NCBI GenBank assembly: GCA_003551965.1
Contig: PUOC01000091.1
Location: 1-39,035 of the forward strand
Length of the DNA stretch: 39,035 bases
DNA from: Clostridiales bacterium
Lineage (GTDB): Bacteria; Bacillota; Limnochordia; Darwinibacteriales; B1SED10-159
Reading direction: 5' to 3'
The notes under the pieces were generated by a model. It saw nothing but the letters and a program-made list of their open reading frames with translations. It was not told the origin of the DNA and ran no database searches. The number at the start of each line of letters is the position of its first letter. Position 1 is the stretch's first letter. A program made the position numbers and the translations under genes. This document shows, piece by piece, positions 1 through 39,035 of this stretch.

Positions 1-508
1 AGGTCTCGCGGCGTGTTTCCACTAAGTTCAACAGTTGGCTGGGAATCTCCTCTTTTGTTCCGTATTCGGCGACTACCAGACCCTGTGGAGCCAAGAGGTT
101 GTTCTTGGCTATGGATTCGAGCGCTTGTTTGATCAAACCGCGGCCATAGGGCGGATCGAGGAGAATCAGATCAAACTGACGGCCTTTGCGTCCCAACAGG
201 GCAGCCGCCCTGCGATAGTCCTGAACGAGTACCTCTGCGGTCAGCTGCGTGTGCTGGAGGTTTTCGCGGATGATGTCTGCGGCGCGCCTATTCGACTCAA
301 CGAGGACAACACTACCGGCTCCGCGGCTCTTGGATTCAATACCCAGCGCTCCGCATCCGGCAAACAGATCCAGTACTGCGGCGCCCGGAATGCGACCCGC
401 CACAATATTGAAGATGTTTTCCTTTATCCGATCGGTTGTGGGCCGAGTGTCCCGGCCTTTGATTGTACGGAGGCGCAGTCCCTTGGCCTTTCCGGCAATG
501 ACGCGCAT
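1..508 (-). CDS. rsmD: 16S rRNA (guanine966-N2)-methyltransferase RsmD, partial
   Basis: Partial gene: 169 codons are visible and the frame stays open to the left edge, so the C-terminus lies outside the window. RsmD methylates N2 of G966 in 16S rRNA during 30S assembly, using S-adenosylmethionine. The N-terminus MRVIAGKAKGLRL is the family start. The SAM-binding motif DLFAGCGALGIES is at residues 47-59 (family usually DLFAGTGALG), and the catalytic DPPY is at 118-121. The start lies 5 nt after the recG stop, so it is the next gene of the asp23-fakA-degV-recG operon, as in many Firmicutes. Identification is secure. Confidence 0.95.
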   Translation of the reverse strand, partial: MRVIAGKAKGLRLRTIKGRDTRPTTDRIKENIFNIVAGRIPGAAVLDLFAGCGALGIESKSRGAGSVVLVESNRRAADIIRENLQHTQLTAEVLVQDYRRAAALLGRKGRQFDLILLDPPYGRGLIKQALESIAKNNLLAPQGLVVAEYGTKEEIPSQLLNLVETRRET

Positions 509-513
509 GGCTG

Positions 514-2523
514 TCACCCTTTGCGGTTGGTATGGTCTAGTTCCTCACGAAGCGTTGGATATGCCTGCAGAGCGCCATCGTGACGCAAGAGCTCCTTTGC
601 AGCTGCCGCTGCCTTTTCGAGCACAGCGCGATCCCGGATAATATCGGCGAGGCGAAACCATGGTTCTCCTGACTGACGGACACCGAGCAGGTCGCCGGGG
701 CCGCGAAAGGCAAGGTCCTGTTCTGCGATGGCAAGGCCATCGGTGGTGTCGCGCAGCACCTGCAGTCTGTTTTTGCCATTGCCAGAGTGCAAATCAGCTA
801 GCAGTAAGCAATAGGCCTGCTGGTGAGACCGACCCACTCGTCCGCGCAGTTGGTGCAGCTGGGCCAGTCCGAACCGTTCAGCATTTTCTATGACCATGAC
901 AGTAGCTCGGGGAACGTTCATCCCCACTTCAATCACTGTTGTAGACACAAGAACATCGTATTCCCCGGAGGCGAACGCTTCCATGATCGCATCCTTGTCT
1001 TTGGCCATTTGCCCGTGGAGTACCGCCACTCGCAGACCGGATAGGGGCCCTGTGCGCAGATATTCGGCTTCTTGCACGACCGCTTTGGCCCCAATCTTCT
1101 CCGACTCCTCGATCAGCGGGAAAACGACGAAGGCCTGTTCGCCGCAGTGTACTCGCTGCCTGACAAAACGGTATACATCGGTGCGGTTATTGGGATGGAT
1201 AAGGCGCGTATCCACGTCATGCCGGCCGGCGGGTTTGTCGGGAATTAAAATCGTATCAAGATCGCCGTAAACTGTCAAAGCCAGGGAGCGGGGAATCGGC
1301 GTAGCACTCATGACCAAAAGGTCGGCATGGCCCTTGTCGCTCAGCGCCAACCGCTGGCGCACGCCAAAGCGGTGCTGCTCGTCTACCACGGCCAGCGTCA
1401 GACGGTGAAAACGCACTTGGTCGGTGATCAGCGCATGGGTCCCTACGGCCACATGAATCCCGCCGTCCTCAATTCTCTGCAGGGTTTTACGGCGTTCAGC
1501 GCTGTTTATGTTCCCGGTAAGCAGAGCAGTAGATATTCCAAGGGGTTTCAAGGCTGTTTCAACTCGTCCGGCCATCTGGCGGGCCAAAACCTCGGTGGGA
1601 ACCATAATCGCAGCTTGGCCTCGGGATTCCACGGCCTTCACCGCTGCATACATGGCCACCACAGTTTTTCCGGAACCAACGTCACCCTGCAGCAGCCTCC
1701 GCATCTGCTGTTGGCTTTCCATATCCTGGGCGATGACCTCGAGCGCTCGGCGTTGCCCGGCGGTGAGAGAAAACGGCAGTGCTTTCAAGAAGGCATGGAT
1801 CAGCGTTCCGTCGGGACGATGGGCAACGCTGTCGGCACCGATGTCGATGCCATGCAGCCCTAGCTGGAAAAGGAAGAACTCCTCAAAAACCAATCTTGTC
1901 CTGGCTGCCTGTTGTTCCTCTAGGGATCTCGGGAAGTGCATGGAGGCTATGGCGTCCTGTCGTCCAAGATAGCCATTGAGGACATGGCCCGGAAGACGTT
2001 CATACAGTTCATGGAGGTGTTGGAGGGCGCATGCAGCCCAGCGGCGCCGCATCTTCTGGGTAATTCCCTGGGTCAAAGGATAGACCGGGTGCAGGCCGCC
2101 TGGCGGTCGCTCTGCATACCATTCACCGTTGGCCATCTCCAGTCCGTAGACACCTTTCTTAACCGTGCCATACAGCCACAGTACCCGTCGGCCCTGAAGC
2201 CTTTTGTACAGATACGACGCACCGCGTCCTTTGACTGCGGAGAACCAGGTAGTAGTCAATGTCTTGCTGGTTCCCGCCAGCTGCGCCGTTATGAGCCGTT
2301 TGCCGCCGCGCAGCGCCTGCTCCCGCAAACCAGTCACCCTGCCGCACACCAAGCATTCCATGCCTTCCGCAAGATCATCTACGTTGTGCACCTTTGTGAA
2401 ATCCCAATATTCTCGGGGAAAACTGAAAAGAATATCTTTCACGGTATAAAGGCCCAAGACGTGCAGGCGCATTGTTCGCGCGCGGCCCACACCCGGAAGG
2501 TTTTCGACCGGTTGGTCCAGCAT
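514..2523 (-). CDS. recG: ATP-dependent DNA helicase RecG
   Basis: RecG is a superfamily 2 branch-migrating helicase that remodels stalled forks and recombination intermediates in the cytoplasm. The 669 residues match the family length. An N-terminal wedge/OB region (about 1-230) is followed by the helicase core. Walker A GDVGSGKT is at 280-287, the Walker B box is DEQH at 381-384, then ATPIPRSLALTVYGDLD (motif III region) and GRVGRSHQQAYCLLL near the C-terminus (motif VI). ATG start with GGAGG 10 nt upstream. It lies downstream of degV across a 64-bp gap that contains a GC-rich hairpin, and upstream of rsmD. Confidence 0.96.
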   Translation of the reverse strand: MLDQPVENLPGVGRARTMRLHVLGLYTVKDILFSFPREYWDFTKVHNVDDLAEGMECLVCGRVTGLREQALRGGKRLITAQLAGTSKTLTTTWFSAVKGRGASYLYKRLQGRRVLWLYGTVKKGVYGLEMANGEWYAERPPGGLHPVYPLTQGITQKMRRRWAACALQHLHELYERLPGHVLNGYLGRQDAIASMHFPRSLEEQQAARTRLVFEEFFLFQLGLHGIDIGADSVAHRPDGTLIHAFLKALPFSLTAGQRRALEVIAQDMESQQQMRRLLQGDVGSGKTVVAMYAAVKAVESRGQAAIMVPTEVLARQMAGRVETALKPLGISTALLTGNINSAERRKTLQRIEDGGIHVAVGTHALITDQVRFHRLTLAVVDEQHRFGVRQRLALSDKGHADLLVMSATPIPRSLALTVYGDLDTILIPDKPAGRHDVDTRLIHPNNRTDVYRFVRQRVHCGEQAFVVFPLIEESEKIGAKAVVQEAEYLRTGPLSGLRVAVLHGQMAKDKDAIMEAFASGEYDVLVSTTVIEVGMNVPRATVMVIENAERFGLAQLHQLRGRVGRSHQQAYCLLLADLHSGNGKNRLQVLRDTTDGLAIAEQDLAFRGPGDLLGVRQSGEPWFRLADIIRDRAVLEKAAAAAKELLRHDGALQAYPTLREELDHTNRKG

Positions 2524-2544
2524 AGGATATGACCTCCAATAGAA

Positions 2545-2570
2545 AGCACCCCCGGTAGAACCCGGGGGCT
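2545..2570 (-). other. GC-rich stem-loop between degV and recG
   Basis: CCCCCGG (2549-2555) and CCGGGGG (2562-2568) form a perfect 7-bp stem around a 6-nt loop. In the transcribed minus direction it follows the degV stop and precedes the recG ribosome-binding site. No clean U-run follows (TGCTTTCTATT), so it is more likely an mRNA stabiliser or weak attenuator than a full terminator. Confidence 0.5.
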
Positions 2571-2587
2571 GTCAGTGATCCAATGGG

Positions 2588-3439
2588 TTAAACGGGGTAA
2601 AACAAAACGGCCAGCGTTCCAGGGCCCACGTGCACGCCAATGGTCGGTCCAATCGGCCCAATGAAGACATCGTGCACAGGGAACTGATCCCTCACACGCT
2701 CCTCTAGTCTTTCAGCGTCCTCCAAGGACTCAGCATGGGTAATGCCAAAGCGGAACTTGCGGTCCGGGTATTTTTGCTGGATCTCTCCGACGGCCTCAAG
2801 GATTCGTTTGAGAGCCTTGGCCTTCCCCCGGGCTTTTTCAAAGGGAGCAACGATCCCTTCTTCCAGGGTCAAAATCGGCTTGATGTTGAGGAGGGTTCCC
2901 ATCATGGCCTGCGCCCGGCCGATGCGGCCATTGCGTTTCAGGTATTCTAGGGTATCGACCATGAAGAAAACATTCAATTCTTCAATGGCAGTTTCTGCGA
3001 CGGCCACAATTTCTTCTTTGCTTTTGCCCTGTTGCAGTGCCTCGGCAGCCGCGATGGCAACGAGTCCAATGCCGATAGATGCTGAATTGGTATCTAGAGC
3101 CGTGATATCTAGATCTGGCAGCATACTTGAGGCCAATACAGCCGATTGGTAGGTGCCGCTGAGTTTGCTGCTCAGATGGATGGAGATGATGCTGTCGCCC
3201 GGTTCGGCAATAGACTCATAGAGTTCGACGAAATCCGCTGGCGACGGTTGACATGTGCTAGGCAGCACATCGCCTGTCCGCAGTTTTTCATAGAACTCGT
3301 CCACCTGCATATCAACGCCGTCGCGATAGATGTCATCGCCAAACTGGATACTTAGGGGCACAACGGAAATGTTAAACTGCTCCCGCACTTCCTTAGGCAG
3401 ATCGCCGCCGGAATCGGTTACGACGTGAATCTTGGCCAT
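2588..3439 (-). CDS. degV: DegV family fatty acid-binding protein (FakB-like)
   Basis: DegV proteins bind a fatty acid in a deep pocket and present it to the kinase FakA; the adjacency to fakA supports this FakB-like role. The ATG at 3439 is chosen over an upstream in-frame codon because GGAGGGAG lies just before it; this gives 283 residues, the usual family length. Visible family motifs are TDSGGDLP near the N-terminus, LPSTCQPSP near residue 60, HLSSKLSGTYQSA, TLEYLKRNGRIGRA and the C-terminal GPTIGVHVGPGTLAV. The start is 16 nt after the fakA stop, so both are in the operon that reads on to recG. The specific lipid ligand cannot be read from sequence. Confidence 0.9.
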   Translation of the reverse strand: MAKIHVVTDSGGDLPKEVREQFNISVVPLSIQFGDDIYRDGVDMQVDEFYEKLRTGDVLPSTCQPSPADFVELYESIAEPGDSIISIHLSSKLSGTYQSAVLASSMLPDLDITALDTNSASIGIGLVAIAAAEALQQGKSKEEIVAVAETAIEELNVFFMVDTLEYLKRNGRIGRAQAMMGTLLNIKPILTLEEGIVAPFEKARGKAKALKRILEAVGEIQQKYPDRKFRFGITHAESLEDAERLEERVRDQFPVHDVFIGPIGPTIGVHVGPGTLAVLFYPV

Positions 3440-3455
3440 CCTACTCCCTCCGTTT

Positions 3456-5111
3456 TCATTCCACCGACACAATATAGTAGTAAAGCGGCTGTCCGCCGTG
3501 GTACAGCTCGACCTCACAGTCGGGGAACGTATTGGTCACCACTTCAGCGAACTGCTCTGCCTCCGAAAAGTCCTGGTTTTCCCCGGTATATAGGCTGATG
3601 ACCGACGAATCTTCATCTACCATCCGGTTGAGTACGCCTAAGGTGACCTCGGAAACTGAACCTCCTGCAGCGGTGATCTTCCCTTCCACAAGTCCAATAA
3701 TATCTTCTTCTTCAATCTGAAGATCCCCTGCTCGCGTCGCTCTAACGGCATAGGTTACTTCACCCGTGAGCACCTGGCGCATTCCGTCCTCCATCTCGGA
3801 GACGTTATCTTCGAGACTGCCTTCGGGGTCTAGTTTCATAAGGGCGCCGATACCCTGCGGAACGCTTCTGGTGGGAATGACCCGGACAGGAAAGTCGACA
3901 AGTTCTCGCGCCTGCTGGGCGGAGAATATCACGTTCTTGTTGTTAGGTAGAACAATGACATGGTGAGCGTGCACTTGTTCGACTGCAGCTACCAATTCTT
4001 CTGTACTGGGATTCATGGTCTGTCCACCGGTAACGACGACATCAACACCTAAGCTTTCGAAAATCTCGGCGAGCCCAGCACCGGGCACCACGGCCACCAA
4101 GCCAATGGGCTTAGGTTCGCCCTTCGGCTCTTCGTGTTCAGCGGTTTTGTCGTCGGTAGTAATGGATTCGTTCTGTAATTTCATATTATCGATTTTGATG
4201 TCGGTCAGTTCGCCCAATGTTCCGCAATATTCCAATACCTTGCCCGGATGATCCGTGTGAATGTGAACCTTTACCAGTTCCTCGTCACCGACGACCAGCA
4301 TGCTGTCGCCTTCAGGCTCCAATCGGCCCCGTATAGCCTCAATGTCAAAACTCTGTCCCTTGATTAGAAACTCTGTGCAATAGTGGTTCACCAGCTGGCC
4401 GTCGATGCGGGTGATGCCTTCTTCTCGTTCTACAGCCGCGGGTTCTTTTCTTTCCTCTGGGGGGGCGGACGCAGGCACAGTCAGTGTTTCAACGGCTACT
4501 TCGCCTTTGAGGCCAGCTAGGGCGCCCTCCAAAATGCAAACAAGGCCATCGCCGCCGGCATCAACGACGCCGGCCTCCCGAAGGACAGGCATCATCTTCG
4601 GTGTATCAGCCAGTGTCTTTTTGGCAACCTTCAGTGCGGCGTTCCATACCTCGAGGGCCGATTGATTGTCCTCGGCAGCTGCCTGAGCGGCTTCGGCGGC
4701 TTCCCGTCCCACTGTGAGCATGGTTCCTTCAACAGGTTTCATGACTGCACGGTAGGTGGTCTGGCTGGCCTTAGTCAGCGCCCTGGCTATATCGATGCCG
4801 CCAGCCTGGGAGATCCCTTTTAGTCCGTCGCTGAACCCGCGAAAGAACTGCGACAGAATGACGCCGCTGTTGCCCCGGGCTCCCATAAGGGAGCCGCGAG
4901 CCACGGCTGCGGCCACTTTTGCGGCAGAATCTGTCTCTAGAGCATCCAGCTCTTTGACAGCCGCTGTTATGGTCAGGGCCATATTGGTTCCGGTATCACC
5001 ATCGGGAACTGGAAAAACATTGAGGTCATTGACCCGTTCCTTCTCATTGGTCAGATGCTGGGCAGCAGCCTGAAGCATCTGCTTCAGTTCGGTTCCTTGA
5101 ATGACATTCAA
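3456..5111 (-). CDS. fakA: Fatty acid kinase catalytic subunit FakA (DAK1/DegV-like)
   Basis: FakA phosphorylates fatty acids held by a FakB/DegV partner, feeding exogenous acyl chains into phospholipid synthesis. The N-terminal DhaL-type kinase domain carries NVFPVPDGDTGTNM at about residues 31-44 and GARGNSGVILSQFFRG further on, the nucleotide/metal-binding motifs; the middle and C-terminal domains match the family. I choose a TTG start at 5111 because GGGAGG sits 8 nt upstream and the protein then begins MNVIQGTELK, as family members do (551 residues). An in-frame ATG at 5147 would overlap asp23 and has no ribosome-binding site. Next genes are degV and recG. Confidence 0.9.
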   Translation of the reverse strand: MNVIQGTELKQMLQAAAQHLTNEKERVNDLNVFPVPDGDTGTNMALTITAAVKELDALETDSAAKVAAAVARGSLMGARGNSGVILSQFFRGFSDGLKGISQAGGIDIARALTKASQTTYRAVMKPVEGTMLTVGREAAEAAQAAAEDNQSALEVWNAALKVAKKTLADTPKMMPVLREAGVVDAGGDGLVCILEGALAGLKGEVAVETLTVPASAPPEERKEPAAVEREEGITRIDGQLVNHYCTEFLIKGQSFDIEAIRGRLEPEGDSMLVVGDEELVKVHIHTDHPGKVLEYCGTLGELTDIKIDNMKLQNESITTDDKTAEHEEPKGEPKPIGLVAVVPGAGLAEIFESLGVDVVVTGGQTMNPSTEELVAAVEQVHAHHVIVLPNNKNVIFSAQQARELVDFPVRVIPTRSVPQGIGALMKLDPEGSLEDNVSEMEDGMRQVLTGEVTYAVRATRAGDLQIEEEDIIGLVEGKITAAGGSVSEVTLGVLNRMVDEDSSVISLYTGENQDFSEAEQFAEVVTNTFPDCEVELYHGGQPLYYYIVSVE

Positions 5112-5127
5112 AGGTCTTTCCTCCCAA

Positions 5128-5499
5128 TCATTTGCGTTTTCTGTCATCGGTCACTCGCACACTCTGTACTCGCACATCAATGCTGTATGCCTTTAGACCA
5201 AGATGCTTTTCTATGGCATATTTCACCCGCTCCTGCACATTGCGGGCCACTTCGGAGATCTTGACGCCGTACTGCACCACGATATATATACGAACGCTGA
5301 TGCCATCTTCGTGCGACTTGACATCCACGCCCCGTTCAAAGGCTTCCATACGCAAGAGTTCAGAGAGTCCTTCGGAGACGTTCCTAGGAGCCATCCCCAC
5401 CAACCCGTAGCACTCCATGGCGGCCACGCCGCAGACAGTGGCAATGACGGTTTCACTGATGTTGACGCTTCCCAATTCCTGATCAAACTTTTGGGTCAT
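5128..5499 (-). CDS. Asp23/Gls24 family envelope stress response protein
   Basis: Small protein (123 residues) of the Asp23/YloU family, a membrane-associated cell envelope stress protein of Gram-positive bacteria with no known enzymatic activity. Typical features are the N-terminal LGSVNISETVIATVCGVAAM, the central SVRIYIVVQYGVKISEVA and the C-terminal VDVRVQSV-type strand (here IDVRVQSVRV). The ATG at 5499 is preceded by GGGGGGA at good spacing; a longer in-frame start at 5526 has none. It is the first gene of the minus-strand operon and sits directly before fakA, the same order as yloU-yloV in Bacillus subtilis. Confidence 0.9.
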   Translation of the reverse strand: MTQKFDQELGSVNISETVIATVCGVAAMECYGLVGMAPRNVSEGLSELLRMEAFERGVDVKSHEDGISVRIYIVVQYGVKISEVARNVQERVKYAIEKHLGLKAYSIDVRVQSVRVTDDRKRK

Positions 5500-5531
5500 T
5501 CTCTTCCCCCCCATCTTTCTTATCATGTTTC

Positions 5532-5560
5532 ATTGTATCTTTTTGAACCTTGGTTGTAAA
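5532..5560 (-). promoter_or_regulatory. Sigma-A promoter of the asp23-fakA-degV-recG-rsmD operon
   Basis: On the minus strand the -35 box TTTACA (5555-5560) and the -10 box TACAAT (5532-5537) are 17 nt apart. The asp23 start is 33 nt beyond the -10 box. The -35 boxes of this and the rpmB promoter are only 10 bp apart, back to back. Confidence 0.8.
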
Positions 5561-5570
5561 GGATTTTCAC

Positions 5571-5599
5571 TTGCATTCCGTTCAGCGCTGTGCTACAAT
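5571..5599 (+). promoter_or_regulatory. Sigma-A promoter of rpmB
   Basis: TTGCAT (5571-5576) and TACAAT (5594-5599) with a 17-nt spacer, 49 nt upstream of the rpmB start. Divergent to the asp23 promoter. Confidence 0.8.
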
Positions 5600-5648
5600 G
5601 TTAATCGTTCCATTATGGTGTCATGAAAAGAGGACAGGAGGGATAGTC

Positions 5649-5840
5649 ATGGCCAGACGTTGTGTGGTATGCGACAAGCGTACGGAGACGGGTAATAACC
5701 GCAGTCATGCTGAAAATAAAAGTCGCCGCGCCTGGAAACCAAATCTTCAAAAAGTGCGTATTATGGTAAAGGGCGGTCCGCAGCGGGCTTACGTGTGCAC
5801 CCGCTGTCTAAAGGCCGGAAGAGTCCAGCGAGCCATTTAG
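5649..5840 (+). CDS. rpmB: 50S ribosomal protein L28, zinc-binding form
   Basis: L28 is a small protein of the large ribosomal subunit. The 63-residue product begins [11 protein letters not shown] and has the CxxC pairs C5/C8 and C50/C53, marking it as the zinc-binding (C+) version rather than the cysteine-free paralogue used under zinc starvation. The ATG at 5649 is preceded by AGGAGGG; an upstream in-frame extension has no support. It is monocistronic, with its own promoter and terminator, transcribed opposite to its neighbours. Confidence 0.96.
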
Positions 5841-5866
5841 ATTTCCTTTCTGAGACGCACATAATG

Positions 5867-5909
5867 AACGACCCTAAGACAGTCCATTCATGTCTTAGGG
5901 TCGTTTTCG
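5867..5909 (+). terminator. Rho-independent terminator of rpmB
   Basis: A perfect 15-bp stem (5867-5881 with 5891-5905) around a 9-nt loop, ending in GTCGTTTTCG. It lies between the converging rpmB and thiamine pyrophosphokinase genes; the other strand lacks a T-run, so it mainly serves rpmB. Confidence 0.85.
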
Positions 5910-5914
5910 TATGG

Positions 5915-6571
5915 TCAACCTGTCTCATCACTGGCCACTGTCACAAGCAGAATTCCTGACTGCAGTGCCACAGAAATCTCTGGGCCTTCGGCATAGTTGC
6001 TGATTCCCAGCGTGGTTCCCCGCCGCAGTGAACAACCATCCAGTCTATAGTGGAGCCCCCCGGTACGGACACCTTCCACCACATCGGTCATGGGAAGGAG
6101 AGAAACAGGGGTTCTACGCCGTACACGATCCGACCAATGATCGAATACGGCGGTCATGAAACCGCGATCTAAGATCATGCGGTTTCTTACATTTCTGCGA
6201 GCCAAATCGTAGAGCAGCTCCAAGTTGCCCAGGCTGTGATCTGCACGGCCTCCCCAAGCACCAACCATCCAGATCTCCGGCAGTCCCTTGTCCAACAGGT
6301 AGTGGACAGCGATTTCCACATCGGTCTGATCTTTGTCCTTGGGAAATCGTTGAAAAGCAACCGCTCTGGCCTGCCAGTAGGCGTAATCTTCACACGAAAT
6401 AGAATCCATGTCCCCGACAATACAGTGAGGCGTCGTTCCCCACCGGCGGACCAAACCAGCACCGCTGTCCGCGGCCACGACCATGGTGTGGTTGTCAATA
6501 GGGGGCGGCCCTTCCGGGCCGCAGCGGCTCCCCGCGACAATCAACCCTCTGGTGTACTCATGTTTGTGCAT
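5915..6571 (-). CDS. Thiamine pyrophosphokinase
   Basis: Converts thiamine plus ATP to thiamine pyrophosphate plus AMP. The 218-residue protein has the family motifs ADSGAGLV (34-41), the metal-binding GDMDS (53-57), FPKDKDQTDVE (77-86) and WGGRADHSLGNLELL. The C-terminal part is the beta-rich thiamine-binding domain. The ATG is preceded by AAAGGA and overlaps the end of the thiamine transporter gene by 14 nt, so the two are translationally coupled: imported thiamine is passed straight to activation. Both are downstream of a TPP riboswitch. The family is thiN/TPK. Confidence 0.93.
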   Translation of the reverse strand: MHKHEYTRGLIVAGSRCGPEGPPPIDNHTMVVAADSGAGLVRRWGTTPHCIVGDMDSISCEDYAYWQARAVAFQRFPKDKDQTDVEIAVHYLLDKGLPEIWMVGAWGGRADHSLGNLELLYDLARRNVRNRMILDRGFMTAVFDHWSDRVRRRTPVSLLPMTDVVEGVRTGGLHYRLDGCSLRRGTTLGISNYAEGPEISVALQSGILLVTVASDETG

Positions 6572-7073
6572 AGAAGAGATCCTTTCGAGTCCATAATATC
6601 CGTACCAATACGGCTGTCAGGATAAGCTCCGGCACCAGAAACGAGGCATTATACCCCAACGAGTAGATCCATGGGTTCATGGCCTCGGGGGCATAGGCAG
6701 CAAAGAACACCGCTCCTGAGATGACATGACAGGAATAGCGGGCCGCGCCGGCCAATAAGATGCCATAGAAAGGATGGCCGGGGAAAAGGCCGGCCAGCCC
6801 CACCAGCGCAAACGGCAGTGGATAGTCCAATAACAGCTGTGCAAAATGCAGCACGTATCCGTCCATTAGCCGCAGGGTACCCAAGATAGCGCCGGCGGCC
6901 ACGGCAGGGCCGGCACCCCTGCGCAGAGCCAACACCACCAATGGAACCATGGTTAAGGTCACGGAACCACCCTGGGGCATGCGAAACAGCCGCAGCTGAG
7001 CAAAGACATAGCTCAACGCTACAATCAATGCAATTTCAATCATGATCTTCAGTTTTTTGTCAGCCATAGACAT
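6558..7073 (-). CDS. thiT: ThiT-type thiamine transporter S component (ECF family)
   Basis: Hydrophobic protein of about 171 residues with roughly six membrane segments, matching the substrate-binding S component of a group II ECF transporter that imports thiamine using a shared energising module encoded elsewhere. MPQGGSVTLTMVPLVVLALRR near residues 32-52 and the following GxxxGxLR-type stretch are the ThiT signature. Start is uncertain: the frame is open upstream to 7166, but MSMADKKLK (7073) best fits the family N-terminus; only a weak GGTGG lies before it. The TPP riboswitch upstream and the coupled thiamine pyrophosphokinase downstream strongly support the substrate assignment. Confidence 0.85.
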   Translation of the reverse strand: MSMADKKLKIMIEIALIVALSYVFAQLRLFRMPQGGSVTLTMVPLVVLALRRGAGPAVAAGAILGTLRLMDGYVLHFAQLLLDYPLPFALVGLAGLFPGHPFYGILLAGAARYSCHVISGAVFFAAYAPEAMNPWIYSLGYNASFLVPELILTAVLVRILWTRKDLFYAQT

Positions 7074-7640
7074 TGCGGCAACCACCGGTCTCTTACGGGC
7101 GATGCCCTGCCCCGACCTTGATTTACATCTCTCAGGAGGTGTGAACTCCCGGCTTGCCGGCCTCATCCTGGAACCGTCGCAGTGGGAGCAATCGGTGCTG
7201 CGGGATCACTGCCCGTGGGGACTGCTGCCCAAAGGGACATTTTGACCATCGGCCCATGGCAATTATCAGCGGCACCACCTAGAAGAACCGACGGTGCGCT
7301 GCCAACAAGGATTCCGTTGCACACTTCGGCAGCAGGACTTTGAACGCAGAACGGCGGTCACCTTCTCTCCTCTCTTTGTCAGAGTGATCCAACCTGTTTC
7401 CGCAGGAGGATGCCAACCCACAGGGAACTCGTGCTCTCCAACTCCAGGCACACATGCATTTTCTCGGCATAGGCCCCACCTTGGCACCGTAGCCATAGGG
7501 GCAAGCAGTGCGGTAGGGATGGACGGCCTCCTGGTTTTTACTGCGATGGAAGCCATTTTGAGAACAGGGCATTTCTTGCGGCTGGGATGAAAACCGGCAG
7601 GTCGAGCCTGTCATCCCGGGCGTTTCCGGCTGCCCAGAAA
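7074..7640 (-). other. Long leader between the riboswitch terminator and thiT
   Basis: About 570 bp without a convincing gene. In the minus direction it holds several hairpins: GGGATG/CATCCC (around 7584-7617) with an inner CAGG/CCTG stem; GCCCC/GGGGC enclosing TGGC/GCCA (around 7475-7504); and a GAGG/CCTC element near thiT (around 7135-7165). Two overlapping minus-strand reading frames (7266-7556 and 7279-7677) each look partly protein-like, for instance a CPYGYGAKVGPMPRKCMC stretch in one and GEHEFPVGWHPPAETGW in the other, as if one small gene were frameshifted. Neither has a ribosome-binding site. I cannot assign a function. Confidence 0.4.
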
Positions 7641-7674
7641 ACAAAAAGCGCTGCATACCAAAAAGGTGTGCAGC
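7641..7674 (-). terminator. Intrinsic terminator of the TPP riboswitch expression platform
   Basis: In the minus direction GCTGCACACC (7674-7665), a TTTTT loop and GGTATGCAGC (7659-7650) form a stem followed by GCTTTTTGTTTT. It lies 17 nt beyond the TPP aptamer, the right place for ligand-controlled transcription termination. Confidence 0.85.
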
Positions 7675-7690
7675 CATACGATCAACGCAC

Positions 7691-7773
7691 CGCTTCCCTT
7701 CGTTGGAATTAACCGAACAGGTTCTAAGGGTAAGGCAGAACCTTTCTCAGCCTCTCATGGGCACCCCTAGCGG
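7691..7773 (-). promoter_or_regulatory. TPP (thiamine pyrophosphate) riboswitch
   Basis: The minus strand carries the conserved THI-box parts in order: CCGCT-AGGGGTGCCC (P1/P2 5' side), GGCTGAGAAAGG, ACCCTTAGAACCTG, CGGTTAATTCC and CGAAGGGAAGCGG, with P1 closed by CCGCT/AGCGG. Ligand binding would favour the terminator at 7641-7674 and shut off thiT and the thiamine pyrophosphokinase. A possible -10 box TATAGT (7776-7781) lies just before the aptamer but its -35 is poor, so the start of this transcript is uncertain; read-through from the RNA gene upstream is also possible. Confidence 0.93.
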
Positions 7774-7812
7774 AAACTATACAGTTGGTTAATAGGATAT
7801 TCTCCCTAGAAA

Positions 7813-8313
7813 CAAAAAACCCTCCAACAGGAGGGTAAAAATGCAGACAGAAGGTTGGTTTTCCGGAGACTTCCCAAGTGTCGTTAGACGCACAGATGGC
7901 AGCACAGAGCGGCGGCAGTCAGTTGATTCCGCCCAAGGAACATGACTGGTGCTAAGGTTGGCCACTTGAACTGTGGGTTCATGTGTAGCCGGACATGGTC
8001 TTCTGGTTCCTATGTTAACGGCCGTGCCAAGAGCTGTATCATGTATGCGCTTGCATCCGAGGCTGTAAGTTCTGACCTCGAACCCGCCTGGGAAGGACCG
8101 GCTTCTCGTGTGCACGAAAAGCTGGGTTGTCGTTGCTCCATCCAAAATCGAGCTTTCAGGTGACAGCATCCTTGCATTGGTTTTCGTTCCGTACCAAAGG
8201 GAGACGTGATGATAGATTTGTGTTGCAATGGTTTGGCTGCGAACCAGATTGCCGCAGGGCATTCCTCCTTGGATGAAAGTTCCTTCTGTCTGCAAACGCA
8301 TCATCCCGCTTGC
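7813..8313 (-). ncRNA. Large structured non-coding RNA, unidentified (~500 nt)
   Basis: A stand-alone RNA gene inferred from three signals. A consensus sigma-A promoter (8320-8348) puts transcription start near 8313. An intrinsic terminator (7814-7835) ends it. Between them, the 5' segment TGCAGACAGAAGG (8294-8282) is perfectly complementary over 13 nt to the 3' segment CCTTCTGTCTGCA (7854-7842), closing the molecule like other large structured RNAs. Internal hairpins include an 8-bp stem with a GCAC loop (8102-8121), GCAAT..GGTT/AACC..ATTGC (8225-8252), ATGC-AAGC-GCAT and GGCGG/CCGCC. It lacks the signature sequences of RNase P RNA, tmRNA, SRP RNA or a T-box. A 171-codon frame runs through it and through the terminator (8304-7789) but has no ribosome-binding site. 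It lies between rpe and the TPP riboswitch. Confidence 0.7.
7814..7835 (-). terminator. Intrinsic terminator of the large RNA
   Basis: In the minus direction CCCTCC-TGTT-GGAGGG is followed by TTTTTTG. It begins 7 nt after the 3' strand of the closing helix and separates the RNA gene from the TPP riboswitch. Confidence 0.9.
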
Positions 8314-8319
8314 AAGTTT

Positions 8320-8348
8320 ATTATAGCTCGACTTAATGCACTTGTCAA
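8320..8348 (-). promoter_or_regulatory. Consensus sigma-A promoter of the large RNA
   Basis: Both boxes are exact consensus: TTGACA (8343-8348) and TATAAT (8320-8325), 17 nt apart. This is the strongest promoter in the window and it drives no recognisable protein gene, consistent with a highly expressed RNA. Confidence 0.92.
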
Positions 8349-8458
8349 GCCATTCTTTTCATTTTTTGCCGAAAAAACCTTAAAAGAGCCGGGGCCGGTT
8401 GCCTCCCAATCTCCGCTGAACCCATACGGCCATACTGGCAGCCTCGGTGCCTATTGGG

Positions 8459-9109
8459 TCAGCTGCGAACTGCTCTACGCATGGCCTCAATATAGGCCTG
8501 CGGTTCCTTCGCCCGGAATATGGACGAGCCGGCCACCAAGATCGATGCCCCCGCAGTTACCAGGGCCGGTGTATTATCGATACTAATTCCGCCATCGACT
8601 TCAATGGCAATAGGACGCTGCCCCACAAGTTCGCGGGCTTGTCGTATCTTATCGATACTGGCCGGAATAAACTCCTGGCCTCCAAACCCAGGGTTTACCG
8701 ACATGATCAGGATCAGGTCTACCTGATCTAAGATCGGATGCAGCCACCCGACGGGAGTGTGGGGATTCAACGAAACGCCGGCGCCCGCACCCAGACTGCG
8801 GATCAGAGAGAGGATGCGGTGAAGATGCACAGTAGTTTCGTAGTGCACCGTGATAAAGGCCGGATGGAGACTGGCCACTTCTTCGATGTACTGTTCGGGG
8901 TTGTCAACCATGAGATGAACGTCCAGCGGCAGATCGGACGATCTGGCGGCTGCTTCAGCAATCAAGGGTCCAAAGGACAGGTTAGGGACGAAATGTCCGT
9001 CCATCATGTCAATGTGGAGCAAGTCAGCGTTGGCCACAGATTGGAGCTGGTCGCCCAAGCATGCAAAATCTGCCGCCAAAACAGAAGGGCTAATCCGCAA
9101 ATCGTTCAT
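8459..9109 (-). CDS. rpe: Ribulose-phosphate 3-epimerase
   Basis: Interconverts D-ribulose 5-phosphate and D-xylulose 5-phosphate in the pentose phosphate pathway. The 216-residue TIM-barrel protein shows the family motifs ISPSVLAADFACLG (6-19), LHIDMMDGHFVPN (metal-binding His and Asp), DVHLMVDNPEQ, SVNPGFGGQEF and EVDGGIS, then AGSSIF in the phosphate-binding loop. ATG with AAAGGAG upstream. It is the last gene of the rlmN-FHA-stp-prkC-rsgA-rpe unit, 13 nt after rsgA, the same order as in Bacillus subtilis. Confidence 0.97.
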   Translation of the reverse strand: MNDLRISPSVLAADFACLGDQLQSVANADLLHIDMMDGHFVPNLSFGPLIAEAAARSSDLPLDVHLMVDNPEQYIEEVASLHPAFITVHYETTVHLHRILSLIRSLGAGAGVSLNPHTPVGWLHPILDQVDLILIMSVNPGFGGQEFIPASIDKIRQARELVGQRPIAIEVDGGISIDNTPALVTAGASILVAGSSIFRAKEPQAYIEAMRRAVRS

Positions 9110-9122
9110 GGGGGAACTCCTT

Positions 9123-10007
9123 TCAGTAACGGTTGGTGCGTTGAATTTCTTCTCGGAATGCTGTGTAGTGCCGGTAACGGCTCAGGGATATCCTGCCCTC
9201 ATCCACGGCCTTCTTTACGGCACAATTTGCCTCGTTTGTATGGGTGCACCCTCGGAACGGACAGTTCTGTGATGCTTCGTGGATCTCTGGGAAACAAAAG
9301 CACAGCTCGTCGAGGGGAATGTCTGCAATGGAGAGCTGCGAAAAGCCCGGCGTGTCTGCCACAAAACCACCATTCGGGAGGGCGATCAAGGAAACTTGGC
9401 GCGTGGTGTGGCGTCCTCGCTTTAGTTTGGGGCTGATTCCTCCAACCTCCAGTTGGACGTCTGGGCAAAGTGCGTTGATAAGTGCAGATTTGCCCACGCC
9501 CGAGGGACCAGCCAGTGCAGTAACATTTCCCTGCAGCCACATCTTCAGCTCGTCTAGCCCGCTCTTTTCCAGCGCACTGACGGCAAACACAGGATAGAAC
9601 AAAAGATCGTCCTGCAGACGTTCCCATTCTTTCTGCGCATCCAAAGCCAAATCTTCTTTGTTGAAGCAGATGGCCGGCGGTATGCGGTGGTGTTCTGCTA
9701 AGACCAAAATGCGATCCAAAAGCAGCGCATTAGGCGGCGGAGAGGCACAGGCCATCACTGCCAACATTTGGTCCACGTTAGCTAGGGCTGGGCGCGGCAC
9801 TGCGTTTTTGCGGGGCAGAACTTCTTCAATCTGCCCCTGTTCCCCTGGACTGCCCGCGGTTACCTTTACCCAGTCACCAACTGCAACTCCTTGCCGGGAC
9901 AGCCGCAGCCGGCCTCGCAGTTTGCACTGCAGTTTGCTCCCGTCGTCCAAGACTACGTCATAGAATCCGCCGACGCCCGTTACAATCCTGCCCGTATGCT
10001 GTTTCAT
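9123..10007 (-). CDS. rsgA: Ribosome small subunit-dependent GTPase A
   Basis: RsgA is a circularly permuted GTPase that checks late 30S maturation. Order in the 294-residue protein: OB-fold (about 1-70), G4 NKED (116-119), G1 P-loop GPSGVGKS (167-174), switch I with RGRHTT (198-203), G3 DTPG (218-221), and a C-terminal zinc site of C249, C254, H256 and C262. The ATG overlaps the prkC stop by 4 nt (ATGA), so it is coupled to prkC. The prkC-rsgA adjacency is conserved in Firmicutes; in B. subtilis this GTPase is a substrate of PrkC. Confidence 0.96.
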   Translation of the reverse strand: MKQHTGRIVTGVGGFYDVVLDDGSKLQCKLRGRLRLSRQGVAVGDWVKVTAGSPGEQGQIEEVLPRKNAVPRPALANVDQMLAVMACASPPPNALLLDRILVLAEHHRIPPAICFNKEDLALDAQKEWERLQDDLLFYPVFAVSALEKSGLDELKMWLQGNVTALAGPSGVGKSALINALCPDVQLEVGGISPKLKRGRHTTRQVSLIALPNGGFVADTPGFSQLSIADIPLDELCFCFPEIHEASQNCPFRGCTHTNEANCAVKKAVDEGRISLSRYRHYTAFREEIQRTNRY

Positions 10008-12055
10008 GATTCGTTCAAGTCCTCGAACGGAGCGTCAAGGAACATCCGTCCTCCGATATAAACCTGGACTTGTGCACCGCCGCCTCGTCCTTGGATCGAC
10101 TTGGAGAAGCGACTGCCTCCGGGTTCTGTTTCGCGGAACACCTCGCGAGCTCCGAAGTCATCGATTACGAGGATCACCACTTCTTGGCTGCGCCCATCTG
10201 GAACTTCAATGGTTACCTCCGCACTCTTCCAGGCCGTATCCTGTTCCCACTGTTCGGTTTCGTCCTCAGGATCGCTGATGTCCAGGTCATCGAAGCGGTC
10301 AACATCATCAATTCCAATGGGACCAGGGACGTCCGTTTCGTCATCCGGCCTGCCGGCGATGGCCGGAGGCCCCTCATCCGGACTGCCCTGCGAATAGACA
10401 AAGTCCACTGGCCAGCCTGCCTCCACTTCACTGCCGGGAGTCGGATTTTGCTCAATGATGTCGCCGGTGCTCACCGACATACTGTATTCAGGCCAAGTGC
10501 TGCCAATGTCCAGTCCGATTTCTTTCAGCTCCTCTTCGGCTTTGTCCAAGGCAATACCCCGCAGGTCCGGGACTTCCACGCTCTCTAATGCCTCCCGCCC
10601 GCGGTTAATCTTCAGATCAACGGCTATACCCCGCGTTACTTCCTGTCCGGATTCGGGAGCCTGGTCGACCACGCTGTTGAGAGGTGCATCGGTGTCCATG
10701 ACTCCTTCTTCACTGCCGAGGGTGAAACCAGCCTGGGTCAACTGCAGACGTGCCTCGCGAAAACTCAGCCCAATCACATCAGGCACTTCTACATATTCGG
10801 GGCCGCGGCTGACCTGTACGGCAACCTCTCGTCCTTCTCGCACTGTACGTCCCGCAGAGGGCTCTTGATTGACCACGGAGCCCGCTGGTATATCGCTGTC
10901 GTAGACTTCCTGGGCAATTCCCATCTGCAGGCCATATTGCTCCAGCAGCTCCCGTGCTTCTGTCTCCGTTAACTCGGTGACAGGCGGCACCTGAACTTCG
11001 GCCGGAAACAAGATCCGCGGAACGATGATCTGGGCTCCCCAGATCATCGTTCCCAGCAAGAGAACGACCAGCAGCGCTGGTAACAGCCTTCGGCGCTTTC
11101 TCTGGGCCTGTTTCGAGTTCGATGTCCGTTTTCCCGCTGCCATGTCTTCCTCCTCAGCCCATTCTCCGTTTTCATCGTCCGGCTGTGATTGGGTGTTGGG
11201 GTACTGTGGCTCATAGGCCGTGGTAGCCACCGATGCCCAATCGTTCTGCAGTTGAAGCAGCAGGGAGGCCGTTTTTTCGGCACTCTCTATACGCTGGGCG
11301 GGCTTCTTTTCCAGCAGTTTCATAACAAGGGATACCATGGCAGGAGGTACATCCGACCGCACATCTTCTATGCTTGGCGGTTGATCCTGGATCTGCTTGA
11401 GGGCGGTGGCAATCGGACTTTCACCTTTGAACGGGACGGAACCCGTCAGCATTTCGTATAGAACAACGCCTAAGGAATAAAGATCTGAATAGTGCTCCAC
11501 ATGGATGCCTTTGGCCTGTTCGGGCGAAAAATAATGAACAGAACCCAGCACCATACCAGTCTGGGTTAAATTCGCTGAGGACAAGGCCTGGGCGATCCCG
11601 AAGTCGGTAACTTTCACCCGGTCATCCTTCGATATGAGAATGTTGTGAGGTTTGATGTCTCGATGAACAATCCCGTGCTGGTGGGCATGGGCTAGGGCCT
11701 GGGCAATCTGTGACCCGATGCGTATGCAGTAATCGCTAGACAGCGGACCCTCCCGCTTAACAACTTGATTAAGCGTTTCCCCCACAACATATTCCATCAC
11801 AATGAAATGCAGGTTTCCCGTATCGCCAACGTCATAAATGTTTACGATATTGGGGTGGGAGAGGCTGGCTGCAGCCTGCGCTTCGCGGCGAAAACGCTGT
11901 CTGAACTCACCATCGCTGGCAAACTGTGACCGCAGGACTTTTACAGCCACCTGCCTGTTCAAAAGGGTATCTCTAGCGCGGTAAACAATTGCCATGCCGC
12001 CTTCGCCGGTTTTTTCAAGGATCTCATACCGGTTGTGAAGAACCTGACCTATCAT
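10004..12055 (-). CDS. prkC: PASTA domain Ser/Thr protein kinase PrkC/Stk1
   Basis: Membrane Ser/Thr kinase whose outer PASTA repeats sense peptidoglycan fragments. In 683 residues: glycine loop GEGGMAIVY (17-25), catalytic Lys39, HRDIKPHN (131-138), DFG (151-153), a Glu/Asp-rich juxtamembrane stretch, a basic stop-transfer region and one membrane segment near 324-345, then three PASTA repeats. After the repeats comes an acidic linker and about 60 residues ending in VQVYIGGRMFLDAPF, an extra C-terminal domain seen in some clostridial relatives. The ATG at 12055 is chosen because AAAGGTGA precedes it and MIGQVLHNRYEI is the family start; it overlaps the stp end by 32 nt. Confidence 0.95.
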   Translation of the reverse strand: MIGQVLHNRYEILEKTGEGGMAIVYRARDTLLNRQVAVKVLRSQFASDGEFRQRFRREAQAAASLSHPNIVNIYDVGDTGNLHFIVMEYVVGETLNQVVKREGPLSSDYCIRIGSQIAQALAHAHQHGIVHRDIKPHNILISKDDRVKVTDFGIAQALSSANLTQTGMVLGSVHYFSPEQAKGIHVEHYSDLYSLGVVLYEMLTGSVPFKGESPIATALKQIQDQPPSIEDVRSDVPPAMVSLVMKLLEKKPAQRIESAEKTASLLLQLQNDWASVATTAYEPQYPNTQSQPDDENGEWAEEEDMAAGKRTSNSKQAQRKRRRLLPALLVVLLLGTMIWGAQIIVPRILFPAEVQVPPVTELTETEARELLEQYGLQMGIAQEVYDSDIPAGSVVNQEPSAGRTVREGREVAVQVSRGPEYVEVPDVIGLSFREARLQLTQAGFTLGSEEGVMDTDAPLNSVVDQAPESGQEVTRGIAVDLKINRGREALESVEVPDLRGIALDKAEEELKEIGLDIGSTWPEYSMSVSTGDIIEQNPTPGSEVEAGWPVDFVYSQGSPDEGPPAIAGRPDDETDVPGPIGIDDVDRFDDLDISDPEDETEQWEQDTAWKSAEVTIEVPDGRSQEVVILVIDDFGAREVFRETEPGGSRFSKSIQGRGGGAQVQVYIGGRMFLDAPFEDLNES

Positions 12056-12809
12056 GGTACTCACCTTTCCTTGACCGGTTTGCGACAAAGTTCGAGCCAG
12101 AATGCTCCGGGACATGAACGACGATTACTGTGGTGTTATCAGGCCCGCCCCGCCGATCTGCTTCTTGGACCAGTGTCTCAGCGGCTGCGGAAGGGGGTGT
12201 GTTCTCCAGCACGGACAGCACTTCAGCGTCTGACAGTACCGCTGTCAGTCCGTCTGTACACAACAGCAGAATATCGCCGGGGCGAATTGGGTGGCGCTGA
12301 ACATCAACGTCTACGCTGCCGCTTCCTAAGGCCTGTGTAAGCATGTGTTTCTGTGGGTGGTACTGCGCCTCTTCCGGCTGCAGCGACCCGTTGCGCACCA
12401 ACTCACCGGTAACCGAGTGATCGTGTGTGAGACGAACAAGCCGCTGATCGCGCATGAGATAGGCGCGGCTGTCACCGACATGGCCCACATAGACCGCACG
12501 GCTCGGCAGCGGCGGCGGAAACACGGCCATGGTCATGGTGGTACCCATGCCGTTGTACTGTGCGTTGCGGGCAGCCGTGGTTTTGATCCGTGTGTGGGCA
12601 TCCTGAATCAAGGCTTCCAACTCCGATGGCAGATCCGAAAAAGCAAAGGTGTGAGCTTGAACGGTCTCAACGGCCAGCTGAGAAGCGACTTCGCCCGCTT
12701 GGTGACCACCCATCCCGTCACAGATAACGGCGCAGTACGCATTATGCCAATGGGAGTCTTCATTGGTTTCCCGTACACTGCCTCTGCTGGTAGCGCTTTC
12801 GATCTCCAT
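12024..12809 (-). CDS. stp: PP2C-family Ser/Thr protein phosphatase Stp/PrpC
   Basis: Metal-dependent phosphatase that reverses PrkC phosphorylation. In 261 residues the PP2C motifs are RETNEDS (13-19), the metal-binding CDGMGGHQAGE (30-40), HVGDSRAYL, CTDGLTAVLSD and GGPDNTTVIVV. The ATG at 12809 has AAAGGAGTGA just upstream and starts 4 nt after the FHA gene stop; a longer frame reaching 12959 overlaps that gene and is discarded. Its last codons overlap the prkC start by 32 nt, so phosphatase and kinase are translationally coupled. Confidence 0.95.
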   Translation of the reverse strand: MEIESATSRGSVRETNEDSHWHNAYCAVICDGMGGHQAGEVASQLAVETVQAHTFAFSDLPSELEALIQDAHTRIKTTAARNAQYNGMGTTMTMAVFPPPLPSRAVYVGHVGDSRAYLMRDQRLVRLTHDHSVTGELVRNGSLQPEEAQYHPQKHMLTQALGSGSVDVDVQRHPIRPGDILLLCTDGLTAVLSDAEVLSVLENTPPSAAAETLVQEADRRGGPDNTTVIVVHVPEHSGSNFVANRSRKGEYHDRSGSSQPV

Positions 12810-12813
12810 GTCG

Positions 12814-13584
12814 TCACTCCTTTGATACGGCCTCTGCGGATGCGGCTTCTTGGAACTCCAGTACAGAATTCCCGATATGGATAATATCATGCAAGGACAA
12901 TTTCGTCTCTTGGATGGGCTGGCCGTTAACATACGTGCCGTTGGTACTCTGCCTGTCAATTATGTGATAGGAATGTCCATGCCTGATAATTTCGGCATGG
13001 AGACGGCTTGCCTTTGGATCTGGCAGTTGGATGGTGCATCTCGGCCCGCGGCCAAGGGATGTCTTGGTGCCTAATGCAAATTCCCGGATGCTGCCATTAC
13101 TCTGGCTGTACAGAAGTCGGGCGCCGGAGTGCTTTGTTTCTAGCACGGTGAATATTCGAGTTTGGCCGTGGTTGGCATCGGCCATCGGGTGCCTGTCCGC
13201 TGTGCCCAACTCCGGATCTTCAAGAAACTGTGTCTCCATGTGGATTTCCGATGGTGTCAGCTGGTCATCGCTTTCCAGAACAATATGGAGTGATCCGATA
13301 AAGCTTAAGGATTCCTTTTCTGCTTTCTGGACCAAAACTCCTTTTAATTCTTCGATTAAAGTCTGTTCCATGCATTTGACATCCGCGGCAATATTGGGAT
13401 GCAGAAGGATGGTGTAGACATTGGGCACATAGGTCTTTGAGATACTGACGCGGCGATTTTCATCCATGGCCCGCAGAAGCGAACGTCCCAGATCCACTGG
13501 TTGGATGTGCTGCCCATGGGAGCGGCGGCTCAAGCCTTCAATGAACTGCCCCACCGCTCCCTCCAGTTTTCGCAGAAACTTCAT
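12814..13584 (-). CDS. DUF3662/FHA domain protein (FhaA-like)
   Basis: A 256-residue protein with an N-terminal DUF3662 domain (about 1-120, starting MKFLRKLEGAVGQFIEG) and a C-terminal FHA domain (about 170-250) containing LGRGPRC, SRLHAEI and STNGTYVNG, the residues that bind phosphothreonine. It resembles mycobacterial FhaA, a reader of PknB-type kinase signals in cell wall synthesis. Encoded between rlmN and stp-prkC, it is the likely phosphopeptide-binding partner of this kinase, an inference from context. The ATG overlaps the rlmN stop by 4 nt (ATGA); the longer frame upstream is inside rlmN. Confidence 0.9.
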   Translation of the reverse strand: MKFLRKLEGAVGQFIEGLSRRSHGQHIQPVDLGRSLLRAMDENRRVSISKTYVPNVYTILLHPNIAADVKCMEQTLIEELKGVLVQKAEKESLSFIGSLHIVLESDDQLTPSEIHMETQFLEDPELGTADRHPMADANHGQTRIFTVLETKHSGARLLYSQSNGSIREFALGTKTSLGRGPRCTIQLPDPKASRLHAEIIRHGHSYHIIDRQSTNGTYVNGQPIQETKLSLHDIIHIGNSVLEFQEAASAEAVSKE

Positions 13585-14624
13585 GGCCGACGTTCCCCCT
13601 TTAGCCGCAGCTGGCCGCATGCCGCTGCAATATCCTGTCCCCGTTCCTGTCGGATAGTGCACGGAATTTTTCTGTGTCCTAGGATTCGCGCAAACCTCTG
13701 CATTTCATCTTCGCCAGGAGGCCGTCCAGCCCCTTCCGCAGGGTTGACGGGGATAATGTTGACATGTCCGTGGATGCCCCGCAACTGTTTAGCCAAGGAC
13801 TCGGCGTCATCCGCGGAACTGTTGAACCCTTCGATAAGTGCGTATTCAAAGGTAAGACGGCGCCCGGTGGCGTCGGCATAGTATCCGCAAGCCTGCAACA
13901 GCTGTTCCAGGGAATGTGTGCGGTTGATGGGCATGATTTGGGAACGCCGCTCATTGTCTGGTGCGTGCAGGGACACAGCGAGGGTGATGGCCAGTCCTTC
14001 ATCGGCCAGACGGTAGATTTCCGGAACCAATCCGCAAGTGGAGACCGTGATCCGGCGGCCGCTGATATTGCGGCCCTTTTCGTCGCAGAGCAGATGCACA
14101 CTGCGCAGAACGGCGTCATAGTTCGCGAGCGGCTCGCCCATGCCCATATAGACTACATGGGTAATGCCTCCGGCCTCCCTGCAGAGATTGTGGACCAAAA
14201 GCACCTGACCAGCGATTTCCGCTGCCGTCAACTGCCGGATCCAACCCATCGACCCTGTGGCACAGAACGTGCATCCCATGGCGCACCCGACCTGCGTCGA
14301 TATGCATACTGTTCGACGCTGTTGTTCGGGTATCATCACGGCCTCAACGGACTGGCCGTCGGTAAGCCGCAGTAGATACTTCTCGGTACCGTCTGCGGAG
14401 ACTTGGCGATGGCTGCACGCTAATGAAGGAAACTCGAGCGAATCGGCCAGCGACTGTCTATTGCTAGAAGAGATATTCGTCATCTGCTCCCAATCCTGGA
14501 CGGTTCGGGCGTGAATCCAATGGAAAACCTGATCGCCGCGGAATGGCGGCAACCCCAGCGCTGTACAGTGCTGACGGAGCTCGGTACGGTAGAGACCGGC
14601 AGCCGCGAGTTTTGAAGGACTCAT
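13581..14624 (-). CDS. rlmN: Dual-specificity 23S rRNA A2503 / tRNA A37 C2-methyltransferase RlmN
   Basis: Radical-SAM enzyme that adds a methyl group to C2 of A2503 in 23S rRNA and A37 in some tRNAs. In 347 residues the 4Fe-4S cluster ligands are in CAMGCTFC (C114, C118, C121); GMGEPLANYD follows, and the C-terminal AAACGQL holds the methyl-carrying cysteine (C336). The ATG at 14624 is preceded by GGAGGTGA; an open frame to 14771 runs into the tRNA terminator region and is not coding. First gene of the minus-strand unit to rpe; no clear promoter is seen in the 100 bp upstream. Confidence 0.96.
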   Translation of the reverse strand: MSPSKLAAAGLYRTELRQHCTALGLPPFRGDQVFHWIHARTVQDWEQMTNISSSNRQSLADSLEFPSLACSHRQVSADGTEKYLLRLTDGQSVEAVMIPEQQRRTVCISTQVGCAMGCTFCATGSMGWIRQLTAAEIAGQVLLVHNLCREAGGITHVVYMGMGEPLANYDAVLRSVHLLCDEKGRNISGRRITVSTCGLVPEIYRLADEGLAITLAVSLHAPDNERRSQIMPINRTHSLEQLLQACGYYADATGRRLTFEYALIEGFNSSADDAESLAKQLRGIHGHVNIIPVNPAEGAGRPPGEDEMQRFARILGHRKIPCTIRQERGQDIAAACGQLRLKGERRP

Positions 14625-14720
14625 GGGGTCTTCACCTCCGGCGTTTGGGTTATGCTCATAGGGTATTAATCTGTGTCCTTGATTGCGGGGATCTCTGCGG
14701 GTAAGCTGCCTTCGCAAACA

Positions 14721-14748
14721 AAAAAACTGGAGGCAGCGCCATCCAGTT
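14721..14748 (-). terminator. Intrinsic terminator of tRNA-Pro
   Basis: In the minus direction AACTGGA (14748-14742), a 10-nt loop and TCCAGTT (14731-14725) are followed by a T-run (TTTTTTTG overall). It ends tRNA transcription ahead of rlmN. Confidence 0.88.
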
Positions 14749-14756
14749 GAGGACAA

Positions 14757-14833
<77 letters not shown>

Positions 14834-14861
14834 ACGGATATTGTGTGATGCGTTATAAAAT

Positions 14862-14890
14862 AGTATATCGGTTAGGCAGGACTTTGTCAA
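14862..14890 (-). promoter_or_regulatory. Sigma-A promoter of tRNA-Pro
   Basis: TTGACA (14885-14890) and TATACT (14862-14867) with a 17-nt spacer on the minus strand, 28 nt upstream of the tRNA. Confidence 0.9.
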
Positions 14891-14955
14891 TGAAAAGCGA
14901 ATACAAGCTCGGAACCATGTTAACATATTACTGGCAGAGAAAGGAAGTTGTATCC

Positions 14956-16014
14956 GTGGAGCAGTTGAAAGTAGGCGTCATTGGCTGCGGCAACGTGTCC
15001 AAAGTCCATTTTGCCGCCGTGGCCGCAAATCCCCAGGCCCAATTAGTTGCAGCGTGCGATATAAAGCCGAATCGGGCTGCAGCCTATGGCGCAGAATATC
15101 AAGTTCCCGACTTCACTGACTACAAGGACGTGCTCGACTTAGAACCGGACATTATACACATCTGCACTCCCCACCACACTCACGCAGACATATGTATAGA
15201 TGCCTGTGATCGCGGAATCCATGTACTCACAGAGAAGCCCATGGCTGTTTCCCTGCATGACGCTGACCGTATGAGGACTGCTGCCGAGAGAAACGGCACC
15301 TATCTGGGAGTTATCTTCCAGAATCGCTACAATGCGGCGTCCATAGCGGTGAAGAAGGCAGTGGACGAAGGACGGTTAGGAAAAGTATACGGCACTCGCA
15401 TGTTTGTAACTTGGTACCGCCCCGACGAGTACTATTCCCGCAGTGATTGGAAGGGGACGTGGGACATGGAAGGCGGTGGTGTCCTCATTGACCAGGCCAT
15501 CCACACTATTGATCTCATGCAGTGGATAGTCGGCAGCATAGACAGTCTTGAGGCCAGCATGGACAACCGCACCCATGACCTTATTGATGTGGAAGACGTG
15601 GCTGAAGCTACGGTGTATTTCAAAAACGGTGCCATTGGCAGCCTCTATGCGGTGAACTATTATACCTATGATGCCGATGTCTTCCTCGAGGTCCATGGGC
15701 AGTATGGGATTGCACGCATAGAGAAGGATGCGGCTATGATTAAGCTTAAGGGACAGGAGCCCGAGATTGTCAGACCGCCGGAGGAGAATTCAGCTCCCGG
15801 CAAATCCTATTGGGGCGCAAGCCACAAGACACAGATTGCCCAATTCTATGAATCAGTCCTTAACGGTACTCCCGTGGATATCGATGGTGCAGAAGGCCGC
15901 ACCGCTTTGGAAATAGTACGCTCCATTTACTACAGCGGAGGACACAACAGCTGTAAAGTGGAATTTCCTTTCCGGGAGCCAGCGGGGTTTCAACCGGCCA
16001 GCCTCACCCGTTGA
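14956..16014 (+). CDS. Gfo/Idh/MocA family NAD(P)-dependent oxidoreductase
   Basis: A 352-residue sugar or inositol dehydrogenase-like oxidoreductase. The Rossmann motif GVIGCGNVSKVH is at 7-18, followed by HICTPHHTHADI and the family's EKPMA (93-97), whose Lys takes part in catalysis. The C-terminal half has DMEGGGVLIDQAIHTIDLMQW with the conserved substrate-domain residues. Start: GTG at 14956, with AAAGGAAG at 10 nt, giving the usual family N-terminus; the open frame upstream is not family-like. It is a lone plus-strand gene between tRNA-Pro and a hairpin, so context gives no clue to its substrate. Confidence 0.88.
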   Translation: MEQLKVGVIGCGNVSKVHFAAVAANPQAQLVAACDIKPNRAAAYGAEYQVPDFTDYKDVLDLEPDIIHICTPHHTHADICIDACDRGIHVLTEKPMAVSLHDADRMRTAAERNGTYLGVIFQNRYNAASIAVKKAVDEGRLGKVYGTRMFVTWYRPDEYYSRSDWKGTWDMEGGGVLIDQAIHTIDLMQWIVGSIDSLEASMDNRTHDLIDVEDVAEATVYFKNGAIGSLYAVNYYTYDADVFLEVHGQYGIARIEKDAAMIKLKGQEPEIVRPPEENSAPGKSYWGASHKTQIAQFYESVLNGTPVDIDGAEGRTALEIVRSIYYSGGHNSCKVEFPFREPAGFQPASLTR

Positions 16015-16018
16015 GATA

Positions 16019-16046
16019 GCGTATTGCCTCGAACGAGGCAATACGC
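16019..16046 (+). terminator. Hairpin after the oxidoreductase gene
   Basis: A perfect 12-bp stem (GCGTATTGCCTC with GAGGCAATACGC) and a GAAC tetraloop, 4 nt after the stop codon, followed by TTCTATCTATG. The U-tract is imperfect, but position and stem fit a terminator. Confidence 0.65.
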
Positions 16047-16328
16047 TTCTATCTATGTACAGGCCATGATCAATACTGCAGGCCAGTGCAGCCATGGTCC
16101 GAGAGTATGTCGACCATGCCAACCAAGGTTGAAGGCATCCCCGTCAAAGACACATGGAAGCATGGCTGGGCTCGCCCGATGGCACTGCTGCAGGCTAATG
16201 CCCTGCGCATCAACGGACCGGGGCCGTCAGCGATGAGGCCTTGGCGAGAAGAGGGAGACGGAAGCGGCGGTACGATACCCAAGCTTTGCCCGGTACAATA
16301 CGCAATCTGCTGTTGAGCCCATTCAATG
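16047..16328. other. Gene-free gap between converging genes
   Basis: 282 bp with no supported gene. It has inverted repeats: CATGGTC/GACCATG around a 12-nt loop (near 16092-16117) and ATGCC..AACC/GGTT..GGCAT (near 16116-16138). Short open frames exist on both strands (plus 16086-16316, minus through to 16070) but have no ribosome-binding site or family match that I recognise. Confidence 0.5.
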
Positions 16329-17084
16329 CTAACCCGGCGGACTGCCGATTTCCATACGTTCCACCAGGCGAGCCATGAGGAAAGAATTCGTTGGCGCCCG
16401 GTCACTGCCTTCTAAACGGCACAGCTGCCGAAGGAATTCACGGTTTCCGTGCTGCCATGCTGTTGTGATGGCATTGCGAATACCGGCCTCCACAGCCCCG
16501 GGGGTGGTTCCGAATGTTTCGGCCAGTGACGGGTACAGTTCCTTGGTCAGTGTGCCCGCTGAAAAGCCGTGCAGTGCACACTGCACGACAGCCTCTTTGA
16601 GATAAACGAATCCCCTGTAATGGGAAGGAATTCCCATATGGACGAGATAGGCAGTGACGTCCTTTTCGATCTGATCTCGGACTTTTGGGCTGCCGGGCCC
16701 AGGCTCGCGGCTTTCGGGGTTGGCCATCCTGCGCAGGCGATCGGCCAGATCGTTCAATTGAAACGGTTTGTAGATACACTGATCCACACCATACTGCTGT
16801 AGGTGCCCGATCAGTTCGTCGTGTCCAAAGGCTGTTACCATCAGCACGAGGGGCCGTGGCTTTGGAAGGTCTTCCTGCAAGGTCTCTAACAGGCCCAGGC
16901 CGTCGATTCGCGGCATGGCCAAGTCTAGTACCAGGACATCTGGTTTCGTGGTTTTGATCTTACGGAGCCCTTCCTGGCCGTCATGTGCTTCTCCCACAAC
17001 TTCAAAATCACTGCTCTGCTGCAGGAAATCGCTTATGGTACGGCAGAGTTCAACATTGTTCTCAACGACCAGCACTCGCATCAC
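16329..17084 (-). CDS. spo0A: Spo0A-like sporulation response regulator, divergent
   Basis: A 251-residue protein with a receiver domain (1-120) and a Spo0A-type DNA-binding domain (about 138-245), containing MGIPSHYRGFVYLKEAV, LTKELYPSLAETF and a PTNSFLMARL end. Spo0A is the master regulator of entry into sporulation. Receiver residues D54 (phosphorylation site), T84 and K106 are present, but the acidic pocket reads E8-N9-N10 where Spo0A has Asp-Asp-Asn. The recognition helix TPGAVEAGIRNAI differs from the usual TASRVERAIRHAI at several DNA-contacting positions. Start GTG 17084 (GGAGG 9 nt upstream) or the next ATG 17081; both overlap the rsmB stop. The only Spo0A in view, but a divergent paralogue is possible. 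Confidence 0.82.
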   Translation of the reverse strand: MMRVLVVENNVELCRTISDFLQQSSDFEVVGEAHDGQEGLRKIKTTKPDVLVLDLAMPRIDGLGLLETLQEDLPKPRPLVLMVTAFGHDELIGHLQQYGVDQCIYKPFQLNDLADRLRRMANPESREPGPGSPKVRDQIEKDVTAYLVHMGIPSHYRGFVYLKEAVVQCALHGFSAGTLTKELYPSLAETFGTTPGAVEAGIRNAITTAWQHGNREFLRQLCRLEGSDRAPTNSFLMARLVERMEIGSPPG

Positions 17085-18433
17085 GAGATCATTCCTCCCT
17101 CAGTGCCAACCTCTCTCCTTTTCCTCAATGCAGCTACAAAAAAACCGTCGGTGCTGTCTAAGTGAGGCCACACTTGGAGCATGCCCTGGGTTGTGTGCTG
17201 TGGAAACCAATGCGGCAGTGGTTCCAATGAAAACCCTGGATGCCGATGAAGAAACCACCGGACTTGCCCTTCGTTCTCAGCGGGATCCGTTGTGCAGGTG
17301 GAATATACCAGTAGGCCGCCGGCAGACGTAAGTTCCGCAGCCTTGGTGAGCAGCTGCCGCTGCAGCGCTACGAGGCTCTGCATCTGCGAGGGGTCCTTCT
17401 GCCAGCGCAGATCGGCCCGATGGTTAAGGGTGCCAAAGCCGCTGCAGGGGGCATCGAGAAATACGCGGTCTCGAGGCTGGGCTTTAATGGCGCGGGCGTC
17501 CAGGCAGATGGTGTCAATGATGGAGATGCCCAAGCGGTGGGTGTTTTCCTGCAAACGACGCAGTCGATTACCGCTGATGTCATAGGCTTGGATGTTGCCG
17601 CGGTCATGCATGCAGTCCGCTATGTGGCAGGCCTTGCCGCCCGGGGCACTGCAGAGATCGTAGACCTGCATGCCGGGGCGCAGCTGTGCTGCACAGGCTG
17701 GCAGGCACGATGCTTCGCTTTGGATGTAGTACCAGCCCTTGTCGAACCCTGGGTGATCCAATAGCGCTTGGTGCGATACAGCCCGGACACACTCCGGTAT
17801 GATGCTGCTCGATGCCGCCAAAAGGTTCTCTCCCTGCAGTCGGCTCTCCACAAGACGGCGCGATGCAGCCAGACGATTGATGCGCGCTGCAGCCCGGGGC
17901 GGCCGGTTTAACGCTCTAGCCAGCGCTGCTGCCCATGGTCCGCCTAGCTGTTCAACCCACCGTTCAGCCATCCACCGCGGATAGGATTGGCAGATGTGGA
18001 TGTAGTGTGCCGGATCTTGGGCCTGTTTTGGCCAAGGGATCTCCGCCCTGCCCCGAATCAGATTCCGAAGAACGGCGTTGACATAATTGGCTGTACCTCG
18101 ATGGCTGATCTCGTGGGCGGCCTTAACGGTTTCGTACACCGCCGCCCGATGGGGTACGCTCTCTAGAAAGAGCACTTGGTAGGCACCTACACGCAAAAGC
18201 ATTCGCGTCAGGACCGGCAGTGAGTGCAGATCTCTGCGGGAGAAGTGATCTAATGCGAAGTCAAGGCTTATCTGAAGCCGGACGCAGCCGTTCACAAGAT
18301 GCGTCAGAAAGCGCCGGTCTCGAGCCTGTCCGTCCAAGGCTTCCAGATAAGGGTCTACAGCACCCCGCAGTTGATTTTGGTTATCTTCAATGGCCGCTAA
18401 TGCTTCTGCAGCTAGACCGCGCACACTTTTCAA
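17081..18433 (-). CDS. rsmB: 16S rRNA (cytosine967-C5)-methyltransferase RsmB
   Basis: Methylates C967 of 16S rRNA. The 450-residue protein has an N-terminal NusB-like RNA-binding domain (about 1-130) and a SAM-dependent methyltransferase domain with CSAPGGK (261-267), DAPCSGFGTLN (C330) and YSTCTTDPAENE (C380), the catalytic cysteine pair. I take the TTG at 18433, which has AGGTGA 7 nt upstream and gives the family N-terminus; the ATG at 18496 lies inside an 8-bp inverted repeat and lacks a ribosome-binding site. Upstream is yugP; downstream the Spo0A-like gene overlaps its stop. Confidence 0.94.
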   Translation of the reverse strand: MKSVRGLAAEALAAIEDNQNQLRGAVDPYLEALDGQARDRRFLTHLVNGCVRLQISLDFALDHFSRRDLHSLPVLTRMLLRVGAYQVLFLESVPHRAAVYETVKAAHEISHRGTANYVNAVLRNLIRGRAEIPWPKQAQDPAHYIHICQSYPRWMAERWVEQLGGPWAAALARALNRPPRAAARINRLAASRRLVESRLQGENLLAASSSIIPECVRAVSHQALLDHPGFDKGWYYIQSEASCLPACAAQLRPGMQVYDLCSAPGGKACHIADCMHDRGNIQAYDISGNRLRRLQENTHRLGISIIDTICLDARAIKAQPRDRVFLDAPCSGFGTLNHRADLRWQKDPSQMQSLVALQRQLLTKAAELTSAGGLLVYSTCTTDPAENEGQVRWFLHRHPGFSLEPLPHWFPQHTTQGMLQVWPHLDSTDGFFVAALRKRREVGTEGGMIS

Positions 18434-18469
18434 ATCTTGCTCACCTGCCTTGCGGGACGGCGTAAGGCA

Positions 18470-18496
18470 ATGCCCGGCAGACGCTCCACCGGGCAT
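18470..18496 (-). other. Inverted repeat upstream of rsmB
   Basis: ATGCCCGG and CCGGGCAT (8 bp) flank an 11-nt loop in the yugP-rsmB interval. No U-run follows in the minus direction, so an mRNA processing or stability hairpin is more likely than a terminator. Confidence 0.5.
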
Positions 18497-18566
18497 TGCA
18501 GAAAGCTATCTTTCGGTGTATCGATGAACAGCAGACACCAATTATGGCTTGCGGTGGTTTTGGGAT

Positions 18567-19247
18567 TCAGCTGCGAGCACCGCGCAGGACCAGCAGACGC
18601 AGCAGTTGCGACGCAGCCATGGCTACGGAAGCCACATAGGTCAAGGAAGCGGCGTTTAACACTGCTTTGGCTTTGGGAATTTCGCTGCGGGTGACGAAGC
18701 CGTTAGCCTCCAGCAGCTGCATGGCCCGGCTAGATGCATTGAACTCCACAGGGAGTGTTACCAGCTGGAACAGCAGGGCTGCCAGGAAAAACCAAATACC
18801 GATCAACATCAATGAATCGAATGCAAACAAGAAACCGATAAAGAACAACGGAATGGCCATACTGGATCCAAATCCGGCTATGGGAACCAAGTTGTTGCGC
18901 AGTTCCAGCGGGAAGTAGCCGCGGGCATGCTGGATGGCGTGGCCTGCTTCGTGGGCCGCTACGCCAATGGATGCAAGGCTGGAATTGCGGTAGACCGACT
19001 GCGATAACCGCAGGACTCGTTTGCGGGGATCGTAGTGGTCTGTCAGCTGTCCTTCGGTCATTTCCACAGGTATATCATGAAGACCCTGTACATCAAGGAT
19101 ACGCCTCGCCACCTGGGCTCCCGTCAGGCCGGATGAAGCGTATTCCTTGAGATATTTCTGAAATGTTGACTTCACCTTGTGCTGGGCATACATGGCAAAG
19201 ATCAGTGCGGGAATAAGCAGAATAATGGAGGGATCAAAGAAAAACAT
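18567..19247 (-). CDS. Zinc metallopeptidase, YugP family, membrane-bound
   Basis: A 226-residue integral membrane protein of the neutral zinc metallopeptidase family 2. It begins with a hydrophobic segment (about 5-21), has the zinc-binding HEAGH (99-103) in GVAAHEAGHAIQHARGY, and two or three later membrane segments (about 118-165). PVEFNASSRAMQLL is a conserved family stretch that may carry a further metal ligand. The physiological substrate is unknown. ATG with AAAGGAG 10 nt upstream; 17 nt after DUF116. The fmt-DUF116-yugP-rsmB order is common in Clostridia. Confidence 0.9.
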   Translation of the reverse strand: MFFFDPSIILLIPALIFAMYAQHKVKSTFQKYLKEYASSGLTGAQVARRILDVQGLHDIPVEMTEGQLTDHYDPRKRVLRLSQSVYRNSSLASIGVAAHEAGHAIQHARGYFPLELRNNLVPIAGFGSSMAIPLFFIGFLFAFDSLMLIGIWFFLAALLFQLVTLPVEFNASSRAMQLLEANGFVTRSEIPKAKAVLNAASLTYVASVAMAASQLLRLLVLRGARS

Positions 19248-19264
19248 AGGCTATCACTCCTTTT

Positions 19265-20005
19265 CTATTTTATCACAGATTGCAGCGCTTGTTCCAGTGC
19301 GCCAATATCCACGGTTGTGTTGAAGCAGGGCCCGTGGGGCCTTTGGTTTAGTACACCAACAACGTGCAGGCTTTTCACATCCTGAATCCCTGCTGCCAAG
19401 TCGCGCTCGCACGCCACGCCGATGACAACCTTCGGTTTTGTGTCACGGATGATCTTGCGTGCCAGTGTGCCGCCGGTGGCTACGGCCATGGAAAAGCCGT
19501 ACTTGTTCTGCAGTTCGATCAGTTCACCTATCCTGCAGCCACCGCAGAAGCGGCAGTTGCGCACATCGGTGGTAATCCTGTGGGGGCACTGGTCCCACTG
19601 TAAGCAGTGCGGCAGCAGTACGAGCACTTCTTGGGGCTCCACCCGTTTGGTGTTCAGGTCGGTCAGTTGGTTGTGCAGCGATATGAAAGATCTTCTTACC
19701 GTATCCTTGTCCAGACCGACACCTTTACGAGCTATCATGGAGAGCGGATAGAGAGCGGCAATGCCCCATTGTGCAAACGGGATCAAAGCAGGCGCCAAGC
19801 TTCGGCGCCGAATGCCGAAAAACGCCGCCGTTCCCCCCAAGGCCACGGCAGAGAGTAAGGCCAGCATAGCGGCGACTGCAAGGGTCCAGAAAAAAGACAC
19901 CCGTGTGACCAGCAGCAAAAGCAGGAACAATAGTGCGATCATGGCCCCGGCCGGCACTAGAAAGGGTTTCACAGAGAAGTCTGCTGCCGTCTCAGGCTGT
20001 CTCAT
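19265..20005 (-). CDS. DUF116 family membrane protein with Cys-rich motif
   Basis: A 246-residue protein of unknown function. Two membrane segments lie at about 13-60 and a third hydrophobic stretch around 75-90. The cytoplasmic domain has the DUF116 signature: VLLPHCLQWDQCPHR, then CRFCGGCRIGEL, ATGGTLARKIIRDTKP, IGVACERDLAAGI and a GPCFNT end. The many cysteines suggest a metal or iron-sulfur centre, an inference. Start is uncertain: ATG at 20005 (AGGGG about 12 nt upstream) is preferred over ATG 20017 or 20041; it overlaps the fmt end by 14 nt. Confidence 0.85.
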   Translation of the reverse strand: MRQPETAADFSVKPFLVPAGAMIALLFLLLLLVTRVSFFWTLAVAAMLALLSAVALGGTAAFFGIRRRSLAPALIPFAQWGIAALYPLSMIARKGVGLDKDTVRRSFISLHNQLTDLNTKRVEPQEVLVLLPHCLQWDQCPHRITTDVRNCRFCGGCRIGELIELQNKYGFSMAVATGGTLARKIIRDTKPKVVIGVACERDLAAGIQDVKSLHVVGVLNQRPHGPCFNTTVDIGALEQALQSVIK

Positions 20006-20924
20006 GGCCGAATTCATCCCCTGGTTGGATTCGCAGTCCATTGGCTGCGTCTTTCCCCGGGATCCACGTGGATCCCGGACGCTGGACTTCTTCTAGACGC
20101 AGAAGCCCCGAACCGGTACCCACTATGATACCGTGTTCGTCCACTGCCTGCACTTCTCCGGGGGTACCTTCTCCTGGCAGTACAGACGCTTGCCTTACTT
20201 TTATGGTTTCGCCCCGGAAATACGTGAAAGCCGATGGCCATGGTGTCATGCCGCGAATGAAGCATTCCAGTTTCTGCGCCGACTGCGTCCAGTCAATTTC
20301 GCCGTCGCCCCTTCTCAGCCGGAAGGCATAGGTGGCTTGGGAATGATCCTGGGGAACACGGGGCGCTGTTCCGGCTTCGATTTGCCGCAGAGTTTCCCGG
20401 AGCAGCTCCGCTCCCTCATGCATCATACGATCATGCAGCGTCCCCGCAGTATCGGTTTCACGAATGGGAATGGTCTTTTGCAGTATGATATCGCCGGCAT
20501 CCCAATCTTCGGACATATACATCGTGGTAACCCCCGTTGTATCTCGGCCATCGGCAATGGCCCGGTGAATAGGGGCAGCGCCGCGATACTCCGGAAGCAG
20601 AGAACCATGGACATTGATGCATCCCCGCGGCGGCAAATCCAGCATCTCGGCGGGAATTTTCTGGCCGAATGCTACAACGACAATGGCATCCGGGCTTTCC
20701 TCTGCCAGGGTGTCTTGAAACCAAGTTTCTTGGACACTCTTTGGTTGATGCACGGGAACCGGTAACTGCAGCGCCCGCTCCTTCACCGGAGAGACCTGCA
20801 CTTTATGGCCACGGCCCTTGGCCCGGTCAGGCTGGGTTACCACGGAAACAAGGGTGTGGTCCTCGGCTACCACGTTCAAAGACGGGACTGCGAAGGCCGG
20901 CGTTCCCATGAATACAATGTTCAT
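19992..20924 (-). CDS. fmt: Methionyl-tRNA formyltransferase
   Basis: Formylates initiator Met-tRNA with 10-formyltetrahydrofolate. The 310-residue protein has the catalytic region NVHGSLLPEYRGAAPIHR (104-121, with Asn104 and His106) and the WDAGDIIL active-site Asp (D145), plus the C-terminal OB-like tRNA-binding domain. ATG with AGGTGA 6 nt upstream, 6 nt after def. The def-fmt pair (deformylase and formyltransferase) is the standard bacterial arrangement. Confidence 0.97.
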   Translation of the reverse strand: MNIVFMGTPAFAVPSLNVVAEDHTLVSVVTQPDRAKGRGHKVQVSPVKERALQLPVPVHQPKSVQETWFQDTLAEESPDAIVVVAFGQKIPAEMLDLPPRGCINVHGSLLPEYRGAAPIHRAIADGRDTTGVTTMYMSEDWDAGDIILQKTIPIRETDTAGTLHDRMMHEGAELLRETLRQIEAGTAPRVPQDHSQATYAFRLRRGDGEIDWTQSAQKLECFIRGMTPWPSAFTYFRGETIKVRQASVLPGEGTPGEVQAVDEHGIIVGTGSGLLRLEEVQRPGSTWIPGKDAANGLRIQPGDEFGHETA

Positions 20925-20930
20925 GCTGGA

Positions 20931-21437
20931 TCACCTACTTTCCTGCTGCTCCACCGTCTGTTCGCTGCAGCCAGCCTCCTCAGATTGCGGCTTTACTTCT
21001 TCAAGCATGTTGTCGATGAACAATACGCCATCGAGGTGGTCGAGTTCGTGCTGCAAGGCTCGGCTCAACACTCCTTCGGCGTGAAGACGCTGGGGCTTCC
21101 CCTTTTCATCCAGGTAGGCTACCACGACGCGTGTGGAACGCCTCACATAGCCGTTGACACCAGGAATACTGAGGCATCCTTCCACGTCAATGTCGAGTCC
21201 TTCACGTTCTTCTATGGTAGGGTTGACCAAGGCTGTAGGGCCTTCTCCAATGTCTATGACAATGATGCGCTGGCTGACGCCAATCTGCGGGGCGGCCAGT
21301 CCTACTCCATCGGCATGGTACATGGTGTCGATCATGTTTTTGACCAGTGTCTGCACCTTTTTCGTTACTTTAGGGACAGGTTTCGCCTCTTGACGGAGTA
21401 CATCATGTCCAACGGTCACAATTTCCATGATGGCCAA
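20931..21437 (-). CDS. def: Peptide deformylase
   Basis: Removes the N-terminal formyl group from nascent proteins. The 168 residues contain all three active-site motifs: GVGLAAPQIG (44-53), EGCLSIPG (86-93, C88) and QHELDHLDG (129-137, H130 and H134 binding the metal, E131 catalytic). Start is TTG at 21437: AAAGGAGGG lies 6 nt upstream, whereas the ATG three codons later is too far from it. A C-terminal tail rich in Glu and Gln follows the core. 52 bp downstream of priA. Confidence 0.96.
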   Translation of the reverse strand: MAIMEIVTVGHDVLRQEAKPVPKVTKKVQTLVKNMIDTMYHADGVGLAAPQIGVSQRIIVIDIGEGPTALVNPTIEEREGLDIDVEGCLSIPGVNGYVRRSTRVVVAYLDEKGKPQRLHAEGVLSRALQHELDHLDGVLFIDNMLEEVKPQSEEAGCSEQTVEQQESR

Positions 21438-21489
21438 CGCTGTCCCTCCTTTCTCTTAATATGGTTAATCTTTATTCCCCTCTATCATA

Positions 21490-23712
21490 TCACAGCAGCA
21501 GCAGTGGTTCAACATCCACGGAAACACTGACCTGTGGCGGCGGAACAGGCCAATACTGGCTGATCCTTGCAGGGAGTCTTTCCTGACTCCCGTATCGGAG
21601 CAGAAGGTGCCATCTGTAACGGCCTTTGATCCGTTCTAGTGGTGCCGCACTAGGCCCTACGACCTCGATGGATGGGCAGTGAGTCTGAAACCACTGCTGC
21701 AGTGTACGACAATGGTCAATAACCCCTTCCTCAGGTCCGCTGCAGAGCACTCTGCTAAGCCGCTGTTCGGGCGGATACCCTGCTTCGCGGCGAAAGCGAA
21801 TTTCCCGCCGGAAAAACGATCGGAAGTTTCCCCGCTTAACCGCTTCAATAACATGGTGATTGGGCTCATAGCATTGCACGACGACGTCTCCGGGGTGGGC
21901 TCCGCGTCCGGACCGTCCGGAAACCTGCGTGAGCAGCTGAAATGTGCGCTCACCGGCACGGAAATCGGGGAAATTCAGAGAAAGATCAGCGGATAGAACG
22001 CCCACTAACGTGACCATGGGAAAATCGAGTCCTTTGGCGATCATCTGCGTACCGATCAGGATGTCCGCGTCGCCGCAGCGAAAGGTGTCCAGCAGCTTTT
22101 GGTGTGATCCCTTGCGACGTGTGGTATCGGCATCCATTCTGACCAGACGGGCCGACGGAAAGAGCTCGCGCAGCGCCGCTTCAGCCTGCTGGGTTCCGCT
22201 GCCGAAGGCCCGCAGGTATGTCGACTGGCATTGGGGGCAATGCTGCGGCACCTGCTCTGACAGTCCGCAGTAATGACAGGAAAGACGGTTTATCTGACCC
22301 GTTCGGTGTTGGGTTAAAGAAACCTTGCAGTTGGGGCATTCCAGAACATGGCCGCACTGCCTGCAGAGCATAAAGGAAGCAAAACCTCGGCGGTTTAAAA
22401 ATACAATCGACTGATGGCCAGCGTCAAGATTGGCCTGCAGGCGCTGTTTCAGCAGGCGGCTGAACATGTGGCGATTGCCTCGCATGAACTCCTCCCGCAT
22501 ATCTACTGTGATGAGTCTCGGCATGGCACGATGTTCCACGCGGTGGGATAGTTCCGATAGCAGGTACTCGCCGCGTACCGCCTTCTGGTAGCTTTCCAAG
22601 GAAGGCGTGGCGCTGCCTAACACCACATGTGCACCGGTCTGCTGCGCCCGCACAATGGCAGTGTCGCGAGCATGGTATTTCAGCGATCCTTCTTCCTGCT
22701 TATAGGTGGTTTCGTGCTCCTCATCAATGATAATCAGGCCGAGTCGTTGAAAGGGTGCAAAGATGGCCGAACGGGCCCCGATGGCCACAGACACTTGGCC
22801 GGCGCGGATTTTGTGCCACTGATCGTACCGTTCGCCCCATGACAGTCCGCTGTGCAGTACGGCGATGCTGTCGCCGAAGCGGCCCCGGAAACGGCCCACG
22901 GTTTGGGGTGTCAGGGCAATTTCTGGGATGAGTACAATGGCCTGCCGATCCTGTCTGAGGATCCGCTCAAGCAGACGCAGGTAGACTTCGGTCTTTCCGC
23001 TGCCCGTGACTCCATGCAGGAGCACGGGCCGATTCTTGCCCTGTTCCCATTCGCACCAGGCGCGTTGGATAACACTCTGCTGTTCATCGGTGAGCTGCAC
23101 TGTCTTCACCTCATCCGCTGCCCATTGCAGTTTTCTCTCTATGGGAACAGCACGCTTTCTGACAAATCCCTTTTTCTCTAGGGTGCTGAGGGAGCTGTGA
23201 CCGGCGCCGGTTTCCGCCAAGAGCTTCTGCACCGGCATGGGATTCCCATGCTTCATGAGGCAGCTCAGCAGCTCCCTTTGGCGATGGGCCTGCGGAGAAA
23301 GCTGGCAGAGCATCTGCTCCGCGTCCAAGCCAGGGCAGATCTCCACAGTCAGCTGCGTTTTGGCCTTGGCACGTTCCCGGCCGTAGCGAGTACCCGGGGG
23401 AAGGAAGTGCTGCAGCGCTTGGGCGAGGAATCCCTGGTAATAGCAGGCCATCCAATGGGCCGTAGCCAATGAGCTTTGGTCGAGGACGGGCTGCGGATCT
23501 AAGACTCTATCGATGTCCCGGATTTTGTCCTCAGAGACAGCCGCAGAATCTGTGAATTCTATCACATAACCTTCAACTCTGCGGCGCCCAAACGGCACCA
23601 GTACGCGGTGTCCGATTTCAAGAGTGGGACGCAGCGGCGGGGGCACGCGATAATGGAAAAGCCGATCAACGGCAGGTGCCTTGACATCAACGATAACGCC
23701 GGCAAACTCCAC
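21490..23712 (-). CDS. priA: Primosomal replication restart helicase PriA
   Basis: Reloads the replisome at stalled forks. In 740 residues: N-terminal DNA 3'-end-binding domain starting MEFAGVIVDVKAPAVDRLFHYRVP-type sequence, Walker A GVTGSGKT (234-241), DEEH (330-333), then paired zinc sites (CRQCGHVLECPNC and CHYC...CPQC) inside the helicase core, and GRSGRGAHPG near the end. GTG at 23712 with AAAGGGG upstream is chosen, because the longer frame to 23817 would run through an attenuator-like hairpin and overlap rpoZ. coaBC, which normally lies between rpoZ and priA, is missing here. Confidence 0.95.
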   Translation of the reverse strand: MEFAGVIVDVKAPAVDRLFHYRVPPPLRPTLEIGHRVLVPFGRRRVEGYVIEFTDSAAVSEDKIRDIDRVLDPQPVLDQSSLATAHWMACYYQGFLAQALQHFLPPGTRYGRERAKAKTQLTVEICPGLDAEQMLCQLSPQAHRQRELLSCLMKHGNPMPVQKLLAETGAGHSSLSTLEKKGFVRKRAVPIERKLQWAADEVKTVQLTDEQQSVIQRAWCEWEQGKNRPVLLHGVTGSGKTEVYLRLLERILRQDRQAIVLIPEIALTPQTVGRFRGRFGDSIAVLHSGLSWGERYDQWHKIRAGQVSVAIGARSAIFAPFQRLGLIIIDEEHETTYKQEEGSLKYHARDTAIVRAQQTGAHVVLGSATPSLESYQKAVRGEYLLSELSHRVEHRAMPRLITVDMREEFMRGNRHMFSRLLKQRLQANLDAGHQSIVFLNRRGFASFMLCRQCGHVLECPNCKVSLTQHRTGQINRLSCHYCGLSEQVPQHCPQCQSTYLRAFGSGTQQAEAALRELFPSARLVRMDADTTRRKGSHQKLLDTFRCGDADILIGTQMIAKGLDFPMVTLVGVLSADLSLNFPDFRAGERTFQLLTQVSGRSGRGAHPGDVVVQCYEPNHHVIEAVKRGNFRSFFRREIRFRREAGYPPEQRLSRVLCSGPEEGVIDHCRTLQQWFQTHCPSIEVVGPSAAPLERIKGRYRWHLLLRYGSQERLPARISQYWPVPPPQVSVSVDVEPLLLL

Positions 23713-23730
23713 GACAGTCCATACCCCTTT

Positions 23731-23761
23731 CAAACAAAACGACCTGTGGTCATTCCACAGG
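23731..23761 (-). terminator. Attenuator-like terminator between rpoZ and priA
   Basis: In the minus direction CCTGTGG-AATGA-CCACAGG is followed by TCGTTTTGTTTG. A 7-bp GC-rich stem with a T-rich tail in the 58-bp gap could reduce read-through from yicC-remA-gmk-rpoZ into priA. Confidence 0.65.
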
Positions 23762-23770
23762 CCCACCGGT

Positions 23771-23977
23771 TTACTTGATTCCATCCTTACTTTGAATGTA
23801 CCGGATTTTTCCGGCATTAAGCTCTTCTAGCGCGATGGTGACCGGCTTCAGTGATTCACACTCGATGACCGGCGGTGCTCCGGCCAAAATCTGGCGTGCC
23901 CTGCGGGCAGCAGCCGCAATGATTGTATAGCGGCTTTCACCTCGGAGTTCCATATCGCCTGATGCAATGGGTCTCAA
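23771..23977 (-). CDS. rpoZ: RNA polymerase omega subunit
   Basis: Omega helps assemble the beta' subunit. The 68-residue protein has RYTIIAAAARRARQI (17-31) and PVTIALEELNAGKI (45-58), the family core. Start is TTG at 23977, overlapping the gmk stop as TTGA, with GGGAGG 8 nt upstream; a TTG at 23998 without a ribosome-binding site is rejected. The gmk-rpoZ pair is conserved in Firmicutes. Confidence 0.94.
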   Translation of the reverse strand: MRPIASGDMELRGESRYTIIAAAARRARQILAGAPPVIECESLKPVTIALEELNAGKIRYIQSKDGIK

Positions 23978-24597
23978 GGTTTTTTCCTCCCTTTCCAAAG
24001 CTGTTGCAGTTCATCAAGATCCACTCTCTGGACGCGGCACCACTCGGCATTGATGATGGTGCGCAGCCGTTCCGCCGCGTTATCGAGCTGATCATTGATG
24101 ATAAAGTAATCATAATTTACGATGTGCTTCATTTCCACGTAGGACTGTTCCAGACGCCAATGAATCGCTTCATCCGGATCCTTTCCTCGGTCGAGCAGGC
24201 GCTGTTTCAGCTCGTCCCAGGTTGGCGGCAGCAGAAAAATGAACACCGCATCCGGCATCTGTTCTCGAATTTGGGCCGCACCCTGAATGTCCACATCCAT
24301 GATGACCGTGCGTCCGTCCTCAATCGCGTTATCAACAAAAGACCGCGGTGTTCCATAGCGGTTTTCACAGAACTCTGCCCACTCTAAGAGCTCGTCTTGG
24401 GCAATCATTTGGTCGAACTCGTCTCGGGACCGGAAGAAGTAGTCCACACCCTCGATCTCACCTTGCCGGGGAGGGCGAGTGGTGACGCTTACAGAATATT
24501 GGAGGTTGGGGATAGTAGGAAAAACGGCGTTCATTAATGTATTCTTCCCAGCGCCGCTGGGTCCTGATAGCACGATCAAGAAACCTTTGAGCTGCAT
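23974..24597 (-). CDS. gmk: Guanylate kinase
   Basis: Phosphorylates GMP to GDP. The 207-residue protein has the P-loop GPSGAGKNT (12-20), the GMP-binding SVTTRPPRQGEIEGVDYFF region, EWAEFCENRYGTPR and DVDIQGAAQIRE. Residue 19 is Asn where the family generally has Gly or Ser (GKGT, GKSS), a mild variation in the loop. ATG preceded by GGAAGGG. Next genes are rpoZ (overlapping) downstream and remA 50 bp upstream. Confidence 0.96.
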   Translation of the reverse strand: MQLKGFLIVLSGPSGAGKNTLMNAVFPTIPNLQYSVSVTTRPPRQGEIEGVDYFFRSRDEFDQMIAQDELLEWAEFCENRYGTPRSFVDNAIEDGRTVIMDVDIQGAAQIREQMPDAVFIFLLPPTWDELKQRLLDRGKDPDEAIHWRLEQSYVEMKHIVNYDYFIINDQLDNAAERLRTIINAEWCRVQRVDLDELQQLWKGRKKP

Positions 24598-24647
24598 CTA
24601 CTATCCCTTCCCCCTCTCTGTCGAAATCCATGGTCCGGATAGGCCTC

Positions 24648-24914
24648 CTAGTTCTCAGTGGCGTCAATGCTTTCCTTGGAAAGGAGGCGGTGCGCTACCG
24701 TTTCAGGTTGGACAGCGGACAGGATGATGTGATCACTGTCGGTTACAATGACGGCCCTGGTCCTTCGGCCGTATGTGGCATCGATGAGCATCCCGCGGTC
24801 CCTGGCCTCCTGTATGATGCGCTTGATCGGTGCTGACTCAGGGCTGACAATACTAACGATGCGGTTGGCTGCCACGATGTTGCCAAATCCAATGTTGATG
24901 AGCTTAATTTCCAC
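24648..24914 (-). CDS. remA: Extracellular matrix regulator RemA (DUF370)
   Basis: RemA is a small DNA-binding protein that forms ring-like oligomers and in Bacillus subtilis activates biofilm and osmoprotection genes. The 88-residue product starts [14 protein letters not shown] and has the conserved [17 protein letters not shown] and [17 protein letters not shown] stretches. GTG start with GGGAGG 9 nt upstream. Order yicC-remA-gmk-rpoZ is typical of Firmicutes, except that mihF is inserted just before it. Confidence 0.94.
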
Positions 24915-24942
24915 TCCGATATCCTCCCTTGGTGCCGATTAT

Positions 24943-25251
24943 CTATCCCAAACGCTGCAGCAGTGCATCGATCTGGCGCTTTCCAAGACCCTGGATTCGA
25001 CGGTTCTCGTTAATCCCGATTTCGTCCATGATTCGTCTTGACGTTACTTTTCCAATTTGAGGAAGCGATTGAATCAAGTATATGACCCGCATTTTCCCAA
25101 TCACTTCGTCGCCGCTAGACTTAAGAATTTCCTCCAGGGTTACTTCGCCTTTCTTTAGTTGTTCCCTCAGCAACGCCCGCTTACTGCGCATTTCCTGCGC
25201 TTTTTCCAACGCCTTCGCCTTTTGTTCGGGGGTAAGTTCAGGAAGACCCAT
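24943..25251 (-). CDS. mihF: Integration host factor, actinobacterial type (mIHF)
   Basis: A 102-residue DNA-binding protein. It has an N-terminal helical segment with many Lys, Arg and Glu, followed by a helix-two-turn-helix and SRRIMDEIGINENRRIQGLGKRQ, near-identical in pattern to the actinobacterial mIHF nucleoid protein. In mycobacteria it supports phage integration and chromosome organisation and is essential. ATG with GGAGGTGA at 9 nt. It lies between yicC and remA, so two small DNA-binding architectural proteins are adjacent. Reported in some Clostridia too, but not in Bacillus. Confidence 0.9.
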   Translation of the reverse strand: MGLPELTPEQKAKALEKAQEMRSKRALLREQLKKGEVTLEEILKSSGDEVIGKMRVIYLIQSLPQIGKVTSRRIMDEIGINENRRIQGLGKRQIDALLQRLG

Positions 25252-25290
25252 CCAACGTCACCTCCTCCCTTGAGAACTAGAGAACCCTTA

Positions 25291-26169
25291 TCACTCTATA
25301 TTCTGGACTTGTTCCCGCATCTTTTCTAACTCTGCCTTGAGATTGACGACGCTGCGACTTAATTCTCCATCATTGGCTTTGGAAGCAATGGTGTTAGCCT
25401 CACGGTTCATCTCCTGAAGCAGAAAGTCTAGTTTGCGGCCGACGCTTGCGTCTTCGTCCATACTTTGGTGAAGCTGTTGGATGTGACTGCGAAGGCGGAC
25501 AATTTCTTCGTCAATACTGCTGCGATCAGCGAAAACGGCTACCTCAGCAGCAATACGGTCTTCCGGCGCATCAACGCCATTGAGTAGTTCCTTAAGCCTA
25601 GCAAGCAGACGCTGCTGATAATTCACCACAACCTGCGGAGAACGCTGTTCCATGGCGTCCACCAGCTGCAGAACCTGCTCCGATTTGCTGACCAGGTCTG
25701 CAGCCAACCGCTGGCCCTCGCGCTGACGCATAGCCTGCACCTGCGCTGCAGCCTCGCGAACTGCTCTCGCCGCAGCGTTCTCCAGTTCATCCCAATCGAC
25801 GTCCGGCTCCCCTACCTCTATCAGGTGCGGAAGCTGCAGGTAATCGTTCACTGCTGGGCTGCTCTCGGCGCCTACCGTATCTTTGATCTCTTCAACGGCA
25901 CGGAGATAGCCCTGCAGAAGGCCCTTGTCTAGGTGAACTTGCCGGACTGACGTGTCTTTTGGGTCTACGTGAACCGACACTTCAATACGGCCTCGGGAAA
26001 AGGCCTCCTGCAATCGGGCCCGAATGGGTTCTTCCAGCGATGTAAAGCCGCGGCTGATCCGCAGGGACAGGTCCAAAAAGCGGTGATTCACTGTTTTGAG
26101 TTCAGCCCGAACTTTCCAGGCTCTGCTTTCAGCTTCACCCCGCCCAAATCCTGTCATGCTGCGGATCAT
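25291..26169 (-). CDS. YicC/YloC family endoribonuclease
   Basis: 292 residues of the YicC family, a conserved bacterial endoribonuclease involved in RNA turnover. N-terminal MIRSMTGFGRGEAE and TVNHRFLDLSLRIS are the family signature; the C-terminal DUF1732 part has DRSSIDEEIVRLRSHI and GRKLDFLLQEMNREANTI, with the conserved Glu and His-less helical bundle. ATG with AGGAAGGTGA upstream. First gene of the run yicC-mihF-remA-gmk-rpoZ; a sigma-H-like promoter lies about 165 bp upstream. Confidence 0.93.
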   Translation of the reverse strand: MIRSMTGFGRGEAESRAWKVRAELKTVNHRFLDLSLRISRGFTSLEEPIRARLQEAFSRGRIEVSVHVDPKDTSVRQVHLDKGLLQGYLRAVEEIKDTVGAESSPAVNDYLQLPHLIEVGEPDVDWDELENAAARAVREAAAQVQAMRQREGQRLAADLVSKSEQVLQLVDAMEQRSPQVVVNYQQRLLARLKELLNGVDAPEDRIAAEVAVFADRSSIDEEIVRLRSHIQQLHQSMDEDASVGRKLDFLLQEMNREANTIASKANDGELSRSVVNLKAELEKMREQVQNIE

Positions 26170-26334
26170 ATTATCACCTTCCTAAGAGGCTTTTCCGACT
26201 TCCCGTAACCTGACGGGCCTCAATTCCTAAGTTATCGGAAGACGTCTTGCAGATGACTCTGCGGCCATTGCCGCAACGGCATTGTGATAGTTGGCACAGG
26301 ATGCTGCCTGCACATCTTCCGTTAACCTATTACG

Positions 26335-26358
26335 TTCTTCTGCCGGCGGAAAATTCCT
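26335..26358 (-). promoter_or_regulatory. Sigma-H-like promoter upstream of yicC
   Basis: Minus-strand GCAGGAATTT (AGGAAT at 26353-26358), 15 nt, then GAACG (GAA at 26335-26337). This fits the sigma-H consensus RnAGGAWWW-N11/12-RNNGAAT, with C instead of T after GAA. It lies just after the TPR gene stop, 165 bp before yicC. Confidence 0.5.
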
Positions 26359-26375
26359 GCTCACACCAAGGAAAA

Positions 26376-27098
26376 CTATTCCATATTGCGCAGTTCTGCG
26401 GCTCTCTGTTCGGCGTGTTCCGCCTGCTCGTATTTCCCTTGTTCCTCGTAGATGAGAGCAAGGTACTCATGGGCATCGGGCAGGCGGCTGTCCTGCAGAA
26501 GCACACCTTCTAGAGTCTCTGCGGCTTCGCCAAGCTTGTCTTGGTAATAGAGAGCCCGGCCGAGACCTACTCGAGCGGCAAAGAATTCCTCATTATCGTC
26601 AGAGGCATGCCGAAAGGACTCTGCTGCACTCTCATGGTCCTCGTTCTCCAGGGCAATCATTCCGAGGCTGAAATGCGCCCGGCCCATACTTTCCAGTTCC
26701 AGAGCTTCCTGGTACATCTCTACCGCCTCGTCAATCCTACTTTGAGCGCGATAGAGGTCACCAAGGAAGACCCGAATGGAAGCGCTGTCCGGTCTATCTT
26801 CTAGAGCTTGGCGATAGAGCTGTTCAGCTTTCTCCCATCGTTCTTGTGAGTGATGGAGAATCGCCAGCATGATCAGGGCTTCCTTGCCCCGTACCCCAGT
26901 GGCAATCTCTTTCTCCAGCTCGTCCTCGGCCGTTGCCAGCGGATCGAGGCCGGGGAATCGATCGTCTACACGCAGTGAATAGTAGTACAAAGCCTCAAAG
27001 GCGTTGGCCAGATGAGACTGTCCTGCATAGACCATCGGTCCGCCCGCAAGTGCCAGCACCAAAATGGCAATCAAGATTCCTCTTCCCCTGATGTTCAC
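26376..27098 (-). CDS. Exported tetratricopeptide repeat protein
   Basis: A 240-residue protein with an N-terminal hydrophobic signal segment (about 8-25, likely cut after MVYA) and at least four TPR units between about 70 and 238, e.g. WEKAEQLYRQALEDRPDS, IDEAVEMYQEALELES and GEAAETLEGVLLQDSRLPD. It is probably an extracytoplasmic scaffold; no enzymatic motif is seen. GTG start with AAAGGAG 10 nt upstream. An extended -10 promoter lies 66 bp upstream; it is the first gene of the minus-strand run that reads toward yicC. Function unknown. Confidence 0.85.
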   Translation of the reverse strand: MNIRGRGILIAILVLALAGGPMVYAGQSHLANAFEALYYYSLRVDDRFPGLDPLATAEDELEKEIATGVRGKEALIMLAILHHSQERWEKAEQLYRQALEDRPDSASIRVFLGDLYRAQSRIDEAVEMYQEALELESMGRAHFSLGMIALENEDHESAAESFRHASDDNEEFFAARVGLGRALYYQDKLGEAAETLEGVLLQDSRLPDAHEYLALIYEEQGKYEQAEHAEQRAAELRNME

Positions 27099-27163
27099 AG
27101 AACGTCACTCCTTTTTGACACGAAAACGCTGTAAGCGCTGTGTTTTCATTGTCCTTCCGTCTC

Positions 27164-27172
27164 ATTATACCA
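27164..27172 (-). promoter_or_regulatory. Extended -10 promoter of the TPR gene
   Basis: Minus-strand TGGTATAAT is an exact extended -10 (TGnTATAAT); no recognisable -35 hexamer is at 17 nt. A GAAAAC/GTTTTC hairpin (27122-27147) follows in the leader. Confidence 0.6.
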
Positions 27173-27209
27173 GAAGGAACAGTCGCGCACTAGTTTCTTT
27201 GGCATCGGA

Positions 27210-27238
27210 TTGCTCCGATCAACCGCCTCTGCTATACT
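27210..27238 (+). promoter_or_regulatory. Sigma-A promoter of rqcH
   Basis: TTGCTC (27210-27215) and TATACT (27233-27238), 17 nt apart, 25 nt before the rqcH start. Divergent to the TPR gene promoter. Confidence 0.75.
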
Positions 27239-27263
27239 GAGGCTTAGAAAAGGGGCGATTGCC

Positions 27264-29012
27264 ATGCCGTTCGACGGATTGACACTGTCCGTTACTGTCC
27301 AGGAAATACACCAAGTGCTAGAGCATGCTCGGATCATGAAAATCTACCAGCCCGGCCCGCAGACCATTCTTCTGCACCTTCGACAGCCAGGCAAAAATTA
27401 CCAGCTGATGATCGCCGCCGACCCGGCGTATCCGCGTATGCATTTGACCGAAGCCCATTGGAAGAACCCGCAAAACCCGCCGGCCTTCTGTATGCTGCTG
27501 CGGAAATACTTGGAGCCGAGCCGGGTGATTGGCGTTTTCCAGCACGGTTTGGAACGGGTCGTTGCGATAGAATTGGAGGCGTTCGCCGAGGACGGGACCC
27601 GCAGTGACAAACGCCTGGTTTTCGAGCTGCTGGGACGCCATTCTAACATTCTGCTGCTGAACGCCGACAAAATCATCTTCGATGCTGTCAAACGGATTCC
27701 GGCCGACAAGGGTCAAGACAGGGTTTTGGAGCCGGGAGCAGTGTACAAATTACCGTCGGACCAAGGCAAGCGCGATCCTTCGCAGTTAACGCAGGATGCG
27801 TTCATTGAACTGCTGCGCTTCTTGCCCGCGCAGACCACCTTGCAGCAAGCTCTTCAGAATACCATGCAGGGATTCAGTGGGCCGTCGGCCCAAGAGGCGG
27901 TAGTCCGGGCCGGCTTGGATCCACAGCAGTCCAAACAATCACTGCAACCGGAACAGTGGCCGTTATTGTGGGATGGAGTCCAGCAGTTGATCCAGGAAGT
28001 TCGGCGCGGCGGCAACCCTAGTTTTTGGCCGCGCCAGAAGGTCGATTTCTCTGGATACAGCCAACAGAGGGAAGGTGCCGTGCGTTTCGAGACCATGAAC
28101 CAGCTGTTGGATCACTATTACACACACGAAGTTACCCGCCATCAACTGCAGCAGCGTGCCCGTGATCTGCTGAGGACCATAAAAACACAGCAAAAACGGG
28201 TTAAACGGAAAGAAAAAGCCCAGATGAAGGCAATTCAGGATGCTAAGGACGCGGAAAAGTGGCAGCGCTATGGTGAACTTTTAACTGCCAATCTTTACCG
28301 CATTGAACAGGGCAGCGAGGCAGAAGTGCAGGACTTCTACGATCCGGAACAGTCTTGGATTACCATACCCATGGACCCGACGAAGACTCCCAACGAAAAC
28401 GCGCAGCAGTATTTCAAAAAGTACAGCAAAGCCAAGACGAGTCTCGATGTGACCAGTCGCCAGCTGCGGAAGACAAGGCGCGAAAAACGTTACTTGGAGG
28501 AATTGGCGGCCCAGGTTGAACTTGCTGACTCACAGATGGTACTTGATGAAATCCGCGATGAAATGATCCAGGCAGGTTACCTAAAGCGGAGACCAGCAAG
28601 GGGTAAGCGCACGGCCAACGAACCTTCCCAGCCTGAAGAATTTGTGTCTTCCGATGGCTACACGATACTAGTCGGCCGCAGCAACTACCAAAATGACAGA
28701 CTCACATTCCAAATCGCCAGGCCCAATGAATACTGGTTCCATGCCCAGAAGATCCCCGGCAGCCACGTGGTCGTGAAAGGGCAAGGACCCCTCCCCGATT
28801 CGACCATTGAGGAGGCAGCCCTTCTAGCGGCCCGTTATTCTAAAGCCAGTGCAAGTCCGAAAGTGCCGGTGGACTACACACAGCGTAAGCATGTACGCAA
28901 GCCGTCTGGTGGTGCCCCTGGCTTTGTCCTATATGACCACTTCCAAACCGTGACCGTAAACCCAACGGCCCAAAGCAGCCTTCCTCAACGAAAGCCGAAG
29001 AAAGAAGCGTAG
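27264..29012 (+). CDS. rqcH: Rqc2/NEMF-type ribosome quality control factor RqcH (NFACT protein)
   Basis: RqcH binds stalled 50S-peptidyl-tRNA and recruits tRNA-Ala to add alanine tails that mark nascent chains for degradation. In 582 residues: NFACT-N domain (about 1-180) with MPFDGLTLS start, a helix-hairpin-helix region, a coiled coil with many Lys, Arg and Glu (about 290-450) and NFACT-R with ARPNEYWFHAQKIPGSHVVVKG-type sequence. The conserved Asp-Arg pair (D97/R98 in B. subtilis) reads Glu97-Arg98 here, at the same positions without gaps. ATG 27264 with AAAAGGGG upstream; a longer frame to 27210 is not family-like. Also called fibronectin-binding-like (FbpA). Confidence 0.93.
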   Translation: MPFDGLTLSVTVQEIHQVLEHARIMKIYQPGPQTILLHLRQPGKNYQLMIAADPAYPRMHLTEAHWKNPQNPPAFCMLLRKYLEPSRVIGVFQHGLERVVAIELEAFAEDGTRSDKRLVFELLGRHSNILLLNADKIIFDAVKRIPADKGQDRVLEPGAVYKLPSDQGKRDPSQLTQDAFIELLRFLPAQTTLQQALQNTMQGFSGPSAQEAVVRAGLDPQQSKQSLQPEQWPLLWDGVQQLIQEVRRGGNPSFWPRQKVDFSGYSQQREGAVRFETMNQLLDHYYTHEVTRHQLQQRARDLLRTIKTQQKRVKRKEKAQMKAIQDAKDAEKWQRYGELLTANLYRIEQGSEAEVQDFYDPEQSWITIPMDPTKTPNENAQQYFKKYSKAKTSLDVTSRQLRKTRREKRYLEELAAQVELADSQMVLDEIRDEMIQAGYLKRRPARGKRTANEPSQPEEFVSSDGYTILVGRSNYQNDRLTFQIARPNEYWFHAQKIPGSHVVVKGQGPLPDSTIEEAALLAARYSKASASPKVPVDYTQRKHVRKPSGGAPGFVLYDHFQTVTVNPTAQSSLPQRKPKKEA

Positions 29013-29383
29013 CAGACCTGGTTTCTAGACGTCCTGTGGTCCCTAGGCACGGGGGCATCACCTGCCCCGGAGGCCATAAAAACGACAGGAAGCAAGCGAG
29101 TTCACCTTGGATAAGGTCGTCTGCGCCTACCCCCTGCCTTTTCACTATTTCCTCTCAGAGGGATCTGAGAGAAACTAACGCACGAAGTGCTATGGGCCCC
29201 CATCAACCTGTTGTGCATGGCCGGCATGGCTGGGGTGGGGGCAAAAAACGCGTCCGCCGGTCGTACTGCCGTTGCAGCGAATCGGGCGCGGAGGCCAGTG
29301 GGGCCTGCCGAAAGCCGCGTCGACATTTAGTACAGTACATTCTGCGGGCACTGCCGGATTCCTGCTGCAGCGTGCGATTTTTT
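29013..29383. other. Convergent gap between rqcH and purH
   Basis: 371 bp without a supported gene. It holds a GGGGCA/TGCCCC hairpin (around 29051-29067), a CTCTCAG/CTGAGAG hairpin (around 29153-29172), the sigma-H-like promoter at 29339-29363 on the minus strand and, near 29348-29384, a hairpin that probably ends rqcH. Open frames here on either strand lack ribosome-binding sites. Confidence 0.5.
29339..29363 (-). promoter_or_regulatory. Orphan sigma-H-like promoter in the rqcH-purH gap
   Basis: Minus-strand GCAGGAATC (AGGAAT 29358-29363), 15 nt, then GAAT (29339-29342), with GCAGAAT matching RNNGAAT exactly. It points away from purH into the gap and the 3' end of rqcH, so it would drive an antisense or small RNA; no protein gene follows. 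Confidence 0.45.
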
Positions 29384-29384
29384 T
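29348..29384 (+). terminator. Probable terminator of rqcH
   Basis: GCACTGC pairs with GCA-gc-GTGC (2-nt bulge), followed by GATTTTTTT. It is the only stem with a T-run downstream of rqcH on the plus strand, over 330 nt away, and it overlaps the purH stop. Confidence 0.5.
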
Positions 29385-30889
29385 CAGTGTCTAAAATGAC
29401 GCATTCCGGTGAAGACCAAAGAAATGCCATGGTGATTGCAGGCATCGATTACTTCTTGGTCCCTGCGGGAGCCTCCAGGCTCAATCACCGCCGTGACACC
29501 GGCCGCCGCCGCTCGTTCGATGCTGTCAGCGAATGGGAAGAAAGCATCGGAGGCAACACAGGCCCCCTGGGCTTGCTGGCCAGCTTGTTTCAGAGCCAGT
29601 TCCATGGACTGCACTCGGTTCATCTGGCCGGCGCCGACGCCGATCATATGACTGTCGCGGCAGAGAACAATGGCATTGGACTTGACAAATCGAACAGCGG
29701 TCCATGCAAACATAAGATCGTCCCACTGCTTGTCCGAGAGTTGCGGACCCGCCTTTACTTGCAGAGATTCCGGTGCCCCGGCTGTGTCACGGTCCTGGAT
29801 CAGAAGGCCGCCGCTGACTCTTTTCCAATCCTTTCCGGTGCTCTTCCCTGGCGCTAGACGCAGCAGACGGAGATTTTTCTTTTTGCCCAACACCTGCAGA
29901 GCCTCTTGGTCAAAGTCCGGGGCAATAATGATCTCCAAAAATATCTCTGCCATGGCTTCCGCTGCGGCACCGGTTACGGGCCGATTCAACGCGATGATTC
30001 CTCCGAAAATCGAAACCGGGTCAGCGTCGTGGGCCCGCTGGTACGCCTCCTCAACGTTTCTGCCCAAAGCCAGACCGCATGGATTGGTGTGTTTTACGGC
30101 GGCAGCACACGGCTGTTCATAGGCAGACGCCATCTGCCAAGCGGCATCGGCATCGAATATGTTGTTAAACGACAGTTCCTTCCCCTGCAGCTGTTCTGCC
30201 TGCACGATGCCCTGGCCAAATGCTGCATCGGCGTAGAAGGCAGCGTTCTGATGGGGGTTTTCTCCGTAGCGCAGATCTTGGATTTTGGAAAACGATGCGG
30301 TCATGGTCTCCGGATAGTCTTCCAGACCAAGGTAGCCGCTGATCAGACTGTCATAGAAGGCTGTGGCTGCAAACGCCTTGGCGGCCAAGTGCTTCCTGTA
30401 TTCCACATTCAGATTGCCCTGCTGGAGTTTGTCCAGAAGCAGGCTGTAATCCTTGGGATCGCAGACAATGGCTGTTCTTTGGAAGTTTTTGGCCGCTGCG
30501 CGGACCATGCTCGGACCGCCGATGTCGATCATTTCAATGCAGTCTTCCTCGTTTGCTTCTGTAGACCGCATTGCGTCGTGAAAGGGATAGAGGTTGCAGA
30601 TCACCAGATCGATGGTGCTGCCCCCAATACTCTCCAGCTCATTTACATCGTCTTCCCTGTCCCGGGCCAAAATGCCGCCGAAAATGCGCGGATGCAGGGT
30701 CTTTACCCTTCCGGCCATGATCTCGGGAAATTCTGTAACCGAAGAAACGTCGGTCACCGGAAGCTGGTGTTCCCGCAGATGGGCCGCTGTTCCTCCGGTG
30801 GATACCAGCTCCCAGCCCAGGTCGACAAGGCCCCTGGCCAGTTCAATGAGGCCGCTTTTGTCATAGACGCTGATCAGTGCTCGTTTCAC
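29384..30889 (-). CDS. purH: Bifunctional AICAR formyltransferase / IMP cyclohydrolase PurH
   Basis: Catalyses the last two steps of IMP synthesis. In 501 residues: IMP cyclohydrolase domain first (ALISVYDKSGLIELARGL, TGGTAAHL, GRVKTLHPRIFGGILARR-type with ILARDRED), then AICAR transformylase with RYGENPHQNAAFYA, KHTNPCGLALG (catalytic Lys-His) and a C-terminal GMRHFRH. Start is GTG at 30889, overlapping the purB stop as GTGA with GGAGGGA upstream; the longer frame to 30925 lies inside purB. Last gene of the response regulator-kinase-purB-purH run. Confidence 0.96.
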   Translation of the reverse strand: MKRALISVYDKSGLIELARGLVDLGWELVSTGGTAAHLREHQLPVTDVSSVTEFPEIMAGRVKTLHPRIFGGILARDREDDVNELESIGGSTIDLVICNLYPFHDAMRSTEANEEDCIEMIDIGGPSMVRAAAKNFQRTAIVCDPKDYSLLLDKLQQGNLNVEYRKHLAAKAFAATAFYDSLISGYLGLEDYPETMTASFSKIQDLRYGENPHQNAAFYADAAFGQGIVQAEQLQGKELSFNNIFDADAAWQMASAYEQPCAAAVKHTNPCGLALGRNVEEAYQRAHDADPVSIFGGIIALNRPVTGAAAEAMAEIFLEIIIAPDFDQEALQVLGKKKNLRLLRLAPGKSTGKDWKRVSGGLLIQDRDTAGAPESLQVKAGPQLSDKQWDDLMFAWTAVRFVKSNAIVLCRDSHMIGVGAGQMNRVQSMELALKQAGQQAQGACVASDAFFPFADSIERAAAAGVTAVIEPGGSRRDQEVIDACNHHGISLVFTGMRHFRH

Positions 30890-32271
30890 GTTAGTCCCTC
30901 CAAATAGGTTTTCCACTGCCGGCATACGGCCAGCGTTTTTTCCCGTGCTGCACCTTGGTAGGACGCAGGGTCCTCAAGCTGTCGGCGCTGGAAGTCGGTC
31001 ATGTGTTCCAGGTATTGCCGCGCGTCCGGATCTTGGAGAGCTGCGTCCAAGAGCGATCCTCCGCGCTGCTGCACCTGCAGGGTCAAGGAACGGACGAACT
31101 CGTGGGCATTTGGATGCCCCTTTGCTGCCAAGAGAATGTATAATGGCTCAGCCGCGGTCAAGGCGGCGGTTGACTCTAGGTTCTTCTTCATCTGTTCTCG
31201 ATGCACGGCCAGTTTCGAAGTAACCCGAATCGTGCGGGCTGTTGTCAGGGAAAACCCTGCCAGCATCTCCATGGCAAAACGGCCCGATGCTGAGTTGCTC
31301 AGATCCCGTTGGTGTTCGGAGATCTGGTCCATGTAGACTGTCATCATTCGGGGCATGAACGTTTTCCACATACTTTTGATGTTTTCGTAGTTCCAAGGAT
31401 TCCGCTTGTGCGGCATGGTGGAAGACCCGACCTGTGATGCGGCGAATTCTTCCCCCACCTCGGAGATTTCCGTGCGCTGCAAGTGGCGGATGTCATCGGC
31501 GAAGTTGGCTAGAACGCCGAAGGCTGTAATTACGGCGTGCAGGAGATCGTTGAGATATTCAGGCTCTACCATCTGTGTTGCATGATCCGCCGGGCGGAGT
31601 CCCAATTTGTCTAGGACACGGACTTCAAATGCTATCGGGTCGGGCAGCAACAGAGAACTAGCGTTATAGGAACCGACAGCGCCAGCCATTTTGCCGCGCA
31701 GATTAGCACACGCCTGCTCTAAGGCCTTAATTCTTCCCCCCATGCGCGACACATATTCGGATAGCGCAAAACCGAACGTTATCGGCACGCCGTGCTGACC
31801 GTGGGTGCGTCCTACCTGCGGTGTATCGGCTTCCCTTTCCGCTATGGATATCCACAGCTGCAGCAGTTCCCGCAGCTGAGGCAGGATAATCTGGTCGACC
31901 GCGTCCCGCACCTGCAGCGATCGGGCTGTATCCATGATGTCAACGCTGGTGGCTGTGAGGTGCACAAATGGTTTGGCATCGTCCGAAACCCGGCGCTGTA
32001 CACAATTGACCAAGGCTCTGATATTGTGCTTGGTTTTCTCCTCTTCAGCCTGCACCTCTTTGCTGTCGACGGATTCACATGCTTTTTGAATTTCCTCGGC
32101 TGCCGCAATTGTACAGAGGCCCTCATCGGCCAGTGCCTTGACCAGTGCCGTTTCAACCTGGAGGCAGTATTGCACGTAGGCATCTTCTGACAGAATAGCG
32201 GAAAGTGTTTTCCACAGGGCTGGATTGTCGGCGCGGTAGCGGCTGTCTAACGGGCTGAGGTTGTCAAACAC
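30886..32271 (-). CDS. purB: Adenylosuccinate lyase
   Basis: Cleaves SAICAR to AICAR and adenylosuccinate to AMP. The 461-residue protein of the fumarase/aspartase superfamily has HLTATSVDIMDTARSL near 105-120, GRTHGQHGVPITFGF (catalytic His) and the signature SSTMPHKRNP near 287-296. GTG start with AAAGGAG 12 nt upstream. It starts 30 nt after the histidine kinase stop and overlaps purH by 4 nt. Length and sequence resemble the longer lyases of the eukaryote/clostridial type rather than B. subtilis PurB (about 430 residues). Confidence 0.95.
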   Translation of the reverse strand: MFDNLSPLDSRYRADNPALWKTLSAILSEDAYVQYCLQVETALVKALADEGLCTIAAAEEIQKACESVDSKEVQAEEEKTKHNIRALVNCVQRRVSDDAKPFVHLTATSVDIMDTARSLQVRDAVDQIILPQLRELLQLWISIAEREADTPQVGRTHGQHGVPITFGFALSEYVSRMGGRIKALEQACANLRGKMAGAVGSYNASSLLLPDPIAFEVRVLDKLGLRPADHATQMVEPEYLNDLLHAVITAFGVLANFADDIRHLQRTEISEVGEEFAASQVGSSTMPHKRNPWNYENIKSMWKTFMPRMMTVYMDQISEHQRDLSNSASGRFAMEMLAGFSLTTARTIRVTSKLAVHREQMKKNLESTAALTAAEPLYILLAAKGHPNAHEFVRSLTLQVQQRGGSLLDAALQDPDARQYLEHMTDFQRRQLEDPASYQGAAREKTLAVCRQWKTYLEGLT

Positions 32272-32301
32272 AGTACAGGTCTCCTTTCGTCGAAACAGCA
32301 G

Positions 32302-33681
32302 TCACGATGTATACTCTGCGCAGGGAAGCGTAACGGTGAAGCGCGTGCCTTTTCCAAGCTGGCTGTTCGCTTCGATCTTACCGCCATGGGCCTGAACGAT
32401 ATCGCGGACAATGGCTAGGCCGATTCCGGATCCGCCGGTCTTCCGTGTTCTTGACGGGTCTACCCTGTAAAACCGCTCAAAAATCAAAGGCAGCTGATCG
32501 GGTGCAATTCCCTGCCCGTAATCCTTTACGGTGAAAACTGCATGGCCATCATTTGCGGAAGTGGCAAGCTCGACCCGGCCCCCCGGCGGCGAGTAGTCCA
32601 CGGCGTTGCTTAGTAGATTAACACAGACACGGAAGAATCTCTGTTCGTCACCCTCAATCATGGGATTGGACTCCGCAAGCCCGAGACAAAGTGAAACCTG
32701 GTTCTCATGGGCCAAGGGACGCATGTGGCCCACGGCATCGGAAACAACCTTGTTGAGCGAAAAGGGCGTTGGCTTCCAAAGCGGCGCTTCGGCGTCCGTC
32801 AATTCGGTAAGATCATCGACCAATGTCGACAGACGCTTTACATCCGCTTCCACCGCATTCCAGCTGTCTGCCGTGCAGGGCACTACGCCGTCCCGCATGG
32901 CTTCGATGTAGCCTCGAATCGTGGTCAACGGCGTCCGCAGTTCATGGGAGATGTCGGCTGTTGTTTTCTTGCGCAGCCGCTCCAATCGACTGAGGTTGGC
33001 TGCCATTTGGTTGAAGACCTTGGCCAGGTATCCTAGTTCATCATTGGTCTCTGTGGTGACCTGCTGGTCCAAATCACCAGCCGCCATGCCGCTGGCTGCC
33101 TGTGACAGTATTTGCAAGGGGCGCACGAGGCGCTGCGACAATAAAAGGCTCAACAGCACAGCCAAGGCCACAGCCCCTAGGCCCGCGGCGATGATAGAGC
33201 GGTTGATCGTCTGGCGAAAGGCAAGATCCGCCGGGGAAAACACGTCCCGTTCGATGCTGAGAGAGCTGAGGCGAATGTAACCTGCCGTCGACTCGTCCAA
33301 GGTCATGGGGAGGCGGACAATGTTAGCCCCGGCTTGCGGCTCGACAATGCCCCGGCGTCCATGCATGCCCATGCCCCTGCGTTCCACAGCACTGTCGAAT
33401 CGGACCTCCCCGTCGGCTGTTGTAATCTGAATCCACCGATTGGCCATGGCCGCCATGCGAGTGAGTTCCGGCCTGATGTCGTCCCAACTGTCGGACTCCC
33501 GTACCACGTCTTCCACGGCTTCTGTGAAAGACGCACTCCTTTGCAGCTCCATGTCCATCAGGTAACGGGCGAATTGCTGATCAATTGCATAGTTTATGGA
33601 CCATGATACCAAAACAATTGTCACAGCAGTGAGCGCGATGAAGTGGGCAACTAGTTTCCAGCGTAGATTAAACCGAGCCAT
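32302..33681 (-). CDS. Membrane sensor histidine kinase (HAMP, HisKA, HATPase)
   Basis: 459 residues: membrane segment 1 (about 9-29), an extracytoplasmic sensor region (about 30-160) with no recognised domain, membrane segment 2 (about 161-183), HAMP (about 184-235), H-box ISHELRTPL with His246, and the ATPase domain with NLLSNAVDYSPPGG, DYGQGIAP and GGSGIGLAIV. It phosphorylates the response regulator encoded immediately before it; the stimulus cannot be read. ATG 33681, 9 nt after GGGAGG and overlapping the regulator stop by 14 nt; an ATG 9 nt earlier abuts the ribosome-binding site. purB-purH follow 30 nt later. Confidence 0.92.
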   Translation of the reverse strand: MARFNLRWKLVAHFIALTAVTIVLVSWSINYAIDQQFARYLMDMELQRSASFTEAVEDVVRESDSWDDIRPELTRMAAMANRWIQITTADGEVRFDSAVERRGMGMHGRRGIVEPQAGANIVRLPMTLDESTAGYIRLSSLSIERDVFSPADLAFRQTINRSIIAAGLGAVALAVLLSLLLSQRLVRPLQILSQAASGMAAGDLDQQVTTETNDELGYLAKVFNQMAANLSRLERLRKKTTADISHELRTPLTTIRGYIEAMRDGVVPCTADSWNAVEADVKRLSTLVDDLTELTDAEAPLWKPTPFSLNKVVSDAVGHMRPLAHENQVSLCLGLAESNPMIEGDEQRFFRVCVNLLSNAVDYSPPGGRVELATSANDGHAVFTVKDYGQGIAPDQLPLIFERFYRVDPSRTRKTGGSGIGLAIVRDIVQAHGGKIEANSQLGKGTRFTVTLPCAEYTS

Positions 33682-34363
33682 CGTTTGCATCCTCCCAACG
33701 ATAGCCGACTCCATGGACGGTTCCGATGCGGCGCCTTCTGCCGTCTGCTTCCAATTTCTGCCGAAGATTTTTGATATGGACATAGATCGAATTTTCGCCG
33801 CCACCGTATTCGAGGCCGAATACCCGGTCCGCCAATTCTTGTCGGGAAAAAACTCTGCCGGGGTGGCGGGCCAAGGTGGCCAGCAACCGGAACTCCGTCG
33901 GCGTTATACTAATGGCCTGTTCGTCCAGGCAGACCCGATGCTGCGCCCAGTCAATGACCAGACTCCCGTCTCGGCTTGCATAGGGTTCGTCATCCAATCC
34001 GCCGCTGCGCCGCAGTACCGCTTTCACCCGTGCTGTCAGTTCTCTTGGGCTGAACGGCTTGCATACATAGTCGTCGGCTCCCAGTTCTAGGCCGATCACC
34101 CGAGCATCTTCCTGGGTTTTGGCGGTTAAGATGATGATGGGAAGCTGCGAAATTCCCCGAACATAGCTGCAGATTTCTTCACCGGATACCGACGGAAGCA
34201 TCAGATCCAGGACCATAAGATCGGGCATTGAGCGCCCTAGGTAATCCAGTGCTTCCTCTCCGTCGGCGGCGCGATCCACTTCGAAGCCGGCGGCGCGCAG
34301 GTAGGTAGAAACCAGATTGCCAATCCGTTCTTCATCTTCGACAACCAAGATCCTTGGGCTCAT
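33668..34363 (-). CDS. OmpR/PhoB-family response regulator
   Basis: 231 residues: receiver domain with acidic pair D10/E11, phosphoacceptor D53, T80 and K102 all present, then a winged-helix domain with ISITPTEFRLLATLARHPG, VFSRQEL and the C-terminal IGTVHGVGYRW. ATG with GGGGAGGTTG upstream. Coupled to its histidine kinase by a 14-nt overlap. A 10-bp tandem repeat just upstream of its likely -10 box (see 34411-34430) is a candidate binding site for this regulator itself. Confidence 0.93.
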   Translation of the reverse strand: MSPRILVVEDEERIGNLVSTYLRAAGFEVDRAADGEEALDYLGRSMPDLMVLDLMLPSVSGEEICSYVRGISQLPIIILTAKTQEDARVIGLELGADDYVCKPFSPRELTARVKAVLRRSGGLDDEPYASRDGSLVIDWAQHRVCLDEQAISITPTEFRLLATLARHPGRVFSRQELADRVFGLEYGGGENSIYVHIKNLRQKLEADGRRRRIGTVHGVGYRWEDANDGSV

Positions 34364-34383
34364 ACAATCAACCTCCCCTTTCC

Positions 34384-34389
34384 ATTGTA
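34384..34389 (-). promoter_or_regulatory. Possible -10 box of the response regulator operon
   Basis: TACAAT on the minus strand, 20 nt before the response regulator start codon. No good -35 box lies 17 nt upstream, as expected for an activator-dependent promoter with the tandem repeats just upstream. Confidence 0.4.
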
Positions 34390-34410
34390 CCGGAAATGTC
34401 TGAAGAAATC

Positions 34411-34430
34411 CTTAAGGGTTTTCAAGGGTT
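34411..34430 (-). repeat. Tandem 10-bp direct repeats, candidate operator
   Basis: CTTAAGGGTT and TTCAAGGGTT lie head-to-tail with 10-bp periodicity (AACCCTTRAR in the minus direction). OmpR/PhoB-type dimers bind direct repeats about 11 bp apart, so a site for the adjacent regulator is plausible. Confidence 0.45.
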
Positions 34431-34470
34431 TCAGCACGGGTTCGGTTGGTAGAGCGGAATCTCTTGTCCG

Positions 34471-34507
34471 ACACAGGAGGCCGTTCAGACAGAACGTCCT
34501 CCTGTGT
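34471..34507 (-). other. Strong stem-loop between the permease and response regulator genes
   Basis: ACACAGGAGG pairs perfectly with CCTCCTGTGT (10 bp), then an opposed C/T mismatch and an inner CGTTC/GAACG stem with an AGACA loop. It lies 40 bp after the permease stop. No U-run follows in the minus direction, so it may stabilise the 3' end or act as a rho-independent block without a tail. Confidence 0.6.
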
Positions 34508-34546
34508 ATGGGCTGCAGCTGTTTTCGAAGAAGGCGGGCCAGTGCG

Positions 34547-35893
34547 TCAGTGCAGGAAGATGAAGTAGAGCACAAAGATAATCGACACAATGTTGACCAT
34601 GGCATTGGTTTTTTCCTTTTTGCCAATGAGAATGTTCAAGATAGAGTATGATACGAAACCGACTGCAATGCCGTCGGAAATGCTGTAGCTAAACGGCATC
34701 ATTACCATGCAAAGAAAAGCGGGCAATGCATCGCCGAAATCTTCCCAGTTAATTTTCGTAACACTTCTCATCATCAGGATACCCACAACAATAAGCGCTG
34801 GTGCTGTAGCCGCTTCGGGAACCATTCCTACCAGCGGCATTAAGAACAATGACAGCAAAAACAGTACGGCTACGGTAAGGCCTACCAAGCCAGTTCTGCC
34901 GCCTTCAGATACGCCGGAGGCACTTTCGATATACGTGGTGGTTGTGCTTGTTCCGAGCAGAGCGCCGCCCGTGGTGGCTACGGCATCGGACAAGAGGGCT
35001 TTGTCGGCTTTAGGCAGGTTGCCGTCCTTATCGAGATACCCTGCTTGGTTGGCTACTCCCACAAGCGTCCCGGCCGTGTCGAACAGATCAACAATGAGCA
35101 GTGACAGGATGACGCCAATCATGCCTAGATTCAGGGCGCCGGCGATATCCAGCTGGAAAGCGACCGACGTGAAGTCTCCCATGCTCGGTATGGCGAAAAT
35201 GCCGTCAAAGGAAGGTGTGACGTCTAAGCCCGGCAGCATGCCCAGGAGCGTTGCAGCGATAATACTCCACAGCAGCGCTCCTTTGACTTTCAAGGCATAT
35301 AAGACACCCGCCAGCAGGAGGCCAAAGAATGTGACAATCGAGTCCGGGTCCGTAAGCGATCCCAGCCCGACATAGGTGGCAGGATCGGCTACAACAATGC
35401 CGGAGTTCTGAAATCCGATAAAAGCGATAAAAAGGCCTATGCCGGCACTGATGGACGATTTCAGCGCCATCGGCATACTGTTTACCAGGGTACTGCGGAA
35501 ATTCGTTATGCTAAGTACGATAAACAGCAGGCCTTCCAGAAAGATGATCCCCAACGCCACCTGCCAGGAGACTTGCATGCCCAGCACGATAGAGAAGGCA
35601 AAGAAGGCGTTGAGTCCCATGCCGGGAGCCAGGGCAAACGGGTAGTTGGTGGAAAACGCCATCACGAGTGTTCCGATAACCGATGCCAGGATAGTGGCAA
35701 TAAAGACCCCGTTCCAGTTCATACCTGCCTCGGCGAGAATGTTGGGGTTGACAAAGATGATATAAACCATGGTCATAAAGGTTGTCAGGCCTGCAATGAT
35801 CTCGGTCTTGAAATTTGTGTTGTTCTCCCTGAGTTTGAAGGTCTTCTGGAAAAAACTAGCGTCCGCTGTTGCTTGTCCCTGCTGTTTGGTCAT
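34547..35893 (-). CDS. NCS2-family purine permease (AzgA/PbuG type)
   Basis: A 448-residue membrane protein with about 12-14 transmembrane segments. It is of the AzgA-like subgroup that imports adenine, guanine or hypoxanthine with protons; sequence stretches such as PFALAPGMGLNAFFAFSIV and LFDTAGTLVGVANQAG (substrate-binding) and GTSTTTTYIESASGV are the family hallmarks. ATG 35893 with GGGGAGG upstream; the open frame to 36214 is not family-like. A sigma-H-like promoter lies 50 bp upstream. No purine riboswitch is visible. Adjacent to the two-component system and purB-purH, suggesting a purine module. Confidence 0.92.
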   Translation of the reverse strand: MTKQQGQATADASFFQKTFKLRENNTNFKTEIIAGLTTFMTMVYIIFVNPNILAEAGMNWNGVFIATILASVIGTLVMAFSTNYPFALAPGMGLNAFFAFSIVLGMQVSWQVALGIIFLEGLLFIVLSITNFRSTLVNSMPMALKSSISAGIGLFIAFIGFQNSGIVVADPATYVGLGSLTDPDSIVTFFGLLLAGVLYALKVKGALLWSIIAATLLGMLPGLDVTPSFDGIFAIPSMGDFTSVAFQLDIAGALNLGMIGVILSLLIVDLFDTAGTLVGVANQAGYLDKDGNLPKADKALLSDAVATTGGALLGTSTTTTYIESASGVSEGGRTGLVGLTVAVLFLLSLFLMPLVGMVPEAATAPALIVVGILMMRSVTKINWEDFGDALPAFLCMVMMPFSYSISDGIAVGFVSYSILNILIGKKEKTNAMVNIVSIIFVLYFIFLH

Positions 35894-35942
35894 AGATGCG
35901 GTTGCCTCCCCTTTTCGTTTTGAATAGCAATCCAGGACTATC

Positions 35943-35967
35943 ATTCGATAAGACCCGTTCGATTCCT
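35943..35967 (-). promoter_or_regulatory. Sigma-H-like promoter of the purine permease gene
   Basis: Minus-strand GAAGGAATC (AGGAAT 35962-35967), 15 nt, then ATCGAAT (GAAT 35943-35946); both boxes match RnAGGAWW and RNNGAAT. It lies 50 nt before the permease start. The best sigma-H match in the window. Confidence 0.65.
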
Positions 35968-36141
35968 TCCAAACTACGAAAATTGTTCGTCTTTCCAGCG
36001 CAGGCTTCCTGTGTTCCAAGGAGCGAAGCGCCTGTATCTTGGGTGTGCCCTGCCCCTGGTGCCGCCTCTTGCTGCGCGCCCTTCCCCGGTGCGGTGCGTG
36101 GCAGAGGGGCTGGCGTTCGGCCCTAGATTCTAGACTTTGGA

Positions 36142-36165
36142 AGGGATTCGAAGCTCGTTCAAGAA
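36142..36165 (+). promoter_or_regulatory. Sigma-H-like promoter upstream of rluA (weaker match)
   Basis: Plus-strand GAAGGGATT (AGGGAT 36142-36147), 15 nt, then GAAAC (GAA 36163-36165). Same spacing as the other copies but with one mismatch in each box. 81 bp before rluA. Confidence 0.4.
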
Positions 36166-36246
36166 ACGTTATGTAACACGGAGTCAAATCGCCGCGCCCA
36201 ATGCTGCTGCGCACTTTTCGGGAAATACCACAAGGAGTTGGTTTCA

Positions 36247-37143
36247 GTGAGCCGCAAGCACACCGTGAAGAAGGAACGAGTTCCGCCGGCTTTTGAAGGC
36301 CGGACTGTGTTGGAACTGCTGAAAGATGAATACCAGCTGTCTAACCGTCAGATCCAAAAGGCGTTTCGCACAGGCGGTGTTTTTGTGGATGGCCGTCGAG
36401 CCCACAGCAAACAAGTTTTGCAGACCGGTCAAATGGTCAAGTTTTCACTGCCTGCCAACCAGCAGCTGCGATTAGAGCCGGTGCCTATGGAACTCCAGGT
36501 TCTCTACGAGGGCGAAGAACTGCTGGCCATTGATAAGCCCGAGGGAGTCCTTGTTCATCCTTCGCGGCAGAGCCGCAGTCAAGCCCCTACCTTATCCCAC
36601 GGTGTAGCCGATTACCTCCAACGCCGTTACGGCCACACGATCACCCCTCGCCCTGTCCATCGACTAGACGCCAGCGCTTCGGGGATCATCTTGTTTGCCC
36701 TGACGTCGCAGTTGCAGCATCACCTCACCGAAATCTGGAATACAGACCAAGTGCTGAAGAAATATTGGGCTCTAGTGGACGGTGAACTGATGCAGTATAT
36801 GGACCTAAAGGATCCCATCGATGGGAAACCGGCTCACACAAAAGTGTATCCCGTCCGCAGCACGGACGGGATTACCGAAGTCGAAGTGCAGATCCTAAGC
36901 GGGCGGCCCCATCAAATCCGCCTCCACTTGCAGCAAGCTGGACACCCAATTCTCGGGGACAGCGGTTATGGTTCCGCAGATGCTGCCGCCAAAGCAGAGC
37001 GGCTCTGCCTGCATGCAGAATTCCTGCAAATTCACAGTCCAGAGATGGATTTAGACGTGAGCATATCGTCTGCGCCGCCAGCATGGCATGAAGTTCTGGC
37101 GGGCTCCGTAGAGGCATTACAGCAAGGGGGAACTGATGATTAA
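36247..37143 (+). CDS. RluA-family 23S rRNA/tRNA pseudouridine synthase
   Basis: Converts uridine to pseudouridine in rRNA or tRNA. In 298 residues: an S4-like RNA-binding domain (about 15-75), the core with [15 protein letters not shown] and catalytic HRLDASASG (D141, family HRLDxxTSG), then the conserved [27 protein letters not shown] start with AAGGAG 9 nt upstream; a TTG three codons earlier is too close. The target site within RNA cannot be assigned. It overlaps the yjbQ start by 1 nt (TAATG). Confidence 0.92.
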
Positions 37144-37559
37144 TGAAATCATATCGGAAGGAACTGTGGTTTGAGACCCGAACCAGGCGTGCCCTGGTTC
37201 GAATTACCGACGATCTTGAACAGGTGCTGCATGAAAGCGGCATTGGCGAAGGCTTGCTGTTGTGCAATGCCATGCACATTACCACCAGCGTTTTCGTCAA
37301 CGATGACGAGCCGGGACTGCACCAAGATTTCGAGGACTGGCTGGAACAGCTAGCACCGGAAAAGCCGCACTCCCGTTATCGGCACAACGGGTATGAGGAC
37401 AACGCCGATGCCCATCTCAAACGAACGATTATGGGACGGGAAGTGACACTGGCCGTAACCGATGGGCAATTGGATCTGGGCCCATGGGAGCAGGTCTTCT
37501 ACGGCGAGTTCGATGGGAAGCGCCGCAAACGTGTCTTGGTTAAGATTATCGGGGAATAG
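37143..37559 (+). CDS. YjbQ/UPF0047 family protein, secondary thiamine-phosphate synthase
   Basis: A 138-residue protein of the YjbQ family, whose E. coli member has weak thiamine-phosphate synthase activity; the true role is uncertain. Typical motifs are [17 protein letters not shown] near 41-57, [20 protein letters not shown] near 78-97, then [19 protein letters not shown]. It starts within the rluA stop (TAATG) and ends at a strong terminator, so the two form an operon. Thiamine salvage genes are elsewhere in this window but not linked. Confidence 0.88.
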
Positions 37560-37565
37560 AATAAT

Positions 37566-37610
37566 GCAGTCCGGGAACGAATACACATTCCGTTCCTGGA
37601 CTGCTTTTTT
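37566..37610 (+). terminator. Rho-independent terminator of rluA-yjbQ
   Basis: GCAGTCCGGGAACG pairs with CGTTCCTGGACTGC (14 bp, one G-T pair) around an 11-nt loop, followed by TTTTTT. It separates the convergent yjbQ and ABC-F genes. Confidence 0.93.
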
Positions 37611-39035
37611 CATTGGTTCCTGAGCTGTTGCGTGATGGATTGCAGTTCGGTTTCGATGGACTGCCGCTCGTCCTCATCGGTCAGCTCATGCAATTTGGCC
37701 GTCAATGCAGCTGCACGGGTTTCGAGAACGAGACGGCCAGCCCCCTTTTCCGTAGTGGGCTGCTGGTACTGATCCCATGTTCCAGGGAAAAAGCGCGGCG
37801 GCATTCGTCCGAAATCCAATATATGGGTACCTGTGCCGGCTATAAAGCGGCGGTCGTGGGTGGCGAACAGCAGTGTTTCTGGATAGGCTTGCAGAACTTC
37901 CGCCAGGGCATCAAGCCCTGTAATGTCAAGGTAGTTTGTCGGTTCATCCAAGACCAGGATATTATACCGTCCCAGGATGATCTTGGCCAAGGAAGCTTTC
38001 ACTCGCTCACCGCCGCTGAGCTGGCTGACGGGCTGCTGCATTTGGTGGCGGGCAAACAACAGCCTGGCCAGAATGGTTCGAACGAATGCCTCGCGGTAAG
38101 CCGATGTTTCCATCATATTTTCCAGCAGCGTTTTGTTGCCGCGCAGGGTGCGCATGTCTTGGTGGAATAACCCTATCGACGCCGACCCAGGAACCGTGAG
38201 GCCCTCGCAGCCCTGCTCCAAGCAACGGAGGAACGTGGTCTTGCCGCTGCCGTTCGGACCCACCACCGCCAGCTTGGCGCCCTTAGGAAGCTGCATGTTC
38301 AGATCCGAAAAGACAATGCTGCGGCCTGCGCGGCCGGCGGCATCCTGCGCTTGGACGGCAAAGGCACTGTTTAGCGTATCTTCGGGTGCGAGGTCGAACC
38401 GAACCGGCGACTGCTCCACTGGTTTTTCCACCGCCTGCAGCTGTTCGAGCCGTGACTCAATGGCTTTAGCGCCTCGATCCAGTTTGCTCTTTTTGGTACC
38501 GACGGCACGCTTGTGCAACCGAGCCTCTGCGTTGCCCATGCGCTTAGGTGTCTTGCGCATCGACTGGGACTGCTGTTTCTTCTCCGACAATGCTCGCTGC
38601 AGGCGTTGTTTTTCCGATGCATACTGCTCATAGTGATGGAGCGCTTCTAGCTCCCTTCTGGCTGATTCCTTCTCAAAGGCGCTGTAGTTGCCCCGGTACA
38701 CCTCGAGTTTTCCTTCGTTGAGATGCCAGATGTGTGTACAAAGGTTATCGAGCATGGTACGGTCGTGACTGACCAGAACGACAGCGCCGGACCGATGCCT
38801 CAACTCCTTCTCCAATCGGATAATGCCTTCCATATCCAGATTGGACGAAGGTTCATCCAGCAAAAGAAGGTGGCTGGGGCGTGCCAAGACCTCGGCCAAC
38901 TGGGCGCGGGTTTCCTCACCGCCGCTCATCTGCAGACGCAGGGGCACGGACCAGGGGCCGGCGGTCTCTCGGGCAAGGATCTGCTGCCGCTCGTGGGGAA
39001 ATTGCTCAGCCAGCACCGTCGTTCCGCGCCCTGTA
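37610..39035 (-). CDS. ABC-F family ATP-binding protein, possible ribosomal protection protein, partial
   Basis: The C-terminal 474 residues; the frame is open to the right edge, so Walker A of the first ATPase domain lies outside. Seen are the first domain's MSGGEETRAQLAEVL and LLLDEPSSNLD, a linker with many Lys and Arg (RKTPKRMGNAEARLHKR), and a complete second domain: VVGPNGSGKTTFL, LSGGERVKASLAKI and LVLDEPTNYLD, then a C-terminal coiled coil. ABC-F proteins act in translation at the ribosome, not in transport. The KTPKRMGNAEARLHK linker resembles Vga/Msr/VmlR-type antibiotic ribosomal protection proteins, an inference; a general translation factor is the alternative. Confidence 0.85.
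   Translation of the reverse strand, partial: TGRGTTVLAEQFPHERQQILARETAGPWSVPLRLQMSGGEETRAQLAEVLARPSHLLLLDEPSSNLDMEGIIRLEKELRHRSGAVVLVSHDRTMLDNLCTHIWHLNEGKLEVYRGNYSAFEKESARRELEALHHYEQYASEKQRLQRALSEKKQQSQSMRKTPKRMGNAEARLHKRAVGTKKSKLDRGAKAIESRLEQLQAVEKPVEQSPVRFDLAPEDTLNSAFAVQAQDAAGRAGRSIVFSDLNMQLPKGAKLAVVGPNGSGKTTFLRCLEQGCEGLTVPGSASIGLFHQDMRTLRGNKTLLENMMETSAYREAFVRTILARLLFARHQMQQPVSQLSGGERVKASLAKIILGRYNILVLDEPTNYLDITGLDALAEVLQAYPETLLFATHDRRFIAGTGTHILDFGRMPPRFFPGTWDQYQQPTTEKGAGRLVLETRAAALTAKLHELTDEDERQSIETELQSITQQLRNQ

Follow-up and report, generated by a model that had tools for sequence, protein, structure and literature searches.

A conserved structured RNA element downstream of rpe in one family of Bacillota

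What does contig PUOC01000091.1 encode in the stretch from rpe to the TPP riboswitch of thiT? The DNA analysed, positions 1 to 39,035 of the contig and referred to here as "the window", carries several hundred nucleotides at this place that the original prediction described as the gene for a large structured RNA of no listed class. Such a region could be a stand-alone RNA gene, a regulatory leader of the operon that follows, a diverged copy of a listed large RNA, or a short protein-coding frame.

The element and its relatives

The element lies on the minus strand, with the following features.

9109..8459, minus: rpe
8348..8320, minus: sigma-A promoter TTGACA-17-TATAAT, 12/12 consensus positions
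~8313 to 7813, minus: predicted RNA, its start placed 7 nt after the −10 box and its end in the terminator T tract
8294..8282, minus: 5′ arm of the P1 closing helix
8264..8269, minus: AGGAGG, invariant; possible antiterminator or Shine-Dalgarno (SD)-like word
8234..8246, minus: small hairpin candidate TGG-TTCGCAG-CCA, tentative, read directly
8193..8219, minus: core AAATCTATCATCACGTCTCCCTTTGGT, 26/27 nt identical in three genomes
7927..7940, minus: hairpin TTCC-TTGGGC-GGAA
7854..7842, minus: 3′ arm of the P1 closing helix
7836..7819, minus: intrinsic terminator ACCCTCC-TGTT-GGAGGGT, a 7-bp stem followed by a T tract
7778..7678, minus: TPP riboswitch (RF00059, 64.8 bits)

The exact-consensus promoter of the original prediction is indeed present, as is the helix that closes the RNA. 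This helix, "P1", consists of 13 Watson-Crick pairs joining the 5′ and 3′ ends of the RNA; among 2,000 dinucleotide-preserving shuffles, none had an end-to-end helix of 13 bp, and the longest reached 12 bp. An intrinsic terminator lies just past P1, as predicted, with a gap of 5 nt rather than 7. The claim of many internal hairpins fares less well: the complete RNA has a predicted folding energy of −168 kcal/mol, with z = −2.66 relative to shuffles, meaning that the internal hairpins of this single sequence are only mildly better than chance.

The original prediction had called for a search for homologues. A DNA search of 61 genomes returned matches only in G001 and G002, both of them other sequenced members of the same family. 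Searching for an exact 17-nt stretch of the core identifies G001 as PWMW01000264 ("Clostridiales bacterium CSSed10_292") and G002 as SLOZ01000127 ("Limnochordia bacterium CSSed165cm_473"). Both are soda-lake sediment MAGs, with sample names that agree with those of the Cock Soda Lake studies. Both relatives carry the RNA after rpe; in G001 the TPP riboswitch and thiT come next, and in G002 the contig breaks off within the RNA. In the source genome, ~460–500 nt (7100–7640) separate the terminator of the TPP riboswitch from thiT. G001 has no such stretch, its thiT starting within ~60 nt. The stretch has no match in Pfam or Rfam and none for a promoter or terminator, and can be read as an insertion or a decayed gene.

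The length of the RNA varies from ~330 nt in G001 to ~480 nt here (330–500 nt overall), and most of the interior has diverged. Against this background, AGGAGG is invariant across the three genomes, and the block AAATCWATCATCACGTCTCCCTTTGGT is identical at 26 of its 27 nt. The rpe proteins of these genomes are only 68% identical, so a nearly unchanged 27-nt block indicates that selection acts strongly on the nucleotides themselves. The TTCYTTGGGCGGAA hairpin is also conserved; TTCC in the source genome is TTCT in G001, with pairing kept as U-G. The tentative hairpin at 8234..8246 has counterparts in G001 (GTGGG-CTCGCAT-CCCAC) and G002 (AGGG-CTCGCAC-CCCT), and competing pairings exist.

The flanking signals are also kept. 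The promoter scores 12/12 in the source genome, 11/12 at the corresponding position in G001, and ~10/12 in G002 (by eye), and P1 starts within a few nucleotides of the predicted RNA start in both relatives. The terminator stem is identical between the source genome and G001, and the loop differs. RNAalifold consensus folding, which was not told about P1, recovered the helix with two changes affecting both sides of a pair (G-C to A-U and A-U to G-C). A third compensatory change can be read directly, by comparing GACAGAAGG/CCTTCTGTC with GACAGGAA/TTCCTGTC. Both arms of P1 are present in two sequences, those of the source genome and G001, G002 being cut by the contig end; in G001, the helix has 11 bp, the same as the maximum among its own 2,000 shuffles. 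For G002, the 3′ arm was predicted in advance as CCATCCTTGTCTG; thiT was not found in this 79%-complete genome. Consensus folding of the three sequences supports P1 and the small hairpins and does not settle the interior; with three sequences, P1 and the UUCY/GGAA hairpin are the best-supported parts of the structure. The element is thus a non-coding structured RNA conserved in sequence and in place, with P1 compensated between two species and promoter and terminator retained, as the original prediction of an unlisted structured RNA had proposed.

Beyond the family, we searched with a covariance model ("R1") that covers the 5′ part and the core; it was built from three related sequences and may miss diverged relatives. 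Within the family, R1 gives each of the three genomes a score of 96 to 112 bits. Outside the family, scores reach at most 26 bits across all 37 genomes of the order, the other 36 of the class, and 398 drawn from the phylum, some of which also belong to the class. The weak matches that were read out mostly resemble coding sequence and have no GGGCGGAA hairpin downstream; these did not include a match of 21 bits in G064. A 20-nt pattern, allowing 2 mismatches, had a sole extra match among 73 class genomes, in G019; it was rejected, having no other element of the RNA with it. The exact 17-mer occurs in 16 stretches across 84,980 species, with the rest of the RNA present only in L014 (G001) and L025 (G002). 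Viral contigs gave only unrelated matches, and plasmids and phages gave none. By these searches the RNA appears to be lineage-restricted, with no other credible member found in the class, the 398 phylum genomes or, for the exact core, ~85,000 species.

Listed RNA families and coding potential

The architecture of the element, with closed ends, a length of several hundred nucleotides, and its own promoter and terminator, resembles that of listed large RNA families, and a strongly diverged member of one of these (e.g., OLE, RNase P, tmRNA, 6S, ROOL or raiA) would look similar. At the element, none of the Rfam 15 covariance models reaches its gathering score in any of the three genomes. Such scores are reached only by TPP and tRNA; the best of the others, RyhB (16.6 bits) and isrF (8.8 bits), are far below their cut-offs. 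Up to E = 10, Rfam returned nothing credible at the locus, in line with the earlier statement that no known large-RNA signature is present. The models for OLE (RF01071), RNase P, and 6S RNA (RF00013) have no match at the locus, and tmRNA is found there neither by RF00023 nor by ARAGORN. The source genome carries these RNAs elsewhere: OLE at G000:C194:4229-4867 (486 bits), 6S RNA at G000:C86 (97.5 bits), tmRNA at G000:C1 (187 bits), and an RNase P RNA candidate at G000:C291:6473-6791. The latter gives a full-length match to the type-B model that, at 57 bits, does not reach the cut-off; it is probably type A rather than type B. Because the OLE, 6S, tmRNA and RNase P candidate loci all lie elsewhere, the RNA described here is additional to them, and we consider a diverged member of a listed family very improbable. 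A literature search found no description of this RNA.

A second alternative is that the conserved block encodes protein, as part of a short leader peptide or small protein in which AGGAGG, a perfect SD sequence, precedes the codons for HHVSLW. A GTG 6 nt past AGGAGG opens a frame into the block in G001, and a 171-codon frame in the source genome (8304..7789) also passes through it. The corresponding frames have 29 codons in G001 and 19 codons in G002, where an in-frame stop lies between AGGAGG and the core and the remaining 19 codons include no ATG, GTG or TTG. No reading frame or start is common to the three genomes, the 171-codon frame has no match in Pfam, and third codon positions within the block are invariant, which speaks against selection for the peptide. 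The peptide reading is already contradicted by these sequences, and we give it hardly any credence; the absence of a protein gene holds as originally stated. None of the three outcomes named in advance as speaking against the original prediction, namely an Rfam match, a lack of compensatory changes, and conservation of the 171-codon frame, was seen.

Read on the opposite strand (8193–8219, plus), the core resembles a ribosome-binding site followed by a start codon (AAAGGGAG-ACGTG-ATG), and does so in each of the three genomes. The plus-strand frames behind that ATG diverge after three codons.

Relation to the TPP-thiT operon

The terminator and the TPP riboswitch are 40 nt apart, confirming that the element sits directly upstream of the riboswitch; thiT (Thia_YuaJ, 3e-45) and then a thiamin pyrophosphokinase gene follow. 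The main rival to a stand-alone RNA is that the element acts in cis, as a long leader controlling the TPP-thiT-thiamin pyrophosphokinase operon by attenuation or in the manner of a riboswitch. Such a leader would have two states: pairing of AGGAGG with CCUCC(U) of the terminator would allow transcription to continue, whereas formation of the terminator would turn thiT off. The TPP riboswitch would act as a second gate; it belongs to the same unit only if the element is a leader, and is otherwise a neighbor.

Several observations are consistent with a leader. First, the invariant AGGAGG is complementary to the 5′ strand of the terminator, with a duplex of about −10 to −11 kcal/mol, as compared with −12.6 to −12.8 kcal/mol for the terminator hairpin. 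AGGAGG and CCUCC(U) are both invariant, such that this complementarity comes with no variation between sequences. Moreover, a purine-rich word that complements a terminator strand can arise by chance, and AGGAGG has other possible partners within the RNA (CUCC of the core, and AGCCUC). Second, the terminator stem has been kept between the source genome and G001 while its loop changed. Third, there is no promoter scoring ≥9/12 between the terminator and the TPP riboswitch in either of these genomes. Fourth, the element is directly ahead of TPP-thiT in both genomes with a readable downstream side, a position that weighs little because gene order is kept across the whole region.

Other properties fit a leader poorly. 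At 330–480 nt, with a poorly conserved interior, the RNA is long for one, and for a vitamin transporter the 12/12 promoter would be unusually strong. To reach a partner 290–400 nt away, the antiterminator would also have to cross or open P1. Leaders with riboswitches in tandem, one of them for TPP, have been reviewed (PMC9481103). The element resembles these in its position directly upstream of a TPP riboswitch and in its possible terminator/antiterminator pairing; it differs in being much longer than the usual aptamers, in its strong promoter, and in having no known ligand. Overall, we regard a cis-acting leader as unlikely, while giving it far more weight than the diverged-family and peptide alternatives. 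If it were correct, the TPP riboswitch would be preceded by a second regulator of unusually large size, the element itself.

A stand-alone RNA and its possible function

We favor, with somewhat better than even confidence, a stand-alone, lineage-restricted structured RNA gene. Such an RNA would be transcribed from its own consensus promoter, would have its ends closed by P1, and would stop at its own terminator. The variable interior would be a scaffold that holds three constant parts: AGGAGG, the 27-nt core, and the TTCY-TTGGGC-GGAA hairpin. The RNA may act in trans, offering a largely single-stranded core to a partner. The separate transcript, the action in trans and the nature of the partner are all points that we infer.

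Predicted pairing of the core averages 0.33 in the source genome and 0.30 in G001, as compared with 0.60 and 0.56, respectively, for the RNA overall; in the cut G002 piece, which is without the 3′ part, the core is not less paired (0.52 versus 0.56 overall). These folding models suggest that the core, as an open strand kept constant on a closed but variable scaffold, could be the contact site for a partner. Our first guess is that the partner is translation-related, because the core contains CUCCCUUU, which is anti-SD-like, and because CCAAAGGGAGACGTGATGAT, the complement of the core, resembles a ribosome-binding site followed by ATG; a protein partner would be nearly as likely. A search of the three genomes for core-complementary sites (17 nt, ≤3 mismatches) found no excess over a reversed control, so an anti-SD partner stays a guess; this search covered long complementary sites, and short seed pairing would not show. 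The most specific version of the proposal is that this is a new class of large RNA confined to one soda-lake Bacillota family, acting in trans on translation through an anti-SD-like strand presented by a closed scaffold, with AGGAGG as a second, SD-like word in the same molecule. We consider this version doubtful, less probable than the leader and more probable than a diverged listed RNA.

The core also resembles the 3′ end region of 16S rRNA (AUCAC-CUCC-UUU) with small insertions, AUCAC-gu-CUCC-c-UUU, a likeness that may be due to chance.

Gram-positive regulatory RNAs of the RsaE/RoxS and FsrA type use C-rich, unpaired seeds against SD sequences, and are much shorter than the RNA described here. 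The invariant strand CUCCCUUU, C-rich and predicted to be largely unpaired, is similar to such seeds; the RNA as a whole is far longer, and the 17-nt search showed no enrichment of target sites for it. Large structured bacterial RNAs beyond a few well-known examples are rare, and some come from extremophiles. OLE RNA (RF01071) is one large structured RNA of extremophilic Bacillota and occurs in the same genomes; its model has 616 positions and does not match here, the genuine OLE of the source genome being the one at G000:C194. A further RNA for comparison is the smtA motif ("Soda Lake RNA", HRC-65-1), found in the Gram-negative Thioalkalivibrio upstream of smtA and next to purH (PMC11109978). 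As described there, it too is a structured RNA of large size (>350 nt) that occurs in a single soda-lake bacterial lineage and has no assigned function. The RNA described here is set apart by its host, a Bacillota family, and by its neighbors, rpe and thiT. The scan of 84,980 species did not find its exact 17-nt core in Thioalkalivibrio, and nothing shows kinship between the two, which were compared by description rather than by consensus. We rate the element as a new family within an established type, that of large, lineage-specific structured RNAs.

The reach of this family is limited by its narrow known spread and by there being no culture. As an RNA family that is not listed in Rfam and has a precise core, a closing helix and predicted expression, it is open to soda-lake RNA data, and RNA from Cock Soda Lake sediment has already been sequenced (SRP144042; PMC6704655).

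Separately, OLE RNA was found in 12 of the 13 genomes searched in this order (458–502 bits), a large share for an RNA that is supposed to be sporadic.
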